The position numbers and the translations under genes are program-made. The notes beneath the pieces were generated by a model. That model saw nothing but the letters and a program-made list of their open reading frames with translations. It was not told where the DNA came from and made no database searches. 64,000 nucleotides of DNA. Source: Bacteroidaceae bacterium. GTDB taxonomy: Bacteria; Bacteroidota; Bacteroidia; Bacteroidales; Bacteroidaceae. The DNA lies in the NCBI GenBank assembly GCA_017458585.1, contig JAFTAJ010000045.1:62001-126000 (forward strand). The letters are read 5' to 3'. Of the stretch, positions 1 through 64,000 are shown piece after piece (position 1 is the stretch's first letter; every line of letters starts with the position of its first letter).

Positions 1-583
1 GGTCAATCTTGCGAATAATCTCGCCGTCGAGCGCCACACGGAAGTGAAGCACGCCGTGAGTGCTGGGGTGCTGCGGACCTATGTTTACCACATAGTCTTC
101 GGGACCAAAGACCACGTTTTTCTTTGTCGTTACAGTGCCGTCGGCCTGCAGCTCATACTGCGTGGTGTCGTCAGCCAGCGGCTCGTTGTCCATACGCAGC
201 GGGTTCTGCTCCTCGGGCTTGTCATCCTTGCGCATGGGATAGCCCACCCAGTCCTCTCTGAGGAAGATGCGGCGCATATCCGGATGGCCGGCAAAGATGA
301 TGCCGTAGAAGTCGTAGGCCTCACGCTCATAGATATTGGCAATGTCCCAAAGGTCGCTCACGGTGGGCAGCACGGGCTGCTGGCGGTCGGTGGTCGCCGT
401 CTTGAGCCATGCCTGCTCGTGAGTGGCGGTATTCTCCACGCAGTAAACCACGCCGAGACCGCCCTCCTCGCCCCAGTCCATACCGATGAGGTTGCTGAGG
501 TAGTCAAAGCCCTTGGCCTTGAGCCCCTGCATCTCGGCGCGGAGCTGCGACGGCTCCAAAGTCTTGATATTATCTAAAGTCAT
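1..583 (-). CDS. nuoCD: NADH-quinone oxidoreductase subunit C/D fusion (partial, N-terminal part)
   Basis: Peripheral-arm subunit of complex I, which passes electrons from the Fe-S chain towards quinone. The visible 194 residues hold the NuoC (30 kDa) domain with its signature YEREAYDFYG and the FLREDWVGYPMRKD stretch, then the start of NuoD (VVNIGPQHPSTHGVLHFR). The C and D parts are one reading frame, as is usual in Bacteroidetes. The ATG lies 6 nt after the nuoB stop, so it is translated as part of the nuoA-nuoB-nuoCD operon. The gene runs off the left edge of the window, so most of NuoD is missing here. Confidence 0.96.
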   Translation of the reverse strand, partial: MTLDNIKTLEPSQLRAEMQGLKAKGFDYLSNLIGMDWGEEGGLGVVYCVENTATHEQAWLKTATTDRQQPVLPTVSDLWDIANIYEREAYDFYGIIFAGHPDMRRIFLREDWVGYPMRKDDKPEEQNPLRMDNEPLADDTTQYELQADGTVTTKKNVVFGPEDYVVNIGPQHPSTHGVLHFRVALDGEIIRKID

Positions 584-589
584 GGTATT

Positions 590-1177
590 CTACTCTTTAG
601 GTTCTTTTTGCTTCTTGTTGGTTGTACCGAAGAACTGCTCCACCTTCACCTTGCGCTGCAACTGCATCATGCCGTAGAGGAATGACTCAGGCCTCGGCGG
701 GCACCCAGGCACATACACATCAACGGGAATAATCTTGTCCACGCCCTTCAGCACGTGATACGATTTGGTGAACGGGCCGCCACTGATGGCGCATCCGCCC
801 ACAGCCACCACATACTTCGGGTCGGCCATCTGATCGTAGAGCCTCTTGAGCACCGGCGCCATCTTGGTGGTGATGGTGCCGCTCACCAGTATCACGTCAG
901 CCTGGCGCGGACTGTTGCGCGTCACCTCAAAGCCGAAGCGAGCGATGTCGTAACGGGCGGCACACACAGCCATAAACTCGATGCCGCAGCAGCTTGTAGC
1001 AAACGTAAGAGGCCACAGCGAATTGCTGCGACCCCAGTCTATCAGGTTGTCCAGCTGCGTAACGATGACATTGGCACCGTTAGCATTCAGCTCCTGCACA
1101 AGCTTCTCATAAGTCTCGTTGTCCTTAAACTCTTCGTAGGGGAAGGACTTAATCTTTGCTCTCTTTTTTACTTCCAT
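590..1177 (-). CDS. nuoB: NADH-quinone oxidoreductase subunit B
   Basis: Complex I subunit that carries the terminal N2 4Fe-4S cluster next to the quinone site. The 195-residue product has the expected cysteines: the adjacent pair in [10 protein letters not shown], one in [12 protein letters not shown] and one in [11 protein letters not shown] longer frame opens at 1288, but it would run through nuoA. The ATG at 1177 follows a good Shine-Dalgarno-like AAAGGAG inside the end of nuoA and matches the family start ([11 protein letters not shown]). It overlaps nuoA by 10 nt, which suggests translational coupling. Confidence 0.97.
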
Positions 1178-1518
1178 GCCAGTGCTCCTTTCCTCCAGGC
1201 GTAAGCGAGGCCCAGAACAAGAATAATGAGGAAGAACAATACTGCCAGCAGACCGCCCGTGCCAAGACTCTTGGCTATCGTGGCCCACGGAAAGAGAAAC
1301 ATCGTCTCAACATCAAACATCAAAAACAGGATAGCAAACAAATAGTAGCCCACATGAAACTGAGCCCACGAGGAGCCGCGCGTAGGGATACCGCATTCGT
1401 AAGCCTCCAGCTTCTGCTTGTTGAACGAGCGGGGAGCCAGCCAACTGGCCAAGACCACCACAAGCCCCACAAACAGGATGCCTGTCAGCAAGACGGTTAA
1501 AAATAAAGTAAAGTTCAT
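1168..1518 (-). CDS. nuoA: NADH-quinone oxidoreductase subunit A
   Basis: Small membrane subunit of complex I, 116 residues, with three predicted transmembrane helices (about residues 3-25, 58-80 and 86-108). It shows the family motifs [27 protein letters not shown] in outline and [12 protein letters not shown]. It is the first gene of the operon (nuoA-nuoB-nuoCD, reading leftwards). The promoter probably lies just upstream, where a TAACTTCG box sits 29-36 nt before the start. Length and motif content are typical, so the assignment is firm. Confidence 0.96.
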
Positions 1519-1546
1519 AACTCAAGGTATTAGTTAATTCGCGCCG

Positions 1547-1554
1547 CGAAGTTA
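1547..1554 (-). promoter_or_regulatory. Candidate -7 box of the nuo operon
   Basis: The minus strand reads TAACTTCG, one base from the Bacteroidetes -7 consensus TAnnTTTG, 29 nt before the nuoA ATG. I could not place a convincing -33 TTTG at the right distance. Confidence 0.45.
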
Positions 1555-1660
1555 ATAAAAATTTTCTTAATACCATATATATAATAAATAAATCTTGCCA
1601 AAATGACGCACAAAACACCTTTTTTCTCCTTACTCCTCTACTCCTTACTCCTTAAATTGC

Positions 1661-1668
1661 TATCTTTG
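1661..1668 (+). promoter_or_regulatory. -7 box upstream of the DUF2461 gene
   Basis: TATCTTTG matches TAnnTTTG exactly, 63 nt before the ATG at 1731. The sequence around it is a run of imperfect short repeats (CTCCTTACTCC before it, TTCAATCCTTCAAC after it), so a -33 element is not evident. Confidence 0.5.
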
Positions 1669-1730
1669 CAGAGAAAAATCATCTCATATTTCACATTTCA
1701 ATCCTTCAACTTTTCAATTCTTCAATCCTC

Positions 1731-2426
1731 ATGAAGACAATCCTTTCCTTCCTCCGCGAACTCGCAGCCAACAACAACCGTCCCTGGTTTCAGGCCAACC
1801 GCAGCCGCTATGACGAGGTGCGAGCCAACTTCGAGAACATCGTCCGCAGCCTCCTGGTGCGCATCGCCCAATTCGACCCCACCGTAGCCCACCTCGACGT
1901 GAAAGACTGCACCTACCGCATCTACCGTGACACACGCTTCTCCCCCGACAAGTCGCCCTACAAGCGCCACCTTGGCACCTTCATCAGCGCGCGCGGCAAG
2001 CAGAGCTACCACGCGGGCTACTATCTCCATCTGGAACCCGCCAAGGAGGATGACAACGGCGAGTACGGATTCAACGGATGCTTCGCCGTGGGCGGCACAT
2101 GGTACCTGCCGCCCAAGATACTCAAGGAGGTGCGCATGTCGATACTCGAAGACACCACAACCTTCCGTTCCATCGTGGAAAACGCCGAATTCCGTCGCAC
2201 CTTCCCCACCCTCGGCTACGAACTGCTCAAGACCATGCCCAAAGGCTTCCCCAAGGACTTCCCCCACCCCGAGTGGCTGCGCCCAAAGGTCTATTCATGC
2301 GGACATGAGCTCAGCGAAGACTTCTTCCTCTCGCCCCACTGGCTCGACGACCTCGCCCACATCTTCCAAGTCAGCAAGCCCTTCATCGACTTCCTCAACG
2401 ACACCATCGACGACTACGACCTCTGA
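1731..2426 (+). CDS. DUF2461 (TIGR02453 family) protein
   Basis: 231-residue cytosolic protein of the DUF2461/TIGR02453 family, found widely in bacteria and fungi with no established biochemical role. Recognised by the N-terminal FLRELAANNNRPWFQANR, the central YRIYRDTRFSPDKSPYK and the C-terminal EDFFLSPHWLDDL. It has no signal peptide or membrane segment, and the length is normal for the family. It stands alone, with its own -7 box and divergent from the nuo operon. The family call is secure but the function is unknown. Confidence 0.9.
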   Translation: MKTILSFLRELAANNNRPWFQANRSRYDEVRANFENIVRSLLVRIAQFDPTVAHLDVKDCTYRIYRDTRFSPDKSPYKRHLGTFISARGKQSYHAGYYLHLEPAKEDDNGEYGFNGCFAVGGTWYLPPKILKEVRMSILEDTTTFRSIVENAEFRRTFPTLGYELLKTMPKGFPKDFPHPEWLRPKVYSCGHELSEDFFLSPHWLDDLAHIFQVSKPFIDFLNDTIDDYDL

Positions 2427-2467
2427 GCGCCATTCACGTATGAATATAATCTTTTAGCACCAAAAAT

Positions 2468-2498
2468 TTTGCAGAAAAAAGAATAATCCCTATTTTTG
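2468..2498 (+). promoter_or_regulatory. Promoter of the antitoxin gene (TTTG-N19-TATTTTTG)
   Basis: TTTG at 2468-2471 and TATTTTTG at 2491-2498 are separated by 19 bp, a near-ideal Bacteroidetes vegetative promoter. An in-frame ATG at 2496 lies inside the -7 box, so the ATG at 2523 must be the real start of the following gene. Confidence 0.75.
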
Positions 2499-2522
2499 CA
2501 AACGAAAACAAAATATTTGAAT

Positions 2523-2729
2523 ATGCAGACGATAGCACCAACTGAAAATGTAAGAGTCAGTTTGCCTAATACAGACCTGAGCTTTCTGCGTACTATCTCA
2601 AGGAAGATGGGATGGTCACTTAAATTGCAGCGAAAAAGCGGCATCGACAAGGGCCTTGAGGACATTCGCAAAGGAAATGTTTTCCATGCGAAGAATTCGG
2701 AAGACTTAATTCGCCAGATATTGGGCTAA
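2523..2729 (+). CDS. RelB/DinJ-type antitoxin of a YafQ-family TA module
   Basis: 68-residue protein that resembles Bacteroidales antitoxins paired with YafQ-like mRNA interferases. The N-terminal half (VRVSLPNTDLSFLRTISRKMGW) is beta strand plus helix, as in DNA-binding antitoxins. The C-terminal tail (GLEDIRKGNVFHAKNSEDLIRQILG in outline) looks like a toxin-neutralising segment. The partner toxin two bases downstream is broken by a large deletion and a stop codon, so this antitoxin is now an orphan. It may still repress its own promoter or counter other toxins; that is inference. Confidence 0.75.
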   Translation: MQTIAPTENVRVSLPNTDLSFLRTISRKMGWSLKLQRKSGIDKGLEDIRKGNVFHAKNSEDLIRQILG

Positions 2730-2731
2730 CT

Positions 2732-2881
2732 ATGTACGAGGTAATATACACTGGCCAATTCAAGAACAAAGGTTGCTGAGAATGCCACATTCAACCAGAT
2801 TGGCTCCTTATTTGGGAACAGGATGATTTCCAGTTGCGCTTAATACTCGTTGATACAGGCACGCACGCAGATTTATTCTAA
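2732..2881 (+). pseudogene. Remnant of a YafQ/RelE-family toxin gene
   Basis: Starting 2 nt after the antitoxin stop, the frame reads MYEVIYTGQFKNKGC, then TGA at 2777-2779. In the same frame it continues ECHIQPDWLLIWEQDDF and ends LVDTGTHADLF with TAA at 2879-2881. These are the typical N- and C-terminal ends of YafQ toxins, including the His of CHIQPDW and the closing TGTHADLF. About 40 central codons that the roughly 90-residue family normally has are missing. The remaining ends are in frame, so an internal deletion with a stop at or near the junction explains it. Confidence 0.8.
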
Positions 2882-2958
2882 TATATTTACCACAACCCCT
2901 CCTGGCTATGTAGCATAACAAACAAAAGACATATAGAAAAAAGCGTTAGCTTCAGTAT

Positions 2959-3002
2959 GAACCCCGAAAGTTTTTTGTCTAACTTTCGGGGTTCAGTTTT
3001 TT
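2959..3002 (+). terminator. Rho-independent terminator after the TA locus
   Basis: A 14-bp perfect stem (GAACCCCGAAAGTT at 2959-2972 pairs with 2981-2994) with an 8-nt loop is followed by AGTTTTTT and a second T run. It closes the TA transcript before the sigma factor gene. Confidence 0.85.
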
Positions 3003-3060
3003 CATTTTTTAGTTTACCTTTTGTGTTCTCAATCGTTATTATAATAGAATGTATCGCTAA

Positions 3061-3555
3061 ATGGCACAGCAGGACTTTCAACATATAGCGGCAGCACTAC
3101 GGCCACGACTTCTCAAGTTGTGCGCCCGTTTCTTCGACAGCCAGGAGCTGGCATACGAAGCCGAAGATGCCGTGCAGGAAACTCTCCTGCGGCTGTGGCA
3201 GCAAAGGGATAAAGTAGATGGAGGACATAAACTGGAAGCTTTTGCGATGCTGATAGCCAAGAATGTCTGCATCGACATTATGAAGCGAGGCGGCACTTTG
3301 CACGACACATTGGATGAATGCCTTTATGTGGAAGCAGACAATCATACTGACCACGCTCTGATGGAACATGAGGCAGAGAAACGCCTGCTCAAGGCTCTCG
3401 ACAGACTGCCGGTCACACAGCGCAAGATGCTTCTTATGCGCAGCGAAGGCATGAGCATGGCAGAAATAGCGTCTGCGTGCAATACCACTACTACCAGCAC
3501 AAAAACGATGGTCTGTGCCGCAAGAAAGAGAATAATGGAACTCTTGAAGAATTGA
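3061..3555 (+). CDS. ECF-type RNA polymerase sigma factor
   Basis: 164-residue sigma-70 family factor of the extracytoplasmic-function type. Region 2 is seen around residues 10-80 (AEDAVQETLLRLWQQRD, then AKNVCIDIMKR) and region 4 around residues 110-160 (DRLPVTQRKMLLMRSEGMSMAEIASACNTT). It is the first gene of a three-gene set with a membrane-anchored partner and a secreted plug-like protein. Such sets usually respond to envelope signals. The ATG at 3061 gives the normal family length. The regulon cannot be told from this sequence. Confidence 0.9.
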   Translation: MAQQDFQHIAAALRPRLLKLCARFFDSQELAYEAEDAVQETLLRLWQQRDKVDGGHKLEAFAMLIAKNVCIDIMKRGGTLHDTLDECLYVEADNHTDHALMEHEAEKRLLKALDRLPVTQRKMLLMRSEGMSMAEIASACNTTTTSTKTMVCAARKRIMELLKN

Positions 3556-3584
3556 ATAGTTGAAGAGTTGAAAGATTTAAAAAG

Positions 3585-4307
3585 ATGATAGATCTCAACA
3601 ATGAAAAGACACGTCAGCAACTCGTCAGGCAATATCTGAATGCAGAGACGACATTAGAGGAAGAGCGCTTGTTAGCTGACATCCTCAGCGACTCCGACAC
3701 TGCCCTCTCCACCGAGGAAGAGGATGTCCTGCTCTTGCTGCAAGCCTCCAGACTTATCGGTCAGACAGACGTTACAACAGAAAAAGCTGACGAGTTTGAC
3801 CGCCTGATGCATAAAGGCCGCAACAAGAAGGGCCGACTCGTGACGATACGCTGGGTCGCACCTGTGGCAGCTGCCATAGTCTGCGCCCTCCTGCTATTTC
3901 CCACCGTCCATACAGACAGAACAAAAGAAAAGCAAGAGGTGGCGATGGCTGCGCCTGCCCAGACAGTTGTGAAGCCAAGGCAGGATACCGCAGATGCAGA
4001 TGCAAACAAGCCGGCCCTGCTTGCTGAAAAGAAAGCTCCACGACACAAACGCAGCAAAACCGTCATGGAGCGACAAAGCCGGACAGAGACTCCAGAGGTT
4101 AACGACATCAGCACCTCGGAATTGCTGGAAACAGTTCGTCTCCTTTCAGACATGGGAACTGACGACATCATCATAACAGCATCTTCATCTAATGATGGTT
4201 TCATTATTAAGACAACAGACTCAAACGGGCCAACTACCGCATATATGCTAAGGCGATGCGCCGACGGCACTTCGATAGAACTGACATCCCAAATTACCAA
4301 CTTCTAA
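3585..4307 (+). CDS. Putative membrane anti-sigma factor / regulatory protein
   Basis: 240-residue protein encoded 29 nt after the sigma gene. It has an acidic N-terminal cytoplasmic part (residues 1-80), one transmembrane helix at about residues 86-105 (RWVAPVAAAIVCALLLF), and a periplasmic part with a low-complexity Ala/Lys/Thr linker and a short C-terminal domain. The topology and position fit an anti-sigma factor of the preceding ECF sigma. I do not see a recognisable zinc-binding or FecR domain. The upstream spacer is a run of GAATAGTTGAAGAGTTGAAAG-like microrepeats. Confidence 0.6.
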   Translation: MIDLNNEKTRQQLVRQYLNAETTLEEERLLADILSDSDTALSTEEEDVLLLLQASRLIGQTDVTTEKADEFDRLMHKGRNKKGRLVTIRWVAPVAAAIVCALLLFPTVHTDRTKEKQEVAMAAPAQTVVKPRQDTADADANKPALLAEKKAPRHKRSKTVMERQSRTETPEVNDISTSELLETVRLLSDMGTDDIIITASSSNDGFIIKTTDSNGPTTAYMLRRCADGTSIELTSQITNF

Positions 4308-4318
4308 ATTTTACCAAC

Positions 4319-4822
4319 ATGAAAAAAACAATTCTATTCCTGCTCGTAGCAGCACTCTCTGTAGCATCCGTTCATGCACAGGAAACAAAGAAGGCAATCT
4401 ATGTGATTGACGGCAAGCAAGTCGAGAATTTCGACGGGTCGCAGCTGAATGGTAAGACGATAGTCAACTATTCCATAGACCCGAAGCACAACCTTCACTC
4501 TATCATCACCACAGACATGACAGGAGGAAAAGAAGTGAAAAGCGTGAAGGTCCTCTCCACCACAAAGGTTGTCAGCTCTGACGAAGCCACGGCGGGCGTT
4601 ACCACCGACGTCGTCCGCACACAACACGACGACCTCGTTACCGTGGTGGACGGCAAAATCGTTTCCTTCGCTGAATTCCAGTCATTGTCTTCATCCGACA
4701 TAGAGTCAATGACCGTTGTCAGGGACAAGGAAAATCCCGTCTTCAAAAAATTCGCTGACGAACATATGAAGACATCCAAGCGCGCCCCCGCATGCGTCAT
4801 TATCATCGAGACAAAGAAATAA
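4319..4822 (+). CDS. Secreted soluble protein with TonB plug-like repeats
   Basis: 167 residues with a signal peptide (MKKTILFLLVAALSVASVHA). The frame is open upstream from 4256, but the ATG at 4319 gives the signal peptide and lies just after the anti-sigma stop. Two segments resemble the plug of TonB-dependent receptors without a barrel: AIYVIDGKQVENFDG near residue 25, and VVDGKIVSFAEFQSL through DIESMTVVRDKENPVF to a final VIIIETKK. Bacteroidetes have such soluble plug-like proteins beside regulators, and their role is unclear. It may be the periplasmic sensor or target of the sigma pair (inference). Confidence 0.6.
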   Translation: MKKTILFLLVAALSVASVHAQETKKAIYVIDGKQVENFDGSQLNGKTIVNYSIDPKHNLHSIITTDMTGGKEVKSVKVLSTTKVVSSDEATAGVTTDVVRTQHDDLVTVVDGKIVSFAEFQSLSSSDIESMTVVRDKENPVFKKFADEHMKTSKRAPACVIIIETKK

Positions 4823-4850
4823 GCACACACGCGACCCCCGCGCAACCAGC

Positions 4851-4883
4851 AGGCCTTAATTCGACACCCGTCAATTAAGGCCT
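4851..4883. terminator. Hairpin between convergent genes
   Basis: AGGCCTTAATT at 4851-4861 pairs perfectly with 4873-4883 around an 11-nt loop. It lies between two converging genes and its right arm overlaps the stop of the minus-strand gene. There is no long T run, so termination efficiency is uncertain. Confidence 0.45.
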
Positions 4884-5471
4884 CATATAGACTGCGCGGC
4901 CACGGCCTCCGCCCCTGTAGAGCACCCCGCGCTCCACCAGCTTCTTGAGGTGGCGGTAAGCAGTGGAGTAAGACACGCGGGCGGAGTACATGAAATCCTC
5001 TATCATAAAGAACCCGCTCTCCCCCAGCAAGTCCAGCGCCAGAGCCTCGGCCTCCTCGTCGGTGAGGTGGCGCGCATTGGTGAGGTCAGCCATCGGCGGC
5101 AGGAAGTTAATCTTGTTCAGTTCCATCACCAGCCTGCGGTCAGGCACAAAATTCACCTTGTCGATGCGCGCGTTCTTCAGCACATACTTGCCGTCCTCGT
5201 CCTGCTCCACATCACTGCGCATGCGCAGCGAGAAAGTGCCCAGCCCGTCAATCCTGACGGCGTGGCCGTTGGGCAGAAACACCCTAAACTGCTCCAGCAG
5301 ACCCTCAATCACCCTGCGCGCCTCGCCGGCACCCACCTGCGAATTCTGCAGCAGATAGTTGATCAGCTCCGGAGTGCCGATAGTGCTGTAGCGCGCCAGC
5401 GTAGCATACACCTTGCCCTTGCCGTTGCCGTCGGCAAGGTTGCTTCGTCTCAATACAGTTTGAACATCCAT
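4875..5471 (-). CDS. HU-family DNA-binding protein with C-terminal winged helix
   Basis: 198-residue nucleoid-type protein. Residues 1-125 match the Bacteroidetes HU-related (HU/IHF superfamily) fold: ARYSTIGTPELINYLLQNSQVGAGEARRVIEGLLEQF then VRIDGLGTFSLRMR. Residues 140-198 look like a winged helix-turn-helix (DFMYSARVSYSTAYRHLKKLVERGVLYRGG). The combination suggests a sequence-specific regulator rather than a bulk nucleoid protein. About 100 bp upstream of its start are three 22-bp-spaced palindromes, which could be its own operator (inference). The base composition resembles its neighbours. Confidence 0.75.
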   Translation of the reverse strand: MDVQTVLRRSNLADGNGKGKVYATLARYSTIGTPELINYLLQNSQVGAGEARRVIEGLLEQFRVFLPNGHAVRIDGLGTFSLRMRSDVEQDEDGKYVLKNARIDKVNFVPDRRLVMELNKINFLPPMADLTNARHLTDEEAEALALDLLGESGFFMIEDFMYSARVSYSTAYRHLKKLVERGVLYRGGGRGRAVYMRP

Positions 5472-5565
5472 GATTATATTGTTTTTAATGTTAATCTCAT
5501 TTCATTTATTGCCGTACTCAGGTGCAAATATAGCCATTTCCCACGAAATAAGCAAGAGCAAATTC

Positions 5566-5630
5566 TATTTTCTTAGTTAAGAAAAGAACTTTTCTTAGTT
5601 AAGGAAAGGAGTTTTCTTAGCTAAGAAAAA
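5566..5630. repeat. Three-copy array of a palindrome at exact 22-bp spacing
   Basis: The 14-bp core TTCTTAGTTAAGAA (or close variants, such as TTAGCTAAGAA) starts at 5570, 5592 and 5614, exactly 22 bp apart. A seven-copy version lies at 35774-35919. The leading sequence is also shared between the loci (TAGCCAT and CACGAAATAA upstream of both). The array sits upstream of the HU-like gene. Confidence 0.85.
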
Positions 5631-5635
5631 CAAAT

Positions 5636-5704
5636 GAGGTCGCACTTAAATCCTGCGAGGTCACAGAAAAATCCCGCGAGGTCGGGCTAATTTCGCGGGA
5701 GAAG
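5636..5704. repeat. Second degenerate repeat, 21-bp period
   Basis: Directly after the palindrome array, GAGGTC recurs at 5636, 5657 and 5678, with a weak fourth copy (GAGAAG) at 5699, each 21 bp apart. Between them run GCG and poly-A/T tracts. A related GTGAG-type pair 21 bp apart follows the second array at 35928 and 35949. Confidence 0.6.
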
Positions 5705-5768
5705 GCAGCAAAACAATCAGAGCCCGCGCTCTTTCGGCGCAGGCTCCGCTATTAGTGTTCGTGATTGC

Positions 5769-6677
5769 TTACTCGGATAACGGGCGAGCAAGGGCAAGGC
5801 GGAAGCCGAGGTCGTCTAACGAACTCGAGGTCTTGCGGTTGAGGCGAAAGGCCGTACGGCAGTTACCGGCATAGTTGTGCGAGCCGCCACCACGATACAC
5901 GCGGAAGGAGCCCGAGCCTGGGCCAGTGGGATTAGTCTGTGCTTCGCTGGAGTAGTCGTCGAACACATCCTGGCACCACTCCCACACGTTGCCACTCATG
6001 TCATAGAGACCAAGTTCGTTGGCCTTCTTAAGAGGAACTAATGCAGAATGCGACTCTCCGCCAGAGTTGCCGCTGTACCACGCCACTTCGTCTATATCGT
6101 TGCTGCCGCTGTACTGGTAGTGCATGCTCTTGTTGCCACCACGAGCGGCAAACTCCCACTCTGCCTCCGTAGGTAGGCGAAACTTCATGCCGTCAGGCAA
6201 CTGATCCTTGAGCATGGTATTGAGCTTGGAGATAAAGGTCTGGCAGTCATCCCAGCTGACACTCTCCACCGGATAAAAGGCACCTTGATGCGCACTGGGA
6301 TTGCTGCCCATCACGGCCTCCCAGAAGGCTTGTGGCAGTTCGCACATCTCCATGTAGAAGCTGCTCAAGGTAACGAGGTGGGGGATTTCGTTCGTACTAG
6401 GCGCTGTCTGTTCACTTGTAGCGCCCATCATAAATGTGCCACCCTCCACGGGCTTCATCACCAGGGCAAGAGGTGCGCCTTGATAATTGATTTCAAAAGA
6501 CAGCTCCTCCATCACCGGCTTTGTGGGCGTTGTGCCGTCGATGATATTGTTGTAGATGGCGACCACGTCGGCGGTGTTCACCTTGTTGTCGTAATTCACG
6601 TCGCAGGGATTCATCTGCGCCATAGCTGCCGTAGCAAGCAGCGCAGACAGGAGAAATACTAAAAATCTATTTTTCAT
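5769..6677 (-). CDS. Secreted SUMF1/FGE-like protein with dockerin-type repeat
   Basis: 302 residues. Signal peptide at 1-20 (MKNRFLVFLLSALLATAAMA), a short EF-hand/dockerin-like repeat at about 24-48 (DVNYDNKVNTADVVAIYNNII), then a formylglycine-generating-enzyme fold at about 70-300 (GGTFMMGATSEQ, RLPTEAEWEFAARGG, GLYDMSGNVWEWCQD, YRGGGSHNYAGNCRTAFR, DLGFRLA). The two catalytic cysteines of true FGE do not appear in the region after RGGGS; only the structural NCRTAFR cysteine is present. It is therefore more likely a binding or lectin-like member than a sulfatase activator. Confidence 0.8.
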   Translation of the reverse strand: MKNRFLVFLLSALLATAAMAQMNPCDVNYDNKVNTADVVAIYNNIIDGTTPTKPVMEELSFEINYQGAPLALVMKPVEGGTFMMGATSEQTAPSTNEIPHLVTLSSFYMEMCELPQAFWEAVMGSNPSAHQGAFYPVESVSWDDCQTFISKLNTMLKDQLPDGMKFRLPTEAEWEFAARGGNKSMHYQYSGSNDIDEVAWYSGNSGGESHSALVPLKKANELGLYDMSGNVWEWCQDVFDDYSSEAQTNPTGPGSGSFRVYRGGGSHNYAGNCRTAFRLNRKTSSSLDDLGFRLALARPLSE

Positions 6678-6720
6678 AATAAGTCAGGTACTGTCGTTAA
6701 CTTCTTTAACTTCTTTTTTT

Positions 6721-6755
6721 CTCCCCCTTCATGGGGGAGTTAGAGGGGGTCTTCT
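6721..6755. repeat. CTCCCCC/GGGGGAG hairpin repeat
   Basis: CTCCCCC at 6721 pairs with GGGGGAG ending at 6739 around a 5-nt loop. It is followed by TTAGAGGGGGTCTTC. The reverse complement of the whole unit recurs at 56216-56251, and related units lie in most gaps after 58 kb. It sits just past the end of the minus-strand cytidylyltransferase gene and may act as its 3' stem. Confidence 0.75.
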
Positions 6756-6757
6756 TC

Positions 6758-7456
6758 TCAAATGTCCTTCAGCGCGCGGAAATACTTGAGGTCGTGAGGC
6801 TGCGTTATCTTGAAGTTGAGCATATTGCCCTGCGCGATGTAGAGGGGCTTATAGTCCAGCTCGTTGGCGAGGGTGAACAGCGACTGCGAGCAGGTGATGC
6901 CCTGAGCCTCCGCCTTTTCTATCAGCGCGTTGAGGTCGGCCAGCGGGAAGGTGTGGGGTGTCTGTGCACGCATGAAGTCCTCGCGCATGGCAAAGCCGGC
7001 GGCCTCGATGGAGCCGCTGACGCGCATGTAGGCCTCGTTGCTGTAGATAACGGTGATGGCGTTGCCGTACTGACGGCACACGGTGATATTGTTGGTGATG
7101 GTGTCGTGAGAAACGAGCGGACGCACTGCATCGTGCACCATAACCACGCTGTCGCCCTCCACGCCCGCTGCCATCAAGGCGCGGATGCCGTTGCACATGG
7201 AGCGGTAGGAAGTATCGCCCGAAGCAACGCAATCCCTGAACTTGCTGAAGCCGTGACGCCCTGCCTGCGCCTCCACGTACGTATTCCACTCGGGTGAGCA
7301 GACGACATAGATGTCGGTCACCAGCGGGTGGCTCTCAAACGCCCGCAGGGTATAGGAGAGGATGGGCAGTCCGTCCACCTCTATGTACTGCTTGGGGCGC
7401 ATCGAGTTGAAGCGCGTGCCTCGGCCTCCGGCTAATATCAGGGCGATGTTTTTCAA
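6758..7456 (-). CDS. IspD/TarI-family cytidylyltransferase
   Basis: 232-residue nucleotidyltransferase that makes a CDP-activated polyol or methylerythritol. The N-terminal LAGGRGTRFNSMRPKQY is the CTP-binding signature. VHDAVRPLVS and the C-terminal FKITQPHDLKYF are conserved in IspD and TarI. The next gene is a CDP-alcohol phosphotransferase, which favours a CDP-ribitol or CDP-glycerol type role over MEP-pathway IspD. The sequence alone does not decide it, so no symbol is given. It lies 11 nt after its partner gene, on the same strand. Confidence 0.75.
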   Translation of the reverse strand: MKNIALILAGGRGTRFNSMRPKQYIEVDGLPILSYTLRAFESHPLVTDIYVVCSPEWNTYVEAQAGRHGFSKFRDCVASGDTSYRSMCNGIRALMAAGVEGDSVVMVHDAVRPLVSHDTITNNITVCRQYGNAITVIYSNEAYMRVSGSIEAAGFAMREDFMRAQTPHTFPLADLNALIEKAEAQGITCSQSLFTLANELDYKPLYIAQGNMLNFKITQPHDLKYFRALKDI

Positions 7457-7467
7457 TATGTGAAATG

Positions 7468-8388
7468 TTATATGTGAAATGTTATATGTGAAATTTCAGT
7501 ATTCAATGCTTTGCATTCTTTTTCGTGGCGTCTGTTGACGTAGATGCGCAGAGCCTCGAAGGCGGTGAGCTCCAGTGCGGGATAGAGCCACGGCAGGCCT
7601 ACGAACATCGAGAGGAAGAGCACTCCCACGCGGGCGTCGAAGGTGAGCACCTGGCACAGGGGCATCAGCGGCTTGCTGAAGGCACGGTAGCTGGTGCGCA
7701 GCTCTGCAGGGATGTCGTCGCCATACCTCGCGAGAACATTATTATATAATTGTTGGAACTGCGGCGTGGGGTTCTCCTGTCCTCGCGTGTAGCTCGCGTA
7801 GCTGAAGAGGAAGAACTTCTGCAGCAGATCCTTCGACCACCAGCGTAGTGCCTTATACTGCTTCTCTATGTCGGCGGAGCGCTCCAGTTCGTTGGCGGCG
7901 CCGGTGAAGTAGAGGTGGGCGTTGCGGTAGTAGTCGGCCAGCGAGCACTGGCGTGCGTGGAAGAACACTCCTGTCACTACCACGAGCACCCAGCTCCACA
8001 GCCCCCACTCGGGGCGCAGGCGCTCGGCGATGCCGGAGTAGATGCAGAAGAACCACGCATCGCCGGCGAAGCCGTCGAGTATGCGGCCCAGCTGCGTCTT
8101 CTGCCCTGTCATGCGTGCCAGCTGACCGTCGGCGCAGTCGTACCAGTTGGCCCAGATGAGCAGGGCCATGCCCACGATGTTCCACTTGAGCTCCGGCAGG
8201 TAGAAGAAGTAGCCGCTGGCGCATCCTATGACGAGCGAGAGCATCGTCACAGCAATGGGGTGCACCCTCATCTTGCGAAACATCAAGGCCCACAGATAGC
8301 CGGGCGTGCGGGTGACGTAGAGCTCGAAGGGGCCCTCGGTGTCGCGCGACTTCATGGTGGCGAGTACTTGCTGCTTGAGTGTAGGCAT
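7468..8388 (-). CDS. CDP-alcohol phosphatidyltransferase family membrane protein
   Basis: 306-residue integral membrane enzyme that would transfer a phospho-head group from CDP-alcohol to an acceptor alcohol. The metal-binding motif is visible as DCADGQLARMTGQKTQLG and RILDGFAGD. The last Asp follows the third after four residues instead of the usual three. Membrane segments flank it (about residues 48-100 and further near the C terminus). I chose the ATG at 8388 over the upstream one at 8418 because a -7 box lies between them. The last codons are built from a TTTCACATATAACA microrepeat that continues into the spacer. Confidence 0.75.
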   Translation of the reverse strand: MPTLKQQVLATMKSRDTEGPFELYVTRTPGYLWALMFRKMRVHPIAVTMLSLVIGCASGYFFYLPELKWNIVGMALLIWANWYDCADGQLARMTGQKTQLGRILDGFAGDAWFFCIYSGIAERLRPEWGLWSWVLVVVTGVFFHARQCSLADYYRNAHLYFTGAANELERSADIEKQYKALRWWSKDLLQKFFLFSYASYTRGQENPTPQFQQLYNNVLARYGDDIPAELRTSYRAFSKPLMPLCQVLTFDARVGVLFLSMFVGLPWLYPALELTAFEALRIYVNRRHEKECKALNTEISHITFHI

Positions 8389-8405
8389 AGCAATATTTTG
8401 GGCTG

Positions 8406-8413
8406 CGAAGTTA
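8406..8413 (-). promoter_or_regulatory. Candidate -7 box for the CDP-alcohol transferase operon
   Basis: The minus strand reads TAACTTCG, close to TAnnTTTG, 18 nt before the ATG at 8388. This makes the upstream in-frame ATG at 8418 unlikely. Confidence 0.4.
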
Positions 8414-8497
8414 AGCATTTTGCGTTATTAAATAGCATATTTGGGCGTAAGTTTTATCTTTTTTGCTGCAAAAGAGTTGTTTTTCTTCAGAAAATGC

Positions 8498-8527
8498 TTT
8501 GTTTTTAATTCTTTTGTTATAAATTTG
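8498..8527 (+). promoter_or_regulatory. Promoter of the aromatic amino acid operon (TTTG-N18-TAAATTTG)
   Basis: TTTG at 8498-8501 and TAAATTTG at 8520-8527 match both Bacteroidetes elements at 18-bp spacing. Transcription would start near 8532-8535, leaving about 195 nt of leader before pheA. That leader contains a short aromatic-rich peptide and a terminator. Confidence 0.75.
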
Positions 8528-8555
8528 CAGCCGAAACAACACAAACTGATAACGT

Positions 8556-8618
8556 ATGAACCTCAGCGCACAGTTTTTTGGCTTTTACTTTTATTACTTT
8601 ACCTCCCCGAGGGTGTGA
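8556..8618 (+). CDS. Phe/Tyr-rich leader peptide of the pheA attenuator
   Basis: 20-codon frame, ATG at 8556 and TGA at 8616-8618. Its middle reads FFGFYFYYF: eight of nine consecutive codons are Phe or Tyr. It begins about 20-25 nt after the predicted transcription start. The stop codon lies inside the segment that can pair with the terminator. In classical attenuation a ribosome stalling on scarce Phe- or Tyr-tRNA at these codons would free that segment to form an antiterminator. The function is inferred, but the composition is far from chance and the position is exactly right. Confidence 0.85.
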   Translation: MNLSAQFFGFYFYYFTSPRV

Positions 8619-8682
8619 AGCGGATTGTCTGTGCCATAATGAGACATTATAGAAAAGATAACGAAAAGTCCTGCTTCACACC
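8612..8682 (+). promoter_or_regulatory. Antiterminator pairing of the pheA leader
   Basis: GGTGTGAAGC at 8612-8621 is perfectly complementary to GCTTCACACC at 8673-8682. The first segment overlaps the leader-peptide stop codon; the second is the 5' half and loop of the terminator. The two structures are mutually exclusive, as in trp/phe-type attenuators. Confidence 0.8.
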
Positions 8683-8700
8683 GAAGTGGGACTTTTGCTT
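8664..8700 (+). terminator. Attenuator terminator upstream of pheA
   Basis: AAAAGTCCTGCTTC (8664-8677) pairs with GAAGTGGGACTTTT (8683-8696) around the loop ACACC. This 14-bp stem includes two adjacent G-U wobbles and ends in TTTTGCTT. It lies 29 nt before the pheA start. Confidence 0.8.
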
Positions 8701-8728
8701 AACGACCAAACGACTAAACGACCAATTT

Positions 8729-9562
8729 ATGATTAACATCGCTATACAAGGAGTTCAAGGCTCGTTCCACGACATTGCCGCCCACCTGTATTTTGCCGGG
8801 CAGGAGATAAATCTGGTGTGCTGCGATACGTTTGAGCAACTGTTTGAGGTAGTGAAGAAAAACCCCGAGGTGCTGGCCGTAGTGGCCATAGAGAACACTA
8901 TCGCGGGCAGCCTGCTCCACAACTACGAACTGCTGCGCGACAGCAACATGACCATCGTGGGAGAGCACAAGCAGCATATCGAGCACAGTCTGCTGGCGCT
9001 GCCTGACGACGACATGACCGACATCACCGAGGTCAACTCGCATCCCGTGGCGCTGATGCAATGCCGCTCGTTTCTGCAGAAGCACCCTGGCTGGAAGATA
9101 GTGGAGACTGACGACACCGCCGGTGCCGCCGCCGACATCAGCAAGGTCCAGCTCAAAGGCCGCGCCGCCATCTGCTCCAAGCACGCCGCGCCCATCTACG
9201 GCATGAAAGTACTGGAGGAGGCCATCGAGGACAACAAGCACAACTTCACGCGCTTCCTCGTGCTGGCCGATCCCTACATTGCCGACAACCTGCGCGACAA
9301 GTACCGCAGCAACAAGAGCAGCATCGTCTTCTCCGTGCCTCACGAGAGCGGCAGCCTGAGCCAGGTGCTGAGCATCTTCTCCTTCTACCACATCAACCTC
9401 ACCAAGATACAGTCGCTGCCTATCATCGGCCACGAGTGGGAGTATCTGTTCTATGTCGATCTGACTTACGACAACTACAGCCGCTACCTGCAGAGCATCG
9501 ATGCCATACGGCCGCTGATACGACAAATAAAAATACTCGGAGAATATGAAGCCTACAAATAA
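8729..9562 (+). CDS. pheA: Prephenate dehydratase
   Basis: 277 residues. Converts prephenate to phenylpyruvate in Phe synthesis. It is monofunctional, without a chorismate mutase domain. The dehydratase domain (about 1-185) shows IQGVQGSFHDIAA, VAIENTIAGSLLHNYELL and the catalytic NFTRF. The C-terminal ACT domain (about 195-270) is the Phe sensor; its usual GALV and ESRP motifs read GSLS and QSLP, which may weaken feedback inhibition. The frame is open far upstream, but the ATG at 8729 fits the family start and follows the attenuator. Confidence 0.95.
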   Translation: MINIAIQGVQGSFHDIAAHLYFAGQEINLVCCDTFEQLFEVVKKNPEVLAVVAIENTIAGSLLHNYELLRDSNMTIVGEHKQHIEHSLLALPDDDMTDITEVNSHPVALMQCRSFLQKHPGWKIVETDDTAGAAADISKVQLKGRAAICSKHAAPIYGMKVLEEAIEDNKHNFTRFLVLADPYIADNLRDKYRSNKSSIVFSVPHESGSLSQVLSIFSFYHINLTKIQSLPIIGHEWEYLFYVDLTYDNYSRYLQSIDAIRPLIRQIKILGEYEAYK

Positions 9563-10724
9563 CATCACTCCCGCCGACCGCCTCTCTCTGGTCAGCGAAT
9601 ACTACTTCAGCCGCAAGCTCAAGGAGATAGCTCGCCGCAACGCCGAGGGCGAAGATATCATCAGCCTTGCCATCGGCAGCCCCGACATGCCTCCCTCGCC
9701 GGAGACCATCGACACGCTGTGTCGCGAGGCGCAGAAGGCCGACGTTCACGGCTATCAGCCCACGGTGGGCATTCCCCAGCTGCGCGAGGCGATGGCCGAT
9801 TGGTATAAGCGCTGGTACGGCGTGGAGCTCGACCCCGCAACGGAGATACAGCCGCTCATAGGCAGCAAGGAAGGCATCCTGCATGTCACGCTGGCGCTGG
9901 CCAATGTGGGCGACAAGGTGCTGGTGCCCAACCCGGGCTACCCCACCTACACCTCGCTCACCAAGTTGCTGGGCTGCCAAGTAGTGAACTACGACCTCAA
10001 GGAAGAGGACGACTACCAGCCCGACTTCCATCAGCTGGAGCAGATGGACCTCAACGGCGTGAAGATAATGTGGACCAACTATCCCAATATGCCCACGGGA
10101 GCCAATGCGCAGATGCAGACCTACGAGCGGCTGGTGGACTTCGCCAAGGAGCACGGCATCGTGGTGGTCAACGACAATCCCTACAGCTTCATCCTCAACG
10201 AGCATCCCATCAGCCTGCTGCAGGTGGACGGTGCCAAGGACTGCTGCATCGAGTTCAACTCCATGAGCAAGAGCCACAACATGCCCGGCTGGCGCGTAGG
10301 CATGCTCGCCACCAACAGTCAGTTTGTGCAGTGGATACTGAAGGTGAAGTCTAACATCGACTCCGGCACCTTCCGCCCCTTGCAGCTCGCCGCAGCGCAA
10401 GCCTACCACAACAGCGCCGAATGGCATCGCCAGGCCAACGTGAGCCTCTACCGCGAGCGTCGTAACATAGCCGAGCGGATAATGACGACCCTCGGCTGCA
10501 CCTACAACCCCGACCAAGTAGGCATGTTCCTCTGGGGACGCATTCCCGACAGCTACGCCGACTGCGAGCAGCTGACCGAGCGCGTACTCAACGAAGCACA
10601 TGTCTTCATCACCCCTGGCTTCATCTTCGGCAGCAACGGACAGCGCTATGTGCGCATCTCCCTCTGCGCCAAGACCGACAAGATGCAGGAAGCGCTTAAT
10701 AGAATTGAAAAATTGAAAAATTGA
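9546..10724 (+). CDS. Class I/II PLP-dependent aminotransferase (aromatic operon)
   Basis: 392-residue fold-type I aminotransferase. The PLP lysine is in EFNSMSKSHNMPGWRVG, preceded by VVNDNPYSF (the Asp and Tyr that contact PLP) and NYPNMPTGA. The start overlaps pheA by 17 nt, so the two are probably translationally coupled. Set between prephenate dehydratase and DAHP synthase, it most likely transaminates phenylpyruvate and 4-hydroxyphenylpyruvate. Its closest family members are often labelled aspartate or LL-diaminopimelate aminotransferase, so the substrate is inferred from context. Confidence 0.88.
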   Translation: MKPTNNITPADRLSLVSEYYFSRKLKEIARRNAEGEDIISLAIGSPDMPPSPETIDTLCREAQKADVHGYQPTVGIPQLREAMADWYKRWYGVELDPATEIQPLIGSKEGILHVTLALANVGDKVLVPNPGYPTYTSLTKLLGCQVVNYDLKEEDDYQPDFHQLEQMDLNGVKIMWTNYPNMPTGANAQMQTYERLVDFAKEHGIVVVNDNPYSFILNEHPISLLQVDGAKDCCIEFNSMSKSHNMPGWRVGMLATNSQFVQWILKVKSNIDSGTFRPLQLAAAQAYHNSAEWHRQANVSLYRERRNIAERIMTTLGCTYNPDQVGMFLWGRIPDSYADCEQLTERVLNEAHVFITPGFIFGSNGQRYVRISLCAKTDKMQEALNRIEKLKN

Positions 10725-10737
10725 AAAACTAAAGAAT

Positions 10738-11802
10738 ATGGAACTTAACTTGCAACCACTTAATCTGCCCAGCGACAACGTAAGACCATTCGTGATAGCA
10801 GGCCCTTGCTCCGCTGAGACTGAGGAGCAAGTGATGACTACCGCCAAGCAGCTTGCCGGCAAGGGCTGCCACATGTTCAGAGCCGGAGTATGGAAGCCGC
10901 GCACCAAGCCCGGCAGCTTTGAAGGGCACGGCGAGAAAGCCCTGCCTTGGATGAAGCGCGTGAAAGAAGAGACCAATATGCTCGTAGCCACCGAGGTAGC
11001 CACGCCGGAGCATGTAGAGCTGGCGCTAAAGTATGGCATCGACGTGTTGTGGATAGGTGCCCGCACCACCGCCAATCCCTTTGCTGTGCAGCTACTGGCC
11101 GATGCGCTGAGAGGCATTGACGTGCCCGTGCTGGTAAAGAACCCCGTGAACGCCGACCTCGAGCTGTGGATCGGTGCGCTGGAGCGCATCAACGGAGCAG
11201 GCATCACGCGCCTCGCTGCCGTGCACCGCGGCTTCACCAGCTATGAGAAGAAGCTCTACCGCAATGCCCCGATGTGGCAGATACCCATTGAGCTGCATCG
11301 CCGCATCCCTGCGCTGCCAATATGCTGCGACCCCAGCCATATAGGCGGACGCCGCGACCTCATCGCTCCCCTCTGTCAGCAGGCCATGGACCTCGGCTTC
11401 GACGGTCTGCTCGTAGAGAGCCATTGCTCACCCGACGATGCGTGGAGCGACGCTGAGCAGCAGGTGACGCCCGACATCCTCGACTACATCCTCTCCATGC
11501 TCGTGATACGCGAGAAGGTAGATCTCACAGAAGACCTCGCCTCGCTGCGCAAGAAAATCGATGAGGTGGACAACGACCTCATCGAGTTGCTGGCCCGACG
11601 CATGCGCATCTCGCGCAAGATGGGCGAATACAAGAAAGAGAAAGGTATGACCATCGTGCAACCCAAGCGCTACACCGAGATTCTCGACAAGCGCGGAGCC
11701 CAGGGCTCGCTGCTCGGCATCGCCCCCGAATGTGTGAAGAATATCTTCGAGCACATCCACGAGGAGAGCGTGCGCCAGCAGATGGAAATAATCAACAAAT
11801 AA
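10738..11802 (+). CDS. Bifunctional DAHP synthase / chorismate mutase
   Basis: 354 residues. The N-terminal part (about 1-260) is a type I-beta 3-deoxy-7-phosphoheptulonate synthase: FVIAGPCSAET, MFRAGVWKPRTKPGSFEG, DVLWIGARTT, VLVKNPV and ICCDPSHIGG. The C-terminal part (about 262-354) is an AroQ-class chorismate mutase (LRKKIDEVDNDLIELLARRM, then ISRKMGEYKKEKG). It carries out the first step of the shikimate pathway and the step to prephenate, so its fused domain feeds the dehydratase and dehydrogenase encoded on either side. The fusion order is common in Bacteroidetes. Confidence 0.95.
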   Translation: MELNLQPLNLPSDNVRPFVIAGPCSAETEEQVMTTAKQLAGKGCHMFRAGVWKPRTKPGSFEGHGEKALPWMKRVKEETNMLVATEVATPEHVELALKYGIDVLWIGARTTANPFAVQLLADALRGIDVPVLVKNPVNADLELWIGALERINGAGITRLAAVHRGFTSYEKKLYRNAPMWQIPIELHRRIPALPICCDPSHIGGRRDLIAPLCQQAMDLGFDGLLVESHCSPDDAWSDAEQQVTPDILDYILSMLVIREKVDLTEDLASLRKKIDEVDNDLIELLARRMRISRKMGEYKKEKGMTIVQPKRYTEILDKRGAQGSLLGIAPECVKNIFEHIHEESVRQQMEIINK

Positions 11803-11818
11803 CCTATAACCTTTCATA

Positions 11819-12595
11819 ATGAAAATCCTTATCCTCGGAGCCGGCAAGATGGGCTCTTTCTTCGTTGACCTGCTCAGCTTTGAGCACGAGACAGCTGTCT
11901 TTGACATCGATGCCAAGCGGCTGCGCTTTATGTACAACACCCAGCGCTTCACCTCGATGGACGAGATAGACGCCTTCCAGCCCGACCTCGTCATCAATGC
12001 CGTGACGCTGAAGCACACCCTCGACGTCTTCCGCCAAGTGGAGCCCCACCTGCCGCCCCACTGCATACTGAGCGACATAGCTTCCGTCAAGACCGACTTC
12101 TTCGACTACTACAAGCAGTGCGGCCACCCCTTCGTCAGCACCCACCCCATGTTCGGCCCCACCTTCGCCAACCTTGGCGCGCTGAGCAATGAGAACGCCA
12201 TCATCATCACCGATGGCGACTACATGGGGCGCATCTTCTTCAAGGACCTCTACCAGAAACTCGGCCTGCATATCTGCGAGTACTCCTTCCTGGAGCACGA
12301 CGAGATAGTAGCCTACTCGCTGAGCATCCCCTTCGTCAGCACCTTTGTGTTCGCTGCCGTCATGAAGCCGCAGGACGCGCCGGGCACCACCTTCAAGCGC
12401 CACATGGCCATAGCCAAGGGAGTGCTCAACGAAGACGAGACTCTGCTGCGCGAGATACTCTTCAATCCCAACACCGGTCCGCAGGTCAGCAAGATACGCG
12501 AAGAGCTAAAGGGCCTCATAGATATTATCGACAATAAAGACGCTGACCGCCTCACCGCCTTCATAAAAAGAATAAAAGCAAATGCACTTCGATAG
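11819..12595 (+). CDS. tyrA: Prephenate dehydrogenase
   Basis: 258-residue NAD(P)-dependent enzyme of the Tyr branch. It converts prephenate to 4-hydroxyphenylpyruvate. The Rossmann glycine motif is LILGAGKMGSF at the N terminus, followed by the acidic residues of VFDIDAKR. SDIASVKTDFF and STHPMFGPTF are hallmark substrate-site segments. It has no fused chorismate mutase or ACT domain. It follows the DAHP synthase by 16 nt and overlaps the next gene by 14 nt, so it is within the attenuated operon. Confidence 0.93.
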   Translation: MKILILGAGKMGSFFVDLLSFEHETAVFDIDAKRLRFMYNTQRFTSMDEIDAFQPDLVINAVTLKHTLDVFRQVEPHLPPHCILSDIASVKTDFFDYYKQCGHPFVSTHPMFGPTFANLGALSNENAIIITDGDYMGRIFFKDLYQKLGLHICEYSFLEHDEIVAYSLSIPFVSTFVFAAVMKPQDAPGTTFKRHMAIAKGVLNEDETLLREILFNPNTGPQVSKIREELKGLIDIIDNKDADRLTAFIKRIKANALR

Positions 12596-13619
12596 CGACT
12601 ACACCAGCACCTGCCACCCCCTCATACTGGAGCGCCTCGCCCAGACGCAAGGGCAACACTTCGACGGCTACGGCACCGACGCCATCACCCTCTCTGCCCG
12701 AGAGAAGATACGAGCTCTGTGCCAGCGCCCCGATGCTGCCGTCTATTTTCTCTGCGGTGGCACACAGACCAATATGGTTGTCATCAACTACCTGCTACGC
12801 AGTTTCGAGGGAGTCCTCGCTGCCGACAGCGCCCACATAGCCATCCACGAATCGGGAGCCGTAGAGTTCACCGGCCATAAGGTGCTCAATCTCCCGTCCC
12901 GCGACGGCAAGATAACCGCTGCGCAGGTCGATGACTATGTCAACAACTACTATGCCGACCCCAACTGGGAGCACATCGTACCACCGGGCATGGTCTATAT
13001 CACCTACCCCACCGAGTACGGCACCCTCTACTCACTCAGCGAGCTGGAGCAGCTCAGCGCAGTATGCCGTAAGCACAACATCCCCCTCTACCTTGACGGC
13101 GCACGCCTCGGCTACGCCCTCGCAGCAGAAGACACAGACGTCACCCTCCGCGACATCGCCCGCCTGTGCGACGCCTTCTACATCGGCGGCACCAAGTGCG
13201 GAGCCATGTTCGGCGAAGCAGTGGTCATACCCGACGGCAGGCGTGCCGACCGCTTCTTCTCCCACATCAAGCGTCACGGCGCCCTCATCGCCAAGGGTTG
13301 GGTGACCGCCCTGCAGTTTGACACACTACTTGACGGGGACAGCCTCACCGACACACCTTATTATAATATATGTAGTCATGCGGTGAAGGAAGCCATGCGT
13401 CTGAAGAACTCCCTCATTGGCAAGGGCTACACGCAGCCCGTGGACTCCCCCACCAACCAGCAGTTTATCGAAATCTCTCTTCAGCAAGCCGAAGAGCTCA
13501 AGCAGCACATCACTTACGGCGAGTGGGAGCCGCCCCGCGGCAACAAGGTGACCATACGCCTCGCCACCTCGTGGGCCACTGACCCCAAGGACATCGACAA
13601 GCTTATCGAGCTGCTGTAG
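12582..13619 (+). CDS. Threonine aldolase-like PLP enzyme
   Basis: 345-residue fold-type I enzyme of the low-specificity L-threonine aldolase family, which splits beta-hydroxy amino acids to glycine and an aldehyde. The PLP lysine is in YIGGTKCGAMFG; LYLDGARLGYAL holds the cofactor Asp; FDSDYTSTCHP is the family start. It overlaps tyrA by 14 nt and ends the operon before a strong terminator. Why it sits in an aromatic operon is unclear; it may act on beta-hydroxy aromatic amino acids or only share control (inference). Confidence 0.88.
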   Translation: MHFDSDYTSTCHPLILERLAQTQGQHFDGYGTDAITLSAREKIRALCQRPDAAVYFLCGGTQTNMVVINYLLRSFEGVLAADSAHIAIHESGAVEFTGHKVLNLPSRDGKITAAQVDDYVNNYYADPNWEHIVPPGMVYITYPTEYGTLYSLSELEQLSAVCRKHNIPLYLDGARLGYALAAEDTDVTLRDIARLCDAFYIGGTKCGAMFGEAVVIPDGRRADRFFSHIKRHGALIAKGWVTALQFDTLLDGDSLTDTPYYNICSHAVKEAMRLKNSLIGKGYTQPVDSPTNQQFIEISLQQAEELKQHITYGEWEPPRGNKVTIRLATSWATDPKDIDKLIELL

Positions 13620-13627
13620 GACATTAG

Positions 13628-13687
13628 TGTCCCGTTATAATCGGGACAAATCACCCCCAAAAAGTCGGAGCAAAACTCCGGCTTTTT
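13628..13687 (+). terminator. Tandem terminator hairpins at the end of the aromatic operon
   Basis: First hairpin: TGTCCCG (13628) pairs with CGGGACA (ending 13648). Second: AAAAAGTCGGAG (13659-13670) pairs with CTCCGGCTTTTT (13676-13687) around CAAAA. The second, with its T run, is a typical intrinsic terminator. Confidence 0.85.
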
Positions 13688-13767
13688 CATATCCGAAAAA
13701 AAAGTAGGGCACTTCCATAAAAAAAGTGACATCTTAAGTGTCTTATATACAAAACGACCACCCTGAC

Positions 13768-14244
13768 ATGCTTGACAAAGAAATATTAGAGCAGCTCTTT
13801 TGCCGAAACTACGTAAGAATGATACGACTGGCCAAGACTCTGCTTGGAGACGACGATGAAGCCAAAGACGTGGTGCAAGACATATTTCTGCGACTGGCAG
13901 ACAGCGATTTCCGCCCGCAGAAAGAAGCATACCTGCTTACCGCCGTGCGCAATAGCTGCCTAAACAGAATTCGGCAAATGCAACTCCGCGAACGAGTGAA
14001 ACGCCTCCTGCCTACAGACGTAGAGCCTGACATGCAACCAACAGACAAACCGTTTGAGATATTCCACGAAGTAGCCGTATTTGTCGATAAACACATGCAG
14101 GAGCCACACCGCAGCATCTTCCACCACCGCTTCGACGATGACATGACAATCCGCGAGATAGCCATTACGCTTGACATGAACCCAAACACTACGTACAAGT
14201 ATCTTATCCAGAGTATAGAGAAAATAAGAAGTCACTTCAAATAA
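13768..14244 (+). CDS. ECF-type RNA polymerase sigma factor
   Basis: 158-residue sigma-70 family protein. Region 2 holds DDDEAKDVVQDIFLRLAD and LLTAVRNSCLNRIRQ; region 4 holds HRSIFHHRFDDDMTIREIAITLDMNPNTTYKYLIQSIEKI in outline. I use the ATG at 13768; an upstream GTG at 13738 would add residues without family resemblance. It heads a four-gene set: sigma, membrane anti-sigma with a DUF4974 tail, and two outer membrane barrel proteins. This is the layout of FecIR-like surface signalling in Bacteroidetes. Confidence 0.9.
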   Translation: MLDKEILEQLFCRNYVRMIRLAKTLLGDDDEAKDVVQDIFLRLADSDFRPQKEAYLLTAVRNSCLNRIRQMQLRERVKRLLPTDVEPDMQPTDKPFEIFHEVAVFVDKHMQEPHRSIFHHRFDDDMTIREIAITLDMNPNTTYKYLIQSIEKIRSHFK

Positions 14245-14253
14245 CACATAACT

Positions 14254-14907
14254 ATGGAAACAAACGCAAACATCCGTCAACTATTGGAAATGCTCGACAA
14301 TCCCGATGCATACACCGAGCAGGAAATCCGGGACATCATCAACCGTGATGAGGATACGCGGCAAGTCTATCGTACGATTGTAGAAGTTAAGCGTAGCAGC
14401 CGCCACAAAAACCATAAAGACATTAATGTAGATGCCGCATGGCAGGAACTTGAACAGAAAATCCAAGCCCGACGCCCTGCGCGGCCCTTCCTCAGATTCA
14501 ACAAAATCGCAGCATCATTCATTGGCATAATACTATTGTCGGCCATCGCCGTTGCCGCAATCCATATCGTGCACAACCACGACAAGGCAACGACAACAGA
14601 CAATGCCCAATCGTCAATGCCCAATTCTCAATACTCGATGTTCAATGTTCAACACCCGAAAGCCGACACTATCACCACAACACAACCTGTCGTCTTTGAC
14701 AACACTACATTAGAGAAGATGCTGCCTGAAATTGCATCACACTACGGAGCCACCGTGGAGTTCCGCGATGATAAAGCACGCAGACTGCGCTTCCACTTCG
14801 TATGGAAATCCGAAGAGCAACTCGACCGTGTGGTGCAGCGTCTGAACCTGTTTGAGAGCATCATCGTAAAACTGGATGACACTAAAATAATAGTAGAGAA
14901 GCCATGA
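14254..14907 (+). CDS. Anti-sigma factor with C-terminal DUF4974 domain
   Basis: 217 residues. A cytoplasmic helical N-terminal part (1-85) is followed by one transmembrane helix at about 90-110 (AASFIGIILLSAIAVAAIHIV). A periplasmic DUF4974-like STN-type domain then spans about 145-217 (LPEIASHYGATVEFRDDKARRL through LDRVVQRLNLFESI). The FecR core domain normally found between helix and DUF4974 is absent, so this is a reduced anti-sigma. The linker SSMPNSQYSMFNVQHP is encoded by CAATTCTCAATACTCG-like microrepeats of the kind otherwise seen between genes. The gene overlaps the barrel gene by 4 nt. Confidence 0.75.
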   Translation: METNANIRQLLEMLDNPDAYTEQEIRDIINRDEDTRQVYRTIVEVKRSSRHKNHKDINVDAAWQELEQKIQARRPARPFLRFNKIAASFIGIILLSAIAVAAIHIVHNHDKATTTDNAQSSMPNSQYSMFNVQHPKADTITTTQPVVFDNTTLEKMLPEIASHYGATVEFRDDKARRLRFHFVWKSEEQLDRVVQRLNLFESIIVKLDDTKIIVEKP

Positions 14908-17453
14908 AGCGGATCTTACTCTTACTCGTTTGCACTCTCGCATTTATGGCCGCACACGCCCAGCGCATCACGCAGACATATAATGATGTGCCCTTCAGCG
15001 AAGCGTTGCGCCAGCTAAGCGAGCAGAGCACAGACTATACCATCAGCTTCCTCTATGACGAACTGGAGGACTTCCGCATCACCACCGCCGTGAGCGCAAA
15101 GAGCATCCCCGATGCCATACGCCAGATGATAGGCTTCTATCCCATACGCATGGAGATAAACAGCAACGACATCGTGGTGGAATGCGTACAGAAGACAAAC
15201 TCCCGCTACAAGGGCACCATCTTTGACGAGCAAGGCCGCGCCGTAGGCTACGCCAATGTGATGCTGCTCTCCACCAAGGACTCCACTTTCCTCGCCGGTG
15301 GCGTAAGTAACGAAAGCGGCCTCTTTGTCATTCCCTGCGAACAGCGTCCCGTCATTGCCCGCATCTCCTACGTCGGATACAAGACCATCTACAAACTTTG
15401 CGACCAACTCGATATAGAAGCTATTCGTTTACAGCCAGAAACATATACTATAAAAGGTGTGATTGTAAAGGGTGAGATTCCACAATACAAGATGAGTACA
15501 GGTGGTGTGACTGTCGAAGTGCAGAATTCCATACTCAAAGATGTTGGTACAGCAGACGATTTACTCTCTATGCTTCCCAACGTTCAGGGAGAAGACGGCA
15601 ACTTTACCGTATTCGCCAAGGGAACGCCAGAAATCTACATCAACAACAGGAAGGTGCATAACGCCAAGGAACTGAAACGACTGAAATCAACCAACATCAA
15701 GAACGTGGACATCATCACGTCGCCCGGTGCCAAATACAATGCCGAGGTCGGTGCCGTCATCCGCATCAAAACCATCCGTCCGCAGGGCGATGGCGTGAGT
15801 GTGGAGGCATACAGCCAAGTAAAGTACAACGAGAAATGGACGACCTACGACGATGCCACGGTGAAGTATCGTACGGGAGGGCTGGAGGTGTTTGGAAACT
15901 TAGCACTTAATAACGGCAACCATTCCGAAGACAACACTGTTACAACAGACACCCGTGCCAACGGCAACCATGTCAGTATCGACCAGTACATCCCCAATAG
16001 TTATTGGTACACAACATTGGACGGGCAGATGGGGGCCAGTTATGACTTCAGTAAGGATCATTCCGTCGGTTTCTCTTATAACCTAAGTGGGTCGCTTTAT
16101 GAGGGCGGCACAGCGCAGACGCAGCAGACGATTACGCGAAACAACGCCTTGGAAGGTTCGGTGGACCAACTAATGACGATAGATGCTAGCGACCGCCCGC
16201 GACATGAGGCCAACATATACTACGTGGGCAAGGCTGGCAAACTCGGTCTCGACTTCAACGGTTCTTGGATTTGGAAGAAAAGTGTGCGTGACCAGACTTC
16301 ACTTGAGCAGAGCCTGCAACTGGCAGACCGCATAGTGACCACGCACAACGAGAATCGGAGCAATATGCTGGCAGGGAAACTGGTACTTACCTACCCTATA
16401 TGGAAAGGTGAAGTGAGTTTTGGCAGTGAGGCTACGCGTTCGAGCAATCACGGCATATATGAGAATATTGAACGAGTTGTATCACCCTCTGATGACGAAA
16501 TACGCGAGAGCAACATTGCTGGCTTTGCAGAATACGAGATAAAACTGGGCGAATGGAGCATCGGTGGCGGGCTGCGCTACGAGGCAGTCAATTCCGACTA
16601 TTATTCTTTCGGCGAATATCAGACCGAGCCAAGCCGCAAATACCGCGACCTTTTTCCCAATCTTTCCGTTGGTTGGCAATGCAACAAATGGGGCATACTA
16701 CTAAGCTACAACAAGCGCATAAGCCGCCCCAGCTATCGACTGCTTAACTCTAATGTGCAATACGATAATCGCTATACATACGAAGGCGGCAATCCCCTGC
16801 TACGCCCGGCCATCGAACAGAATATCGACCTCAATGTCACCTACTCTTGGTTGAACTTCACGGCAGGCTACAGCCACAATAAGGACATGCGTTTGAACTT
16901 TGGCAGTCTGTATCAGGAAGGAACAGAGGTCATCTTCTGGACCAACCACAACTTCGACAAGTTCAAGTCCTACAATGCATCGCTGACCGCCTCACCCAAA
17001 TTCGGCTTCTATAACCCCACGCTGACCCTCAGTTACTGGCAGCAGAATTTCGACACCAAGGCATACGGTATTGAAACAAAACTCAACAAGCCAGAATGGC
17101 AGATAAACTTCCGCAACTGGTTCACCTTCGGCAAGACCACCAAAGCCATGCTCTATCTGCATTATTCCACCAGCCACGACTGGGGTTTCAATAACTTTGC
17201 TCACGAGTTCAACATCAATGCTCGTGTGCAGAAGACATTCCTTGACGGCAATTTGACTGCCGCCCTCTTTGCCAATGACATCTTCCGAAATCTCCGTGAA
17301 CGCTGGACGGGCTACTATCCCGTCACCACGATGGGCAAGGATGCCTATGTCTATACCCGCCACATCGGAGTGTCATTATCGTATAACTTCAACACTACCC
17401 GCTCTAAGTACAAGGGCACTGGTGCTGGTAATGATGAAAAGAACCGACTTTGA
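14904..17453 (+). CDS. Outer membrane beta-barrel protein with STN and carboxypeptidase-like domains
   Basis: 849 residues. Signal peptide at 1-19. An STN (secretin/TonB short N-terminal) domain at about 22-95 (YNDVPFSEALRQLSEQ, then IRQMIGFYPIRME) is followed by a CarboxypepD_reg-like domain at about 100-165 (YKGTIFDEQGRAVGYANVML, RISYVGYKT). A plug-like region near 200-280 (FAKGTPEIYINNRKVHN) and a C-terminal barrel complete it, ending NTTRSKYKGTGAGNDEKNRL. It is of the OMP_b-brl_3 type rather than a full SusC. The STN domain should contact the anti-sigma encoded just before. The substrate is unknown. Confidence 0.85.
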   Translation: MKRILLLLVCTLAFMAAHAQRITQTYNDVPFSEALRQLSEQSTDYTISFLYDELEDFRITTAVSAKSIPDAIRQMIGFYPIRMEINSNDIVVECVQKTNSRYKGTIFDEQGRAVGYANVMLLSTKDSTFLAGGVSNESGLFVIPCEQRPVIARISYVGYKTIYKLCDQLDIEAIRLQPETYTIKGVIVKGEIPQYKMSTGGVTVEVQNSILKDVGTADDLLSMLPNVQGEDGNFTVFAKGTPEIYINNRKVHNAKELKRLKSTNIKNVDIITSPGAKYNAEVGAVIRIKTIRPQGDGVSVEAYSQVKYNEKWTTYDDATVKYRTGGLEVFGNLALNNGNHSEDNTVTTDTRANGNHVSIDQYIPNSYWYTTLDGQMGASYDFSKDHSVGFSYNLSGSLYEGGTAQTQQTITRNNALEGSVDQLMTIDASDRPRHEANIYYVGKAGKLGLDFNGSWIWKKSVRDQTSLEQSLQLADRIVTTHNENRSNMLAGKLVLTYPIWKGEVSFGSEATRSSNHGIYENIERVVSPSDDEIRESNIAGFAEYEIKLGEWSIGGGLRYEAVNSDYYSFGEYQTEPSRKYRDLFPNLSVGWQCNKWGILLSYNKRISRPSYRLLNSNVQYDNRYTYEGGNPLLRPAIEQNIDLNVTYSWLNFTAGYSHNKDMRLNFGSLYQEGTEVIFWTNHNFDKFKSYNASLTASPKFGFYNPTLTLSYWQQNFDTKAYGIETKLNKPEWQINFRNWFTFGKTTKAMLYLHYSTSHDWGFNNFAHEFNINARVQKTFLDGNLTAALFANDIFRNLRERWTGYYPVTTMGKDAYVYTRHIGVSLSYNFNTTRSKYKGTGAGNDEKNRL

Positions 17454-17468
17454 AACTGAAATATAAAG

Positions 17469-20012
17469 ATGAGACATGTAATTCCCTTTATTCTATTCTT
17501 TCTTCTTTTCATTGCGACAGCACACGCCCAGCGCATCACGCATACATATAATGATGTGCCCTTCAGCGAAGCGTTGCGCCAACTGAGCGAGCAGAGCACA
17601 GACTATACCATCAGCTTCCTATATGACGAGCTGGAGGACTTCCGCATCACCACCGCCGTGAGTGCAAAGAGCATCCCCGACGCCATACGCCAGATGATAG
17701 GCTTCTATCCCATACGCATGGAGATGAACGGCAACGACATCGTGGTGGAATGCGTGCAGAAGACAAACTCCCGCTACAAGGGCACCATCCTTGACGAGCA
17801 GGGCCGCGCCGTAGGCTACGCCAATGTGATGCTGCTCTCCACCAAGGACTCCACTTTCATCGCCGGTGGCGTAAGTAACGAAAGCGGCCTCTTTGTCATC
17901 CCCTGCGAACAGCGTCCCGTCATTGCCCGCATCTCCTACGTCGGATACAAGACGGCATATAAGATATGCCACACCACCGACATCGGCACGATACGGATGC
18001 AGTCCGAGACGATGACGCTGAAAGGCGTGACTGTGAAAGGGCAAAGACTTTTATATACCGCAACAGACAATGGATTAAAGGTCACTGTGCAGGGAACGCC
18101 TTTAGAGCAGTTCGGCTCTGTCACGGAAATGCTCACCCATCTGCCTCTGATGATGGGTAACGGCGAGATAGCAGGTCATGGCAAACCCGAAATATACATC
18201 AACAATAAGAAAGTGCGCAATGAGTCTGAATTAGACCGTCTCCGAGCCGACGAGATTCTATCGGCAGAGATTATCACCAACCCTGGTGCAGAATATGGTG
18301 CCGACATCACCTCTGTCATACGACTGAAAACAGTCCGCAAGGCGGGCGAAGGCTGGAGCGGCAACTACTCCGCCGCCTACCGTCAGGGCGAACAGTGGTA
18401 CGGCAATATCAATGCCGCTCTGAACTACCGCACCCGCAACGGCATGGACTTCTTCGTCAAAGGCTATCTGACAGAGAACAACGAACTCATGGATTATACA
18501 TCCCAGACAGAGCTGAAGACTTCAAGCGTCTGGACATACGACAGTCGAATGCATTGGCATAATCACAATATCTACTATTTTGCAGACCTTGGCTGGAACT
18601 GGGAGATTAACGATCATCATTCCGTAGGACTCACCTATACAGCCTTCAGCCGGATTGGAAGCAACTGGGGCAACATAGAACAGGACGAGCGCGTATGGCA
18701 GGATGGAAAACTCTTCGACGAGGGGCATACATCTACCGACAACTCCTACAAGACGAAAATGTCGCACAGCGTCAACACTTATTACAATGGGGAGATTGGC
18801 AAATGGAAAATAGACTTCAGCGCAGACTACTATGGCGAACGTGACTATACGGAAATGGAAGGGGTTACTAACAGACAGCCCAGTGCCTCCAGCAACACCA
18901 CCACCAAGAATCGGCTCCTTGCAGAAAAGCTCACCATCACCGCTCCCGTGCCATACGGCAACCTTACCTTTGGAGAAGAGGTCTCAGATGTTGACCGTTC
19001 CAATGATTTCCTTCAAAGCGGATTCTCGGCCGACGACCATATCCATCAGATGACCACCACTTGGTCGCTCTATGCCAACTACAGCCTACAAGTCAAGAAG
19101 TTCTCTTTCAACGCAGGGCTTCGATGGCAGAATGAGTATAACCGATACGAACAGAACGGGCAAATGCAGGATGAGATGAGTCCAGACTACCATGTCGTCA
19201 TCCCCAACCTGTCAGTCAGTCGCAAGAGCGACCAGTGGAGACACACCCTCTCCTATCGGGGCTATCGCTATAATCCTCCATACGGCTCGCTATCATCCGC
19301 CGTCATCTATGCAGGGAAATACGAGTATCGTACTGGCAATCCCTACCTTCAGCCTCAGACGCACGACATCATCTCGTGGGAGACAAACTGGAAATGGATG
19401 AACATAGAACTGCAGTATGACTACATAAAAAACCGCTATAGTGACTTTCATACAATCTATGATGAAGCCAACCATCCCGGCGTGAGGCTCATGGATTATA
19501 GGACAACCCCCACCATCCAGATGTATCGGCTGATATTGAATGCTTCGCCAAAGATTGGCATCTGGCAGCTGAACTATACGGCATCACTCGAATATAAGGA
19601 TGAGGACTTGGAGCCGTTAGGCATCACCCATAATTTCAAGGGCCTTTGTACGGAATTCAATCTCGACAACACATTCACCCTCCCCAAAGCATGGCTGTTG
19701 AATATACAAGGCTATATTGAGCCTTATTATAGGAGTGGTTTCCATATATTTAAGACCAGCGGTAGCCTGAACCTCCGCCTCAGCAGGCAGTTCCTGAAAG
19801 ACAAAAGCCTCAGCGTGGCCCTGCTGGCAAGAGACCTCCTCCGCACTGATTATGTCAAAGGAACAGAATATAACGGCATCGGCTATCGTGTAGATGTGGA
19901 AACATATCGCGACAGACGCCGCATCGGCATCGATGTCCCTTGGAAATTCAATGCCACACGTAGTCGCTATAAAGGTAGCCACGCCGGACAAAGTGAACGC
20001 AACCGACTATAA
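17469..20012 (+). CDS. Tandem paralogue: outer membrane beta-barrel protein
   Basis: 847 residues with the same architecture as the preceding gene: signal peptide, STN domain, carboxypeptidase-like domain, plug-like segment (HGKPEIYINNKKVRN) and barrel, ending FNATRSRYKGSHAGQSERNRL. The first 165 or so residues are nearly identical to those of its neighbour (435 bp at 17519-17953 against 14951-15385, no indels, about fifteen differences by eye). The rest is only distantly similar. The gap to the first gene is 15 nt. The pair probably shares a signalling front end and differs in cargo (inference). Confidence 0.85.
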   Translation: MRHVIPFILFFLLFIATAHAQRITHTYNDVPFSEALRQLSEQSTDYTISFLYDELEDFRITTAVSAKSIPDAIRQMIGFYPIRMEMNGNDIVVECVQKTNSRYKGTILDEQGRAVGYANVMLLSTKDSTFIAGGVSNESGLFVIPCEQRPVIARISYVGYKTAYKICHTTDIGTIRMQSETMTLKGVTVKGQRLLYTATDNGLKVTVQGTPLEQFGSVTEMLTHLPLMMGNGEIAGHGKPEIYINNKKVRNESELDRLRADEILSAEIITNPGAEYGADITSVIRLKTVRKAGEGWSGNYSAAYRQGEQWYGNINAALNYRTRNGMDFFVKGYLTENNELMDYTSQTELKTSSVWTYDSRMHWHNHNIYYFADLGWNWEINDHHSVGLTYTAFSRIGSNWGNIEQDERVWQDGKLFDEGHTSTDNSYKTKMSHSVNTYYNGEIGKWKIDFSADYYGERDYTEMEGVTNRQPSASSNTTTKNRLLAEKLTITAPVPYGNLTFGEEVSDVDRSNDFLQSGFSADDHIHQMTTTWSLYANYSLQVKKFSFNAGLRWQNEYNRYEQNGQMQDEMSPDYHVVIPNLSVSRKSDQWRHTLSYRGYRYNPPYGSLSSAVIYAGKYEYRTGNPYLQPQTHDIISWETNWKWMNIELQYDYIKNRYSDFHTIYDEANHPGVRLMDYRTTPTIQMYRLILNASPKIGIWQLNYTASLEYKDEDLEPLGITHNFKGLCTEFNLDNTFTLPKAWLLNIQGYIEPYYRSGFHIFKTSGSLNLRLSRQFLKDKSLSVALLARDLLRTDYVKGTEYNGIGYRVDVETYRDRRRIGIDVPWKFNATRSRYKGSHAGQSERNRL

Positions 20013-20053
20013 ATTCTCTCTCGTTCGGGCTGTCATCAGTTCGTGAAAATAAA

Positions 20054-21046
20054 TTAGCCCAGGCACTGCTCCACGATGTTGCTCTGTATCTGCTTGTAGA
20101 GGGGGCAGCGGCGGTAGTCGGTGTGCTTGCGGAGCATCTCGGTGGGGGAGGCTGCGGAGTGCTGATAGCCGGCAAGCTCATTCTGCCGCTGTGTGGAGTG
20201 GACGGCAAGATTCTTTATCTCTTTCTGACGACGGCGGCGCAGTATGTTGCACACGTTCTCAAGCAGGGGTGCTACGATTTTTTCCAACAGATCGTGGCCT
20301 CTCATATAAAGATAGGTGGTCTCGGGGGTGACGCCCAGCTCTGCCAAGCGGTTCATCAGCGGCTGATAGGTCTCCGCCCCTTCCGGAAACTTCTGCTGGA
20401 GGCGCGAGACAGCGACATCTACCTTGTGCTGCAGACGGGCGAGCGCCGTTTCGGGATTAAAGATATCCACGCTGCCGGGGGTGGCCGTCAGGGCGAAGTC
20501 TGCCATGGGGAACTCCTTGAAATGGCCGTAGCGGTATGCCCACACATTCCATACAAAGAGCGGATGGATGATGCGCGAATACTCAGCCATGAATGCCTCG
20601 AAGTCTATCAGCGAGTGGTCGTCGTTGAGCGTGGCCATCACGCACACGCCGTGGAGCGAGGGGGCGTAGCACTGATAGTTTTCGATGGCATAGGTGTAGG
20701 TGTGAAACACGTAATCGTTGTGGCACACCTCTTCCGATGAGCGCGTGCTGCCGTCGAGCAGGTAGTCGTAGTCGGCATCCACACACACTATCATGTCGCG
20801 CCCCAGTCCCTTGGCCAAAGCATGGAGCAGTGCCGTCTTCTTACCTTTCTGCAATGTGGTGCGCGAGGGCAGCATCACCTCAAAATACATCTGCTCCGTT
20901 TCCAGTTCGCTGAGCAGGGTGCGCCAAAAGAATATGTCGTCGTAGCTCTCAACGTATGCCACCACCTTGCGACGCTTGCTGCGGCCACGCAGCCGTTGGG
21001 CAGCCCTCACGTAGTCGCTGGTGATGTATCTGTTGAGATTTTTCAT
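20054..21046 (-). CDS. DUF4435 (TOPRIM-like) protein, AriB-like
   Basis: 330-residue DUF4435 protein. The N-terminal part shows a TOPRIM-like acidic pattern: Glu in VVAYVESYDDIFFW (about residue 43) and Asp pair in IVCVDADYDYLL (about residue 100). In the PARIS anti-phage system the DUF4435 subunit AriB is the toxin nuclease held by an ABC-type ATPase, AriA; here an ATPase gene lies immediately upstream on the same strand. The frame opens at a TTG at 21073, but the ATG at 21046 is preferred. The toxic role is inferred from family and neighbour only. Confidence 0.7.
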   Translation of the reverse strand: MKNLNRYITSDYVRAAQRLRGRSKRRKVVAYVESYDDIFFWRTLLSELETEQMYFEVMLPSRTTLQKGKKTALLHALAKGLGRDMIVCVDADYDYLLDGSTRSSEEVCHNDYVFHTYTYAIENYQCYAPSLHGVCVMATLNDDHSLIDFEAFMAEYSRIIHPLFVWNVWAYRYGHFKEFPMADFALTATPGSVDIFNPETALARLQHKVDVAVSRLQQKFPEGAETYQPLMNRLAELGVTPETTYLYMRGHDLLEKIVAPLLENVCNILRRRRQKEIKNLAVHSTQRQNELAGYQHSAASPTEMLRKHTDYRRCPLYKQIQSNIVEQCLG

Positions 21047-21099
21047 AAAACGGAAACGAAACTCTATAATCAATAACCCCTAACCATTCCCATCTAGGT

Positions 21100-21936
21100 T
21101 CAGTCTTCTACGACGATGTCGCTTACTTCGGTGACGGCGTCGAGCCATCCGTCCATGATGAGGGCGGGCGAGTGGGTGGTAAGGATTATCTGTGCGTTAG
21201 GGTTCATCTTGCGGATGATGGTCACGAGGCGCTGCTGCCACTCTATGTGCAGACTGGCTTCGGGCTCGTCCATGAGCAAGACGTATGGCTGATTGTTTTG
21301 CAGCAACACGGTGAGCAGGATGATGAGCATCTGCTTCTCGCCCGACGAGAGACGATAGGGCGACAGCCGCTCGCCATACTGCAGGAAGGTGAGCTCATTG
21401 CTGGTGCGGTCGATGGTCTTCATCGTCTCGCTGAAGAGCGAGTCGATAGTGTCGTGGAAATCGGTCTTGGCACGGCTCACCTGCATGGCCTCCTGCTGGG
21501 CGTCTGCCCCTCCGCGGGTGAGTATCTCTATCATCTGGTTGCCAATATTGACTTGATAGTCAAGGTAGCGGCGCTGCAACTCGTAGAGGTGCCAATCGAG
21601 CTCCGAGCGGATTATGCCATCGGTGACCTTAGCGGCCAGCGAGGTGGGAATCATCGTGTTGTCGAAGCTGCGCACCACGTCGAAGCGCACCTCTGTAGCC
21701 TCGTGGGGAGCCAGGGTGATATGCACGGAGGTGGAGCGCGGCTCACGTAGCGACGTGCTGGGCACAGCCTCGTTAAGTGCCTTGAGCTCACTGACCAAGC
21801 GATTGAGTATGGTGGTCTTGCCCATACCGTTCACTCCGCTCAGGATATTGACATCGGGGCGTAGCTGCCAGCGGATATGGCGACGACCACTCCACAGGCT
21901 CTCTATCTCTATCTGCTCAATATAGTTGGCAAGCAT
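21100..21936 (-). CDS. ABC-type AAA ATPase, AriA/OLD-like
   Basis: 278-residue ATPase with a complete site: Walker A GVNGMGKTT (about residues 34-42), ABC signature RLSSGEKQM, Walker B VLLMDEPEASLH and switch His in ILTTHSPAL. It has no long coiled coil, so it is not SMC-like. It precedes the DUF4435 gene by 53 nt on the same strand, which suggests a two-gene unit. At 278 residues it is shorter than the AriA proteins I know of (over 400), so it may be a reduced PARIS-like sensor or a related overcoming-lysogenisation-type ATPase. Confidence 0.7.
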   Translation of the reverse strand: MLANYIEQIEIESLWSGRRHIRWQLRPDVNILSGVNGMGKTTILNRLVSELKALNEAVPSTSLREPRSTSVHITLAPHEATEVRFDVVRSFDNTMIPTSLAAKVTDGIIRSELDWHLYELQRRYLDYQVNIGNQMIEILTRGGADAQQEAMQVSRAKTDFHDTIDSLFSETMKTIDRTSNELTFLQYGERLSPYRLSSGEKQMLIILLTVLLQNNQPYVLLMDEPEASLHIEWQQRLVTIIRKMNPNAQIILTTHSPALIMDGWLDAVTEVSDIVVED

Positions 21937-21981
21937 GATAAAAGGTTATAGGTTATAGGTTAGTGGTTAGAGATAATATTC

Positions 21982-22449
21982 TTACGCTTCTTCCTCTGAG
22001 TAGAGTAGCGGCAAGCAGGTCTGCTTCCATTCGTAGATTTCCTCGTCCTTGAAGAACCGCTTGATTTCCATTATCGCCGAGCGCAGTCCGTCGCTGGCGT
22101 GTATGATGTTCTCCTGCTTGCTCATAGAGTATATTCCGCGGATGGTGCCGGGGAACGCATTGCGTCCGTTGGTGGCACCGGTCATGGTGCGCACTACATT
22201 GATAGCCTCGACGCCTTCCAGCACCATAGCCACCACGGGAGCCGCCGTCATGCTGTCCTTGAGTCTCTGAAAGAAGGGCTTGTCTGCCAGATGGGCATAA
22301 TGCTCAGAGAGCATCTCGTCGTCAAGCTGTATCATCTTCAGCGCTGCTATACGCAGGCCTTTTTTCTCAAAAATGGAAATAATCTCGCCAATCAATGCGC
22401 GCTGCACAGCCGACGGCTTGAGCAACACAAGTGTCTTTTCTAATGCCAT
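21982..22449 (-). CDS. ndk: Nucleoside diphosphate kinase
   Basis: 155 residues. Transfers phosphate between nucleoside tri- and diphosphates through a phospho-histidine. Recognised by EKTLVLLKPSAVQRALIGEI, NGRNAFPGTIRGIYS and the active-site His in ENIIHASD. The length is slightly above the common 140, as in other Bacteroidetes. The upstream spacer (22457-22490) is a GGTTATTGGTTAGAGG microrepeat, and a similar one lies before the next gene. It is a housekeeping gene between the PARIS-like pair and the S4/pth/rplY group. Confidence 0.96.
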   Translation of the reverse strand: MALEKTLVLLKPSAVQRALIGEIISIFEKKGLRIAALKMIQLDDEMLSEHYAHLADKPFFQRLKDSMTAAPVVAMVLEGVEAINVVRTMTGATNGRNAFPGTIRGIYSMSKQENIIHASDGLRSAIMEIKRFFKDEEIYEWKQTCLPLLYSEEEA

Positions 22450-22537
22450 AATCTTAAAGGTTATTGGTTAGAGGTTATAGGTTATAGATATTACGGATGC
22501 AAAGATAGTAAAAAAAATAATTTTGACAAAGAAACAA

Positions 22538-22945
22538 CTAATCTTCATCAAAATCGAAGTCCGTATCTATAAAGATAGGTGTGTTGAAATCGTCGAGGGC
22601 GCGGCGGTCCTTCTTGGTTGGTCGGCCTGTGCCGCGGGCTCTGTCAACAAATCCGCTCATGCGGCTCATCTCCAGCAGCTCATACTGCTCCGGCGCAGTG
22701 ACATTCTCCAATATCTCGGGCAACATCTTGGCGCCCACGCGTTTCTCGATGGCCTTGAGTATACGAAAGGAATAGGTAACGGGTGGCTTGCGCACGTCGA
22801 TAACATCGCCCTCCTTCACCATGTGCGACGCCTTGAGGCGCGCACCGTCCTTGGTGATGCGGCCATTCTTGCATGCGTCGGCAGCAATGGTGCGTGTCTT
22901 GAAGATGCGCGCTGCCCACAGCCATTTGTCAAGTCGTGCTTCCAT
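22538..22945 (-). CDS. S4-domain RNA-binding protein (Hsp15-like)
   Basis: 135 residues. The N-terminal S4 domain (RLDKWLWAARIFKTRTIAADACKNG, about residues 4-60) matches the heat-shock protein 15 / HslR type, which binds stalled large ribosomal subunits carrying peptidyl-tRNA. The acidic C-terminal tail (IDTDFDFDED) and basic linker (GRPTKKDRR) are typical for Bacteroidetes members. It lies downstream of pth and rplY on the same strand, a fitting context for ribosome rescue. The upstream spacer is a CTACTTTTACCTACCTCT microrepeat. Confidence 0.85.
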   Translation of the reverse strand: MEARLDKWLWAARIFKTRTIAADACKNGRITKDGARLKASHMVKEGDVIDVRKPPVTYSFRILKAIEKRVGAKMLPEILENVTAPEQYELLEMSRMSGFVDRARGTGRPTKKDRRALDDFNTPIFIDTDFDFDED

Positions 22946-22992
22946 TCCTTTCTCCCTTTTATCTACTTCTTTCTACTTTTACCTACCTCTAT

Positions 22993-23610
22993 CTACTTAT
23001 TATTGTAATTATTCATGGCGAACTGCACACCGCTGAGCACGAATGCCTTTACTGCCTCGCAGGCCTGCCCTACCCTTTTGTCCATGGCCGCCTTCTCCGC
23101 CTCGTCAAAGGGGCTGAGCACAAAGTCCACCTGATGGCCACGGGCAAACTCGTTGCCAATGCCGAAGCGCAGACGTGCGTACTGGTCGGTGCCCAGACAC
23201 TGCGTGATGCTCTTCAGTCCGTTGTGGCCGCCTTCGCTACCGGAAGGCTTCATCCTCAGTGTGCCGAACGGCAAAGCCAAATCGTCGCTGACAATAAGCA
23301 GACGCTCCAACTCAATCTTCTTCTGCTTCACCCAGTAACGCACCGCATTGCCGCTGAGGTTCATATATGTGGAAGGCTTGAGGAGCACCACCTTGTGCCC
23401 CTTCAACCTCATCTCTGCGACAAAGCCGTAGCGCTTGTCCTCAAAAGCGATATTGGATGCCCCAGCAAGAGCATCCAATACCATAAATCCAATATTGTGG
23501 CGTGTGCCTGCGTACTCGTTGCCGATGTTGCCAAGCCCAACAACCAAATAATTCATCTCTTCAGTCTGTTGTTTATCCCTCGAGAATATTTTTCTCAAAA
23601 AACTCAACAT
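22993..23610 (-). CDS. pth: Peptidyl-tRNA hydrolase
   Basis: 205 residues. Releases tRNA from peptidyl-tRNA that has dropped off the ribosome. Family signatures are MNYLVVGLGNIGNEYAGTRHNIGF, which carries the catalytic His of TRHNIGF, LLKPSTYMNLSG and LALPFGTLRMKPSGSEGGHNG. The longer start at 23610 adds 18 residues (MLSFLRKIFSRDKQQTEE) before the usual one. I keep it because it leaves just 10 nt after rplY, but the ATG at 23556 is possible. It is in an operon with rplY. Confidence 0.94.
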   Translation of the reverse strand: MLSFLRKIFSRDKQQTEEMNYLVVGLGNIGNEYAGTRHNIGFMVLDALAGASNIAFEDKRYGFVAEMRLKGHKVVLLKPSTYMNLSGNAVRYWVKQKKIELERLLIVSDDLALPFGTLRMKPSGSEGGHNGLKSITQCLGTDQYARLRFGIGNEFARGHQVDFVLSPFDEAEKAAMDKRVGQACEAVKAFVLSGVQFAMNNYNNK

Positions 23611-23620
23611 TGCTTTAAGC

Positions 23621-24238
23621 TTATGCCTCAGCAGCCTCGCCAGCCTCCTCGGTCTCCTCCTCGGCAGACTTGGAGTTGCGGGTAGCCTTAACGGTGCAAA
23701 CGAGAGCCTGCTTGGGAGTTACTATCTCCAGACCCTCAAACTCGAGGTCGCCCACGATGATTGACTTACCGATAGCCAGGTCAGAGATGTCGATAGTCAG
23801 ACGCTCGGGAATCTTGTCGTATGTAGCCTTAACCTTCAGGCTGCGAGTCAGCGAGCGGAAAGAACCACCCTCGCGCACACCAATAGCGTGACCGGTATAG
23901 TTGACGGGCACAGCCATCACGATAGGCTTGTCGTCGGTAATCTGATAGAAGTCGATGTGCAGCACGTTGTCCTTCACGGGGTGGAACTGCAACTCCCTCA
24001 TCACGGCCTTGCAAACCTTGCCGTCGATGTCGAGGTTAACTACAAAAATCTCAGGAGTGTAGATCAGTTTGCGTACAGCCTCGAATGTTACGCTGAAACT
24101 GGTAGCCACAGCCTTACCATCGGCGTCCTTCTGACCACCGTAAAGATTACACGGGATTGCGCCGCTTGCGCGCAGCACCTTGGCAGCCTTCTTGCCGCCA
24201 GCCTGACGGGCAGTGCCCTTAAGTTCAAATGTCTTCAT
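23621..24238 (-). CDS. rplY: 50S ribosomal protein L25 (CTC family)
   Basis: 205-residue long form of L25, which binds 5S rRNA. The N-terminal L25 domain (FELKGTARQAGGKKAAKVLRASGAIPCNLYG in outline) is followed by the CTC-type beta domain (VLHIDFYQITDDKPIVMAVPVNYTGHA) and an acidic Glu/Ala-rich tail. The length is normal for Bacteroidetes. It is the first gene of a unit with pth and the S4 protein; a clear TAATTTTG box lies 90 nt upstream. Confidence 0.95.
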   Translation of the reverse strand: MKTFELKGTARQAGGKKAAKVLRASGAIPCNLYGGQKDADGKAVATSFSVTFEAVRKLIYTPEIFVVNLDIDGKVCKAVMRELQFHPVKDNVLHIDFYQITDDKPIVMAVPVNYTGHAIGVREGGSFRSLTRSLKVKATYDKIPERLTIDISDLAIGKSIIVGDLEFEGLEIVTPKQALVCTVKATRNSKSAEEETEEAGEAAEA

Positions 24239-24327
24239 TTCTTTAAGTTTTGTGTTACTCTGAATTAAGTTGTTAATAATAAGCCGCTTAATCTGCCATC
24301 ACACGTAATGTAGCCTAAAAAGCGCGG

Positions 24328-24335
24328 CAAAATTA
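24328..24335 (-). promoter_or_regulatory. -7 box of the rplY-pth operon
   Basis: The minus strand reads TAATTTTG, an exact TAnnTTTG match, 90 nt before the rplY ATG. No clear TTTG is seen at -33. Confidence 0.6.
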
Positions 24336-24374
24336 GCACTTTTTTATGAAACAGCCAATATTTCAACTCTTTTT

Positions 24375-25133
24375 TCACAACAAATCATGGTTAATGCAAA
24401 ACATTAGCGCCCCAAGCATATTATTCACACCCAGTTTTTCGAAAAGAATTCTCTTCGACGCTTTGACAGAGTGCACCGACTTGAACAGCTTCTCCGATAT
24501 CTGCTCCTCCGTGTAGCCTTGCGCAGAGTATGCCATAATCTCTTTCTCCCTACTGGTCAGCTGCGGCGTGTCATCATCCATCCACAAATGATGTGCATAG
24601 TCATATTTATAGAAGCGACCGCTCTCTACACTACGGATGACGGCGTTGCCGGCAGCCTTTTGCGAGGACGGCGACAGGTCGCAGCTCATCAGCATCAGCC
24701 GATTGTCGCCTGTCACATAGAACGGTATTGCGCAAAGATTGTAGAGCCTCATGCCTCCCTGCGTTATGATGTTTACGTCGCATTGGAAAGAGTACATCAG
24801 TTTCCTTTGTGTAGTTCCTCCATCAAAGGCGGTATAAGACGATTCCTTTATCTCTTCAAAAATTGGAATCTCCTCGGGTGCAAGAATCTGCTGGTAAAAG
24901 TCTTGCACCGTCATCGGAACGTTTCTGGGGCGGATGCCGCATAGCAGTCTAAGCCTGTCGGACACAAACGCAATCTCATTGTTGTAATAGTCAACCACAT
25001 ATGCAAGCCTGGCTCTTATCTTGCTATAGGCAGTCCAAGTCTTGATAAGAATCTCCGCGCCCTTCCTTTCATCCTCTGTGAGATGTTCAATTACATTTAC
25101 CACCGGGGTAAATCCATTATATATTCCGTTCAT
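24375..25133 (-). CDS. LuxR-type helix-turn-helix regulator with PAS-like N-terminal part
   Basis: 252 residues. The C-terminal domain (about 188-250) is a LuxR/FixJ HTH: LTSREKEIMAYSAQGYTEEQISEKLFKSVHSVKASKR. The N-terminal 180 residues, with VVDYYNNEIAFVSDRLRLLCG and a later MRLYNLCAIPFYVTGDNRLML, look like a PAS-type sensor, as in other Bacteroidales PAS-LuxR regulators. There is no receiver domain or transmembrane helix. It stands alone between rplY and clpB, so its target cannot be read from context. Confidence 0.8.
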   Translation of the reverse strand: MNGIYNGFTPVVNVIEHLTEDERKGAEILIKTWTAYSKIRARLAYVVDYYNNEIAFVSDRLRLLCGIRPRNVPMTVQDFYQQILAPEEIPIFEEIKESSYTAFDGGTTQRKLMYSFQCDVNIITQGGMRLYNLCAIPFYVTGDNRLMLMSCDLSPSSQKAAGNAVIRSVESGRFYKYDYAHHLWMDDDTPQLTSREKEIMAYSAQGYTEEQISEKLFKSVHSVKASKRILFEKLGVNNMLGALMFCINHDLL

Positions 25134-25240
25134 GGCATAAGCATATTTAATTTCGCAAAAATAGTCTTTCTTTGAAAGAATACTATGATATTTTAGTATA
25201 AAAACCTTTACGTGGCAGCACTTTTATACTTTCGTGTAAC

Positions 25241-25275
25241 AAAAAAGAGTGAGCGTGGAAAGTCCACGTTCACTC
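25241..25275 (-). terminator. Rho-independent terminator of clpB
   Basis: On the minus strand GAGTGAACGTGGA pairs with TCCACGCTCACTC (13 bp, one G-U) around a 3-nt loop and is followed by six T. It lies 22 nt after the clpB stop. Confidence 0.9.
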
Positions 25276-25297
25276 TCCTTATACTAATGCGTCTTGT

Positions 25298-27901
25298 TTA
25301 CTCGTTGACAAACACTATCTTGTCGTCGCGTACATCGGCCAGGATTGGCTTGGTCTTGTCGAGCGTAGTGTCGGCAAGGATAGTCTTGCTGAGATCATTG
25401 AGCAGATAGCGCTGTATGGCTCGCTTTATGGGGCGTGCGCCAAACTCGGGGTCGAAGCCCCACTCGCCCAGTTGATGGACAGCGGCATCGCTCACACGAA
25501 GGGTAATACCATTGGCGTGGAGATTCTTGTTAACCTGAGCAATCTGCAGACGTACGATGTCGTCAGCCTGTTCGCGGGTGAGAGGCTGGAAGAGAATGAT
25601 ATCGTCGATACGATTGAGGAACTCCGGCCTTATCTGCTGCTTGAGCATCTCCATCACTTTGAGTTTAGTCTGCTCCATGATGTCGGCACGGGCCGCCTCA
25701 CTCTTTCCTGCCATCCCGGCCGTCTGCTCCTGAATGTAGTGACTGCCCAGATTGCTAGTCATAATTATTATGGTGTTCTTGAAGTTGACCGTGCGGCCCT
25801 TGCTGTCGGTGAGGCGTCCGTCGTCGAGAACCTGTAGCAGGATGTTAAACACATCAGGATGGGCCTTCTCTATCTCATCGAAGAGCACCACGCTGTATGG
25901 CTTGCGCCTGACAGCCTCGGTAAGCTGGCCTCCCTCGTCGTAGCCCACGTAACCCGGAGGTGCACCGATAAGACGGGTGACACTGAACTTCTCCTGATAC
26001 TCGCTCATATCAATGCGAGTCATCATAGTCTCGTCGTTGAAGAGATAGTCTGCTAGCGCCTTGGCCAGCTCGGTCTTGCCCACACCCGTGGTGCCCATGA
26101 AGATAAAGGAACCGATGGGCCGCTTGGGGTCTTGCACTCCGGCACGGCTGCGGCGCACGGCATCGCTAACGGCTGCGATGGCCTCGTTCTGGCCGATGAT
26201 ACGGCGGTGGAGTTCATCCTCCATGTGGAGCAGTTTCTCGCGCTCACTCTGCAGCATGCGTTGCACAGGCACACCGGTCCAGCGGCTGACCACCTCAGCA
26301 ATGTCGTCGGCGGTGACTTCTTCCTTTATCATGGCACTGCCACTCTGAGCTTCGGCGAGCTGATTCTGAATATGGCTGATCTCGTCCTCGAGAGACTTCA
26401 ATTTGCCATAGCGAATCTCAGCAACTTTGGCATAGTTGCCCTCGCGCTCGGCGCGGTCGGCCTCAAAGCGCAGGGTCTCTATCTCTTGCTTGTTTTGCTG
26501 AATCTTATTGACGAGGTCTTTCTCATGCTGCCACTTGCCCTGCATCTGGCTGCGCTCCTCCTGCAGGTTGGCTATCTCCGCGGAGAGCTGGGTTAGCTTG
26601 GGCTCATCGTTCTCACGCTTGATGGCCTCGCGCTCTATCTCGAGCTGTCCCAGACGGCGGTTGATCTCGTCCAATTCCTCGGGCATCGAGTCGCGCTCTA
26701 TGCGCAGCTTGGCAGCGGCCTCATCCATAAGGTCGATAGCCTTGTCGGGCAGGAAACGATTGCTGATATAGCGGTCGCTAAGGGTGACGGCAGCAATCAC
26801 AGCATCGTCCTGAATCCTGACCTTGTGGTGATTCTCGTAGCGTTCCTTCAGTCCACGCAGTATGGAGATGCTGTCCTCCACGGTCGGCTCGTCCACCATC
26901 ACGGTCTGGAAACGGCGTTCCAGAGCCTTGTCCTTCTCAAAGAATTTCTGATACTCGTCGAGCGTGGTGGCACCGATGCTACGCAGTTCGCCGCGGCTGA
27001 GAGCAGGCTTGAGAATGTTGGCAGCATCCATGGCGCCCTGGCCGCCACCTGCACCCACGAGCGTATGTATCTCATCTATAAAGAGGATTATCTCGCCATT
27101 GCTGCGCTCCACTTCCTTTACCACGCTCTTGAGCCTCTCCTCAAACTCGCCCTTATACTTGGCACCGGCCAGCAGGGCTCCCATGTCGAGCGAGAGCACT
27201 CGCTTGTTCTTGAGGTTTTCGGGCACATCGCCTTTCATGATACGCTCGGCCAGCCCTTCCACTATGGCCGTCTTGCCAGTGCCCGGCTCACCGAGCAGGA
27301 TAGGATTGTTCTTGGTGCGACGACTTAATATCTGCAGCACACGACGGATCTCGTCATCCCTGCCAATCACGGGGTCAAGCTTGCCCTCACGGGCAGCCTT
27401 GACAAGATCGCGGGCATACTTCTCCAGCGACTGGTAGTTCTCCTCAGCGCTGGCCGACTTCACGCTCTCGCCACCGCGGAGCTCCTGCACGGCCTTGAGC
27501 AGACCATCCTTCGTCACACCGGCATCCTTCAGCAGACGACTCATGGTACAGTCCACCTCAAGCATCGCCAGCAGCAGAGCCTCTATGCCGGTAAACTCAT
27601 CGCCCATTTTCTGGGCCAGAGCCTCGGCATGCTCAACCACACGCTGGCTGTCGCGGCTGAGATAAGGCTCACCACCGCTCACCTTAGGCAGAGAACCCAA
27701 CTGAGCCTCCACCGCCTTGCGCAGACCGTCGCCGTTGACACCGAGCTTGCCGTAAACGAAGCCCAGCACATTGTCGCCCTCTTCCTGGATGCCCCAGTAG
27801 AGGTGCTCTGGCTCCACAGCCTGCTGCCCTGCAGCCTGCGCCTTGCGCACAGCCTTCTGCAGAGCCTCACTTGCTTTGATTGTAAATTTGTCTAAGTTCA
27901 T
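25298..27901 (-). CDS. clpB: ATP-dependent disaggregase ClpB
   Basis: 867-residue Hsp100 chaperone that threads aggregated proteins through a hexameric pore with DnaK. The N-terminal repeat domain (1-145) is followed by the first AAA module (Walker A GEPGTGKT, Walker B LFIDEIH). A coiled-coil middle domain spans about 400-530, and the second AAA module has Walker A GTTGVGKT and Walker [15 protein letters not shown]. The pore loops KYKGEFE and GYVGYDEGG are present. Length and order are those of a full ClpB. It is monocistronic with its own terminator. Confidence 0.97.
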
Positions 27902-28055
27902 AACATTCTATTTTTTATTGTTAATATTCGAATTAAGTTGAAACATGCACTATTTCTATAGTTTCAAGCATTGTACCAAAACAGAAATCTGCCATTTTGG
28001 CAGACATTTCATTATTTATTTGTAACTTCGCACTGCAAACGAAAAGCACACCGCA

Positions 28056-28484
28056 ATGCAGATAAACCAAATAACTGCCGCCACACCTGAAGCACTCGCA
28101 GCCGTCAACGCCCTGCTGCCCCACCTCAGCGAACGCGCCAAGCCCATCACCCTTGACAGGCTGGAGCAGATAGTAAGCAGCGACAATACATTCCTTTTTC
28201 TCGCCACCGACGAGTTCGGTATCATGGGAATGTTCACCCTCAACCTGACGCAGCTCCCCACCGGAGAGCGCCTGTGGCTCGACGACCTGGTGCTCAGCCC
28301 CGAGCATCGCGGCAAGGGACTCGGTCAACAGTTGACAGAGGCCGCCATTGCCGAAGCACGCCGCATCAGTTCCACGGCGACTCTCATGCTCACCTCCAAG
28401 CCTGCCCGCATCGCCGCCAACACTATCTACACCACTCTCTTTAAGCATAAGGAGACAAACGTCTATCAGTTGCCACTCGTTTAG
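28056..28484 (+). CDS. GNAT-family N-acetyltransferase
   Basis: 142-residue acetyltransferase. The acetyl-CoA binding motif A is LDDLVLSPEHRGKGLGQQLTEAAI (about residues 74-97), with the R/Q-x-x-G-x-G/A pattern in RGKGLG. The acceptor is not indicated. A TAACTTCG-like -7 box lies at about 28031-28038. The gene is monocistronic, divergent from clpB and about 130 nt upstream of nusB. The family is certain, the substrate unknown. Confidence 0.85.
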   Translation: MQINQITAATPEALAAVNALLPHLSERAKPITLDRLEQIVSSDNTFLFLATDEFGIMGMFTLNLTQLPTGERLWLDDLVLSPEHRGKGLGQQLTEAAIAEARRISSTATLMLTSKPARIAANTIYTTLFKHKETNVYQLPLV

Positions 28485-28564
28485 TCTTACCTTATTTAAA
28501 TAATAATTGAGGGGTAAAGTATCTTTTTCTTGCCTCAGGCGTGGGATTACTGCCGTTTTTTTAC

Positions 28565-28572
28565 TATTTTTG
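28565..28572 (+). promoter_or_regulatory. -7 box of the nusB operon
   Basis: TATTTTTG matches TAnnTTTG exactly, 47 nt before the ATG at 28619. It rules out the longer open frame that begins at 28541. Confidence 0.65.
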
Positions 28573-28618
28573 CACCGTAAATCTTAGCGCATGCAGCGGC
28601 ATGCTTAGTTTTCAAACA

Positions 28619-29545
28619 ATGATTAACAGAGAATTGATAAGGATTAAGGCAGTACAGCTGGTGTATGCCGACCTTCTTAATGAGGGCAAAAATCTGGAGG
28701 ACATAGTGAAGGAGATGGAACTGAGCCTGGCTCAGGCTTACCACCTCTATCACCACATGCTCAATCTGATTTGCGAGGTTACTGACTACGCCGCGCAGCA
28801 GTATGAGATTGCATGCCAGCAGGCTCAGGACCGCGGCATGAAGAAACTGCCCAGCGACAAGTTCGTGGAAAACCGCTTCGCCCTTCAGTTGGAGAGCAAC
28901 AGCAAACTGGAAGCCTTCACCCATGACCACAAGGAGTTGCGCTGGACAGACCACGAGGATGTGGTGCACAATATCTACGATGCCATCGTCAACAGCCCCG
29001 AATATGAAGCATACATGGCTGACACGACCAGCAGCTATGAGGCCGACCGCGAGCTTTGGCGTGCCCTCTACAAGCACTACATCGCCGATAATGACATGGT
29101 GGACGACGCGCTGGAGGAGTGGAGCATCTACTGGAACTGCGACCGCTTCGTGATTGACACCTTCGTGCTCAAGACTATCAAGCGCTTCGATTCCGAAAAC
29201 GGCGACAAGCAACCGCTGATGGAGCAGTACAACAACAACGGCGACCACTCTTTTGGGCGCGAACTGCTGGTGCAGACACTGCGCAACATTGAGTCGAACC
29301 GCGAGCTCATCACTGCCCACATACGCAACTGGGACTTCAGCCGACTGGCCAAGATGGATGTAGCCATCATGCTCACGGCGCTGGGCGAGATAACCAACAT
29401 GCCCGACATTGCGGTCAACGTGTCGCTCAACGAATACATCAATATTGCCAAGCTATACTGTGCGCCAAAGAGCGTGAAGTTCATCAACGGCACCCTCGAC
29501 AGCATTGTCAAGGATCTCCGCGCACAGGGCAAACTGCTTAAATAA
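28619..29545 (+). CDS. nusB: Transcription antitermination factor NusB (long Bacteroidetes form)
   Basis: 308 residues, twice the length of E. coli NusB, as usual in Bacteroidetes. The NusB fold is split: the N-terminal MINRELIRIKAVQLVYADLL and the C-terminal WDFSRLAKMDVAIMLTALGEI plus NEYINIAKLYCAPKSVKFINGTLDSIV flank a large insert rich in acidic and aromatic residues (about 60-200). It acts with NusE on rRNA antitermination. The operon continues with yajC, a YbbR-like gene and coaE. Confidence 0.9.
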   Translation: MINRELIRIKAVQLVYADLLNEGKNLEDIVKEMELSLAQAYHLYHHMLNLICEVTDYAAQQYEIACQQAQDRGMKKLPSDKFVENRFALQLESNSKLEAFTHDHKELRWTDHEDVVHNIYDAIVNSPEYEAYMADTTSSYEADRELWRALYKHYIADNDMVDDALEEWSIYWNCDRFVIDTFVLKTIKRFDSENGDKQPLMEQYNNNGDHSFGRELLVQTLRNIESNRELITAHIRNWDFSRLAKMDVAIMLTALGEITNMPDIAVNVSLNEYINIAKLYCAPKSVKFINGTLDSIVKDLRAQGKLLK

Positions 29546-29573
29546 AAATTGTTAAATTGTAAATAGAAAAATT

Positions 29574-29933
29574 ATGTTACTACTTATCAACCTTTTGCAG
29601 GCAGCCAAGCCTGCTGCCTCCGCCGCCCAAGGTCAGCCGCAGGGCAGCCAGTGGAGTTTTTGGATCATGATTCTGGCAATCTTTGCCATCATGTATTTCT
29701 TTATGATTCGCCCGCAGAAAAACAGGCAGAAGAAAATTGAGGAATTCCGCCGCGGCCTCAGCGTAGGCAATCAGGTGGTCACCGCCGGTGGTCTGCATGG
29801 CACCATCCGCGAGGTGAACGATGCCAACAACACCGTGGTACTCGAGATAGCACAGAATGTGAAGATTACCATCGAGAAGTCTTCCATCTACGCTAACGCC
29901 GGTAGCGCCGCCGAAGACCGTCAGGGCAAATAG
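29574..29933 (+). CDS. yajC: Preprotein translocase subunit YajC
   Basis: 119 residues. Small accessory membrane protein of the SecDF-YajC complex. One transmembrane helix at about 25-45 (WSFWIMILAIFAIMYFFMIRP) is followed by the conserved RPQKNRQKKIEEFRRGLSVGNQVVTAGGLHGTI. A Gln/Ala-rich N-terminal stretch faces the periplasm. The gene follows nusB by 28 nt. It is about 10 residues longer than the E. coli protein, within the family range. Confidence 0.93.
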   Translation: MLLLINLLQAAKPAASAAQGQPQGSQWSFWIMILAIFAIMYFFMIRPQKNRQKKIEEFRRGLSVGNQVVTAGGLHGTIREVNDANNTVVLEIAQNVKITIEKSSIYANAGSAAEDRQGK

Positions 29934-29979
29934 TTTAAATGGCTTAGTAGCTTAGTGGCTTAATAGCTTAACAGAGACT

Positions 29980-30960
29980 ATGTCTGCTGCAGAGAGATTC
30001 AGGAAAATCAAGAAGTTTCTCAAGGGTTCGCTCACCAGAAACTTCTGGGCTTTCCTGTTTTTTCTTGCCCTCTCCGCCGGCTTCTGGCTCTTCTTGACGC
30101 TGGAGGATGTATATGAGGTGGACATCGCTGTGCCTGTCAAGCTCAGAAATGTGCCTGAGAATGTGGTCATCACCACTCCGCCTCCCACTGAGATAAACAT
30201 CAGGGTGAAGGACCACGGCGGTCAGCTGTTGCGCTACAAATATACCCAGAGCCTCGGTAGCATAACCATTGATTTTAAGGATTATGACACACGCTCAGGC
30301 CATGTAGCTCTGCTTACCAGCGAACTGACGCGCAATATCGTCAAGCGTCTGCAAAGCAGCACCAGCATTGTCAGCTTCAGTCCCGACACGCTGGAGTATT
30401 TCTACAACTTCGGGCTCAACAAGAGCGTGCCCGTAAAGGTCAGCGGCAATATCACCGCCGACTCGCTCTATTGCATCATAGGTTGCACAACCACGCCTGC
30501 CACAGTGAAGGTGTTTGCCGCCAGAGAGATTCTCGACACTCTCTCCGCCGTATATACCACACCGTTGGAAGAGGAAGGCCTCAGCGAGCGCAAGACCGTC
30601 AGCGTGGGCATCACCCCAATACGCGGTGCCAAAACCGTGCCCGACAAGGTGAAAGCCACCATCAACGTGGACCAGATGACAGAGAAAACACTGGCCGTGC
30701 GCATTGACCATACCAACTTCCCTGCCGGAAAGACTCTCAAGACTTTCCCCGGCATTGTCAACGTCGTGTGCCAGGTGGGCCTCAAGCAATACCGCGAGAT
30801 TACTGCCGATAAATTTGCCATTGTCATCAGTTACGACGAGGTGGCCGACAACACCACCAACCGTATGCGCCTCTCCCTCAAGAGCAAGCCCGAGGGAGTA
30901 AACAATGTGAGGATAGTGCCCGAGGAAGTGGAGTTTATCATTGAAGACAGCGAATATTAA
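29980..30960 (+). CDS. YbbR-like domain protein
   Basis: 326 residues with a short cytoplasmic N terminus, one transmembrane helix at about 22-42 (NFWAFLFFLALSAGFWLFLTL) and a periplasmic part with YbbR-like repeats (VPVKLRNVPENVVITTPPPTEINIRV and similar). In Firmicutes the YbbR protein CdaR regulates a diadenylate cyclase; whether that holds here is not shown. Its position between yajC and coaE is typical of Bacteroidales. The spacer before it (29939-29975) is a GGCTTAGTAGCTTAGT microrepeat. Confidence 0.8.
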   Translation: MSAAERFRKIKKFLKGSLTRNFWAFLFFLALSAGFWLFLTLEDVYEVDIAVPVKLRNVPENVVITTPPPTEINIRVKDHGGQLLRYKYTQSLGSITIDFKDYDTRSGHVALLTSELTRNIVKRLQSSTSIVSFSPDTLEYFYNFGLNKSVPVKVSGNITADSLYCIIGCTTTPATVKVFAAREILDTLSAVYTTPLEEEGLSERKTVSVGITPIRGAKTVPDKVKATINVDQMTEKTLAVRIDHTNFPAGKTLKTFPGIVNVVCQVGLKQYREITADKFAIVISYDEVADNTTNRMRLSLKSKPEGVNNVRIVPEEVEFIIEDSEY

Positions 30961-30981
30961 GAGACCGATTCTCAATCGTCA

Positions 30982-31581
30982 ATGGTCAATCGTCAATCGT
31001 CAATAATAGGCATCACCGGCGGCATAGGCAGCGGCAAGAGTCTCGTGTGCGGTTTGCTTGAAGAGCGCGGCATCCCCGTGTTCTATACCGATGATGAAGC
31101 CAAGCTCGAAATGCGGGAGAATCAGCAGATTCACCGCGAGCTTATTGACCTGCTTGGCCCGGAAGCCATTGACTCAGAAGGAGCGCCCGTCAAGGCTGTG
31201 CTCGCAGACTATATCTGCCGCGGACAGGAGTACGCAGATAATATAAATAATATTGTACACCCGCGCGTGCGTGAGCGCATGCACCGCTGGATAAAAGCTC
31301 AACATAAGAATTGCGTCGCAATTGAGAGCGCGCTGCTTTTCGAGTCGGGATTCAATGCCGATTGTACCGTTACCGTGACTGTCACTGCCCCCCTCGAAAC
31401 GAGAGTTATCCGCATCATGCGCCGCGACGGTATCACTCGCGACAAAGCCCTCGAATGGATTTCGCTCCAAATGCCGCAAGAGCAGAAGGCCGCCCTCGCC
31501 GACTACACAATTATCAACGACGCAATCACTCCCCTCACCCCACAGATAGAAAATTTGAGAGTCCAAGGGATTTGCCATTAA
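30982..31581 (+). CDS. coaE: Dephospho-CoA kinase
   Basis: 199 residues. Last step of CoA synthesis. P-loop GITGGIGSGKS near the N terminus, then the CoaE signature FYTDDEAK, and VHPRVRERM and ALLFESGFNADC in the core. The start is uncertain: the ATG at 30982 and the next six codons (VNRQSS) are made of a CAATCGTCAATGGTCAATCG microrepeat that also fills the spacer. It ends the nusB operon, and a large hairpin follows. Confidence 0.93.
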   Translation: MVNRQSSIIGITGGIGSGKSLVCGLLEERGIPVFYTDDEAKLEMRENQQIHRELIDLLGPEAIDSEGAPVKAVLADYICRGQEYADNINNIVHPRVRERMHRWIKAQHKNCVAIESALLFESGFNADCTVTVTVTAPLETRVIRIMRRDGITRDKALEWISLQMPQEQKAALADYTIINDAITPLTPQIENLRVQGICH

Positions 31582-31591
31582 GGATATAATT

Positions 31592-31639
31592 ATAAATGCA
31601 GACAACGTCGGCAGTCTTCACCGCATTGTCTGCATTTAT
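31592..31639. terminator. Hairpin between coaE and rubrerythrin
   Basis: ATAAATGCAGACAA (31592-31605) pairs perfectly with 31626-31639 around a 20-nt loop. It lies between convergent genes and probably marks the transcript ends of both. There is no distinct T run. Confidence 0.6.
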
Positions 31640-31659
31640 GTATTCTCTGAAGATGTATT

Positions 31660-32214
31660 CTACTTGAAATAGCGCTTCAGCAGTCCGGCAAAGCCTGCAC
31701 CGTGGCGAGCCTCGTCCTTTGCCATCTCGTGGACAGTGTCGTGGATGGCATCGAAACCGGCAGCCTTAGCGTTCTTGGCAATACGGAACTTATCTTCGCA
31801 AGCTCCTGCCTCAGCGGCAGCGCGCTTCTCAAGATTGGTCTTGGTGTCCCATACGCACTCGCCGAGCAACTCAGCGAAGCGTGAAGCATGGTCAGCCTCC
31901 TCAAAGGCATAGCGCTTGAAAGCCTCAGCCACCTCGGGGTAGCCCTCGCGGTCGGCCTGACGGGCCATGGCCAAATACATGCCCACCTCGCTGCACTCGC
32001 CGTTGAAGTGATTGCGCAGGTCATTGATCATTTCCTCAGAAACTCCCTCGGGCTTGCCGTCGCCAATGCGATGAACGGTAGCGTAGGTGGTCTCACCGTC
32101 ATCCTTGAGCTCAGAGAACTTGGAAGCCGGAGCCTTGCAGAGGGGGCACCTCTCGGGTGCTGCATCGCCTTCATAGATATATCCACAAACGGCGCAGATG
32201 AATTTCTTCTTCAT
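31660..32214 (-). CDS. Reverse rubrerythrin (peroxide-reducing)
   Basis: 184-residue non-haem iron protein for peroxide or oxygen defence. The rubredoxin-like Fe(SCys)4 domain is N-terminal ([10 protein letters not shown] and CPLCKAP, residues 8-28). The ferritin-like di-iron domain is C-terminal ([43 protein letters not shown]), the reverse of classic rubrerythrin. All expected Glu/His ligands are visible. Its promoter lies in the loop of the preceding groEL terminator. The protein would work in the cytosol with NADH-dependent reductases. Confidence 0.9.
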
Positions 32215-32248
32215 AGTAGTTAAATGTTAGCTTTGTTAGTAAAAAAAT

Positions 32249-32319
32249 GGAGATTAATCTTGGGCAAAGATACGCATTATTTTTATAACACAAAATCAAA
32301 AAGCCCAAAATTAATCTCC
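32249..32319 (-). promoter_or_regulatory. Rubrerythrin promoter nested in the loop of the groEL terminator
   Basis: On the minus strand a 17-bp stem (32303-32319 with 32249-32265, one mismatch or wobble) encloses a 37-nt loop and is followed by seven T: a terminator for groESL. The loop holds TTTG (32291-32294) and TATCTTTG (32265-32272) separated by 18 bp, a perfect promoter for the rubrerythrin gene. Confidence 0.75.
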
Positions 32320-32341
32320 GCGTTTAATTTATTAGTGGAAT

Positions 32342-33985
<1,644 letters not shown>

Positions 33986-33994
33986 TTAAGAGTT

Positions 33995-34270
33995 TTACTT
34001 TTCAATTACTGCCACTACGTCAGATTGGCGCATGATGAGGTACTTCTCGCCCTCAAACTCAATCTCGGTGCCGGCGTACTTGCCGTAGAGCACCTGGTCG
34101 CCAGCCTTGAGAATCATTTTCTCGTCTTCCTTGCCTTCACCGGCGGCAACTACCGTGCCCTGAAGGGGCTTCTCCTTTGCGGTGTCAGGAATAATGATAC
34201 CGCCAACTGTCTGGGTCTCTGCGGGAGCCGGACTGATCAGAACTCTGTCTGCTAATGGTTTTAGTTTCAT
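33995..34270 (-). CDS. groS: Co-chaperonin GroES
   Basis: 91-residue lid of the GroEL chamber. Recognised by [20 protein letters not shown], the mobile-loop region [16 protein letters not shown] and the closing DVVAVIEK. First gene of the groES-groEL operon. Upstream there is no good -7 box. Instead a sequence with the spacing of a sigma-54 promoter lies 50-64 nt before the ATG. No CIRCE inverted repeat was seen. Confidence 0.97.
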
Positions 34271-34319
34271 AATAATATTGTTTTTAGATGATATATTTTA
34301 TCCTTCGCACTTACATTAG

Positions 34320-34334
34320 GCAAGAAGTGTGCCA
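34320..34334 (-). promoter_or_regulatory. Candidate sigma-54 promoter of groESL
   Basis: The minus strand reads TGGCAC, five bases, TTGC (34334 down to 34320), the exact -24/-12 pattern of sigma-54 promoters. The next base is C rather than A or T. Transcription would start near 34308, 38 nt before groES. This is a pattern match only. Confidence 0.4.
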
Positions 34335-34423
34335 AAGTCGCAGACTTCGCGAAAAACTTTCGTTGGCCGTCGGCCTTGCCGGTGCCAACCTCGCAGAAAT
34401 TTTGAGAGCAAAGCGGTCAAAGC

Positions 34424-35575
34424 CTATTTCGCGGGCATGAAAATTTGCTGCGAGCCAAACTGGCAATATGGGAAAAGCACGTTTCGCAACTTACCGTACT
34501 TATTCTCATTAACAGTTTGAAGAGCGATGGCCCGTACGTTCTTGTCAAAGTAGTGACTTATCGGCTCCTTCAGGTTGAGATGGGAGTCAGTTCTCTCATA
34601 GTCAAACGTGCTGCTATACACAATCGGCCCGCGCTGCAGCGCCACCATGCCAGGCTGCTGCTTGTCGCTCACGCGCAGAATCGGCGTGGGCATCTTTACA
34701 TTTATGATGTCGCCCACCGCCCAGCGGCCCTTCACCACGGCATAGCCGTCGAGCATCTCGGGAGTATATAGGCTGCCATTGACCATGATAATCACCGGCT
34801 GCTTCTTGGACTGTGCCGTATAGCGCGGCAGCATGTCCTGCCCGTTGGTCCACGACGGGATGCGGATATGGAACGTCAGCTCCACGCTGTCCGTCACCTC
34901 CTCGTGAACAATCAGTCGGAGGTATGGCGACAGCACCGTGTCGGCCACCTCTTCGATGGGGCTCATATCCTTGACTATGCGGATGCTGGTGTCGTTATAC
35001 CACGGGCTGCCGTTGAACACCTGCATGCAGAAATCCACTTCTTCGTTCTTGACATGCACATTGCTGCGCATAAGCATATTTATAAATATGTCCCGCCCGC
35101 GCGTAGCGTAAGCCACGCTGCCCACCGAGCGCATCACCTGCGCCAGAAGCTCGTGCCTCCACTTCCACGCCATATGGAACTTCCACATCCTCATCACCGA
35201 GTTGGCCAGCACCCTCTCCGCCACATCGAAGTAGCGCGCCTTGCCAGTCTGCAAGCCCAGCTCCACGCTCTCCATCAGCAGCGGCAGCAGTTCGTCGGCA
35301 CTACGCACCGAGTCGCTCAGGGCGCCCTCCAAGCGCATACCCTCGATATAACGCTCCATGCTGGCACAGCGACTGGCTAGGGCGTCAGCATCCATCGGGG
35401 TGCTCGCCCATGGCCAAGCGCGTGGCGTACTGCCCATGATAGAGTCCGCGCTGCGCTGCGCATCGCACCAGAAGAAGTCATACAGCACCACGCTGTCGGC
35501 CTCCACCATGCGCAGGGGCTGCGCACTCGCTCCCACTGCGAGCATCGTCAATAGCCACAGACACAAACTTCTCAT
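34424..35575 (-). CDS. Secreted GH127/DUF1680-like protein, short form
   Basis: 383 residues with a signal peptide (MRSLCLWLLTMLAVGASA). The C-terminal half resembles the beta-sandwich end of GH127-type (DUF1680) beta-L-arabinofuranosidases: LTFHIRIPSWTNG, VNGSLYTPEMLDGYAVVKGRWAVGD and MVALQRGPIVYSS. The N-terminal half is helical but lacks the recognisable catalytic Cys/Glu segments, and full GH127 enzymes are about 600 residues or more. It may be a reduced binding protein or a divergent enzyme. It lies downstream of the sialic acid operon, separated by a repeat array. Confidence 0.55.
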   Translation of the reverse strand: MRSLCLWLLTMLAVGASAQPLRMVEADSVVLYDFFWCDAQRSADSIMGSTPRAWPWASTPMDADALASRCASMERYIEGMRLEGALSDSVRSADELLPLLMESVELGLQTGKARYFDVAERVLANSVMRMWKFHMAWKWRHELLAQVMRSVGSVAYATRGRDIFINMLMRSNVHVKNEEVDFCMQVFNGSPWYNDTSIRIVKDMSPIEEVADTVLSPYLRLIVHEEVTDSVELTFHIRIPSWTNGQDMLPRYTAQSKKQPVIIMVNGSLYTPEMLDGYAVVKGRWAVGDIINVKMPTPILRVSDKQQPGMVALQRGPIVYSSTFDYERTDSHLNLKEPISHYFDKNVRAIALQTVNENKYGKLRNVLFPYCQFGSQQIFMPAK

Positions 35576-35771
35576 TTCTAATTCCTAATTTCTAATTCCT
35601 AATTTTATATAAGTGGACTGCAAATTTACACCTTATTTCTGACACATCATCCACAAGGTGGTGTTAATTTATCCTAACCTCCCCGTTTCCTATACTATCG
35701 TGCCCTATCTATTCCCCCATCTCCCGTATCTTTTTAGCCATCGCGCACGAAATAAAACAGAGGAGATTTTA

Positions 35772-35955
35772 TTTTCTTAGTTAAGAAAAGAATTTTTCTT
35801 AGTTAAGGAAAGACGTTTTCTTAGTTAAGAAAAGAATTTTTCTTAGTTAAGGAAAGACGTTTTCTTAGTTAAGAACAGATGTGTTCTTAGTTAAGAACAG
35901 ACGTGTTCTTAGCTAAGAACTTTATGTGAGCACGGACATTTTTTGCGTGAGATAG
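35772..35955. repeat. Seven-copy array of a palindrome at exact 22-bp spacing
   Basis: Cores of TTCTTAGTTAAGAA type start at 35774, 35796, 35818, 35840, 35862, 35884 and 35906, each exactly 22 bp apart. The last two extend to GTTCTTAGTTAAGAAC-type palindromes: the T-to-G change on the left is matched by A-to-C on the right. A GTGAG-type repeat at 35928 and 35949 (21-bp spacing) follows. The 409-bp gap 35576-35984 otherwise holds only short A/T-rich microrepeats near 35580-35606. Confidence 0.9.
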
Positions 35956-35984
35956 GACTTTTTGCGCGCCAGGCCGCACAAAAA

Positions 35985-36443
35985 TTATTTGCGAACGGAG
36001 ATTTTCACTTTCGCCACGAGTTTGCGTATCTTCCCATCGCCGACAATCGGGGCGTGAGCGTCCTCGGGCCAGACGATGCAGAATTCACCTGGCTGCAGTG
36101 TGAACCACTTGTCGGCGGGCTGGCTGTAGAGAGCGTAGTCGTTGTCCACGTCAAAGGGCGAGTCGCTCTCTCCGAGCGTGGAGAGGTGCCGCCAACCGTA
36201 GTCCTCGGCGCAGGAGAGCGGGAAGTGGACGTCGATATAGCTGCGGTGCACCTCCAGCTTCTGCTCCTCGCGAGAAACAAGTGTGGAGTCATTGACATTG
36301 ATGAACAGGTCGTCGCCCTGCAGAGTGATGCGCCCCGCGGGAGCGGTGAGCAGGTCGTGACTCTTCACATACTCAAACAACGGTTTGAGCAGCGGGTGCA
36401 GCGCATAGTAGCGGTCGCTGTCTTCTATCCTTGCGATTATCAT
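35985..36443 (-). CDS. YhcH/YjgK/YiaL (NanQ-like) family protein
   Basis: 152-residue DUF386 cupin. In E. coli YhcH (NanQ) is encoded in a sialic acid operon and is reported to speed sialic acid anomer conversion. Family marks are SYIDVHFPLSCAEDYGW, NDYALYSQPADKWFTLQPGEFCIVWPEDAHAP and the C-terminal KIRKLVAKVKI, with the metal-binding His/Glu pattern of the cupin. It is the last gene of the nan operon here (lyase, mutarotase-transporter, epimerase, YhcH). Confidence 0.88.
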   Translation of the reverse strand: MIIARIEDSDRYYALHPLLKPLFEYVKSHDLLTAPAGRITLQGDDLFINVNDSTLVSREEQKLEVHRSYIDVHFPLSCAEDYGWRHLSTLGESDSPFDVDNDYALYSQPADKWFTLQPGEFCIVWPEDAHAPIVGDGKIRKLVAKVKISVRK

Positions 36444-36477
36444 TGGGTTAGGAGTAAGGAGATTAGGAGTAAGGAGA

Positions 36478-37650
36478 TTATTTTCGAGACGCTATCTCTT
36501 CGAGCATGAGCCAGCAGTTCATCAGTCCGCGTGGCACATGAAAGCATCCCTTCCACTTGCCACCCTTCAGCGGCAGGAGCACTTCGCCCTGGCGGTTGAG
36601 GTAGCCGTACCACTCGGGGTATTCGGGGTCGGTGAAGTGGCTCCATGTATAGTTGTGGATGCGCTCAAACCATTCGAGACACTCCTTGTTACCCGTGAGC
36701 TGGTAGCCCTTGAGCATGGAGATGAGCGTCTCGATGTGCACCCACCACAGCTTTTGGTCGAACTCCAGCTCATGGCGCGGCTTGCCGAGGCGGTCCATGA
36801 AGTAGAAGATACCTTCATACTTCTCGTCCCAACCAAACTTAACCTCGTTGAGTGCTATCTCCACCGCCTTGTCGATAAGCTCGGGACGGTTGAGTCGCTT
36901 GCCGAGATCCATGATGAACCACATGGCCTCGATGGCATGGCCGGGATTCATCTTACGCCCATCGAGGCAGTCCACGAGCTGGCCGTCACGGCCGAGGGCT
37001 TCCACGATGAGTCCCATCTGCGGCTGATAGAACACATCGAGCACCTCGTGGATGCAGTCGGCAATGGTCTTCTGCAAGAAGGCAGGGTCGATGAGCGGCT
37101 CTATCTCAAGGGCGACGTTGCAGAGTATCATGGGGAGGTCGAAGGTCTTGAGGGCGCGCGCCCCCGGTGCGGCCTTGTTCCAGCGGCTCTTGGGATTGTC
37201 CACTCTGGAGAGAACGATGTCGAAGGTCTTGCGGGCGATGTCGGCATATTCCTTGCTGCCCGTGGCGATGCTCAGCTGGCCGTAGGCGATGACGGCAAAG
37301 GTGTAGGAAAAGATATTGTATGGCTCCACGAGCGGATGACCTTCGCGGTCGATGGCGAAGTACCAGTTGTAGTTGCCGTCGTGGCCGTGGCGATTCAGGA
37401 ATTCGGCTCCCTGCACGGCGCAGTCGAGCCACTCCTGCCGCTGCTCTACCGTGTTATACAGTTTGGCGAACATCCACACCTCGCGGCATTGCAGCCAGAT
37501 GAATTTGTCGGTGTCATACACGCTGCCATCGCGGTCAAGACACGAGAAATAGCCGCCGTACTCGCGGTCTTGTGAGTTGCTGAGCCAGAAAGGCAATACT
37601 TTGTCAAGCAGTTCGGTCTTGTACTGCTGTGCTAATTGGTTGAAGTCCAT
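36478..37650 (-). CDS. AGE-family N-acylglucosamine 2-epimerase (NanE role)
   Basis: 390 residues, an (alpha/alpha)6 barrel of the AGE family, which would interconvert N-acetylmannosamine and N-acetylglucosamine after the lyase step. Family segments are FWLSNSQDREYGGYFSCLDRDG, FIWLQCREVWMFAKLYN, NPGHAIEAMWFIMDLGKR and KLWWVHIETLISMLKGY, with the catalytic-type His residues in GHAIE and WVHIE. Context (nanA and a sialate transporter) supports the ManNAc epimerase role, rather than cellobiose epimerase activity that also occurs in this family. Confidence 0.88.
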   Translation of the reverse strand: MDFNQLAQQYKTELLDKVLPFWLSNSQDREYGGYFSCLDRDGSVYDTDKFIWLQCREVWMFAKLYNTVEQRQEWLDCAVQGAEFLNRHGHDGNYNWYFAIDREGHPLVEPYNIFSYTFAVIAYGQLSIATGSKEYADIARKTFDIVLSRVDNPKSRWNKAAPGARALKTFDLPMILCNVALEIEPLIDPAFLQKTIADCIHEVLDVFYQPQMGLIVEALGRDGQLVDCLDGRKMNPGHAIEAMWFIMDLGKRLNRPELIDKAVEIALNEVKFGWDEKYEGIFYFMDRLGKPRHELEFDQKLWWVHIETLISMLKGYQLTGNKECLEWFERIHNYTWSHFTDPEYPEWYGYLNRQGEVLLPLKGGKWKGCFHVPRGLMNCWLMLEEIASRK

Positions 37651-37677
37651 GGTTTGGTTGTTTGGTCGTTTAGTCGT

Positions 37678-40266
37678 TTAGTTCTTCAATTCTTCCAAGG
37701 TTTTCCATGTCAGTCCCTTGATGTCCTTCTTGTTGCGTGAAAAGAGCGAGAGGATAAGCGCCACAACCACCGAGACGAACATGCTGATGAAGCCGAACAA
37801 CAGGAAGTTGGCATCGGTGAAATAGTTCATGTAGAACACGGCCAGCGTGCCGGCAATGAAGCCGATGAGCGAGGTGGTGGCATTGATGCGCTTGAAGAAA
37901 ATGCCCATGATGAACAGGCCGCCGATAGCGCCCGTGAGCAGGCCGAGGATGGTGTTGAAATAGTCGAGCAGCGACTGTATGTCAGTCACAGCCATGATGA
38001 TGGCGATGAGCGTGCCGATAAGGCCTGACACGATTCCTGCCCAGCGGGCTACGCTGAGGGTCTTCTTGTCGGTGATATGCGGTCGCATCTTCTTATACAT
38101 ATCCATCGTGAAGGCGGTGGAGATAGAGTTGATGTTGCTCGATATAGTACTCATAGTGGCAGCAAACAGCGCAGCGATGAGTAGTCCGGCCAAGCCGGCA
38201 GGCAGCTGGCTCATCATAAAGAACGGGAAGATGGCGTCGGTCTTCTGCATCGTGATATCGATGGAAGCAGGGTGAGTCTTGAAGAATGTGTAGAGTCCCG
38301 TGCCTATGGTGTAGAAGATAATGCTGACGAAGATGCTCAGAAATCCGTTGGTGATGATGGAGCGCGAGGCAGCCTTCTCGCTGCTGGTGGTCATGTAGCG
38401 CTGTATCACTGTCTGGTCGGAGGTATAGGAAATGAGATTGTTGGCCAGTCCGCCGAGCACAATCACCCAGAAGGTGGCGGAGCGGAAGTCGAATGTGAAG
38501 TCAAAGAGCACAAACTTGTCGTTGGCCATACCTATGTCCCAGAATCCGGAGGCTCCGCCCTCGGTCTGTGTCACCAGGAACACTGCTGCCAGCAGGGCTC
38601 CGCCGATGAGGATGAAACCCTGCACCACGTCGCCCCATACCACGGCCTCCATACCACCCATCGTACAGTATGCAATAGTAATGGCCGACATCAACAGAAT
38701 GCATACAAAGATATCGATGCCTGTAACCGCCGACATTGCCAGCGACGGCAAAAACAATACCAGAGCCATGCGGGCAACCATAAAGATAATAAACAAGGCA
38801 CTGGCCATAGCCCTCACTCCGTAGCAGAATCGCTGTTCCAGATAAGCATAGGCCGTGGTTATCTTCAGGCGGCGGAAGAACGGCAGGAAATAAGTAATCA
38901 CCGGGAAAGCCACGATGAGGATAAAAATCTGCATCGGGTAATATTTCCAATCAGTGGCATATGCCTTGGCTGGAATAGACATATAGGTAATGGCACTTAG
39001 CATAGTGGCAAAGATGCTCATGCCCGCTGCCCACCACGGAATGCGACCACCGCCAGTGAAGAAGTCGTCGCTATTCTTCTCGCGGTGCATGAAATAAAAG
39101 CCTAGCGCAAGCATCGCCAGCAGATATACGATAAGAACCACCCAGTTGAGCCAACCAAAACTGGCGTCATAGTCCACACTCACACTCGCTGCGTCAGCCG
39201 ATCGCACCCCAGGCTTACTCTCGCCGTTAATTACCAGCCATCGATGCTTGCCTCCAACAGCATAGTCCACCACGGCGGCTCCGGCACGTGCCAAACAGGA
39301 ATCTCCCTCCAGCTCGCTCCAGACGTCGGTGATAGTATTATATATTAATAAGGTAGTGCGAAACTTATACCACGCGGGCTCGTGTGTCATGTAGTCGGGC
39401 TGCGGCTCGCGAAGCGCCTGGTCAAAGACGCTCTTATTGACACCGCCCACACATACGATAAACGAAGTGCCTGAATTGACTGCCGCTGCTCCGACCAAAG
39501 CCACAGGCTCACCAGCCACGTCCATTTCTGAGGTCTCGCTCCACTTGTTGAAGAGAGGGTCATAGCAAACACCGTTGCCATTGGTACCCTCTGCACTGTA
39601 GCCACCCAGCAGATAGAACATAGCTCTCTCTGTGCCGTTCTGCACCGCAGCTACAGGCTGCAGCCTAGGCTTACCAGGAAAATCGGGCAGCGCCTCCCAT
39701 CGTTTGCCGTCAGGCCATTTCAAGCGGAATGCCTTATTCGCAGCCTGGCCGTCGGTCTGACCACCAGCCACATAGATATAGCCGTTTCCGTATGCCCCTG
39801 CCATGTTATCAAGAGCCACAGGCAACGCTGGCAGCAACTTGGTCGTTACCTTGCCGCCATTATAGCTGAGCAGATAAGATGACGAAAGACTATTTTTTCC
39901 ATTGGTGCCTCCCACAGTCACGATGCCCTCAGGCACACTGACGCTGACACCATATGCCACACTGTCAGCAAGCGCTCCCACTTTCTGCCATTGGTCTTTG
40001 GATTGACCGTCCCACGCATACACATCACTGTAGAAACACTTCTTGCCACCTTCTGCAGCAGGCGTATCGGGGAAATTGCAGCCACCCGCCACAAGCACAT
40101 AGCCATTGCTAACGCCAGCGAATGGTGCTGAAACGCCCTGGTTACCATTTACCTGCAACTGCGGCAACTTGCTAAACGTGGCATTATTGAACGTCTTGTC
40201 ATCTGCCGTCACGTCAAGACACAACAATGTGCAGACCGCGACTAAAATATAACGAATTATCTTCAT
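37678..40266 (-). CDS. Fused sialic acid mutarotase-like kelch domain and sodium:solute symporter
   Basis: 862 residues in one frame. Signal-like N terminus (1-21), then a kelch-type beta-propeller at about 25-365 like the cyclically permuted NanM mutarotase family (GYVLVAGGCNFPDTPAAEGGKK, IVTVGGTNGKNS, YIYVAGGQTDG, FYLLGGYSAEGTNGNG, FIVCVGGVNKS). A sodium:solute symporter with many transmembrane segments follows at about 375-850 (WWAAGMSIFATMLSAITYMSIPAKAYA, VIQRYMTTSSEKAASRS). The propeller should face the periplasm and feed the right sialate anomer to the transporter (inference). It is 27 nt from nanA. Confidence 0.88.
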   Translation of the reverse strand: MKIIRYILVAVCTLLCLDVTADDKTFNNATFSKLPQLQVNGNQGVSAPFAGVSNGYVLVAGGCNFPDTPAAEGGKKCFYSDVYAWDGQSKDQWQKVGALADSVAYGVSVSVPEGIVTVGGTNGKNSLSSSYLLSYNGGKVTTKLLPALPVALDNMAGAYGNGYIYVAGGQTDGQAANKAFRLKWPDGKRWEALPDFPGKPRLQPVAAVQNGTERAMFYLLGGYSAEGTNGNGVCYDPLFNKWSETSEMDVAGEPVALVGAAAVNSGTSFIVCVGGVNKSVFDQALREPQPDYMTHEPAWYKFRTTLLIYNTITDVWSELEGDSCLARAGAAVVDYAVGGKHRWLVINGESKPGVRSADAASVSVDYDASFGWLNWVVLIVYLLAMLALGFYFMHREKNSDDFFTGGGRIPWWAAGMSIFATMLSAITYMSIPAKAYATDWKYYPMQIFILIVAFPVITYFLPFFRRLKITTAYAYLEQRFCYGVRAMASALFIIFMVARMALVLFLPSLAMSAVTGIDIFVCILLMSAITIAYCTMGGMEAVVWGDVVQGFILIGGALLAAVFLVTQTEGGASGFWDIGMANDKFVLFDFTFDFRSATFWVIVLGGLANNLISYTSDQTVIQRYMTTSSEKAASRSIITNGFLSIFVSIIFYTIGTGLYTFFKTHPASIDITMQKTDAIFPFFMMSQLPAGLAGLLIAALFAATMSTISSNINSISTAFTMDMYKKMRPHITDKKTLSVARWAGIVSGLIGTLIAIIMAVTDIQSLLDYFNTILGLLTGAIGGLFIMGIFFKRINATTSLIGFIAGTLAVFYMNYFTDANFLLFGFISMFVSVVVALILSLFSRNKKDIKGLTWKTLEELKN

Positions 40267-40293
40267 GGATATCTCCTTACTCCTTCTTTCTCC

Positions 40294-41235
40294 TTATTTG
40301 TTGCAATGATTAAAGAAGTCAATATCCTCCAATTTCTGCTTGAGAAGAGCTTCCTCCTCGTCTGTCATATTTTGGAACGGAGTACGGTTGGGGCCCATGT
40401 CGTAACCAATCAGTTTCATTATGCGCTTGCCGCCCACGATGTTACCGCGGAAACAGCAAATCACATCTATCACATCCTGGGCATAGTTCTGCAGGCGACG
40501 GGCAGCCTCAAGATCGCCCTGAGTCCAAGCGTCAATGATACCAGTGAGCACGCGTCCGTTGTAGTTAGTCGTGCCGCCAATACCACCCTGCGCACCGCCC
40601 ATGGCCAGACTTGGAAGAATAGTCTCGTCCTGTCCGTGGAGCATGTCGTACTTGCCGTCCTTGTAGCGACGACAGCGGTTGTACTCGTATAAGCTCTCGA
40701 AAGTATATTTGATGCCAGCGAGGTTGGGAATGCGCCCACTCTCATCCACTGTCTTCAGAAAGTCATACATCGACAAAAACGCGCCATTGAAAGCTGGGAT
40801 ATGATAGAAATAAAACGGCAGCTGCGATGCGCCGCAAGCAATCTCCTCACAGTACTTCACCAGTTCCTCCACCCTATTGATTCTCGGGAACGGAGGAGCC
40901 ATAGCGCCGATGCCCCACGCGCCAATCTTCTGGGCGTGCTCGGCTAGCAGACGGCTACTCTTGACACAGCAGCTACCCACGTGCACTATTACCTTGAAAG
41001 GCTCGCCGTTAGTTGTTGTGACTTTGCGGGCAGCCCTCACCCAAGTCTCGGCAATACTCATACGCTCATGCTCGGTAAGCATGTAACCCTCTCCTGAGGA
41101 ACCGTTGATAAACACGCCCTTCAGTCCATTGCGGGCCAGCATCTCGGCATAGTCAGGGATAATCTCGTAATTTACAGTGCCGTCAGCATACATCGGCGTA
41201 AACGGCGCATCAATAAGACCAATTATTCTTTCCAT
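40294..41235 (-). CDS. nanA: N-acetylneuraminate lyase
   Basis: 313 residues, DapA-superfamily aldolase. Cleaves sialic acid to ManNAc and pyruvate. The Schiff-base Lys is in LAGIKYTFESLYEY; the pyruvate-binding GSSGEGYMLTEHER replaces the usual GTTGE-type loop; the catalytic Tyr is in PFYFYHIPAF. It is the first gene of the operon that continues with the mutarotase-symporter, AGE epimerase and YhcH, so host or dietary sialic acid is taken up and turned into GlcNAc. A TAAATTCG box lies 27-34 nt upstream. Confidence 0.93.
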   Translation of the reverse strand: MERIIGLIDAPFTPMYADGTVNYEIIPDYAEMLARNGLKGVFINGSSGEGYMLTEHERMSIAETWVRAARKVTTTNGEPFKVIVHVGSCCVKSSRLLAEHAQKIGAWGIGAMAPPFPRINRVEELVKYCEEIACGASQLPFYFYHIPAFNGAFLSMYDFLKTVDESGRIPNLAGIKYTFESLYEYNRCRRYKDGKYDMLHGQDETILPSLAMGGAQGGIGGTTNYNGRVLTGIIDAWTQGDLEAARRLQNYAQDVIDVICCFRGNIVGGKRIMKLIGYDMGPNRTPFQNMTDEEEALLKQKLEDIDFFNHCNK

Positions 41236-41261
41236 ATCGATATTAGATTTAAATTCTGTGG

Positions 41262-41269
41262 CGAATTTA
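41262..41269 (-). promoter_or_regulatory. Candidate -7 box of the sialic acid operon
   Basis: The minus strand reads TAAATTCG, one base from TAnnTTTG, 27 nt before the nanA ATG. No -33 TTTG is evident. Confidence 0.45.
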
Positions 41270-41405
41270 CTAATTTCTTGTGAAACGAGAAGAAAAATAT
41301 ATCGCTTATGTCACTTTTTCGTATTGTTTTGCGTTATATATATGAGCAAGCTCAAAACAATAAACGATAAACAATAAACAATAACAACTCAAAAATACTA
41401 CAGAT

Positions 41406-41849
41406 ATGAAAGAATTAATAGCAGCAATTGTGCCTATTGGCATATGCGTCGTTCTGCCAATCATTATTGTATGGATTATCATGCAGAACAAGAAGAATAA
41501 CACCAACCGCCGTACCGAAATCATTTTGGCAGCCATTGAGAAGAATCCCGACATTGGCAACATGGAGGAAATCCTAAAACAGATTACTCCACCGCAGCCC
41601 ACTTTCAGGGAAAAGATGCTGCGCAAGCTGCATGGAGAAATGATGTGGGGCAGCACTATGACCCTCCTCGGTGTGGCATTGCTTATCGCCATAATTGCTT
41701 GGGTAAGCTACGGCAACTACGCCCCTGGTGACATTGCCGCCCTGGGAGTAATGTGTGCAGCTTGCCTTGCCACCGGACTCGGCATGCTTATCGCCTACTT
41801 CTCTGACAAGAAAATGCTGAACAATGAGGTAAAGGAGCAAGGAGATTAG
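41406..41849 (+). CDS. Small membrane protein, DUF6249-like
   Basis: 147 residues with three predicted transmembrane segments: about 4-26 (IAAIVPIGICVVLPIIIVWII), 83-101 (MTLLGVALLIAIIAWVSYG) and 110-132. A cytoplasmic segment in between carries NRRTEIILAAIEKNPD. Similar small proteins (DUF6249) precede ECF sigma genes in Bacteroidales; the role is unknown. The gene is followed after 12 nt by the sigma factor, so the two are probably co-transcribed. The spacers on both sides are microrepeats. Confidence 0.65.
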   Translation: MKELIAAIVPIGICVVLPIIIVWIIMQNKKNNTNRRTEIILAAIEKNPDIGNMEEILKQITPPQPTFREKMLRKLHGEMMWGSTMTLLGVALLIAIIAWVSYGNYAPGDIAALGVMCAACLATGLGMLIAYFSDKKMLNNEVKEQGD

Positions 41850-41861
41850 GAGTAAGGAGTA

Positions 41862-42341
41862 ATGACCAGAGAGCAATTCACGGAGCTGGTTGTAGCAGAG
41901 CAGGAGGCGCTGCGGCGCTTCTTGCTCACGCTCTGCTGCGGCAACCGCGACGATGCCGACGACCTGGCACAGGAGGCTTTGGTGAAAGCCTACCTCGCAT
42001 CGGGCAGTCTGCGCGATGGAAGCAAGCTCAAGGCATGGCTCTACAAGATTGCCTACAACACATTTATCAGTTCACGCAGGCAACTGAACATCGACGCCCC
42101 GATAGATGAGGCTACCGGCATCGCCGACAACTCTCTCGCCCCTGATCGCAAATATCAATACCAGGAACTATATGCCGCGCTGGCGCAAATGCAGCCCAAG
42201 GAACGCACGGCACTGGTGCTGTTCTACATGAACGACTACTCCGTAAAAGAAATAAGCACTATCGTTGACTCCAGCGAGGCGGCTGTGAGGCAGCAGCTCT
42301 CGCGTGGCCGCGAACATTTGAGGGAAAGATTAAAAAGGTGA
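41862..42341 (+). CDS. ECF-type RNA polymerase sigma factor
   Basis: 159-residue sigma-70 factor. Region 2: GNRDDADDLAQEALVKAYLA and KAWLYKIAYNTFISSRRQ. Region 4: AALAQMQPKERTALVLFYMNDYSVKEISTIVDSSEAAVRQQLSRGREHL in outline. It is the third ECF sigma factor in the window, again between small membrane proteins. The downstream gene encodes a two-helix membrane protein that may be its anti-sigma partner. Confidence 0.92.
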   Translation: MTREQFTELVVAEQEALRRFLLTLCCGNRDDADDLAQEALVKAYLASGSLRDGSKLKAWLYKIAYNTFISSRRQLNIDAPIDEATGIADNSLAPDRKYQYQELYAALAQMQPKERTALVLFYMNDYSVKEISTIVDSSEAAVRQQLSRGREHLRERLKR

Positions 42342-42388
42342 AACAGTGAAAAGGTGAAAAGGTGAAATAGTGAAAAATTGAAAATACT

Positions 42389-42766
42389 ATGGAAAAGGAT
42401 AAAATGATAGAAGCATTGTTTGCTGACTTCCACCCGGAACTCAACGACAACGATAAGTTCATGGCTTCGCTAAACAGAAAACTGGATGCCGTAGAGTGTA
42501 TCAAAAAGATGCAAGAGGCACAACTGCGCCGCTATCGCCTCGCGATCGTCGTGGCACTGGGACTCGCCATAGTGGCAGGCCTTGCTCTCTTCTTTGTCAT
42601 CAATGCCCTGCCCGAGGGCGTGAAGCTGTTCTCCTTCGACACTAACTGGGTGCCCCTCGCCTTCATAGAGCAAAACAGCCGCATGATTACACTCATTGTT
42701 ATCGCACTTCTCATCGGTTGGGGCATCATAGCGATATCTAATACAATACAAAAAAACAAAGTTTGA
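42389..42766 (+). CDS. Small membrane protein, probable anti-sigma partner
   Basis: 125 residues. The N-terminal cytoplasmic part (1-50, FADFHPELNDNDKFMASLNRKLDAVE) resembles the short sigma-binding region of Bacteroidales anti-sigma factors. Two transmembrane helices follow at about 52-72 and 95-115. No periplasmic sensor domain is present. It is encoded 47 nt after the sigma gene across a GTGAAAAGGTGAAAAGG microrepeat and closes the unit with a terminator. The function is inferred from position. Confidence 0.55.
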   Translation: MEKDKMIEALFADFHPELNDNDKFMASLNRKLDAVECIKKMQEAQLRRYRLAIVVALGLAIVAGLALFFVINALPEGVKLFSFDTNWVPLAFIEQNSRMITLIVIALLIGWGIIAISNTIQKNKV

Positions 42767-42775
42767 AAATCATAG

Positions 42776-42799
42776 AAAAGCCGCAAATCACGGCTTTTT
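42776..42799 (+). terminator. Rho-independent terminator of the sigma unit
   Basis: AAAAGCCG (42776-42783) pairs with CGGCTTTT (42791-42798) around CAAATCA, followed by a further T. It lies 10 nt after the preceding stop. Confidence 0.8.
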
Positions 42800-42830
42800 C
42801 TTGTTCGTTCATTTTTTTGTCGTATCTTTG
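42800..42830 (+). promoter_or_regulatory. Promoter of the FecR-like secreted protein
   Basis: TATCTTTG at 42823-42830 is an exact -7 match. CTTG at 42800-42803, 19 bp upstream, is a near -33 match. The ATG follows at 42866. Confidence 0.65.
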
Positions 42831-42865
42831 CACACAGAGTCAAAATGTCAATATACAATAATTCC

Positions 42866-44479
42866 ATGAAAACAACTATGCGACTGATCGTGGCAGCAAT
42901 ACTACTCCTTGCTGGCACGGAGACAAGAGCCGAAAACTACAAGGGCACCGCAGAGCGCCACGGCTTGAAGATTGAGTACAGCCTCTCTGGAGGCGTGGTA
43001 ACTGAAAAACGCAAACCTTATCTGGGCGGCGTACCCACAAACATGAGCATGACCATCAACGGCGAGGTGCAGCCGGGGGCTACGCTGACAGCATCGTGTC
43101 GCAAACTCGCAGGAATCCCGAAATATGACCTAGTATATATCGGCGTTGGCTTCACAGACAACAACGGGAAATTTCATTCAGTAATGGATAAAAAGGGCGA
43201 TAAATCAACTTCCATAAGCTACTCTGTGCCCAGCGATGCAACAGAAGTAACCTTAATTATTTCATGTGGCTACATCAGCATCCGCACAACGTGGAACGTA
43301 GTGAAAGCCTCTTCCTCTAATACGCAGGCCAAGTCAGGCGGCAAACAAACCTCCTTAAGTAGCGCCAAGACATATTCTGACCAGATTACACACAACGGCC
43401 ACACCATGAAATACACCATTACGGGGCCTTCCATCAAGCTGAAGGACAAACCCGAACTCATACGCAACGCCGTCACTAACTACACCCAGACAATCAGAGG
43501 CACCGTGAAGCCCGGCCAGATTATCACCGTCAAGGAAGAAAAAATCTCCGGCAAGGACAAACCGCGCCTCAATATCTCATTCAAATACCTGAAGAAAGGA
43601 GCCGTTCCAGTCTTCAGCAATGTGGCTCACATGATTCAGACTAAGCAGACTAACGACACCACCATGACGTATGTGGTGCCCGGTGACGCGGAGGTGGTCT
43701 ATGCCTATATCTATTACCAAATACCTGCGGGCGGTATGGAGAGCAGCATCGACATCACAGCTAATCTATATGTCGGCAATAGCATCCCCGACTACGCAAA
43801 GTCGTCCAACTCCACTGCCGTTGAGTCAACAACCATGCCCCTCATCCCCTCTTTCAACTGGAACGATATCTCACCAGACGAAAACTGTCCCAAATGCAAA
43901 CAGCCTTACAGCCACTATCAGCTCAATGAATCACATGGCACACTGCAGCAAAAATGCAAAGACAGCTCCATGGAGTTCTCAGAACTTACACCCTTTGAAG
44001 TTATATACTTCCACAACCAAATCCGCACCGGTCACGAGTCACAAGCGTGGATTAGCCATGAAAACTACGAGGAATGCATCACCCTCAAACAGAACTCCTC
44101 CGCACGAGTGGAGCAAGTTTCCAAACGCGACCGCTGGTATCTGGACAAAGGACAAATACTCGTCAGATACTCCGACTTTAACGATGACGTGCCTACATTC
44201 CAGCTCGCTAACTGCGTAGTATATCCCCAAGAGCCCATAATGCTAAGGCTGGAGCAAAACGGTGATGCGTCGCACGTCTATATGTTAGCAGGCACCGTGG
44301 AGGTGCTTAGCATCCACGGCGGTAAAAAGCAGACCATAAAATCCGGACAAACCATTGCCGTCACTGCCGATGGAGTACAGACCGTGCAGCCCTACAACGC
44401 CAAAGAACTGTATGACGAAATGTATAAACAATTCGGCAAGAACCGGTACAATCGTCATAACATTTTTCTTGATGACTAA
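42866..44479 (+). CDS. Secreted protein with duplicated N-terminal domain, Cys pair and FecR-like end
   Basis: 537 residues with a signal peptide ([22 protein letters not shown]). Two copies of a roughly 130-residue beta-rich domain lie at about 23-150 and 170-300: each has H/G-x-MKY/IEY followed by KxKPxL, a TI-x-G-x-V-x-PG core and a VPxDAxxV strand. Then comes a Cys-x2-Cys pair (ENCPKCKQPY). The C terminus resembles a FecR-type periplasmic domain (LEQNGDASHVYMLAGTVEVLS, IKSGQTIAVTADG). The family is unknown to me. The upstream ATG at 42845 is possible but spoils the signal peptide. Confidence 0.6.
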   Translation: MKTTMRLIVAAILLLAGTETRAENYKGTAERHGLKIEYSLSGGVVTEKRKPYLGGVPTNMSMTINGEVQPGATLTASCRKLAGIPKYDLVYIGVGFTDNNGKFHSVMDKKGDKSTSISYSVPSDATEVTLIISCGYISIRTTWNVVKASSSNTQAKSGGKQTSLSSAKTYSDQITHNGHTMKYTITGPSIKLKDKPELIRNAVTNYTQTIRGTVKPGQIITVKEEKISGKDKPRLNISFKYLKKGAVPVFSNVAHMIQTKQTNDTTMTYVVPGDAEVVYAYIYYQIPAGGMESSIDITANLYVGNSIPDYAKSSNSTAVESTTMPLIPSFNWNDISPDENCPKCKQPYSHYQLNESHGTLQQKCKDSSMEFSELTPFEVIYFHNQIRTGHESQAWISHENYEECITLKQNSSARVEQVSKRDRWYLDKGQILVRYSDFNDDVPTFQLANCVVYPQEPIMLRLEQNGDASHVYMLAGTVEVLSIHGGKKQTIKSGQTIAVTADGVQTVQPYNAKELYDEMYKQFGKNRYNRHNIFLDD

Positions 44480-44489
44480 GGTAATTACC

Positions 44490-46211
44490 TTATGCCTCTG
44501 CAGAAAGTTCGGCGGGACGATAATTGGCTATCTGCTCCGCACTGAGACAATCTATATATTGCTCATGCTTGGCTACCTCTGCCTCAGCGAGGTTGAGGAA
44601 TACCTGTGCGCTCTTGGCAAAGAGCTCAGGAGCACGGCTGGCGTCGAGCACGATGAGGTGAGCCATCATAGCGTTGGCGGTAATGTCGTAGAGATGACGG
44701 GCAGCCAGATCCTGAAGTTCTTGGTTGGCTGCTTCCTTGACTGCGTTGACGCAAGCCTCCAGCTTGTCGGCAAGCACCTTGGCGCGGTCGAAGAGGGGCT
44801 GCATCTCGGCGCTCACGGTCTCCTCCTCCAGCTCACGCAGGATGTTGAGGTAGGTGCCGTTGGTGATGTAGCGGATGGCTGCCACCACCTGCAACTGTGT
44901 GGTTCCCTCATAGATGGAGGTGATGCGGGCGTCGCGGTAGAGGCGCTGGCAAGCATACTCGAGCATGAAGCCGGAGCCGCCGTGAATCTGAATAGAGTCG
45001 TAGGCGTTCTGGTTAGCGTACTCTGAGTTGGTTCCCTTGGCCAGCGGAGTGAAGGCGTCAGCCATGCGAGAGTACTTCTTCTGCTCCTGACGCTCCTCGG
45101 GCTCCAGCTTGCGCTCGCGGGCAATGTCGTCGAGTGCCTTGTAGATATCCACATAACGGGCAGTCATATAAAGGAGCGAGCGGCCAGCGTCAAGCCTAGC
45201 CTTCATATTGGCAAGCATCTCATAGACGGCGGGGAAGTTGATAATCTCCTGACCGAACTGCTTGCAGTCCTTGGCATAAGCGAGGGCTTCATTATAGGCT
45301 GCCTGGCTGATACCGACACTCTGTGCGGCGATACCGAGGCGTGCACCGTTCATCAGTGCCATCACATACTTGATGAGACCGAGCTTGCGGTCGCCGCAAA
45401 GCTCTGCCTTGGCGTTCTTATAGACGAGCTCGCAAGTGGGTGAGCCGTGGATACCGAGCTTGTTCTCGATGCGGCGCACGGTGACTCCTCCCTGACGCTT
45501 GTCGTAGATGAACATGGAGAGGCCGCGACCATCCTTGGTGCCTTCCTCAGAGCGGGCCAGCACAAGATGGATGTCGCTGTCGCCATTGGTGATGAAGCGC
45601 TTGCATCCGTTGAGGCGCCAGCAGTTCTCCTTCTCGTCGAAGGTAGCCTTGAGCATCACGCTCTGGAGGTCGGAACCGGCACCCGGCTCGGTAAGGTCCA
45701 TCGACATCGTCTCGCCCTTGCAAACACGGGGGATGAAACGCTGACGCTGATCCTCGTCGCCAAACTCATAGAGCGTCTCGATGCAGTCCTGCAGCGACCA
45801 GATATTCTCAAAGCCGGCATCGGCAGTGGCGATTATCTCGTTGATGGCCGTGTAGGGAGTACACGGGAAGTTGAGGCCGCCGTAGCGACGGGGCATGGTG
45901 ACACCGTTGAGGCCTGCCTTGACGGTAGCATCAAGATTCTCGTAGGTCTTGCTGGCATAGCGCACACCACCATTCTCGCAGTGGGGGCCCTCGGCGTCAA
46001 CGTCCTCAGCATTGGGGGCAATGATTTCGGCAGCTATCTCACCAGCCAGGTCAATGACGCGGTCGTAGCTGTCCATGGTATCCTCAAAGTCCTGCGGAGC
46101 GTAGTCAAACTGGTCCTTGTCGGCATAGTTGCGCTCCTTCAGCTCCACGATGCGCTTCATGAGCGGGTGATTGAGCTGAAACTTAATCTCGTCGTTATAA
46201 TAGTTGGCCAT
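44490..46211 (-). CDS. Acyl-CoA dehydrogenase with C-terminal extension
   Basis: 573-residue flavoprotein that oxidises acyl-CoA and passes electrons to ETF. Motifs: MSMDLTEPGAGSDLQS, CKRFITNGDSDIHLVLARS, KLGIHGSPTCEL, the FAD segment IQIHGGSGFMLEYACQRLYRDARI and the catalytic-type Glu in ITSIYEGTTQLQ. Residues beyond about 430 form an extension seen in the longer class. The frame is open upstream, but the ATG at 46211 sits 1 nt after the etfA stop. It is encoded with etfB and etfA. Confidence 0.93.
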   Translation of the reverse strand: MANYYNDEIKFQLNHPLMKRIVELKERNYADKDQFDYAPQDFEDTMDSYDRVIDLAGEIAAEIIAPNAEDVDAEGPHCENGGVRYASKTYENLDATVKAGLNGVTMPRRYGGLNFPCTPYTAINEIIATADAGFENIWSLQDCIETLYEFGDEDQRQRFIPRVCKGETMSMDLTEPGAGSDLQSVMLKATFDEKENCWRLNGCKRFITNGDSDIHLVLARSEEGTKDGRGLSMFIYDKRQGGVTVRRIENKLGIHGSPTCELVYKNAKAELCGDRKLGLIKYVMALMNGARLGIAAQSVGISQAAYNEALAYAKDCKQFGQEIINFPAVYEMLANMKARLDAGRSLLYMTARYVDIYKALDDIARERKLEPEERQEQKKYSRMADAFTPLAKGTNSEYANQNAYDSIQIHGGSGFMLEYACQRLYRDARITSIYEGTTQLQVVAAIRYITNGTYLNILRELEEETVSAEMQPLFDRAKVLADKLEACVNAVKEAANQELQDLAARHLYDITANAMMAHLIVLDASRAPELFAKSAQVFLNLAEAEVAKHEQYIDCLSAEQIANYRPAELSAEA

Positions 46212-46212
46212 G

Positions 46213-47265
46213 TTACTTGCTGTTTTTCTTGTAATACTTGATGAGCTTAGGAACAACCTCCTCCACTGTGCCGTTGATGACATAGTCGGCGATAGTATTG
46301 ATGGGGGCGTTCGGATCGCTGTTGATAGAAATGATGATGCCTGCGTCCTGCATACCGGCGATATGCTGAATCTGGCCGGAGATACCACAGGCAATGTAAA
46401 CCTTAGGACGTACTGTCACACCCGTCTGGCCTATCTGGCGATCATGGTCAGCATAGCCTGCATCTACGGCAGCACGGCTCGCGCCTACCTCAGCGTGTAG
46501 TTCCTTGGCAAGGTCGAAGAGCATGTCAAAGCCCTCCTTGCTACCCATACCGTAACCACCGGCCACCACGATAGCAGCACCCTTGAGGTTGTGCTTAGCC
46601 TTCTCGATGTGGCGGTCGAGCACCTTCACCACATACTCCGTCTCGGGCACATACTTGGCCACGTCGTGGCGGATAACCTCACCCTTGTAATTCGGGTCAA
46701 GCACTTCCTTCTTCATCACTCCCTCGCGCACCGTTGCCATCTGAGGACGATGCTCAGGGTTGACGATGGTAGCCACGATATTGCCACCAAAGGCGGGGCG
46801 AATCTGATAGAGCTGGTTCACGTAGTGCTTCTTCTCCATCTCGCCGTCGGCATTCTTCACGTTCATGTCAAAGTCGCCAATCTCCAGCTCGGTGCAGTCG
46901 GCGGTGAGACCGCTGAACAAGGCGGAGCTCACGCGCGGGCCGAGGTCACGACCGATGACGGTAGCACCCATAAGGCATATCTGCGGCTTCTCCTCCTTGA
47001 AGAGATTGACCACCAGCGCGGTGTGGGGATTGGATGTGTAGGGGAACAAACCCTCTGCATCAAACACGTGCACCTTATCAACGCCGAAAGGCATTACCTG
47101 CTTCTCCACGCCGTCAAGCTTGCTGCCAGCGCAGATGCACTCCAGCTGCACGCCCAGGGTATTGGCCAATTTGCGGCCCTTGGTGAGGAGCTCCAAGCTG
47201 ACATCAGCAACTGTCTGGCCCTCAATCTCGCAATATACAAATACGTTATTCATATCTTTAGCCAA
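46213..47265 (-). CDS. etfA: Electron transfer flavoprotein subunit alpha
   Basis: 350 residues. The C-terminal FAD-binding domain is clear: VAGGYGMGSKEGFDMLFDLA, VGASRAAVDAGY, QIGQTGVTVRPKVYIACGISGQIQHIAGMQDAG. The N-terminal domain has LMGATVIGRDLGPRVSSAL. It pairs with the etfB product, whose gene it overlaps by 8 nt, and takes electrons from the acyl-CoA dehydrogenase encoded 1 nt downstream. The gene order etfB-etfA-dehydrogenase makes a self-contained electron transfer unit. Confidence 0.96.
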   Translation of the reverse strand: MAKDMNNVFVYCEIEGQTVADVSLELLTKGRKLANTLGVQLECICAGSKLDGVEKQVMPFGVDKVHVFDAEGLFPYTSNPHTALVVNLFKEEKPQICLMGATVIGRDLGPRVSSALFSGLTADCTELEIGDFDMNVKNADGEMEKKHYVNQLYQIRPAFGGNIVATIVNPEHRPQMATVREGVMKKEVLDPNYKGEVIRHDVAKYVPETEYVVKVLDRHIEKAKHNLKGAAIVVAGGYGMGSKEGFDMLFDLAKELHAEVGASRAAVDAGYADHDRQIGQTGVTVRPKVYIACGISGQIQHIAGMQDAGIIISINSDPNAPINTIADYVINGTVEEVVPKLIKYYKKNSK

Positions 47266-48139
47266 TAATCTTCTCGTTCAACAATTCCTGAATCAGGGTA
47301 TCAATCTCTTCGTCGCTACCGCTCATGGTACGGCTCTCCTTAGCCTTGAACACGATATTCTGCACCGACTTAACATTGGTAGGCGAGCCTGCCTTACCAA
47401 TCTGTGCGGGGTCAGCATCGATATCGGCTGCACCCCACTGGGTGATGTCGAGGTAAGGCTTCTTGGCAATAACCGGAGCGAGAGCCTCGGCCTGCTCGGG
47501 AGTACGCTCAGCGGCAGCAGTAGCGTTCTTGTACTTCATCACGCGCTTAGCGTTGCGGGGACGACAGGGGGCAGCTGAGCCGTTGACTGTTACCACCAAT
47601 GGCAGGGGAGCCTCAACCGTCTCTACGCCACCGTCGATGTGACGCTTCACAACAATCTTTTTCTTCTCAGGGTCGAGGCTGATAATCTCCTCGGCATAGG
47701 TCACCTGGGTAAGGCCAAGCTTCTCGGCTATCTGAGGACCAACCTGAGCGGTGTCACCATCGATGGCCTGACGACCGCCGAGGATGATATCATACTCGCC
47801 AATCTTCTTGATGGCCTGCGACAGCGTATAGCTAGTGGCCAGAGTGTCGGCGCCGCCCAGCGGACGGTCGGTAACAACGTAGCCCTGATCGGCACCCCTG
47901 TAGAGAGCCTCACGGATAACCTCTGCAGACTTGGGCAGACCCATCGTCAGCACCGAGATGGTAGAGCCGGGGAACTGCTCCTTGAGTCGCAGTGCCTGCT
48001 CAAGGGCGTTGAGGTCCTCGGGGTTGAATACTGCGGGCAGGGCAGCGCGGTTAACGGTGCCCTCGGGAGTCATAGCATCGGGGCCCACATTACGTGTGTC
48101 GGGCACCTGCTTGGCTAAGACAACAATTTTCAAACTCAT
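47258..48139 (-). CDS. etfB: Electron transfer flavoprotein subunit beta
   Basis: 293 residues, longer than the roughly 260 of simple ETF-beta. It starts MSLKIVVLAKQVPDTRNV and holds the nucleotide segment IILGGRQAIDGDTAQVGPQIAE. The DGDTAQVGP version of this loop is associated with electron-bifurcating ETFs, where a second FAD replaces AMP; ordinary ETFs differ there. An energy-conserving Bcd-ETF type complex is therefore possible (inference). First gene of the unit, with an exact -7 box 45 nt upstream. Confidence 0.95.
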   Translation of the reverse strand: MSLKIVVLAKQVPDTRNVGPDAMTPEGTVNRAALPAVFNPEDLNALEQALRLKEQFPGSTISVLTMGLPKSAEVIREALYRGADQGYVVTDRPLGGADTLATSYTLSQAIKKIGEYDIILGGRQAIDGDTAQVGPQIAEKLGLTQVTYAEEIISLDPEKKKIVVKRHIDGGVETVEAPLPLVVTVNGSAAPCRPRNAKRVMKYKNATAAAERTPEQAEALAPVIAKKPYLDITQWGAADIDADPAQIGKAGSPTNVKSVQNIVFKAKESRTMSGSDEEIDTLIQELLNEKIIG

Positions 48140-48183
48140 AATTTTCTGGTATTTATAATTATAATGTCGTTACTTTGAAAGTG

Positions 48184-48191
48184 CAAAATTA
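48184..48191 (-). promoter_or_regulatory. -7 box of the etfB-etfA-dehydrogenase operon
   Basis: The minus strand reads TAATTTTG, an exact TAnnTTTG match, 45 nt before the etfB start. No TTTG is found at suitable spacing. Confidence 0.6.
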
Positions 48192-48326
48192 AGAATACTT
48201 TTCCAAAACCGCGCATAAAAACTGCGGAAATTACACATTCGCAATAGATTTTGTGCAATTTCCGCAACCACAGTAAGCAAAACCTCTCAGTTTTTCAACT
48301 CTTCAATTCTTCAGTCCTTCAATTCT

Positions 48327-50030
<1,704 letters not shown>

Positions 50031-50035
50031 CACCG

Positions 50036-50043
50036 CGAAATTA
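50036..50043 (-). promoter_or_regulatory. Candidate -7 box of the acyl-CoA ligase gene
   Basis: The minus strand reads TAATTTCG, one base from consensus, only 5 nt before the ATG at 50030. Transcription would begin at or near the start codon, so either the message is leaderless or the box is fortuitous. Confidence 0.3.
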
Positions 50044-50227
50044 CGATATTTTTCTAATATGTCAGTAATAAAAAAGACATAAAATACGAAAAAAAGAACA
50101 TTTTCGCACACACTCACCGCCCAGTGTGCAATAAAATCCGACATTTTCGCCTTCGTTATCGTTTTCGCTATTGTTTTCGCTATCGTTCTTGTCTTTTTTC
50201 ATCGAAAAGACTGAAAAACCTACGGAT

Positions 50228-50261
50228 TTTGTAACGAGTTAAAAATATATTGGTATTTTTG
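50228..50261 (+). promoter_or_regulatory. Promoter of the LRR/SGNH unit (TTTG-N22-TATTTTTG)
   Basis: TTTG at 50228-50231 and TATTTTTG at 50254-50261. An AAACTGTAAACTATAAACTC microrepeat follows up to the ATG at 50315. Confidence 0.6.
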
Positions 50262-50314
50262 CGATACAATTAGATATCGTTGTAAACTGTAAACTATAAA
50301 CTCTAAACTATTAT

Positions 50315-52999
50315 ATGAGGAAATTTCTTATTCTCTTTTTTACCATAATCGCTGTTCACTGCAACGCAGAGGTAGTGAAGAAACTGATTGACGGCGTGTA
50401 TTACAACTTCGACACCAGCACCCGCAAGGTCACCTTCGTCACCGGCCAGGGCAGCGGCACCAACCGCACGGAGTTTAAGGGCAAGAGCCTCCACGTGCCT
50501 GCCACAATGGAGCTGGACGGCGTGACCTACACCATGGGCAATATCGGCAACGCCTTCCAGGGATGCCAGAACCTGGAGGAGCTGACCTTCGACTCGCCCG
50601 TACAATTCACCGAGATTTCACTCTGGGCCTTTGCCGAGTGTCCCAAGTTGAAGAGCGTCGTGGTGCCCGAGGGAGTCACCACGCTGGGTGCCGACCGCGC
50701 CTTCGGTTCCGACAAGAGTCTGGAGGAGGCCACGCTGCCCACCACCATCAAGACTATCGGTGGGTGGTCGTTCTTTGACGACCCCGCACTCAAGGTGGTG
50801 CATATCAATGCGCCCAAGCCGCCATCGCTGGGCACCTACGCCTTTGGCGGCAGCACAAGCTGCGTCATCACTGTGCCCGACGAGGCGTACGACACATACA
50901 AAAACTCCTCCACGTGGAAGACCTTCACCCTGATGAAGGCCAGCGAGTACTCCACCAGTTCGGGCAAGATTGCCCTGCTCAACTACCTCGCAGCCAACGC
51001 TGAAACGATGGGCGAGGCCAAGGGCGGCACCACTCCCGACGTCTATCCGCAGGACATGTACGACACCTTCCTAGCTGCCAAGGTCCACGCCGACACTATC
51101 AGCCTGGGCGACTACGACGAGGACACCTACAACCAGGCTCAGGAGTCGCTACAGTCTGCATGGGAGGCAATGCTGCAGAGCCACAACGCCATCACCACAG
51201 GCTACTACAACATACAGAGCGCCTACGCCGCCTTCTTCAAGAACCAGAAGGAGCACAAGGGCTGGACCTCCTCCAAGGGCACCACTCTGGCGTGGGAGAG
51301 CTACATGGATCTCGACCCCTATCAGGCGTTCTATGTCGAGGCGCTCGACGACGGCAACTACAAGATACGCAGCTTCGCCACAGGCAAGTATGTCGTCGGT
51401 GCCGCCAGAAACAGCAGCGGCCAGGTCGTGACGATGGACGACGAGGCCGAAGTAGAGCAGATCATCACGCCCCTCGGCCACACCCAATGGACTATCAACG
51501 ACACACACAACAGCATCACCTATTACCCCCAAAACCACAGCTCCGGCTCAGGCAAGCAGGGCAACATCGTGCTGACCAATGCCAACAGCGTTGACGGGCA
51601 GTCCACCTGGAGATTCATCCCCATCCACGACAATGTGGTGGAGGTGCTCGCCATGGTCATGCAGTCAAAGGAGACCACCGAGCGCCTGGTGGCCCTTCAG
51701 GCTAAGGCCGACTCGCTCAGCAACACGGTGCTCAACTACACCATGAGCACCTCCAAGCTCATTACCTCCGCCAGCCAGTTCTCGTCAAACGCCAAGTCCA
51801 ACAAGGAGGGCACCTACGAGTCGCTGATTGACGGCAGCACCACGGGCAGCCCCTTCTTCCACTCCACCTATGGCGACCCCGCCGACCCGGGAGTGCCCCA
51901 CTACCTGCAGGTGGACCTCAAGACCCATCCCATCAAGGCGTTCAAGGCCGTGCTGGCACGCCGCAGCGGAGGCTATGGCTACGCCGATGCCACGAAGGAC
52001 ATGCTCATCTCGGCATCCAACGACGGCGTACATTTCAAGGATATCACCCATTATTACTCCAGCTGGAACCCCGATGTGGTAGAGGCAAAGACCACCGACC
52101 TCATCCTGCTCAGGGGTGAGTATCGCTACATCCGCTTCACCGTGCTGAAGACCCAGCAGAACCGTTGCAACAGCGGCCAGACGCATCCCTACTTCACGCT
52201 GAGCGAGTTGCAGATGTATGAGGCCGTGCTCGACGAGGAGCACTCCACCTACTTCGACTCCGTCGAGAAGCAGGAGGCCTACGCCCAGCTGCAGGAACTG
52301 CTCAAGAGTCAGGCCGACATAGTGGCCAGCGGCGTGGCTACCCAGGAGGATATCGACCAGCTGCAGGCTGCCATGAACAACCTCGAGAACCCGCAACCCA
52401 AGCCCGAGGAGACAATCCCCGTGGTCGGCTCGCAGACTATGCATGTCAAAGGCAGCTGGCTGGCCATCGGCAATATGGTCAAGCCCAAGGATGCCGACTG
52501 CGGCTTCGACTACACAGGATATGTGCGCCAGCACCTCTATTTCGACGAAGTCATTGTGCAGCCCGTCGGCAGAGGCAAGATCAACTCCGCCTACCTTAAC
52601 ATCAAGCAGGCCGACTACTACACCGTGGAGCTCGGCTCCACCGACTGCGCAGCCGGCACCCCCGTCGGCACACTCAGCGACTATGTCAACGCCACCAACT
52701 CAGGCTCCTTCGCCTTCTGGATGCGCAAGGTCATCGACCTCATCATCAGTGTCAGTCCGGAGGCCAAGGTGGTGCTCTGCACACCGCGCCACTACGGCGA
52801 GGGCACAGCCCTGCTGCCTTACGCCGCCCTCATCCGCCAGATAGCCGAGTACGAGGGCTACCCCGTGGCCGACCTCACCGCTCGCTGTGGCGGGCAGAAC
52901 CTGGAGAGCGAGCTGTGCGACCAAGAGGTGCAGCAAATGATAGCCAACGAAGTGAACGACGCACTCCTCAAGGTGCTCAAATATGATTCCACACAATAG
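50315..52999 (+). CDS. BspA-type LRR protein with F5/8C domain and degenerate SGNH end
   Basis: 894 residues, secreted (signal peptide 1-18). LRR_5 repeats at about 45-200 (GCQNLEELTFDSPVQFTEISLWAFAECPKLKSV in outline). A ricin/RICIN-like beta region lies around 320-430. A discoidin (F5/8 type C) domain spans about 475-635 (SLIDGSTTGSPFFHS, HYLQVDLKTHPIKAF, YRYIRFTVLKTQQN). The last 190 residues align with the SGNH hydrolase of the next gene but lack its catalytic residues: GNMV for GTSIT, GSTD for GIND, and no DxxH. It is a likely surface adhesin or glycan-binding partner of the neighbour. Confidence 0.8.
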   Translation: MRKFLILFFTIIAVHCNAEVVKKLIDGVYYNFDTSTRKVTFVTGQGSGTNRTEFKGKSLHVPATMELDGVTYTMGNIGNAFQGCQNLEELTFDSPVQFTEISLWAFAECPKLKSVVVPEGVTTLGADRAFGSDKSLEEATLPTTIKTIGGWSFFDDPALKVVHINAPKPPSLGTYAFGGSTSCVITVPDEAYDTYKNSSTWKTFTLMKASEYSTSSGKIALLNYLAANAETMGEAKGGTTPDVYPQDMYDTFLAAKVHADTISLGDYDEDTYNQAQESLQSAWEAMLQSHNAITTGYYNIQSAYAAFFKNQKEHKGWTSSKGTTLAWESYMDLDPYQAFYVEALDDGNYKIRSFATGKYVVGAARNSSGQVVTMDDEAEVEQIITPLGHTQWTINDTHNSITYYPQNHSSGSGKQGNIVLTNANSVDGQSTWRFIPIHDNVVEVLAMVMQSKETTERLVALQAKADSLSNTVLNYTMSTSKLITSASQFSSNAKSNKEGTYESLIDGSTTGSPFFHSTYGDPADPGVPHYLQVDLKTHPIKAFKAVLARRSGGYGYADATKDMLISASNDGVHFKDITHYYSSWNPDVVEAKTTDLILLRGEYRYIRFTVLKTQQNRCNSGQTHPYFTLSELQMYEAVLDEEHSTYFDSVEKQEAYAQLQELLKSQADIVASGVATQEDIDQLQAAMNNLENPQPKPEETIPVVGSQTMHVKGSWLAIGNMVKPKDADCGFDYTGYVRQHLYFDEVIVQPVGRGKINSAYLNIKQADYYTVELGSTDCAAGTPVGTLSDYVNATNSGSFAFWMRKVIDLIISVSPEAKVVLCTPRHYGEGTALLPYAALIRQIAEYEGYPVADLTARCGGQNLESELCDQEVQQMIANEVNDALLKVLKYDSTQ

Positions 53000-53018
53000 C
53001 AACAAATAATGTCTGATT

Positions 53019-53831
53019 ATGAAAAAGTCCATCCTTTTCTATTCTCTATTCACTATTCTCTATTCTCTGACCTCCAATGTCTTTGGCCAGACAATAAAAG
53101 TGCACGAAGGCACCAACACCACCAGCTACAATACCCAGCTCGTCGATAGCATCACCTTCGACGAAGTCAACCTGCTACCCGACGGCATACCGTGCACCAC
53201 CACCATCGAGATTGACGCCCACTGGTGCGCCCTGGGCACCTCCATCACCTATCTCAACGACTACGACAAGCAAGGCCGCTTTGAGAAAGGCTATATGGAC
53301 CGCACCCTCGACCAGCTCCACTTCCGCAAGATGACCAACCAGGGCGTCAGCGGCGGCTGCATCAAGTCGGCCTACGACAAGGTCATCAAGGCCGACTACT
53401 ACACCATCGAGCACGGCATCAACGACTGGGGACAGTTCACACCCGTGGGCACCTTCGACGACTACCTCAACAAGACCAACAACGGCTCGTTCGCCTACTG
53501 GTATCGCATGGTCATCGACCGCATCTTCAGCGTCAACCCCAAGGCCAAGGTGGTGCTCTGCACACCGCGCAAGGCCTACAACTTCAGCGGCTACCTGCCC
53601 GCCCACTGCATGGGCGACCTCAACGGCATCTATCTGGCCGACTATGTCAACATCATACGCCAGATAGCCGAGTACGAGGGCTTCCCCTTGGCCGACTTCT
53701 ATGCTGAGTGCGGCGGCCAGCGCGACCTTGCCCGCATGTCGATGGACAGTGCCCTCCACCCCAACGACGAGGGCTACCAGATGATGGCAAACGTGCTAAT
53801 TCCCGCGCTAAGGAAAGTTATTGTTAAGTAA
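53019..53831 (+). CDS. SGNH/GDSL-family hydrolase, secreted
   Basis: 270 residues. The signal peptide (1-23) is encoded by a TATTCTCTATTCACTATTC microrepeat. The SGNH blocks are complete: nucleophile Ser in CALGTSITYLND (about residue 72), Gly in GVSGG, Asn in EHGINDWG and the Asp/His dyad in DSALHPNDEG. Members deacetylate or de-esterify carbohydrates or lipids; the substrate is unknown. It follows the LRR/F5-8C gene by 19 nt, and that protein ends in a catalytically dead copy of this same domain. The two may act as a pair. Confidence 0.85.
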   Translation: MKKSILFYSLFTILYSLTSNVFGQTIKVHEGTNTTSYNTQLVDSITFDEVNLLPDGIPCTTTIEIDAHWCALGTSITYLNDYDKQGRFEKGYMDRTLDQLHFRKMTNQGVSGGCIKSAYDKVIKADYYTIEHGINDWGQFTPVGTFDDYLNKTNNGSFAYWYRMVIDRIFSVNPKAKVVLCTPRKAYNFSGYLPAHCMGDLNGIYLADYVNIIRQIAEYEGFPLADFYAECGGQRDLARMSMDSALHPNDEGYQMMANVLIPALRKVIVK

Positions 53832-53843
53832 TAATACCATAAA

Positions 53844-53875
53844 TTTGGCTGCAATAGAATAAATCGCTAAATTCG
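53844..53875 (+). promoter_or_regulatory. Promoter of the 53.9 kb gene (TTTG-N20-TAAATTCG)
   Basis: TTTG at 53844-53847 and TAAATTCG at 53868-53875, 20 bp apart, 23 nt before the ATG at 53899. Confidence 0.55.
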
Positions 53876-53898
53876 CCACGAAATAACAAATAGCCAAA

Positions 53899-54276
53899 AT
53901 GAAAAGACTTTACATTCTTATAGCTGCGCTGCTCATGCTGGGCGTGCGCGCCAGCTGGGCGGACGTTCTTACCGCCAATGTGCTCGCCTACGACAAGAAC
54001 GGCGAGGAGACCGTCATCAAGATGAAATACGAAGTGCTTGATGAGAGCGCAAAGACATGCTGCATCTATGGCACCTACTCAGAAAGAGCTATCGACCCCG
54101 ACAATCCCTCAGGCCCCGCCCACGGCACAACGCAAGTGGTCAAGGGCGGCTCCTACGACTCCTACCCCAGATACATGCGCATCTTCGACCACAACAACGG
54201 CGGCAACCCCACGGTTGTCAACCAACACATCGGCTTCCGCCTCGTGATCAGCCCCAGAATACTGAAAGGACACTAA
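53899..54276 (+). CDS. Short secreted protein ending in a SUMF1 C-terminal fragment
   Basis: 125 residues with a signal peptide (MKRLYILIAALLMLGVRASWA). Residues 22-55 are a beta-rich stretch (VLTANVLAYDKNGEETVIKM). From about residue 80 it resembles the last 45 residues of SUMF1/FGE domains: VVKGGSYDSYPRYMRI then NQHIGFRLVISPR, compare YRGGGSHNYAGNCRTAFR and LGFRLALAR in the gene at 5769-6677. The bulk of a SUMF1 domain is missing, so this looks like a deletion product that is still open. It has its own promoter. Structured repeats follow immediately. Confidence 0.5.
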   Translation: MKRLYILIAALLMLGVRASWADVLTANVLAYDKNGEETVIKMKYEVLDESAKTCCIYGTYSERAIDPDNPSGPAHGTTQVVKGGSYDSYPRYMRIFDHNNGGNPTVVNQHIGFRLVISPRILKGH

Positions 54277-54300
54277 GAAAAAAGAAGTTAAAGAAGTTAA

Positions 54301-54400
54301 CGCCCGCAAGCGGGCTAGAATGCCAAAGGCATCGCGAGAGCTTCATCGGTGGTCGCACAAAGTGCGGGCCGATATTAAGAAGCTCGAGAGTGAAACGGCA
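54301..54400 (+). repeat. TGGTC structured repeat, copy A, with two leading mini-hairpins
   Basis: Mini-hairpins GCCCGC-AA-GCGGGC (54302) and ATGCC-AAA-GGCAT (54320) precede the element at 54332-54400. The element runs: TCGCGA box, stem 1 GAGCTTC/GAAGCTC, stem 2 ATCGG/CCGAT, internal loop TGGTC against GGG, stem 3 GCAC/GTGC, 3' bulge ATTAA, tail GAGAGTGAAACGGCA. The 350-bp gap 54277-54626 holds this element and the repeat at 54434-54592. Confidence 0.85.
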
Positions 54401-54433
54401 AGTTAAAGACAATACTCCAGCCTCAATCAAAAC

Positions 54434-54592
54434 ATTCGACTATCGTCTAGCGAATATAATGCATTTACCTTGTAACTCGCCCTATAGGGAGAGTTGAGAG
54501 GGTCTTGCGCGATAACTTCGAGGAGCCACAGGCTCCGATAACTTCGAGCAGCGAAGCTGCGATAACTTCCGAGCGAAGCGATAACTTCTAAA
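54434..54592 (-). repeat. GAAGTTATCG linker/hairpin repeat, locus 1
   Basis: Read on the minus strand, the linker GAAGTTATCG occurs four times (54588, 54569, 54545 and 54519 downwards). Between copies are small hairpins: CTTCGCTCG type, CAGCTTCGCTGCTC, then GGAGCCTGTGGCTCC. A GACCCTCTCAACTCTCCC module and a conserved GACTATCGTC-type end follow. Related loci lie at 62339-62430 and 63166-63270 in the opposite orientation. Confidence 0.8.
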
Positions 54593-54626
54593 AATTGAAA
54601 ATAACTTTTTTAATTTTAAATCTAAT

Positions 54627-55964
54627 ATGGTAACACAAAAAATCATGGCCGACCTTGAGGCCAAGCATCCTGGTGAATCAGAGTTTCTCCAGGCAGTAAG
54701 AGAGGTGCTGCTCTCCGTAGAAGATGTTTACAACCAGCACCCCGAGTTTGAGAAAAACAAAATCGTTGAGCGTCTTGTGGAGCCCGACCGCATCCTCACC
54801 TTCCGCGTGGTGTGGGAGGACGACAAGGGCGAGCTGCAAGTCAACCGCGGCTACCGCGTGCAGTTCAACAACGCCATCGGCCCCTACAAGGGCGGCATCC
54901 GTTTCCACGCCTCCGTCAACCTCAGCATCCTGAAGTTCCTCGGCTTCGAGCAGACCTTCAAGAATGCCCTCACCACCCTGCCCATGGGCGGTGCCAAGGG
55001 CGGTAGCGACTTCTCGCCGCGCGGCAAGAGCAACGCCGAGATACGCCGCTTCTGCCAGGCCTTCATGCTCGAGCTGTGGCGCAACATCGGTCCCGACCAG
55101 GACGTGCCCGCCGGCGACATCGGCGTAGGCGGTCGCGAGGTAGGCTACCTCTATGGTATGTATAAGAAGCTGCAGCGCGAGCACACCGGCACCATCACCG
55201 GCAAGGGCCTCGAGTTTGGCGGCTCCATCCTGCGTCCCGAGGCCACCGGCTTCGGCGCCCTCTACTTCGTCAACCAGATGCTGGAGGAGAAAGGCATCGA
55301 CATCAAGGGCAAGACAGTGGCCATCTCCGGCTTCGGCAATGTAGCATGGGGTGCAGCCACCAAGGCTGTGCAGCTCGGTGCCAAGGTAGTGACCATCTCC
55401 GGTCCCGACGGCTATGTATATGACCCCGATGGCATCAGCGGCGACAAGATTGACTACATGCTCGAGCTGCGCGAGAGCGGCAACGACATCGTAGCCCCCT
55501 ACGCCGACAAGTATCCCTCCGCCACCTTCTATCCCGGCCGCAAGCCGTGGGAGCGCAAGGTGGACATCGCGCTGCCCTGCGCCACGCAGAACGAGGTGAG
55601 CGCCACTGACGCCCAGCAGCTCATCGACAACAAGACCCTCTGCATCGCCGAGGTCAGCAACATGGGATGCACCGAGGAGGCAGCCACCCTGTTCCTGCAG
55701 AACAAGATGCTCTTCGCCCCCGGCAAGGCCGTCAACGCAGGCGGCGTGGCCACCAGCGGCCTCGAGATGAGCCAGAACGCCATGCACCTCTCCTGGACCG
55801 CCGCCGAGGTGGACCAGCGTCTGCACCACATCATGAGCTCCATCCACGGCCAGTGCCTCAAGTACGGCAAGGAGCCGACGGGCTACATCAACTATGTGAA
55901 GGGCGCCAACATCGCCGGCTTCATGAAAGTAGCTAAGGCGATGATTGACCAAGGACCAATTTAA
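54627..55964 (+). CDS. gdhA: NADP-specific glutamate dehydrogenase
   Basis: 445-residue hexameric GDH. It assimilates ammonium by reductive amination of 2-oxoglutarate. Signatures: NRGYRVQFNNAIGPYKGG, the catalytic-type Lys in LPMGGAKGGSDF, PAGDIGVGGREVGYLYGMYKK and the nucleotide fold ISGFGNVAWGAATK. The length matches the bacterial NADP type. The last 34 bp, including the stop, are copied twice further on (56180-56213 and 58191-58224). A terminator lies 325 nt downstream beyond two structured repeats. Confidence 0.97.
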   Translation: MVTQKIMADLEAKHPGESEFLQAVREVLLSVEDVYNQHPEFEKNKIVERLVEPDRILTFRVVWEDDKGELQVNRGYRVQFNNAIGPYKGGIRFHASVNLSILKFLGFEQTFKNALTTLPMGGAKGGSDFSPRGKSNAEIRRFCQAFMLELWRNIGPDQDVPAGDIGVGGREVGYLYGMYKKLQREHTGTITGKGLEFGGSILRPEATGFGALYFVNQMLEEKGIDIKGKTVAISGFGNVAWGAATKAVQLGAKVVTISGPDGYVYDPDGISGDKIDYMLELRESGNDIVAPYADKYPSATFYPGRKPWERKVDIALPCATQNEVSATDAQQLIDNKTLCIAEVSNMGCTEEAATLFLQNKMLFAPGKAVNAGGVATSGLEMSQNAMHLSWTAAEVDQRLHHIMSSIHGQCLKYGKEPTGYINYVKGANIAGFMKVAKAMIDQGPI

Positions 55965-55996
55965 TGGGGACTTGGGCAAGCTGAGCCTTAGCTACT

Positions 55997-56090
55997 TCGC
56001 GAGCCGTAGCCGCATGGTCGCGCCGTCTCGAAAAAGTCAGGAGACTTTTTAGGCGCGGGTGCGGTAAGCGAAGGCGAGAGCGAAGCGGCA
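55997..56090 (+). repeat. TGGTC structured repeat, copy B
   Basis: TCGCGA at 55997-56002, stem 1 imperfect (GCC/GGC core), stem 2 CCGCA/TGCGG, TGGTC against GGG, stem 3 GCGCC/GGCGC. An extra inner hairpin AAAAAGTC/GACTTTTT lies at 56031-56050. The tail GAGAGCGAAGCGGCA is at 56076-56090. It lies 32 nt after the gdhA stop, on the same strand. Confidence 0.85.
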
Positions 56091-56106
56091 AGGTTGCGTT
56101 GCAAGC

Positions 56107-56174
56107 TCGCGAGCGTTTTGTCAGTGGTCGCCGAAGGCGGGCTGACATTAGAAAAACGCGAGAGCGAAGCGGCA
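56107..56174 (+). repeat. TGGTC structured repeat, copy C
   Basis: TCGCGA at 56107-56112, stem 1 GCGTTTT/AAAACGC, stem 2 GTCAG/CTGAC, TGGTC against GGG, stem 3 GCC-GAA-GGC, bulge ATTAGA, tail GAGAGCGAAGCGGCA at 56160-56174. It stands 16 bp after copy B. Confidence 0.88.
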
Positions 56175-56179
56175 CAGTT

Positions 56180-56251
56180 GCTAAGGCGATGATTGACCAA
56201 GGACCAATTTAATCGGAAGACCCCCTCCCCGCTCCCCCATGAAGGGGGAGT
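56180..56251 (+). repeat. Copy of the gdhA 3' end plus CTCCCCC hairpin repeat
   Basis: 56180-56213 is identical over 34 bp to the end of gdhA (55932-55965, including the stop codon). It is followed by GAAGACCCCCTCCCC and the hairpin CTCCCCC/GGGGGAG, the same unit that occurs inverted at 6721-6755. A second, slightly diverged copy of gdhA end plus flank is at 58191-58240. Confidence 0.9.
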
Positions 56252-56289
56252 GCACGGAATGTGGTACTTTTATCCCTTATAAATTAAGA

Positions 56290-56319
56290 AGGAGAGAGGC
56301 TGTCCTCTCTCCTATTTTT
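56290..56319 (+). terminator. Rho-independent terminator, probably of gdhA
   Basis: AGGAGAGAGG pairs with CCTCTCTCCT (10 bp) around CTGT, followed by ATTTTT. It is the first strong terminator after gdhA. Confidence 0.8.
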
Positions 56320-56797
56320 GTTTGTTTGAGGCTGAGCGCCGTCCTCTGCCGTTCTAAAAAATCACGTGATTTCGTGATTTCGTGATTTTTTCTGAGGAAC
56401 GTTACCTCTGTTTGCTGCGATTCCTATCCCCCATTTCTTTATCCCCATCTCCTAACTGCAAAATCCCAACTCCTTATATTTAAGTCAGTTCTCGCGCCAA
56501 ATAAGCCCGAACTGCTACGCCGCACCTCTGACTTTTTTGAAATCATTTCAGGGCAAAATCGGAGGGGAACTTGACTATTTGACGTCAAAACGCGTCAAAT
56601 ATTTTTTATATCTGTTTTTTTTTGCATAAGAATTGCATAAGTTGCTGATTATTAGCGTTTATTTTTTGAACAAAATTATTTATATATATATATGATATAT
56701 ATATAAATAATTCATATAAGAAAGCTATCGCGAGGGGGATACCCCTTTCCTATAATTTTGACGTCAAATCGTTGAATCGTCAAATTCTTTTGACGGA
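56320..56797. other. Gene-free stretch with a large A/T palindrome and TTTGACG boxes
   Basis: No plausible gene. It holds a TCACGTGATTTCGTGATTTCG repeat near 56365-56390. An 18-bp perfect palindrome with a 3-nt centre (56674-56712, alternating AT ending in AATT) follows. Several TTTGACG or CGTCAAA boxes lie near 56574-56596 and 56757-56795, including the palindrome TTTGACGTCAAA. The boxes lie at the 3' end of the UmuD-like gene. Confidence 0.6.
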
Positions 56798-57652
56798 TTA
56801 GTTCTTCTGGGAGAGGAAGGACTTGGTGGACTCTATCTCCAGTTCGGTGAAGAGGTTGGGATTGGCGAGATACCTGTTGTAGTTTTGGCGGGTGCCGATG
56901 TCGCCGAACTCGTCACTGATGGTGTTGTAGTCGGTCTGGGTGATGAGTCCGAGCTGTGCGGCGCAGTAGATGGCGAGGGCTACGGCTTTGCCTTTCTTGC
57001 CGGAGATGAGCTGATGCAATAAGATTGAGGATTGAGAAAATGGTGCTGCGGGTGCGTTTGTTTTCGTCAAGTTTGGGGTGACGGCGTTTGCCACGAGTTC
57101 GGGCGAGCCTTTCTTCGTGTACTTATAATCAGAGCCACGCGCTGCCATCAGCTGTTTGAATGTCATCGGCAAGAGGTGTTTCCTCTTTTGGTCGCGTGTG
57201 GTGAATTTCACTACGCCCTGTATTTTGAGTCTCTGTGAGCGCAGTGGCAGTTCTATGGTTGGATAGTTTTTGTTGGATGGCACGAGTCGCACCTTTCCCT
57301 TTTCGCGGTCGATGTAGAGTACTTTTATCAGGGCTTCCCCATCTACCCAGGCGAGGACGGTGTCACCCTGCTGTGGTGTCTGTTCGGGGTCGATATACAC
57401 GAGGTCTCCGGCTCTGAAGTCAGGCTCCATGCTATCGCCATGTGCCTCCACGATGATAACCGAGTCTCTCTTCACTCCGTAGAAGTCGAGCACATCGGCC
57501 TCTTCTCCGAGGACGTCTCCCACATCAGTAGGAGATCCGCACGACACCTTGTTGACGAACTTCTTGAATACCGTTGCTCCGTCGGGAGAGAAGCGATAAA
57601 TCTTCAAGTCCTCTGCTAGGACTCCACCGTATTTAGTTTGTTTCTTTGCCAT
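56798..57652 (-). CDS. UmuD/LexA-like S24 peptidase with extra C-terminal domain
   Basis: 284 residues. Residues 30-150 are an S24 self-cleaving protease: candidate cleavage site Cys-Gly in KVSCGSPTDVGD (as in UmuD; LexA uses Ala-Gly), nucleophile Ser in AHGDSMEPDFRAGDLVYID and Lys in GEALIKVLYID. There is no N-terminal HTH, which also favours a UmuD-like protein over a repressor. The C-terminal 110 residues (QSSILLHQLISGKKGKAVAL through TRQNYNRYLANPN) form a further helical domain I do not recognise. A truncated frame lies directly upstream. Confidence 0.7.
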   Translation of the reverse strand: MAKKQTKYGGVLAEDLKIYRFSPDGATVFKKFVNKVSCGSPTDVGDVLGEEADVLDFYGVKRDSVIIVEAHGDSMEPDFRAGDLVYIDPEQTPQQGDTVLAWVDGEALIKVLYIDREKGKVRLVPSNKNYPTIELPLRSQRLKIQGVVKFTTRDQKRKHLLPMTFKQLMAARGSDYKYTKKGSPELVANAVTPNLTKTNAPAAPFSQSSILLHQLISGKKGKAVALAIYCAAQLGLITQTDYNTISDEFGDIGTRQNYNRYLANPNLFTELEIESTKSFLSQKN

Positions 57653-57655
57653 TGT

Positions 57656-57830
57656 TTAATCCGCTATATCGCTATGAGATATTGTTACGGGTTCTAAATT
57701 TATTATTTCGTCTTGTGACTTCTCTGTTTTCTCCGGAATGGGCTCTGCGACTTCCTCGGAATTTATCTCAGTTGCGACCTCATATACTTCTTCTTTTGCT
57801 TGCTGGATATCTGCATCGGAAGGAACTTGA
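57656..57830 (-). pseudogene. Truncated C-terminal gene fragment
   Basis: In the frame ending at 57656, the last 55 or so residues look like a genuine acidic protein end (QVPSDADIQQAKEEVYEVAT, then ITSEEV-type acidic text ending VTISHSDIAD). It stops 3 nt before the UmuD-like gene, so it was probably its operon partner. Upstream of 57830 the sequence switches abruptly to the duplicated DUF3267 segment in another frame, so the 5' part of this gene has been lost. I cannot name the family. Confidence 0.5.
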
Positions 57831-58113
57831 TATAGAATCCGGCTTCGGAGGGATGGTCGAGCACGAGGCTGTGGCGGTCTTCCTTGGTCAGGAGCCATGT
57901 CATCCAGATGTCGCCGGCTGCGGCGGCGATGAAGAAGATGCCCCAATGCCAGGTGCCTCCCAGCAGGTCTCCTATAGGCTTGCGGCCACTCCAAATCATG
58001 AAGAACGGCACCAGAAACACGATGGCCGATACCAACATGATAGCCAGGGCAAAGAGATTGGCCTTTCCGATGTTGATGGACACCTTGCGCCCTATTTCGT
58101 GGTCTTTTTCCAT
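57763..58113 (-). pseudogene. Deleted duplicate of the DUF3267 protein
   Basis: 116-codon frame. From its start it is nearly identical to residues 1-59 of the protein encoded at 59224-59790, then jumps in frame to the FFIAAAAGDIWMTWLL part. Eighty-seven codons are missing, including the HELIH motif. The intact copy has the direct repeat GATGCCCCA at both ends of the missing 261 bp, and the short copy keeps just one. The last 20 residues (KFLPMQISSKQKKKYMR) come from out-of-frame reading of the adjacent gene fragment. It is probably non-functional. Confidence 0.85.
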
Positions 58114-58126
58114 TGAGGGTACGGGG

Positions 58127-58240
58127 TTAGTCCGCCCAGTCGTCGGTGCGGGCTGGCATTAAAGAGCCGCGAGAGCGCAGCGGCACAGTAGCTAAAGCGA
58201 TGATTGACCAAGGACCGATTTAATCGGAAGACCCCCTCCC
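58127..58240 (+). repeat. TGGTC structured repeat, decayed copy E, with gdhA-end copy
   Basis: The right half is kept: GGG, stem 2' CTGGC, bulge ATTAA, and tail GAGAGCGCAGCGGCA (58171-58185). The left half is reduced (CCCAG then TCGTC) and the TCGCGA box is missing. The gdhA end follows at 58191-58224 with two mismatches, then GAAGACCCCCTCCCC. Together with 56160-56230 this is a 75-bp paralogous segment. Confidence 0.75.
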
Positions 58241-58425
58241 CTCAAACGGGACTCCCCCTATCTTAGAGGCAGAAATGAGAGAATAGAGAATAGAGAAAAG
58301 AGAAGAGAGAACAGAGAGACATACCCCCTCCCGGCGCTCCCACCCCTCAGTCGCAAGCGACAGCCCCCTTACGGGGACTTCCCCTAACTTAGGGGCAGAA
58401 ATGAGAGAATAGAGAAAAGAGAGAC
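58228..58425. repeat. CT-rich hairpin modules in tandem with GAGAATAGAGAA microrepeats
   Basis: Two related units (58228-58320 and 58321-58425) each run from CCCCCTCCC through a small hairpin (CAGTCGCAAGCGACAG in the second) to TTAGGGGCAGAAATGAGAG and end in GAGAATAGAGAA runs. They fill the 378-bp gap 58114-58491 together with copy E and a palindrome. Confidence 0.7.
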
Positions 58426-58429
58426 AAAT

Positions 58430-58463
58430 ACGCGCGTACATTATAGAAATAGTGTACGCGCGT
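58430..58463 (-). terminator. Palindrome downstream of the TA operon
   Basis: ACGCGCGTACA (58430-58440) pairs perfectly with 58453-58463 around a 12-nt loop. It lies 28 nt after the toxin stop. A weak ATTTGT follows on the minus strand, so it may terminate or protect the transcript end. Confidence 0.5.
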
Positions 58464-58491
58464 AGAGATTTAGCTTCGGAAATAGGGGAAG

Positions 58492-58812
58492 TTATTCCAT
58501 TCGCTTCATGACGTCTCGTAAATAGGCATCATTGATATTCTCAAAGTCAGACTTATCGTAGATATATAGAAGTTGCAACTCATCGGCGATAACGCGGACA
58601 CGAATTATTACTCGTGCTCCACCACTCTTACCACGACCTTTCGAGCTGATGGCTAATCGAACCTTACGAGCACCGCCCTCTAATTCTACACCCTGCATCG
58701 GGTCCAGAAGCAACGATGCAAGCAGTCGCTCAAAGTCTGCCTCTAGCGATTTGTGTCTTTTCTTCAACCTTTTATAGGCTGTGCGAAAGTCCTCTGACAT
58801 TCTTACTTTCAT
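58492..58812 (-). CDS. RelE-superfamily toxin
   Basis: 106-residue small basic protein of the RelE/ParE superfamily. Typical order: KVRMSEDFRTAYKRLKKRHKSLEADFERLLASL (two helices), then strands GARKVRLAISSKGRGKSGGARVIIRV and ELQLLYIYDKSDFENI. The Lys/Arg-rich strand region would cut mRNA at the ribosome in RelE-type members. Its start overlaps the antitoxin stop by 4 nt (ATGA), the normal coupling for a TA pair. This module is intact, unlike the YafQ remnant at 2732-2881. Confidence 0.78.
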   Translation of the reverse strand: MKVRMSEDFRTAYKRLKKRHKSLEADFERLLASLLLDPMQGVELEGGARKVRLAISSKGRGKSGGARVIIRVRVIADELQLLYIYDKSDFENINDAYLRDVMKRME

Positions 58813-58997
58813 AATGCCCTGAGTGCTGCAATAGTTTCTTCGGGGGTCATGGCTGGCTCTGATTCTACTTGCCTCATGCTGCGCTTAATAATGCGAGCCA
58901 GTTTGTAAGTCTCTTCCAATTGCAACATTCTATTCCACCTTCGCGTACTCATGCTGACGGTGACTCTGCTTGGTGTCCTTTCTATAATTGTTGTCAT
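58809..58997 (-). CDS. Antitoxin of the RelE-type module
   Basis: 62 residues. An N-terminal strand (RVTVSMSTRRWNRML) and two following helices (LEETYKLARIIKRSMRQVE) are followed by MTPEETIAALRAL. Small size, first position and ATGA overlap with the RelE-like gene identify it as the antitoxin. A perfect promoter lies 27 nt upstream. I do not recognise the antitoxin subfamily from sequence alone. Confidence 0.7.
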   Translation of the reverse strand: MTTIIERTPSRVTVSMSTRRWNRMLQLEETYKLARIIKRSMRQVESEPAMTPEETIAALRAL

Positions 58998-59023
58998 AGC
59001 GTTTTTTCCTTTTTTACACGGTG

Positions 59024-59056
59024 CAAAGATAGTGATTATTTTTTATTATCGCCAAA
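59024..59056 (-). promoter_or_regulatory. Promoter of the TA module (TTTG-N21-TATCTTTG)
   Basis: On the minus strand TTTG (59053-59056) and TATCTTTG (59024-59031) are 21 bp apart, 27 nt before the antitoxin ATG. Confidence 0.75.
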
Positions 59057-59079
59057 TTTTGAGGGGAGAAAAGAGAGGA

Positions 59080-59222
59080 GAGAACAGAGAACACACCCCA
59101 TCCCGGCTTTGCCACCCCTCAGTCGCACATCCCATTCCCGGCTCCCACCCCTCAGTCGCAAGCGACAGCTCCCCTCTGGCAGGGGGGCAAACCACTCTCC
59201 CTAGCTTTGGGGGAGAATCCTT
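59080..59222. repeat. CT-rich hairpin modules (CACCCCTCAGTCGCAAGCGACAG type)
   Basis: Two tandem CCCGGC/CACCCCTCAGTCGC units, the second with hairpin GTCGC-AA-GCGAC, then CTCCCCTCTGGCAGGGGGGC and a closing TAGCTTTGGGGGAGAATCC. Microrepeat GAGAAAAGAGAGGAGAG precedes. The unit abuts the end of the DUF3267 gene. Its CAGTCGC/GCGACAG style resembles dispersed repeats of gut Clostridia. Confidence 0.7.
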
Positions 59223-59223
59223 T

Positions 59224-59790
59224 TTACTCCCCGGGCTCTTCGATGATATAGAATCCGGCTTCGGAGGGATGGTCAAGCACGAGGCTGTGGCGGTCTTCCT
59301 TGGTCAGGAGCCATGTCATCCAGATGTCGCCGGCTGCGGCGGCGATGAAGAAGATGCCCCACGCCAGCAGAGGAAGGCTCCCGATGAAGAGGGCCACGAT
59401 GGCAGGGAGGACTCCCAAGACGATGCAGGGCATGATGGCTCCCATCATGTAGCCGGGGATGCGCATCGGTTCATCGCAATGGCAGTAGGGCGTCAGCATC
59501 TTCCACATCACGCCGAAGCTGATGCTCTTCCAGCCGCTCTTGGCGTAGCAGGCCCAGGTGATGCCGTGTATCAGCTCGTGCACTACGATGCCGACTATCA
59601 TCAGAGCAAACACGATGCCCCAATGCCAGGCGCCTCCCAGCAGGTCTCCTATAGGCTTGCGGCCACTCCAAATCATGAAGAACGGCACCAGAAACACTAT
59701 GGCCGATACCAACATGATAGCCAGGGCAAAGAGATTGGCCTTTCCGATGTTGATGGACACCTTGCGCCCTATTTCGTGGTCTTTTTCCAT
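59224..59790 (-). CDS. DUF3267 membrane protein (putative zinc metalloprotease fold)
   Basis: 188 residues with about four to five transmembrane segments. The second carries the gluzincin-like HELIH (residues 71-75, IVVHELIHGITWACYA), as in DUF3267 proteins, which are thought to be membrane metalloproteases; a third ligand is not obvious. Starts MEKDHEIGRKVSINIGKANL. It lies 7 nt after the flavoprotein gene on the same strand, so the two are co-transcribed. A duplicate with an internal deletion lies at 57763-58113. Confidence 0.75.
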   Translation of the reverse strand: MEKDHEIGRKVSINIGKANLFALAIMLVSAIVFLVPFFMIWSGRKPIGDLLGGAWHWGIVFALMIVGIVVHELIHGITWACYAKSGWKSISFGVMWKMLTPYCHCDEPMRIPGYMMGAIMPCIVLGVLPAIVALFIGSLPLLAWGIFFIAAAAGDIWMTWLLTKEDRHSLVLDHPSEAGFYIIEEPGE

Positions 59791-59797
59791 AATGTGT

Positions 59798-60421
59798 TTA
59801 GAGTCCGTCCGCGAAGCTGGTGAATGTGCCTATCTCCTTCTCGGGGAGGCCCATCTGCTGCTTGCCGAGGGCTATACTCTTGATGAGGAATGCCATATTG
59901 CGACCCAGGTTGCGCATGGTCTGGAGGCCTTCGAGGTCTTTCTCCACATCTTCCTGCGTGTGGCCATGCACTTCGTTCCAATAGGTGCTCGAGACAACGG
60001 GCATGCCGGATATGGTAAAGTATTTGTTTATCTCGTCAAATGCTGAGGTGCTACCGGCACGACGCGATGACACCACCGCTGCGCCTACCTTCATCAGCTT
60101 GTCACACTGGCAGCTGAAGAACAGACGGTCGAGGAATGCTATCAGGCCTCCGTTGGCATGGGCATAATATACGGGGGTACCTACGACGATGCCGTCGGCT
60201 TCGGCAAAGAGCGGGGCTGTCTCGTTGACCAGGTCGTTGAACACGCACTTGCCCTGCTGCCGACAATTGAAGCATGATATGCAGCCACGCACGTCCTTGT
60301 TGCCTACGCTGACCCAGCTGGTCTCTATGCCTTGCTCGTGCAGGGTTGTCTCTACCTCTTTCAAGGCTCGTGCCGTGCATCCTTTCGGATGGGGGCTGCC
60401 GTTAATCAATAATACTTTCAT
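59798..60421 (-). CDS. Iron-sulfur flavoprotein (NADPH-dependent FMN reductase family)
   Basis: 207 residues with a flavodoxin-like fold. The N-terminal LLINGSPHPKGCTARAL binds FMN phosphate. A compact cysteine cluster C47-x2-C50-x2-C53-x5-C59 (GCISCFNCRQQGKC) marks the iron-sulfur flavoprotein type. VVGTPVYYAHANGGLIAFLDR is the second flavin segment. It probably takes part in redox housekeeping or stress defence; the partner is unknown. Copy D of the TGGTC element ends 25 nt before its ATG on the same strand. Confidence 0.85.
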   Translation of the reverse strand: MKVLLINGSPHPKGCTARALKEVETTLHEQGIETSWVSVGNKDVRGCISCFNCRQQGKCVFNDLVNETAPLFAEADGIVVGTPVYYAHANGGLIAFLDRLFFSCQCDKLMKVGAAVVSSRRAGSTSAFDEINKYFTISGMPVVSSTYWNEVHGHTQEDVEKDLEGLQTMRNLGRNMAFLIKSIALGKQQMGLPEKEIGTFTSFADGL

Positions 60422-60445
60422 GGGGTTTTAAATAAGTTACAAAGT

Positions 60446-60540
60446 TGCCGCTTCGCTCTCGAACTTCTTTATATCGACCCGCGCCTAAAAAGTCTCCTGA
60501 CTTTTTCTAGACGGCGCGACCACCGATGAAGTTCTCGCGA
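60446..60540 (-). repeat. TGGTC structured repeat, copy D (5' of the flavoprotein gene)
   Basis: On the minus strand: TCGCGA (60540-60535), stem 1 GAACTTC/GAAGTTC, stem 2 ATCGG/TCGAT (one G-U), TGGTC against GGG, stem 3 GCGCC/GGCGC with inner hairpin AAAAAGTC/GACTTTTT, bulge ATAAA, tail GAGAGCGAAGCGGCA (60460-60446). It would lie in the 5' leader of the downstream gene. Confidence 0.88.
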
Positions 60541-60585
60541 CCCCTGCGGGGTTCAAGAGTTTAAGGGGTTTAAGGTGTTCAAGGG

Positions 60586-60745
60586 GGTTGACACACCCCC
60601 TCGGCCTTTGGCCACCAGCTTAGCTGGTCTTTCCAAATCTATTTTCCCCAGAGGGGACCCCGCTAGCTTAGGGGGAGAATTTTGGGGTAACTCCGTATCG
60701 GGGGTTGCACCCCCGTCTGTGTTCTGACACCCCTTCGGGGTTATT
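60586..60745. repeat. Mixed hairpin repeats (CACCCCCTCGG, GGGGGTTGCACCCCC, ACCCCTTCGGGGT)
   Basis: A chain of mini-hairpins: GGCCTTTGGCC, CCAGCTTAGCTGG, CCCCAGAGGGG, then GGGGGTTGCACCCCC (60700) and ACCCCTTCGGGGT (60728). The last two with their linker recur at 63428-63478. The whole 581-bp gap 60422-61002 is repeat material (copy D, this block, the 64-bp tandem repeat). Confidence 0.75.
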
Positions 60746-60787
60746 CTGGTTTACGTCTATTGCAGGGGTTTGTTTCCTGCGGAAACT

Positions 60788-60979
60788 GCACCACCTGCCT
60801 GTTATCTGTCGTGCCTACGGCACTTAAGTCTTAAATGTTTTTCAGGTTTTTGCACCACCTGCCTGTTATCTGTCGTGCCTACGGCACTTAAGTCTTAAAT
60901 GTTTTTCAGGTTTTTGCACCACCTGCCTGTTATCTGTCGTGCCTACGGCACTTGAGTCTTAAATGTTTTTCAGGTTTTC
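60788..60979. repeat. Three tandem copies of a 64-bp repeat
   Basis: Copies start at 60788, 60852 and 60916 and are almost identical (TTAAG becomes TTGAG in the third). Each contains the hairpin GTGCC-TAC-GGCAC after the linker CTGTTATCTGTC and ends in T-rich sequence. The related linker CTATTATCTGTC at 63450 is joined to a different hairpin. Confidence 0.92.
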
Positions 60980-61002
60980 GTTATCGTTTTCGTTTTGGCA
61001 AC

Positions 61003-62286
61003 CTAAGCTTGGTTTCGGACTATCGTTTGGTTGCGGTCGGGACCTACGCTGACGATGGTGACGGGGATGCCGACGTACTCTTCGATGAAGGCGATGTAGT
61101 CACGGAGCGTCTGGGGAAGCTGCTCGTAGGTGGTCATCTTAGTGAGGTCGGTCTGCCAGCCGGGGAGCTCCTCATAGACTGCCTCGCATTCGCTGAGGTC
61201 GTAGGGAACCTCGGTTAGCGTTGAGGGGTTAGCGGTTAGCGAACGATAGGCGGTGCAGACCTTGACGGTGGGGAACTGGCTGAGGACGTCGCTCTTCATC
61301 ATGATGAGCTGGGTGACTCCGTTGATTTGGACGGCGTACTTGAGGGCGACGAGGTCGAGCCATCCGCAGCGACGGTTGCGGCCTGTGACGGCTCCATACT
61401 CGTGGCCGAGCTCACGGATGCGGTCGCCGGTAGCGTCGAAGAGCTCTACGGGGAAGGGGCCTGAGCCAACGCGGGTGCTGTAGGCCTTGAAGATGCCAAA
61501 GACATCGGCTATCTTGGAGGGCGGCACACCGAGGCCGGTACATACGCCACCTGTGGTGGTGGAAGAAGAGGACACCATGGGATAGGTGCCGTGGTCGAGG
61601 TCGAGCATGGCGCCCTGGGCTCCCTCGGCGAGCACGCTCTTGCCCTCAGCAAGGAGCTGGTTGATCTCGTTCTCGCTGTCGGTGAGGGCAAAGCCCTTCA
61701 TATACTCCACTCCCTCGAGCCAGAGGCGCTCCTCGGCGGTGATATCGTACTCGTAGCCGAGGCGGCGCAGTATCTGCTCGTGGCGCTCCTTGGCGGCGGC
61801 GTATTTCTCTGCGAAGTTGCTGAGGATATCGCCCACGCGGAGTCCGGTGCGGGCCGCCTTGTCGCTATAGGTGGGGCCGATGCCCTTGCCGGTGGTGCCT
61901 ATCTTGTTCTTACCCTTGGCAGCCTCGTAGGCACGGTCGAGAGCACGGTGCGTAGGCAGGATGAGGTGGGCACGCTTAGAGATATGGAGCTTGCCCTTGA
62001 CATCATAGCCCGCAGCCTCCAGCTCGCGTGCCTCGGCCATGAAGAGGTCGGGGGCGATGACGCAGCCGTTGCCGATGATATTGAGGGTGTGCTCTCCGAA
62101 GATGCCGGAGGGGATGGAGCGCAGCACGAACTTCTTGCCATCGAAGATGATGGTGTGGCCGGCGTTGGGGCCACCGGCGAAGCGTGCCACCACGTCGTAT
62201 TGGGGTGTGAAATAATCTACTACTTTTCCTTTGCCTTCGTCGCCGAAGACTATGCCCAGGAGGGCATCTACTTTTCCTTTGGTCAT
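61003..62286 (-). CDS. purA: Adenylosuccinate synthetase
   Basis: 427 residues. Joins IMP and aspartate with GTP hydrolysis, the first committed step to AMP. Motifs: the GTP loop IVFGDEGKGKVVDYF, FAGGPNAGHTI with the catalytic His, IGTTGKGIGPTYSDKAAR, LAEGAQGAMLDLDHGTYPMVSSSSTTTGG and VTGRNRRCGWLDLV. Full length. The 64-bp tandem repeats end 23 bp beyond its stop. No promoter was identified in the repeat-rich upstream gap (62287-62337). Confidence 0.97.
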   Translation of the reverse strand: MTKGKVDALLGIVFGDEGKGKVVDYFTPQYDVVARFAGGPNAGHTIIFDGKKFVLRSIPSGIFGEHTLNIIGNGCVIAPDLFMAEARELEAAGYDVKGKLHISKRAHLILPTHRALDRAYEAAKGKNKIGTTGKGIGPTYSDKAARTGLRVGDILSNFAEKYAAAKERHEQILRRLGYEYDITAEERLWLEGVEYMKGFALTDSENEINQLLAEGKSVLAEGAQGAMLDLDHGTYPMVSSSSTTTGGVCTGLGVPPSKIADVFGIFKAYSTRVGSGPFPVELFDATGDRIRELGHEYGAVTGRNRRCGWLDLVALKYAVQINGVTQLIMMKSDVLSQFPTVKVCTAYRSLTANPSTLTEVPYDLSECEAVYEELPGWQTDLTKMTTYEQLPQTLRDYIAFIEEYVGIPVTIVSVGPDRNQTIVRNQA

Positions 62287-62338
62287 GTTTTGAAGATTGA
62301 AAATTGAAGATTGAAGAGTGAGAATTAAATTTTTAGAA

Positions 62339-62430
62339 TTTATCGCTTCGCTCAGAAGTTATCGCGCTTCGCGCTCAGAAGTTATCGGAGCCTGTGGCTC
62401 CTCGAAGTTACCGCTTCGCTCGACGATAGC
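62339..62430 (+). repeat. GAAGTTATCG linker/hairpin repeat, locus 2
   Basis: Order: CGCTTCGCTC, linker AGAAGTTATCG, CGCTTCGCGCTC, linker, GGAGCCTGTGGCTCC, linker variant CGAAGTTACCG, CTTCGCTCG, then GACGATAGCC. It is followed by ATTTACTATTTATGTAC text shared with locus 3. Module order matches locus 3 and, inverted, locus 1. Confidence 0.85.
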
Positions 62431-62477
62431 CAATTATATTTACTATTTATGTACAATTTGGTTATTTAACTATTTAC

Positions 62478-62576
62478 ACACCCCCTCCCCCTGCGGGGAC
62501 TCCCCCTTGCTAAGGGGGAGAATCCATATTTATTTCCCCAAAGGGGACCCCACTAGCTTAGGGGGAGAGTTTTTGG
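62478..62576. repeat. CACCCCCTCCCC / CTTAGGGGGAG hairpin modules
   Basis: CACCCCCTCCCCCTGCGGGG with CTCCCCCTTGCTAAGGGGGAG, then CCCCAAAGGGG and CCCCACTAGCTTAGGGGGAG. The right part overlaps the last codons of the HEAT-repeat gene (stop at 62530), so the repeat supplies that protein's C-terminal tail. Confidence 0.75.
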
Positions 62577-63150
62577 GGAGTGTTTTTTTTACCAGCGCGG
62601 CCTGCTCGGTGCCGGTGAGGGCGTACTTGAGCAGGGAGTCGTGGGCTGCCTTGCGGACGGCATAGCTGGGGCTGCCCAGGGCTGCGGTGGCCTGGTCGAG
62701 GTACTCCAGCTCGGAGCGGCGCATCAGCGGGTCGCCACGCATGAAGAGGCGTGCCAGAAGGAGGTAGCCACAGAGCTGGTGCATGTCATCGGTAGCGGCT
62801 ATCCACTCAAAGGCCTTGGTGGAGGCATAGGGCAGGTGCTGCATGAGGCTGAGCACGGTGTATTGCGCCTCCTCGGGATAGCGCATGCTGTCAACCCAGA
62901 TGTCCGCGATGTCGGGATAGAAGGTCTCGACGGGCTGGACCAGTCCTGCCAGCAGTCGACACTCGCGGATGTCCTCCTTCCAGAGGTCCTGCGCCAGCTG
63001 GTGGTCATGGCCTATCTGCTGAGCAAACTCCATAAGGCGCGGCCACTCCACGCCGAAGATGACGCGGTAGGCGAGTCCTTTCTCTCGCAGCGACTGTGCG
63101 AGGGGGCCATTCATCATGGCACGGAGAGATTCCTTTATTTTATTGAGCAT
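62530..63150 (-). CDS. HEAT-repeat protein, AlkD-like (DNA alkylation repair family)
   Basis: 206 residues, nearly all helical. Segments such as NGPLAQSLREKGLAYRVIFGVEWPRLMEFA, IADIWVDSMRYPEEAQYTVL and SPSYAVRKAAHDSLL fit the ALK/HEAT-like repeats of AlkD-type DNA glycosylases and their Bacteroidetes relatives. I cannot confirm the catalytic Asp/Trp set. The final 16 residues (KTLPKNSPPKLVGSPLGK in part) are encoded by an intergenic hairpin repeat, preceded by a run of eight A (minus strand) where slippage is likely. The natural end was probably earlier. Confidence 0.6.
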   Translation of the reverse strand: MLNKIKESLRAMMNGPLAQSLREKGLAYRVIFGVEWPRLMEFAQQIGHDHQLAQDLWKEDIRECRLLAGLVQPVETFYPDIADIWVDSMRYPEEAQYTVLSLMQHLPYASTKAFEWIAATDDMHQLCGYLLLARLFMRGDPLMRRSELEYLDQATAALGSPSYAVRKAAHDSLLKYALTGTEQAALVKKTLPKNSPPKLVGSPLGK

Positions 63151-63165
63151 TGAATTTTTTTAAGG

Positions 63166-63270
63166 AGTTATCGCTTCGCTCAGAAGTTATCGCGGCTTCG
63201 CCGCTCAGAAGTTATCGGAGCCTGCGGCTCCTGAGGAAGTTATCGCGCTGACGCGCTCGACGATAGTCAA
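63166..63270 (+). repeat. GAAGTTATCG linker/hairpin repeat, locus 3
   Basis: Order: linker GAGTTATCG, CTTCGCTC, AGAAGTTATCG, CGGCTTCGCCGCTC, AGAAGTTATCG, GAGCCTGCGGCTCC, GGAAGTTATCG, CGCTGACGCGCTCG, GACGATAGTC. Compared with locus 2 the linkers are almost constant while hairpin arms differ with pairing kept. Confidence 0.87.
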
Positions 63271-63526
63271 GTTAATTTACTATTTTACAATTTACTATTT
63301 ACGATTTATGTACTATTTGGTTATTTAGCTATTTACACACCCCCTCCCCCTTCGGGGACTCCCCCAAGGGGGAGAAACATTGAGGATTGACATTCTGTCG
63401 CCCTTTCAGGGCTATGTTTTATTTGTGTCCGTACCGGGGGTTGCACCCCCGTCTATTATCTGTCACCCCTTCGGGGTTTCACACTTACTCCTTGAACTTC
63501 TTGAACTCTTGAACTTTCCTACCCTC
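63271..63526. repeat. Microrepeats and CCCCCT, GGGGGTTGCACCCCC, ACCCCTTCGGGGT hairpins
   Basis: The gap to the next gene holds ATTTACTATTTTACAATT runs, CACCCCCTCCCCCTTCGGGG with CTCCCCCAAGGGGGAG (63339-63376), GCCCTTTCAGGGC (63400), GGGGGTTGCACCCCC (63436) and ACCCCTTCGGGGT (63465). A CTTGAACTTCTTGAACTC microrepeat follows. No gene is seen. Confidence 0.7.
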
Positions 63527-64000
63527 CTACTCATTGATGAACGGGAGGTAGCCGTAGTCGCGGGAGTAGCGGAGGTGCTGGTCGGCGTAGCCCTCGGTGT
63601 AGCTTACCTTGACGTCGGTGATGTTGCCCTTGCTGTCGGTGACGGGAGTATAGACGGGATTGATGAATCCCTTGTAGGGCGCGATGTCGAGAGCCTTGTA
63701 GCGGGCGAGCACCTCCTTGTGGAGCTCGGGGTCAACCTTCACTCCGTAGGTCTCCACCAGCTGGCGGGCAGCCTCCACGTCGCCCTCGCTCTTGATGCGC
63801 TGCACCTCCATCAGCAGCTCCTTGAAGAGCTGGCGCAGTGCGGTGTAGTCGTTGATCTGCAGGTAGGTCTTGCCGTCCTTCTTGATGAGTTCGCACACGT
63901 TAGCGGCCTTGCCGTGCTCCAGTGCCCAGTGGGCGATGAGGGCGCGGTCGCGCATGTGGGCCTCCTCGAGGTCCTTGCCCGGCTCGATGCGCACGAGCTG
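63527..64000 (-). CDS. Dipeptidyl-peptidase III (partial, C-terminal part)
   Basis: The last 157 residues of a zinc exopeptidase of the DPP III (M49) family. It removes dipeptides from peptide N termini. Recognised by the C-terminal domain: VRIEPGKDLEEAHMRDRALI, QRIKSEGDVEAARQLVETYGVKVDP and APYKGFINPVYTPV, as in Bacteroides DPP III. The HEISGH-type zinc site lies further upstream, outside the window. The gene continues past the right edge. Bacteroidetes copies are often misnamed dihydrofolate reductase. Confidence 0.85.
   Translation of the reverse strand, partial: QLVRIEPGKDLEEAHMRDRALIAHWALEHGKAANVCELIKKDGKTYLQINDYTALRQLFKELLMEVQRIKSEGDVEAARQLVETYGVKVDPELHKEVLARYKALDIAPYKGFINPVYTPVTDSKGNITDVKVSYTEGYADQHLRYSRDYGYLPFINE

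Follow-up and report, generated by a model that had tools for sequence, protein, structure and literature searches.

Copies of a structured repeat in the window

The window, that is, the whole 64,000-nt stretch of DNA analysed here, comes from a Bacteroidales genome (G000) and contains several copies of a short, hairpin-rich repeat. The copies and the features discussed with them are as follows.

12735-13616, + strand: gene of the beta-eliminating lyase kind with an empty site; its orthologue in the congener G007 (L202) has the element in-frame
34335-34418, + strand: copy F; mini-hairpin AAGTC-GCA-GACTT, then core at 34347-34418; 42 bits
54320-54400, + strand: copy A; mini-hairpin ATGCC-AAA-GGCAT at 54320-54332, core at 54332-54400, tail; from sequence and covariance search
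55927-55997, + strand: long imperfect inverted repeat at the mini-hairpin position of copy B
55997-56090, + strand: core of copy B, long form (nested hairpin in stem 3); from sequence and covariance search
56091-56174, + strand: copy C; mini-hairpin AGGTTGC-GTT-GCAAGCT at 56091-56107 (one mismatch), then core (56107-56174)
56178-56213, + strand: gdhA 3' end, second occurrence, following copy C
58121-58185, + strand: copy E, a decayed remnant; weak match, 25.8 bits, E = 0.006 in the genome
60446-60552, - strand: copy D, long form; mini-hairpin ACCCC-GCA-GGGGT at 60552-60540, core at 60540-60446

Copies A-D and their architecture had been given in a preliminary description of this DNA, and both the sequence and a covariance search confirmed them. 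Copy E, described there as decayed, was likewise borne out, and the list A-E was sound as far as it went; what it lacked was a sixth copy, F. The covariance model (R1) was built from 8 sequences, copies A and C among them. Searched against the whole genome, it returned these two members with E-values of 1.5e-16 and 8.6e-21, respectively, and copies outside the model with 5.8e-14 (D), 3.3e-7 (F), and 5.3e-6 (B). Copies B and C are arranged head-to-tail, and the 81-nt unit of copy A matches another place, in genome G009, identically. Copy F sits between two minus-strand open reading frames (33995-34270 and 34424-35575), the first of which is putatively groES-like, and a start codon (60421) is found 24 nt beyond the end of copy D. 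Relative to the neighbouring gene, copies B, C, and D are sense and copy F is antisense.

Anatomy of the unit

The counts below refer to a vetted sample. A pattern search gave 351 matches, which were reduced to 204 by dropping duplicates and matches that lacked the loop motif, to 197 by requiring flanks of at least 40 nt, and to 166 by dropping 8 loci outside carrier genomes and copies with more than two stem-1 mismatches. The last filter also removes L193, L170, L211, and L230, which belong to a related type that shares the ends but differs in its stems. Some of the 166 copies are supplied by loci L210-L237, and worn copies are missing from the sample because the pattern demands a tail with at most four changes.

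The unit opens with a variable mini-hairpin of the form A-NNNN-GNA-NNNN-T; CGCGA and a core of three stems follow, and GAGAGCGAAGCGGCA closes it. The core has a stem 1 of 7 bp, a stem 2 of 5-6 bp, a GTC/GG internal loop, and a stem 3 that may contain a nested hairpin; from there the unit continues through stem 2', an A/T-rich bulge, stem 1', GAGA, GCGA, and AGCGGCA. A further helix (helix 1), paired in 85.8% of cells, joins TCGC at the 5' side to the GCGA in the tail. The unit is about 78-107 nt long in 165 of the 166 copies, and 126 nt in the remaining one. In the preliminary description, the unit began at TCGCGA and was therefore too short: the mini-hairpin that ends in the T of this motif was present in 140 of the 166 copies, whereas three control offsets gave 8, 16, and 8. 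It occurs with 28 different arms and a loop of mostly 3 nt. Because the pairing rule imposes its first A, the border has an uncertainty of ±1 nt. The loop TGGTC/GGG, which had been called invariant, is not so in the wider family; GTC...GG mostly holds, with variants YTGTC...GGTK and a few copies with GTA or ATC. Ends of the form TGCC...GGCA are confined to the ATGCC type, and other types begin with ACCCC or ACTGC. By eye, the strings GTAG and CGTC, which tag one end of REP hairpins, were seen in some copies (in the mini-hairpin loop GTA and in stem 3), but not as a constant end tag.

Pairing is maintained while the stems change

Among 124 distinct rows of an alignment that was fitted to the covariance model, 95.5% of cells were paired while the stem sequences changed, double-change cells numbered 574 versus 174 in shuffles, and the covariation score was 0.609 versus 0.207, with slides of 1-3 columns giving at most 0.081. 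A weaker measure, two-sided change, was seen in 17 of 20 pairs (shuffles, 14.5; level reached by 15/500). The copies are thus one structured family with pairing kept through changes on both sides, as had been proposed.

Strong two-sided covariation is what a cis-regulatory or small RNA family, with its fold under selection in leaders and 3' regions, would leave, and the position of copy D ahead of a start codon, together with several copies that by eye lie in leaders or near promoter-like motifs, agrees with it. A sense-strand RNA fold is, however, expected to show G-U pairs clearly above A-C. When element copies alone were scored, stems 1-3 contained 31 G-U and 22 A-C (P = 0.27), and all 20 pairs together contained 39 and 52, respectively; with no clear G-U excess, the data do not point to RNA. 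Moreover, copies B, C, D, and F between them lie both sense and antisense to their neighbours, and copies of the element occur in-frame within protein genes in three frames (see below), and are confined to part of one genus among the genomes searched. A comparison with Rfam gave no match to the element, in which the preliminary description had recognised no known riboswitch, REP, or attC family; the only hit, below threshold, lies elsewhere, at 56543-56610. The functional RNA suggested previously is unsupported and the riboswitch or small RNA reading was dropped; we regard an RNA family as highly improbable, and the single-stranded DNA fold that had been offered in brackets fits better. Nonetheless, some copies in leaders may possibly have regulatory side effects, and maintained pairing could also arise by one arm templating the other, without a folded intermediate.

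Insertion between two A residues

The target was examined in 96 of the 140 mini-hairpin copies, array members being excluded. An A precedes the unit in 88 and follows it in 86 of these 96, giving the consensus S-A^A, with the unit joined between two A residues. Two exact empty sites were found: the counterpart of copy A in G009 (L111), where GCTAGA runs directly into AGTTAAAG, and, for L193, a copy of the related type outside the 166, the same host repeat in L114. Neither is at a strict orthologous position; the DNA there is repeated or rearranged, and the target duplication at both sites is 0-1 nt. A third empty site, in another repeated module, has one base different.

Identical units of 80-84 nt occur at 16 places, in 7 groups, with unrelated flanks, which appears to reflect recent movement. 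In arrays, the distance from the tail to the next TCGCGA is exactly 12 nt in 22 of the 36 copies that have a follower within 60 nt. The element is often lodged within 7-nt tandem repeats; target duplications at one time suspected from similar flanks proved to be such 7-nt arrays around the insertion. These arrays are found in 6 of the 7 genomes that carry the element and hardly elsewhere in the genus, G012 being the carrier without the 7-nt arrays tested.

Insertion is not always clean, as the gdhA locus illustrates. The inverted repeat at copy B is made up of the 3' end of gdhA, a loop, and a decayed reverse complement that ends at CGCGA, and the last ~36 bp of gdhA occur twice around B and C (55932 and 56180) and a third time after E (58191 on). 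No inverted repeat was seen by eye after gdhA in G009, G012, or G005. This insertion thus has a long host-sequence duplication, and L015, L008:1325, and L033 look similar by eye. A match to the 3' flank was found in 3 of 18 long mini-hairpins (0.57 expected; at most 3 in any of 300 shuffles) and in 16 of 122 short ones (8.5 expected; at most 19). A general rule that the long mini-hairpin arm is a copy of the 3' flank was rejected, since only gdhA and a few others follow it.

The fold-back copies of host sequence at gdhA raise the question of whether replication errors (template switching, fold-back synthesis, and slippage) could have spread both the hairpins and the 7-nt repeats, with quasi-palindrome correction keeping the arms complementary. 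The distribution of the 7-nt arrays, the many different arms around a mostly 3-nt loop, and A-C mispairs roughly as frequent as G-U all suit such an origin, which also overlaps the copying variant of the reading preferred below. Yet the near-constant ends (CGCGA and GAGAGCGAAGCGGCA), the GTC/GG loop, the exact array borders, and the fixed A^A argue for specific recognition, the identical units have unrelated flanks, and G012 carries the element without the arrays. Replication errors as the sole source are therefore unlikely, if worth serious consideration.

Distribution and search for a mover

The covariance search yielded 29 matches in G000 at E ≤ 1, and for 27 of the 29 the E-value was under 1e-5, so that further copies do exist in this genome, the point on which such a search was to decide. 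Two congeners contain many more, at least 132 (G016) and at least 102 (G007), both being lower bounds with 150 candidates scored per genome. Of 19 genomes from the same genus, 7 contain the element, as do 6 of 251 sampled genomes of the family, all six from this genus and none from outside. A pattern scan of 84,980 species genomes gave 108 stretches, and 74 of the 80 listed came from five Bacteroidales metagenome-assembled genomes. The stretch containing copies B and C had no match among plasmid and phage records. Two single pattern matches were seen in viral contigs. Within the genomes searched, the element is restricted to part of one genus.

A REP-associated transposase or a reverse transcriptase had been proposed as a companion, and neither tracks with the element. 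Among the 7 carriers, Y1_Tnp (PF01797) was matched in 1 and RVT_1 (PF00078) in 3; among the 12 non-carriers, the figures were 3 and 2, respectively. The carrier assemblies are 77-92% complete. The element might be a REP/REPIN-type repeat mobilised by a RAYT (Y1) transposase, in which case the reading preferred below would apply with a known mover: such repeats are likewise hairpin-based, dispersed, and found in arrays, the absence of target duplication and a single-strand logic fit, and G000 holds one Y1_Tnp gene. Nevertheless, the other six carriers, including both genomes with more than 100 copies, have no match. In addition, REPs are described in PMC3733652 as extragenic and 20-40 bp long, a size exceeded by the partly genic, ~80-nt unit with its asymmetric core. 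We consider this origin improbable.

Small size, high copy number, and dispersal would also suit a retro-element or a classical MITE mobilised by a DDE transposase, and MITEs such as Correia, ERIC, and BrickBuilt are small non-autonomous repeats as well. MITEs, however, have terminal inverted repeats and target duplications, neither of which appears to be general in the element, and the two exact empty sites leave at most 1 nt of duplication. No autonomous long version was found among 313 starts in the DNA retrieved (mini-hairpin plus TCGCGA; overlapping loci counted) when the partner end was sought within 5 kb, and reverse transcriptase is not associated. Such an origin is most improbable. 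The sole candidate flagged, L100:804, looks like an element split by a ~0.6-kb insert with a 96-aa open reading frame, and was rejected as a mover carrier.

Copies inside protein genes

In 17 of the 166 copies, at least 100 codons are open on both sides in sense; this count falls to 2 and 3 once the downstream part is displaced by 1 and 2 nt, respectively, and the antisense strand gives a single case. The in-frame hosts include DNA ligase, primase, and ATP synthase gamma; three frames are used, nearly always in sense. Some listed genic open reading frames are not genuine copies, and reliance is limited to proteins checked against Pfam or queried for relatives. Pfam domains were present in all 10 host proteins picked from the genic copies: in 6 of them, the domains flank the insert on both sides or span it, and in the other 4 they lie to one side of it only. 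Insert-free relatives at >60% identity were found for 5 of 12 proteins queried. Open frames within the unit are rarer in sense than in antisense, so stops within it do not explain the sense bias; the target (TGA in antisense when TCA) and TCA-type 7-nt flanks may do so.

A probable mobile palindromic DNA repeat

We think it likely that the element is a non-autonomous mobile palindromic DNA repeat, joined precisely at A^A either as a folded single strand or by fold-guided copying. It would move as a folded single DNA strand, through a single-stranded intermediate, or via fold-guided strand switching, with a mobilising enzyme presumably supplied in trans. The ends and the GTC/GG loop would be recognised, and the stems would need only to pair. 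A new unit would be joined between two A residues with a duplication of at most 1 nt, often at junctions of the 7-nt tandem repeats, and re-insertion beside an existing unit would give rise to head-to-tail arrays. Within genes, stop-free in-frame insertions in sense would survive, such that proteins gain ~26-28 residues. Dispersal, anatomy, covariation, the target, the two empty sites, and in-frame insertion rest on direct observation, and the single-stranded intermediate and the trans-acting enzyme are inferred. More tentatively, and on balance doubtfully, the element could represent a new class of single-strand DNA transposition, in which an enzyme reads the shape of the folded hairpin, with its variable stems and almost constant GTC/GG loop and CGCGA/GCGA ends, and joins it at A^A without duplication; the same activity may then build the mini-hairpins and 7-nt arrays, with recurrent in-frame peptide insertions in essential proteins.

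Judged by description only, the nearest known kind appears to be the Rickettsia palindromic element (RPE), with its Wolbachia counterparts: both are small dispersed hairpin repeats, intergenic as well as in-frame inside unrelated protein genes, whose products become longer. According to PMC10969869, RPEs are ~150 bp long and form ten families, and nearly half of the 44 integrations in R. conorii lie in open reading frames and come from three families. The element described here is shorter and is hosted by Bacteroidales, another phylum than that of the Rickettsiales; unlike RPEs, its stems and 5' mini-hairpin vary freely with pairing kept, it uses three frames, it has an A^A target without duplication, and it lodges in 7-nt arrays. 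We know of no mover identified for RPEs. Double-hairpin elements of Allomyces mitochondrial DNA are also mobile hairpins in which the stem sequence varies and the structure is kept, although these are organellar. Integron attC sites are folded single-strand hairpins with conserved extrahelical bases and a G^TT core; insertion here is at A^A, and no cassette genes were seen.

Palindromic elements that enter genes in-frame are known mainly from obligate intracellular Rickettsiales. The present element provides an independent case in Bacteroidales: one small genome can contain more than 100 copies, the borders are clean, and empty sites exist. The contrast between carriers and non-carriers inside one genus makes the mechanism testable through gene content and strain resequencing. 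The element also shows how a selfish repeat can directly lengthen household proteins, among them DNA ligase, primase, and ATP synthase gamma, by segments of ~27 residues. Annotation pipelines and structural biologists should expect in-frame inserts within this clade.

Copies and distribution of the element

On inspection of the sequence, copies A, B, C and D of the element, a hairpin-forming DNA repeat of about 80 nucleotides, lie exactly where the preliminary description placed them and show the architecture it gave. The other copies in the window are the following:

Copy E, a decayed remnant of the element
34347-34418, copy F, the sixth window copy

A family for the element is absent from Rfam, and an earlier description was not recognized in open-licence papers, whether by keyword, by the topic of palindromic elements in genes or by sequence. 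The covariance-model search that had been proposed was carried out with a model built from eight short-form copies of G000, the genome of the window (A and C included; B, D, E and F outside the model). It gave 29 matches in this 2.4-Mb genome, 27 of them at E < 1e-5, and matched further genomes of the same genus, ringing in 6 of 101 genomes (G000 and 100 relatives), all congeneric. A second model, for which 138 matches served as input, rang in seven of 19 congeners (the carriers); with 150 candidates scored per genome, the counts are lower bounds, namely at least 28, 32, 23, 25, 2, 102 and 132 matches in G000, G013, G009, G012, G001, G007 and G016, respectively. In a family-wide sample this model detected the element in 6 of 251 genomes, again all of the same genus, G001 with its two weak matches being missed there under stricter filters.

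An exact pattern (TCGCGA, 38-68 bases, GAGAGCGAAGCGGCA) was also scanned over 84,980 species genomes and yielded 108 stretches. Among the 80 listed, 74 lie in five Bacteroidales MAGs (RUG13781, RUG13363, RGIG10237, RGIG10102 and HAN087), two of which are titled yak rumen; the RUG prefix presumably denotes rumen genomes. The other six are single matches in other organisms, a number close to the approximately four that we estimate for chance. The stretch from copy B to copy C had no match among plasmids and phages.

Anatomy and pairing

The core architecture first described holds, but the unit does not start at TCGCGA, because a preceding mini-hairpin ends in the T of that motif. This mini-hairpin stands before CGCGA in 140 of the 166 vetted copies; at three offsets used as controls the numbers were 8, 16 and 8. 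A 5-bp arm is present in 118 of the 140, and the loop is GAA, GTA, GCA, AAA or ACA in 114; 28 different left arms occur, their initial A being a consequence of the pairing rule applied. There follow CGCGA, stems 1 and 2, an internal loop GTC/GG, stem 3 (which has a nested hairpin in some copies) and the tail GAGA-GCGA-AGCGGCA; the GCGA of this tail is the pairing partner of TCGC. Where another TCGCGA lies within 60 nt (36 copies), it is exactly 12 nt on in 22, so the unit borders within arrays are fixed.

Stem pairing is kept through sequence changes, as had been claimed. Among 124 distinct rows of an alignment that was fitted to the covariance model, so that the figures lean towards structure, 95.5% of cells were paired versus 74.1% in shuffles, and 574 cells had changed on both sides versus 174; two-sided change reached 17 of 20 pairs (14.5 in shuffles, with 17 attained by 15 of 500), and the covariation score of 0.609 fell to 0.081 or less when the partner was slid by 1-3 columns.

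An RNA of the sense strand is expected to tolerate G-U and to shun A-C. Stems 1-3 contain 31 G-U or U-G cells versus 22 A-C or C-A cells (P = 0.27; 26 versus 20 distinct contexts), and all 20 pairs together 39 G-U versus 52 A-C. As G-U does not clearly outnumber A-C in these counts, it seems that the fold is important as DNA, or that one arm is copied from the other.

Insertion sites and flanks

For copy A, an exactly matching empty site exists in G009, 3' of gdhA (...GCTAGA|AGTTAAAG...), the insert spanning ATGCC to CGGCA; the two positions are not strictly orthologous, because the G000 stretch is upstream of gdhA. Locus L193 has a copy of a type related to the element, with the ends in common and different stems, inside another palindromic repeat, of which locus L114 holds an unfilled version (...GGCGAGA|AAAGGTGG...). 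At both empty sites, any target duplication is limited to 1 nt at most. Across 96 copies, A precedes the unit in 88 and follows it in 86, and the second base before it is C or G in 83. The repeat that hosts the L193 copy belongs to a second palindromic family, AACCTTTTCGCTAAGCC...GGCGAGAAAAGGTGGTTGCGAAGAAACCAAC, seen in both loci and in-frame within a long ORF of L193.

The insertion at gdhA, the gene that copies B and C follow, is unclean: the last ~36 bp of the gene are repeated 3' of the elements, and CGCGA is directly preceded by the reverse complement of its end, in decayed form. A similar arrangement occurs in G016 and G007. A module AAGTCCGGAGGTGGGCACTGA|(A/C)AGAAATTACCAGAAATT also recurs in these two genomes (L090, L091, L094, L096, L098, L099 and L102), either empty or filled by the element at the bar, with a one-base difference at the junction of the filled form. 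At L008, L080 and L092 the element lies, by eye, directly after an apparent tRNA 3' end (...GAACCCCAAGCGGGTC), and the end sequence of the putative tRNA is repeated 3' of the element.

Many flanks consist of 7-nt tandem repeats with the pattern ATNNTCA. Three in a row occur 292 times in G000 (26 for the backwards-pattern control), 296 in G001 (0), 301 in G009 (9), 71 in G013 (2), 91 in G007 (73) and 58 in G016 (40), never in the carrier G012, and in only two of the 12 non-carriers (4 and 1). Given controls of 73 and 40, this type stands out little in G007 and G016, whose element flanks show further 7-nt types such as GGAGTTA. The arrays are short, with two free positions, and their overlapping matches number ~290-300 in each of G000, G001 and G009; they are nearly absent from non-carrier congeners, and are also found in-frame within protein genes, for example SMVNSQCSMVNGQWSMVN flanking the element in L207.

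Other repeats lie nearby in the window. In one, GATAACTTC units alternate with small hairpins of varying stem (GGAGCC-ACA-GGCTCC, GCAGC-GAA-GCTGC).

54509-54588, GATAACTTC repeat, ahead of gdhA
62336-62423, minus strand, GATAACTTC repeat
63164-63246, minus strand, GATAACTTC repeat
57763-58113, ORF starting MEKDHEIGRKVSINIGKANLFALAIML..., the shorter of two, adjoining remnant E
59224-59790, second ORF with this start
60790-60985, ~60-bp tandem repeat containing a GTGCCTACGGCAC hairpin, in the interval from copy D to the gene at 61003 (by eye)

Copies inside genes

Sense read-through with 100 or more open codons on each side was found for 17 of the 166 copies; the numbers were 2 and 3 when the downstream part was shifted by 1 or 2 nt, and 1, 0 and 0 in antisense (unshifted, shifted by 1 and by 2). 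At 60 codons the corresponding numbers were 25, 8 and 8 in sense versus 3, 5 and 2 in antisense, and all three frames were used by in-gene copies (12, 9 and 4). Stops within the unit were rejected as the cause of this sense bias, since open frames are fewer in sense (4, 70, 66 and 26 copies with 0, 1, 2 and 3) than in antisense (9, 21, 81 and 55).

Pfam domains were present in all ten chosen host proteins. They flank or span the insert in NAD-dependent DNA ligase, ATP synthase gamma, UDP-glucose dehydrogenase, a sigma-70-type factor, glycoside hydrolase 2 and an AAA helicase, and lie on a single side of it in DnaG primase, Omp85, a sulfatase and a beta-eliminating lyase. Among the fetched loci, five of 12 queried proteins had an insert-free relative at >60% identity, and a sixth had one only at 28%. 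The cleanest such comparisons are the lyase and sigma-factor pairs: the lyase gene of the window (12735-13616) is without 46 residues of its G007 orthologue, equal to the element plus 7-nt flanks, and a G000 sigma factor is without the 27-residue insert found in its relative. ATP synthase gamma carries its insert in place of part of a variable loop.

Mobility and nature of the element

Identical units of 80-84 nt occupy 16 places in seven groups, some across genomes and some inside one array, and the core differs by two bases or fewer in 135 copy pairs with unrelated flanks; these comparisons show that the spread of the element is recent. A REP-associated transposase or a reverse transcriptase had been suggested as partner. 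No mover emerged when sought as Y1_Tnp and RVT_1 in the seven carriers and 12 non-carriers: Y1_Tnp occurs in one carrier and three non-carriers, and RVT_1 in three and two, with carrier assemblies 77-92% complete, so that the absence of a gene from any single genome is weak evidence. A search of the fetched DNA for larger elements sharing these ends found none.

Among known kinds, the Rickettsia palindromic element comes closest. According to a 2024 review (PMC10969869), these elements are ~150 bp long and form ten families, and nearly half of the copies, from three families, are in ORFs.

The best account of the present repeat is a non-autonomous palindromic DNA element; two rival explanations are partly special cases of it, so that the confidences placed in it and in its rivals overlap. 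Dispersal, anatomy, covariation, target and in-frame insertion are demonstrated by the data. We infer a folded-strand intermediate and a mobilizing enzyme: the element would move through its folded strand, which may be recognized by its ends and the GTC/GG loop, and would be joined at A^A.
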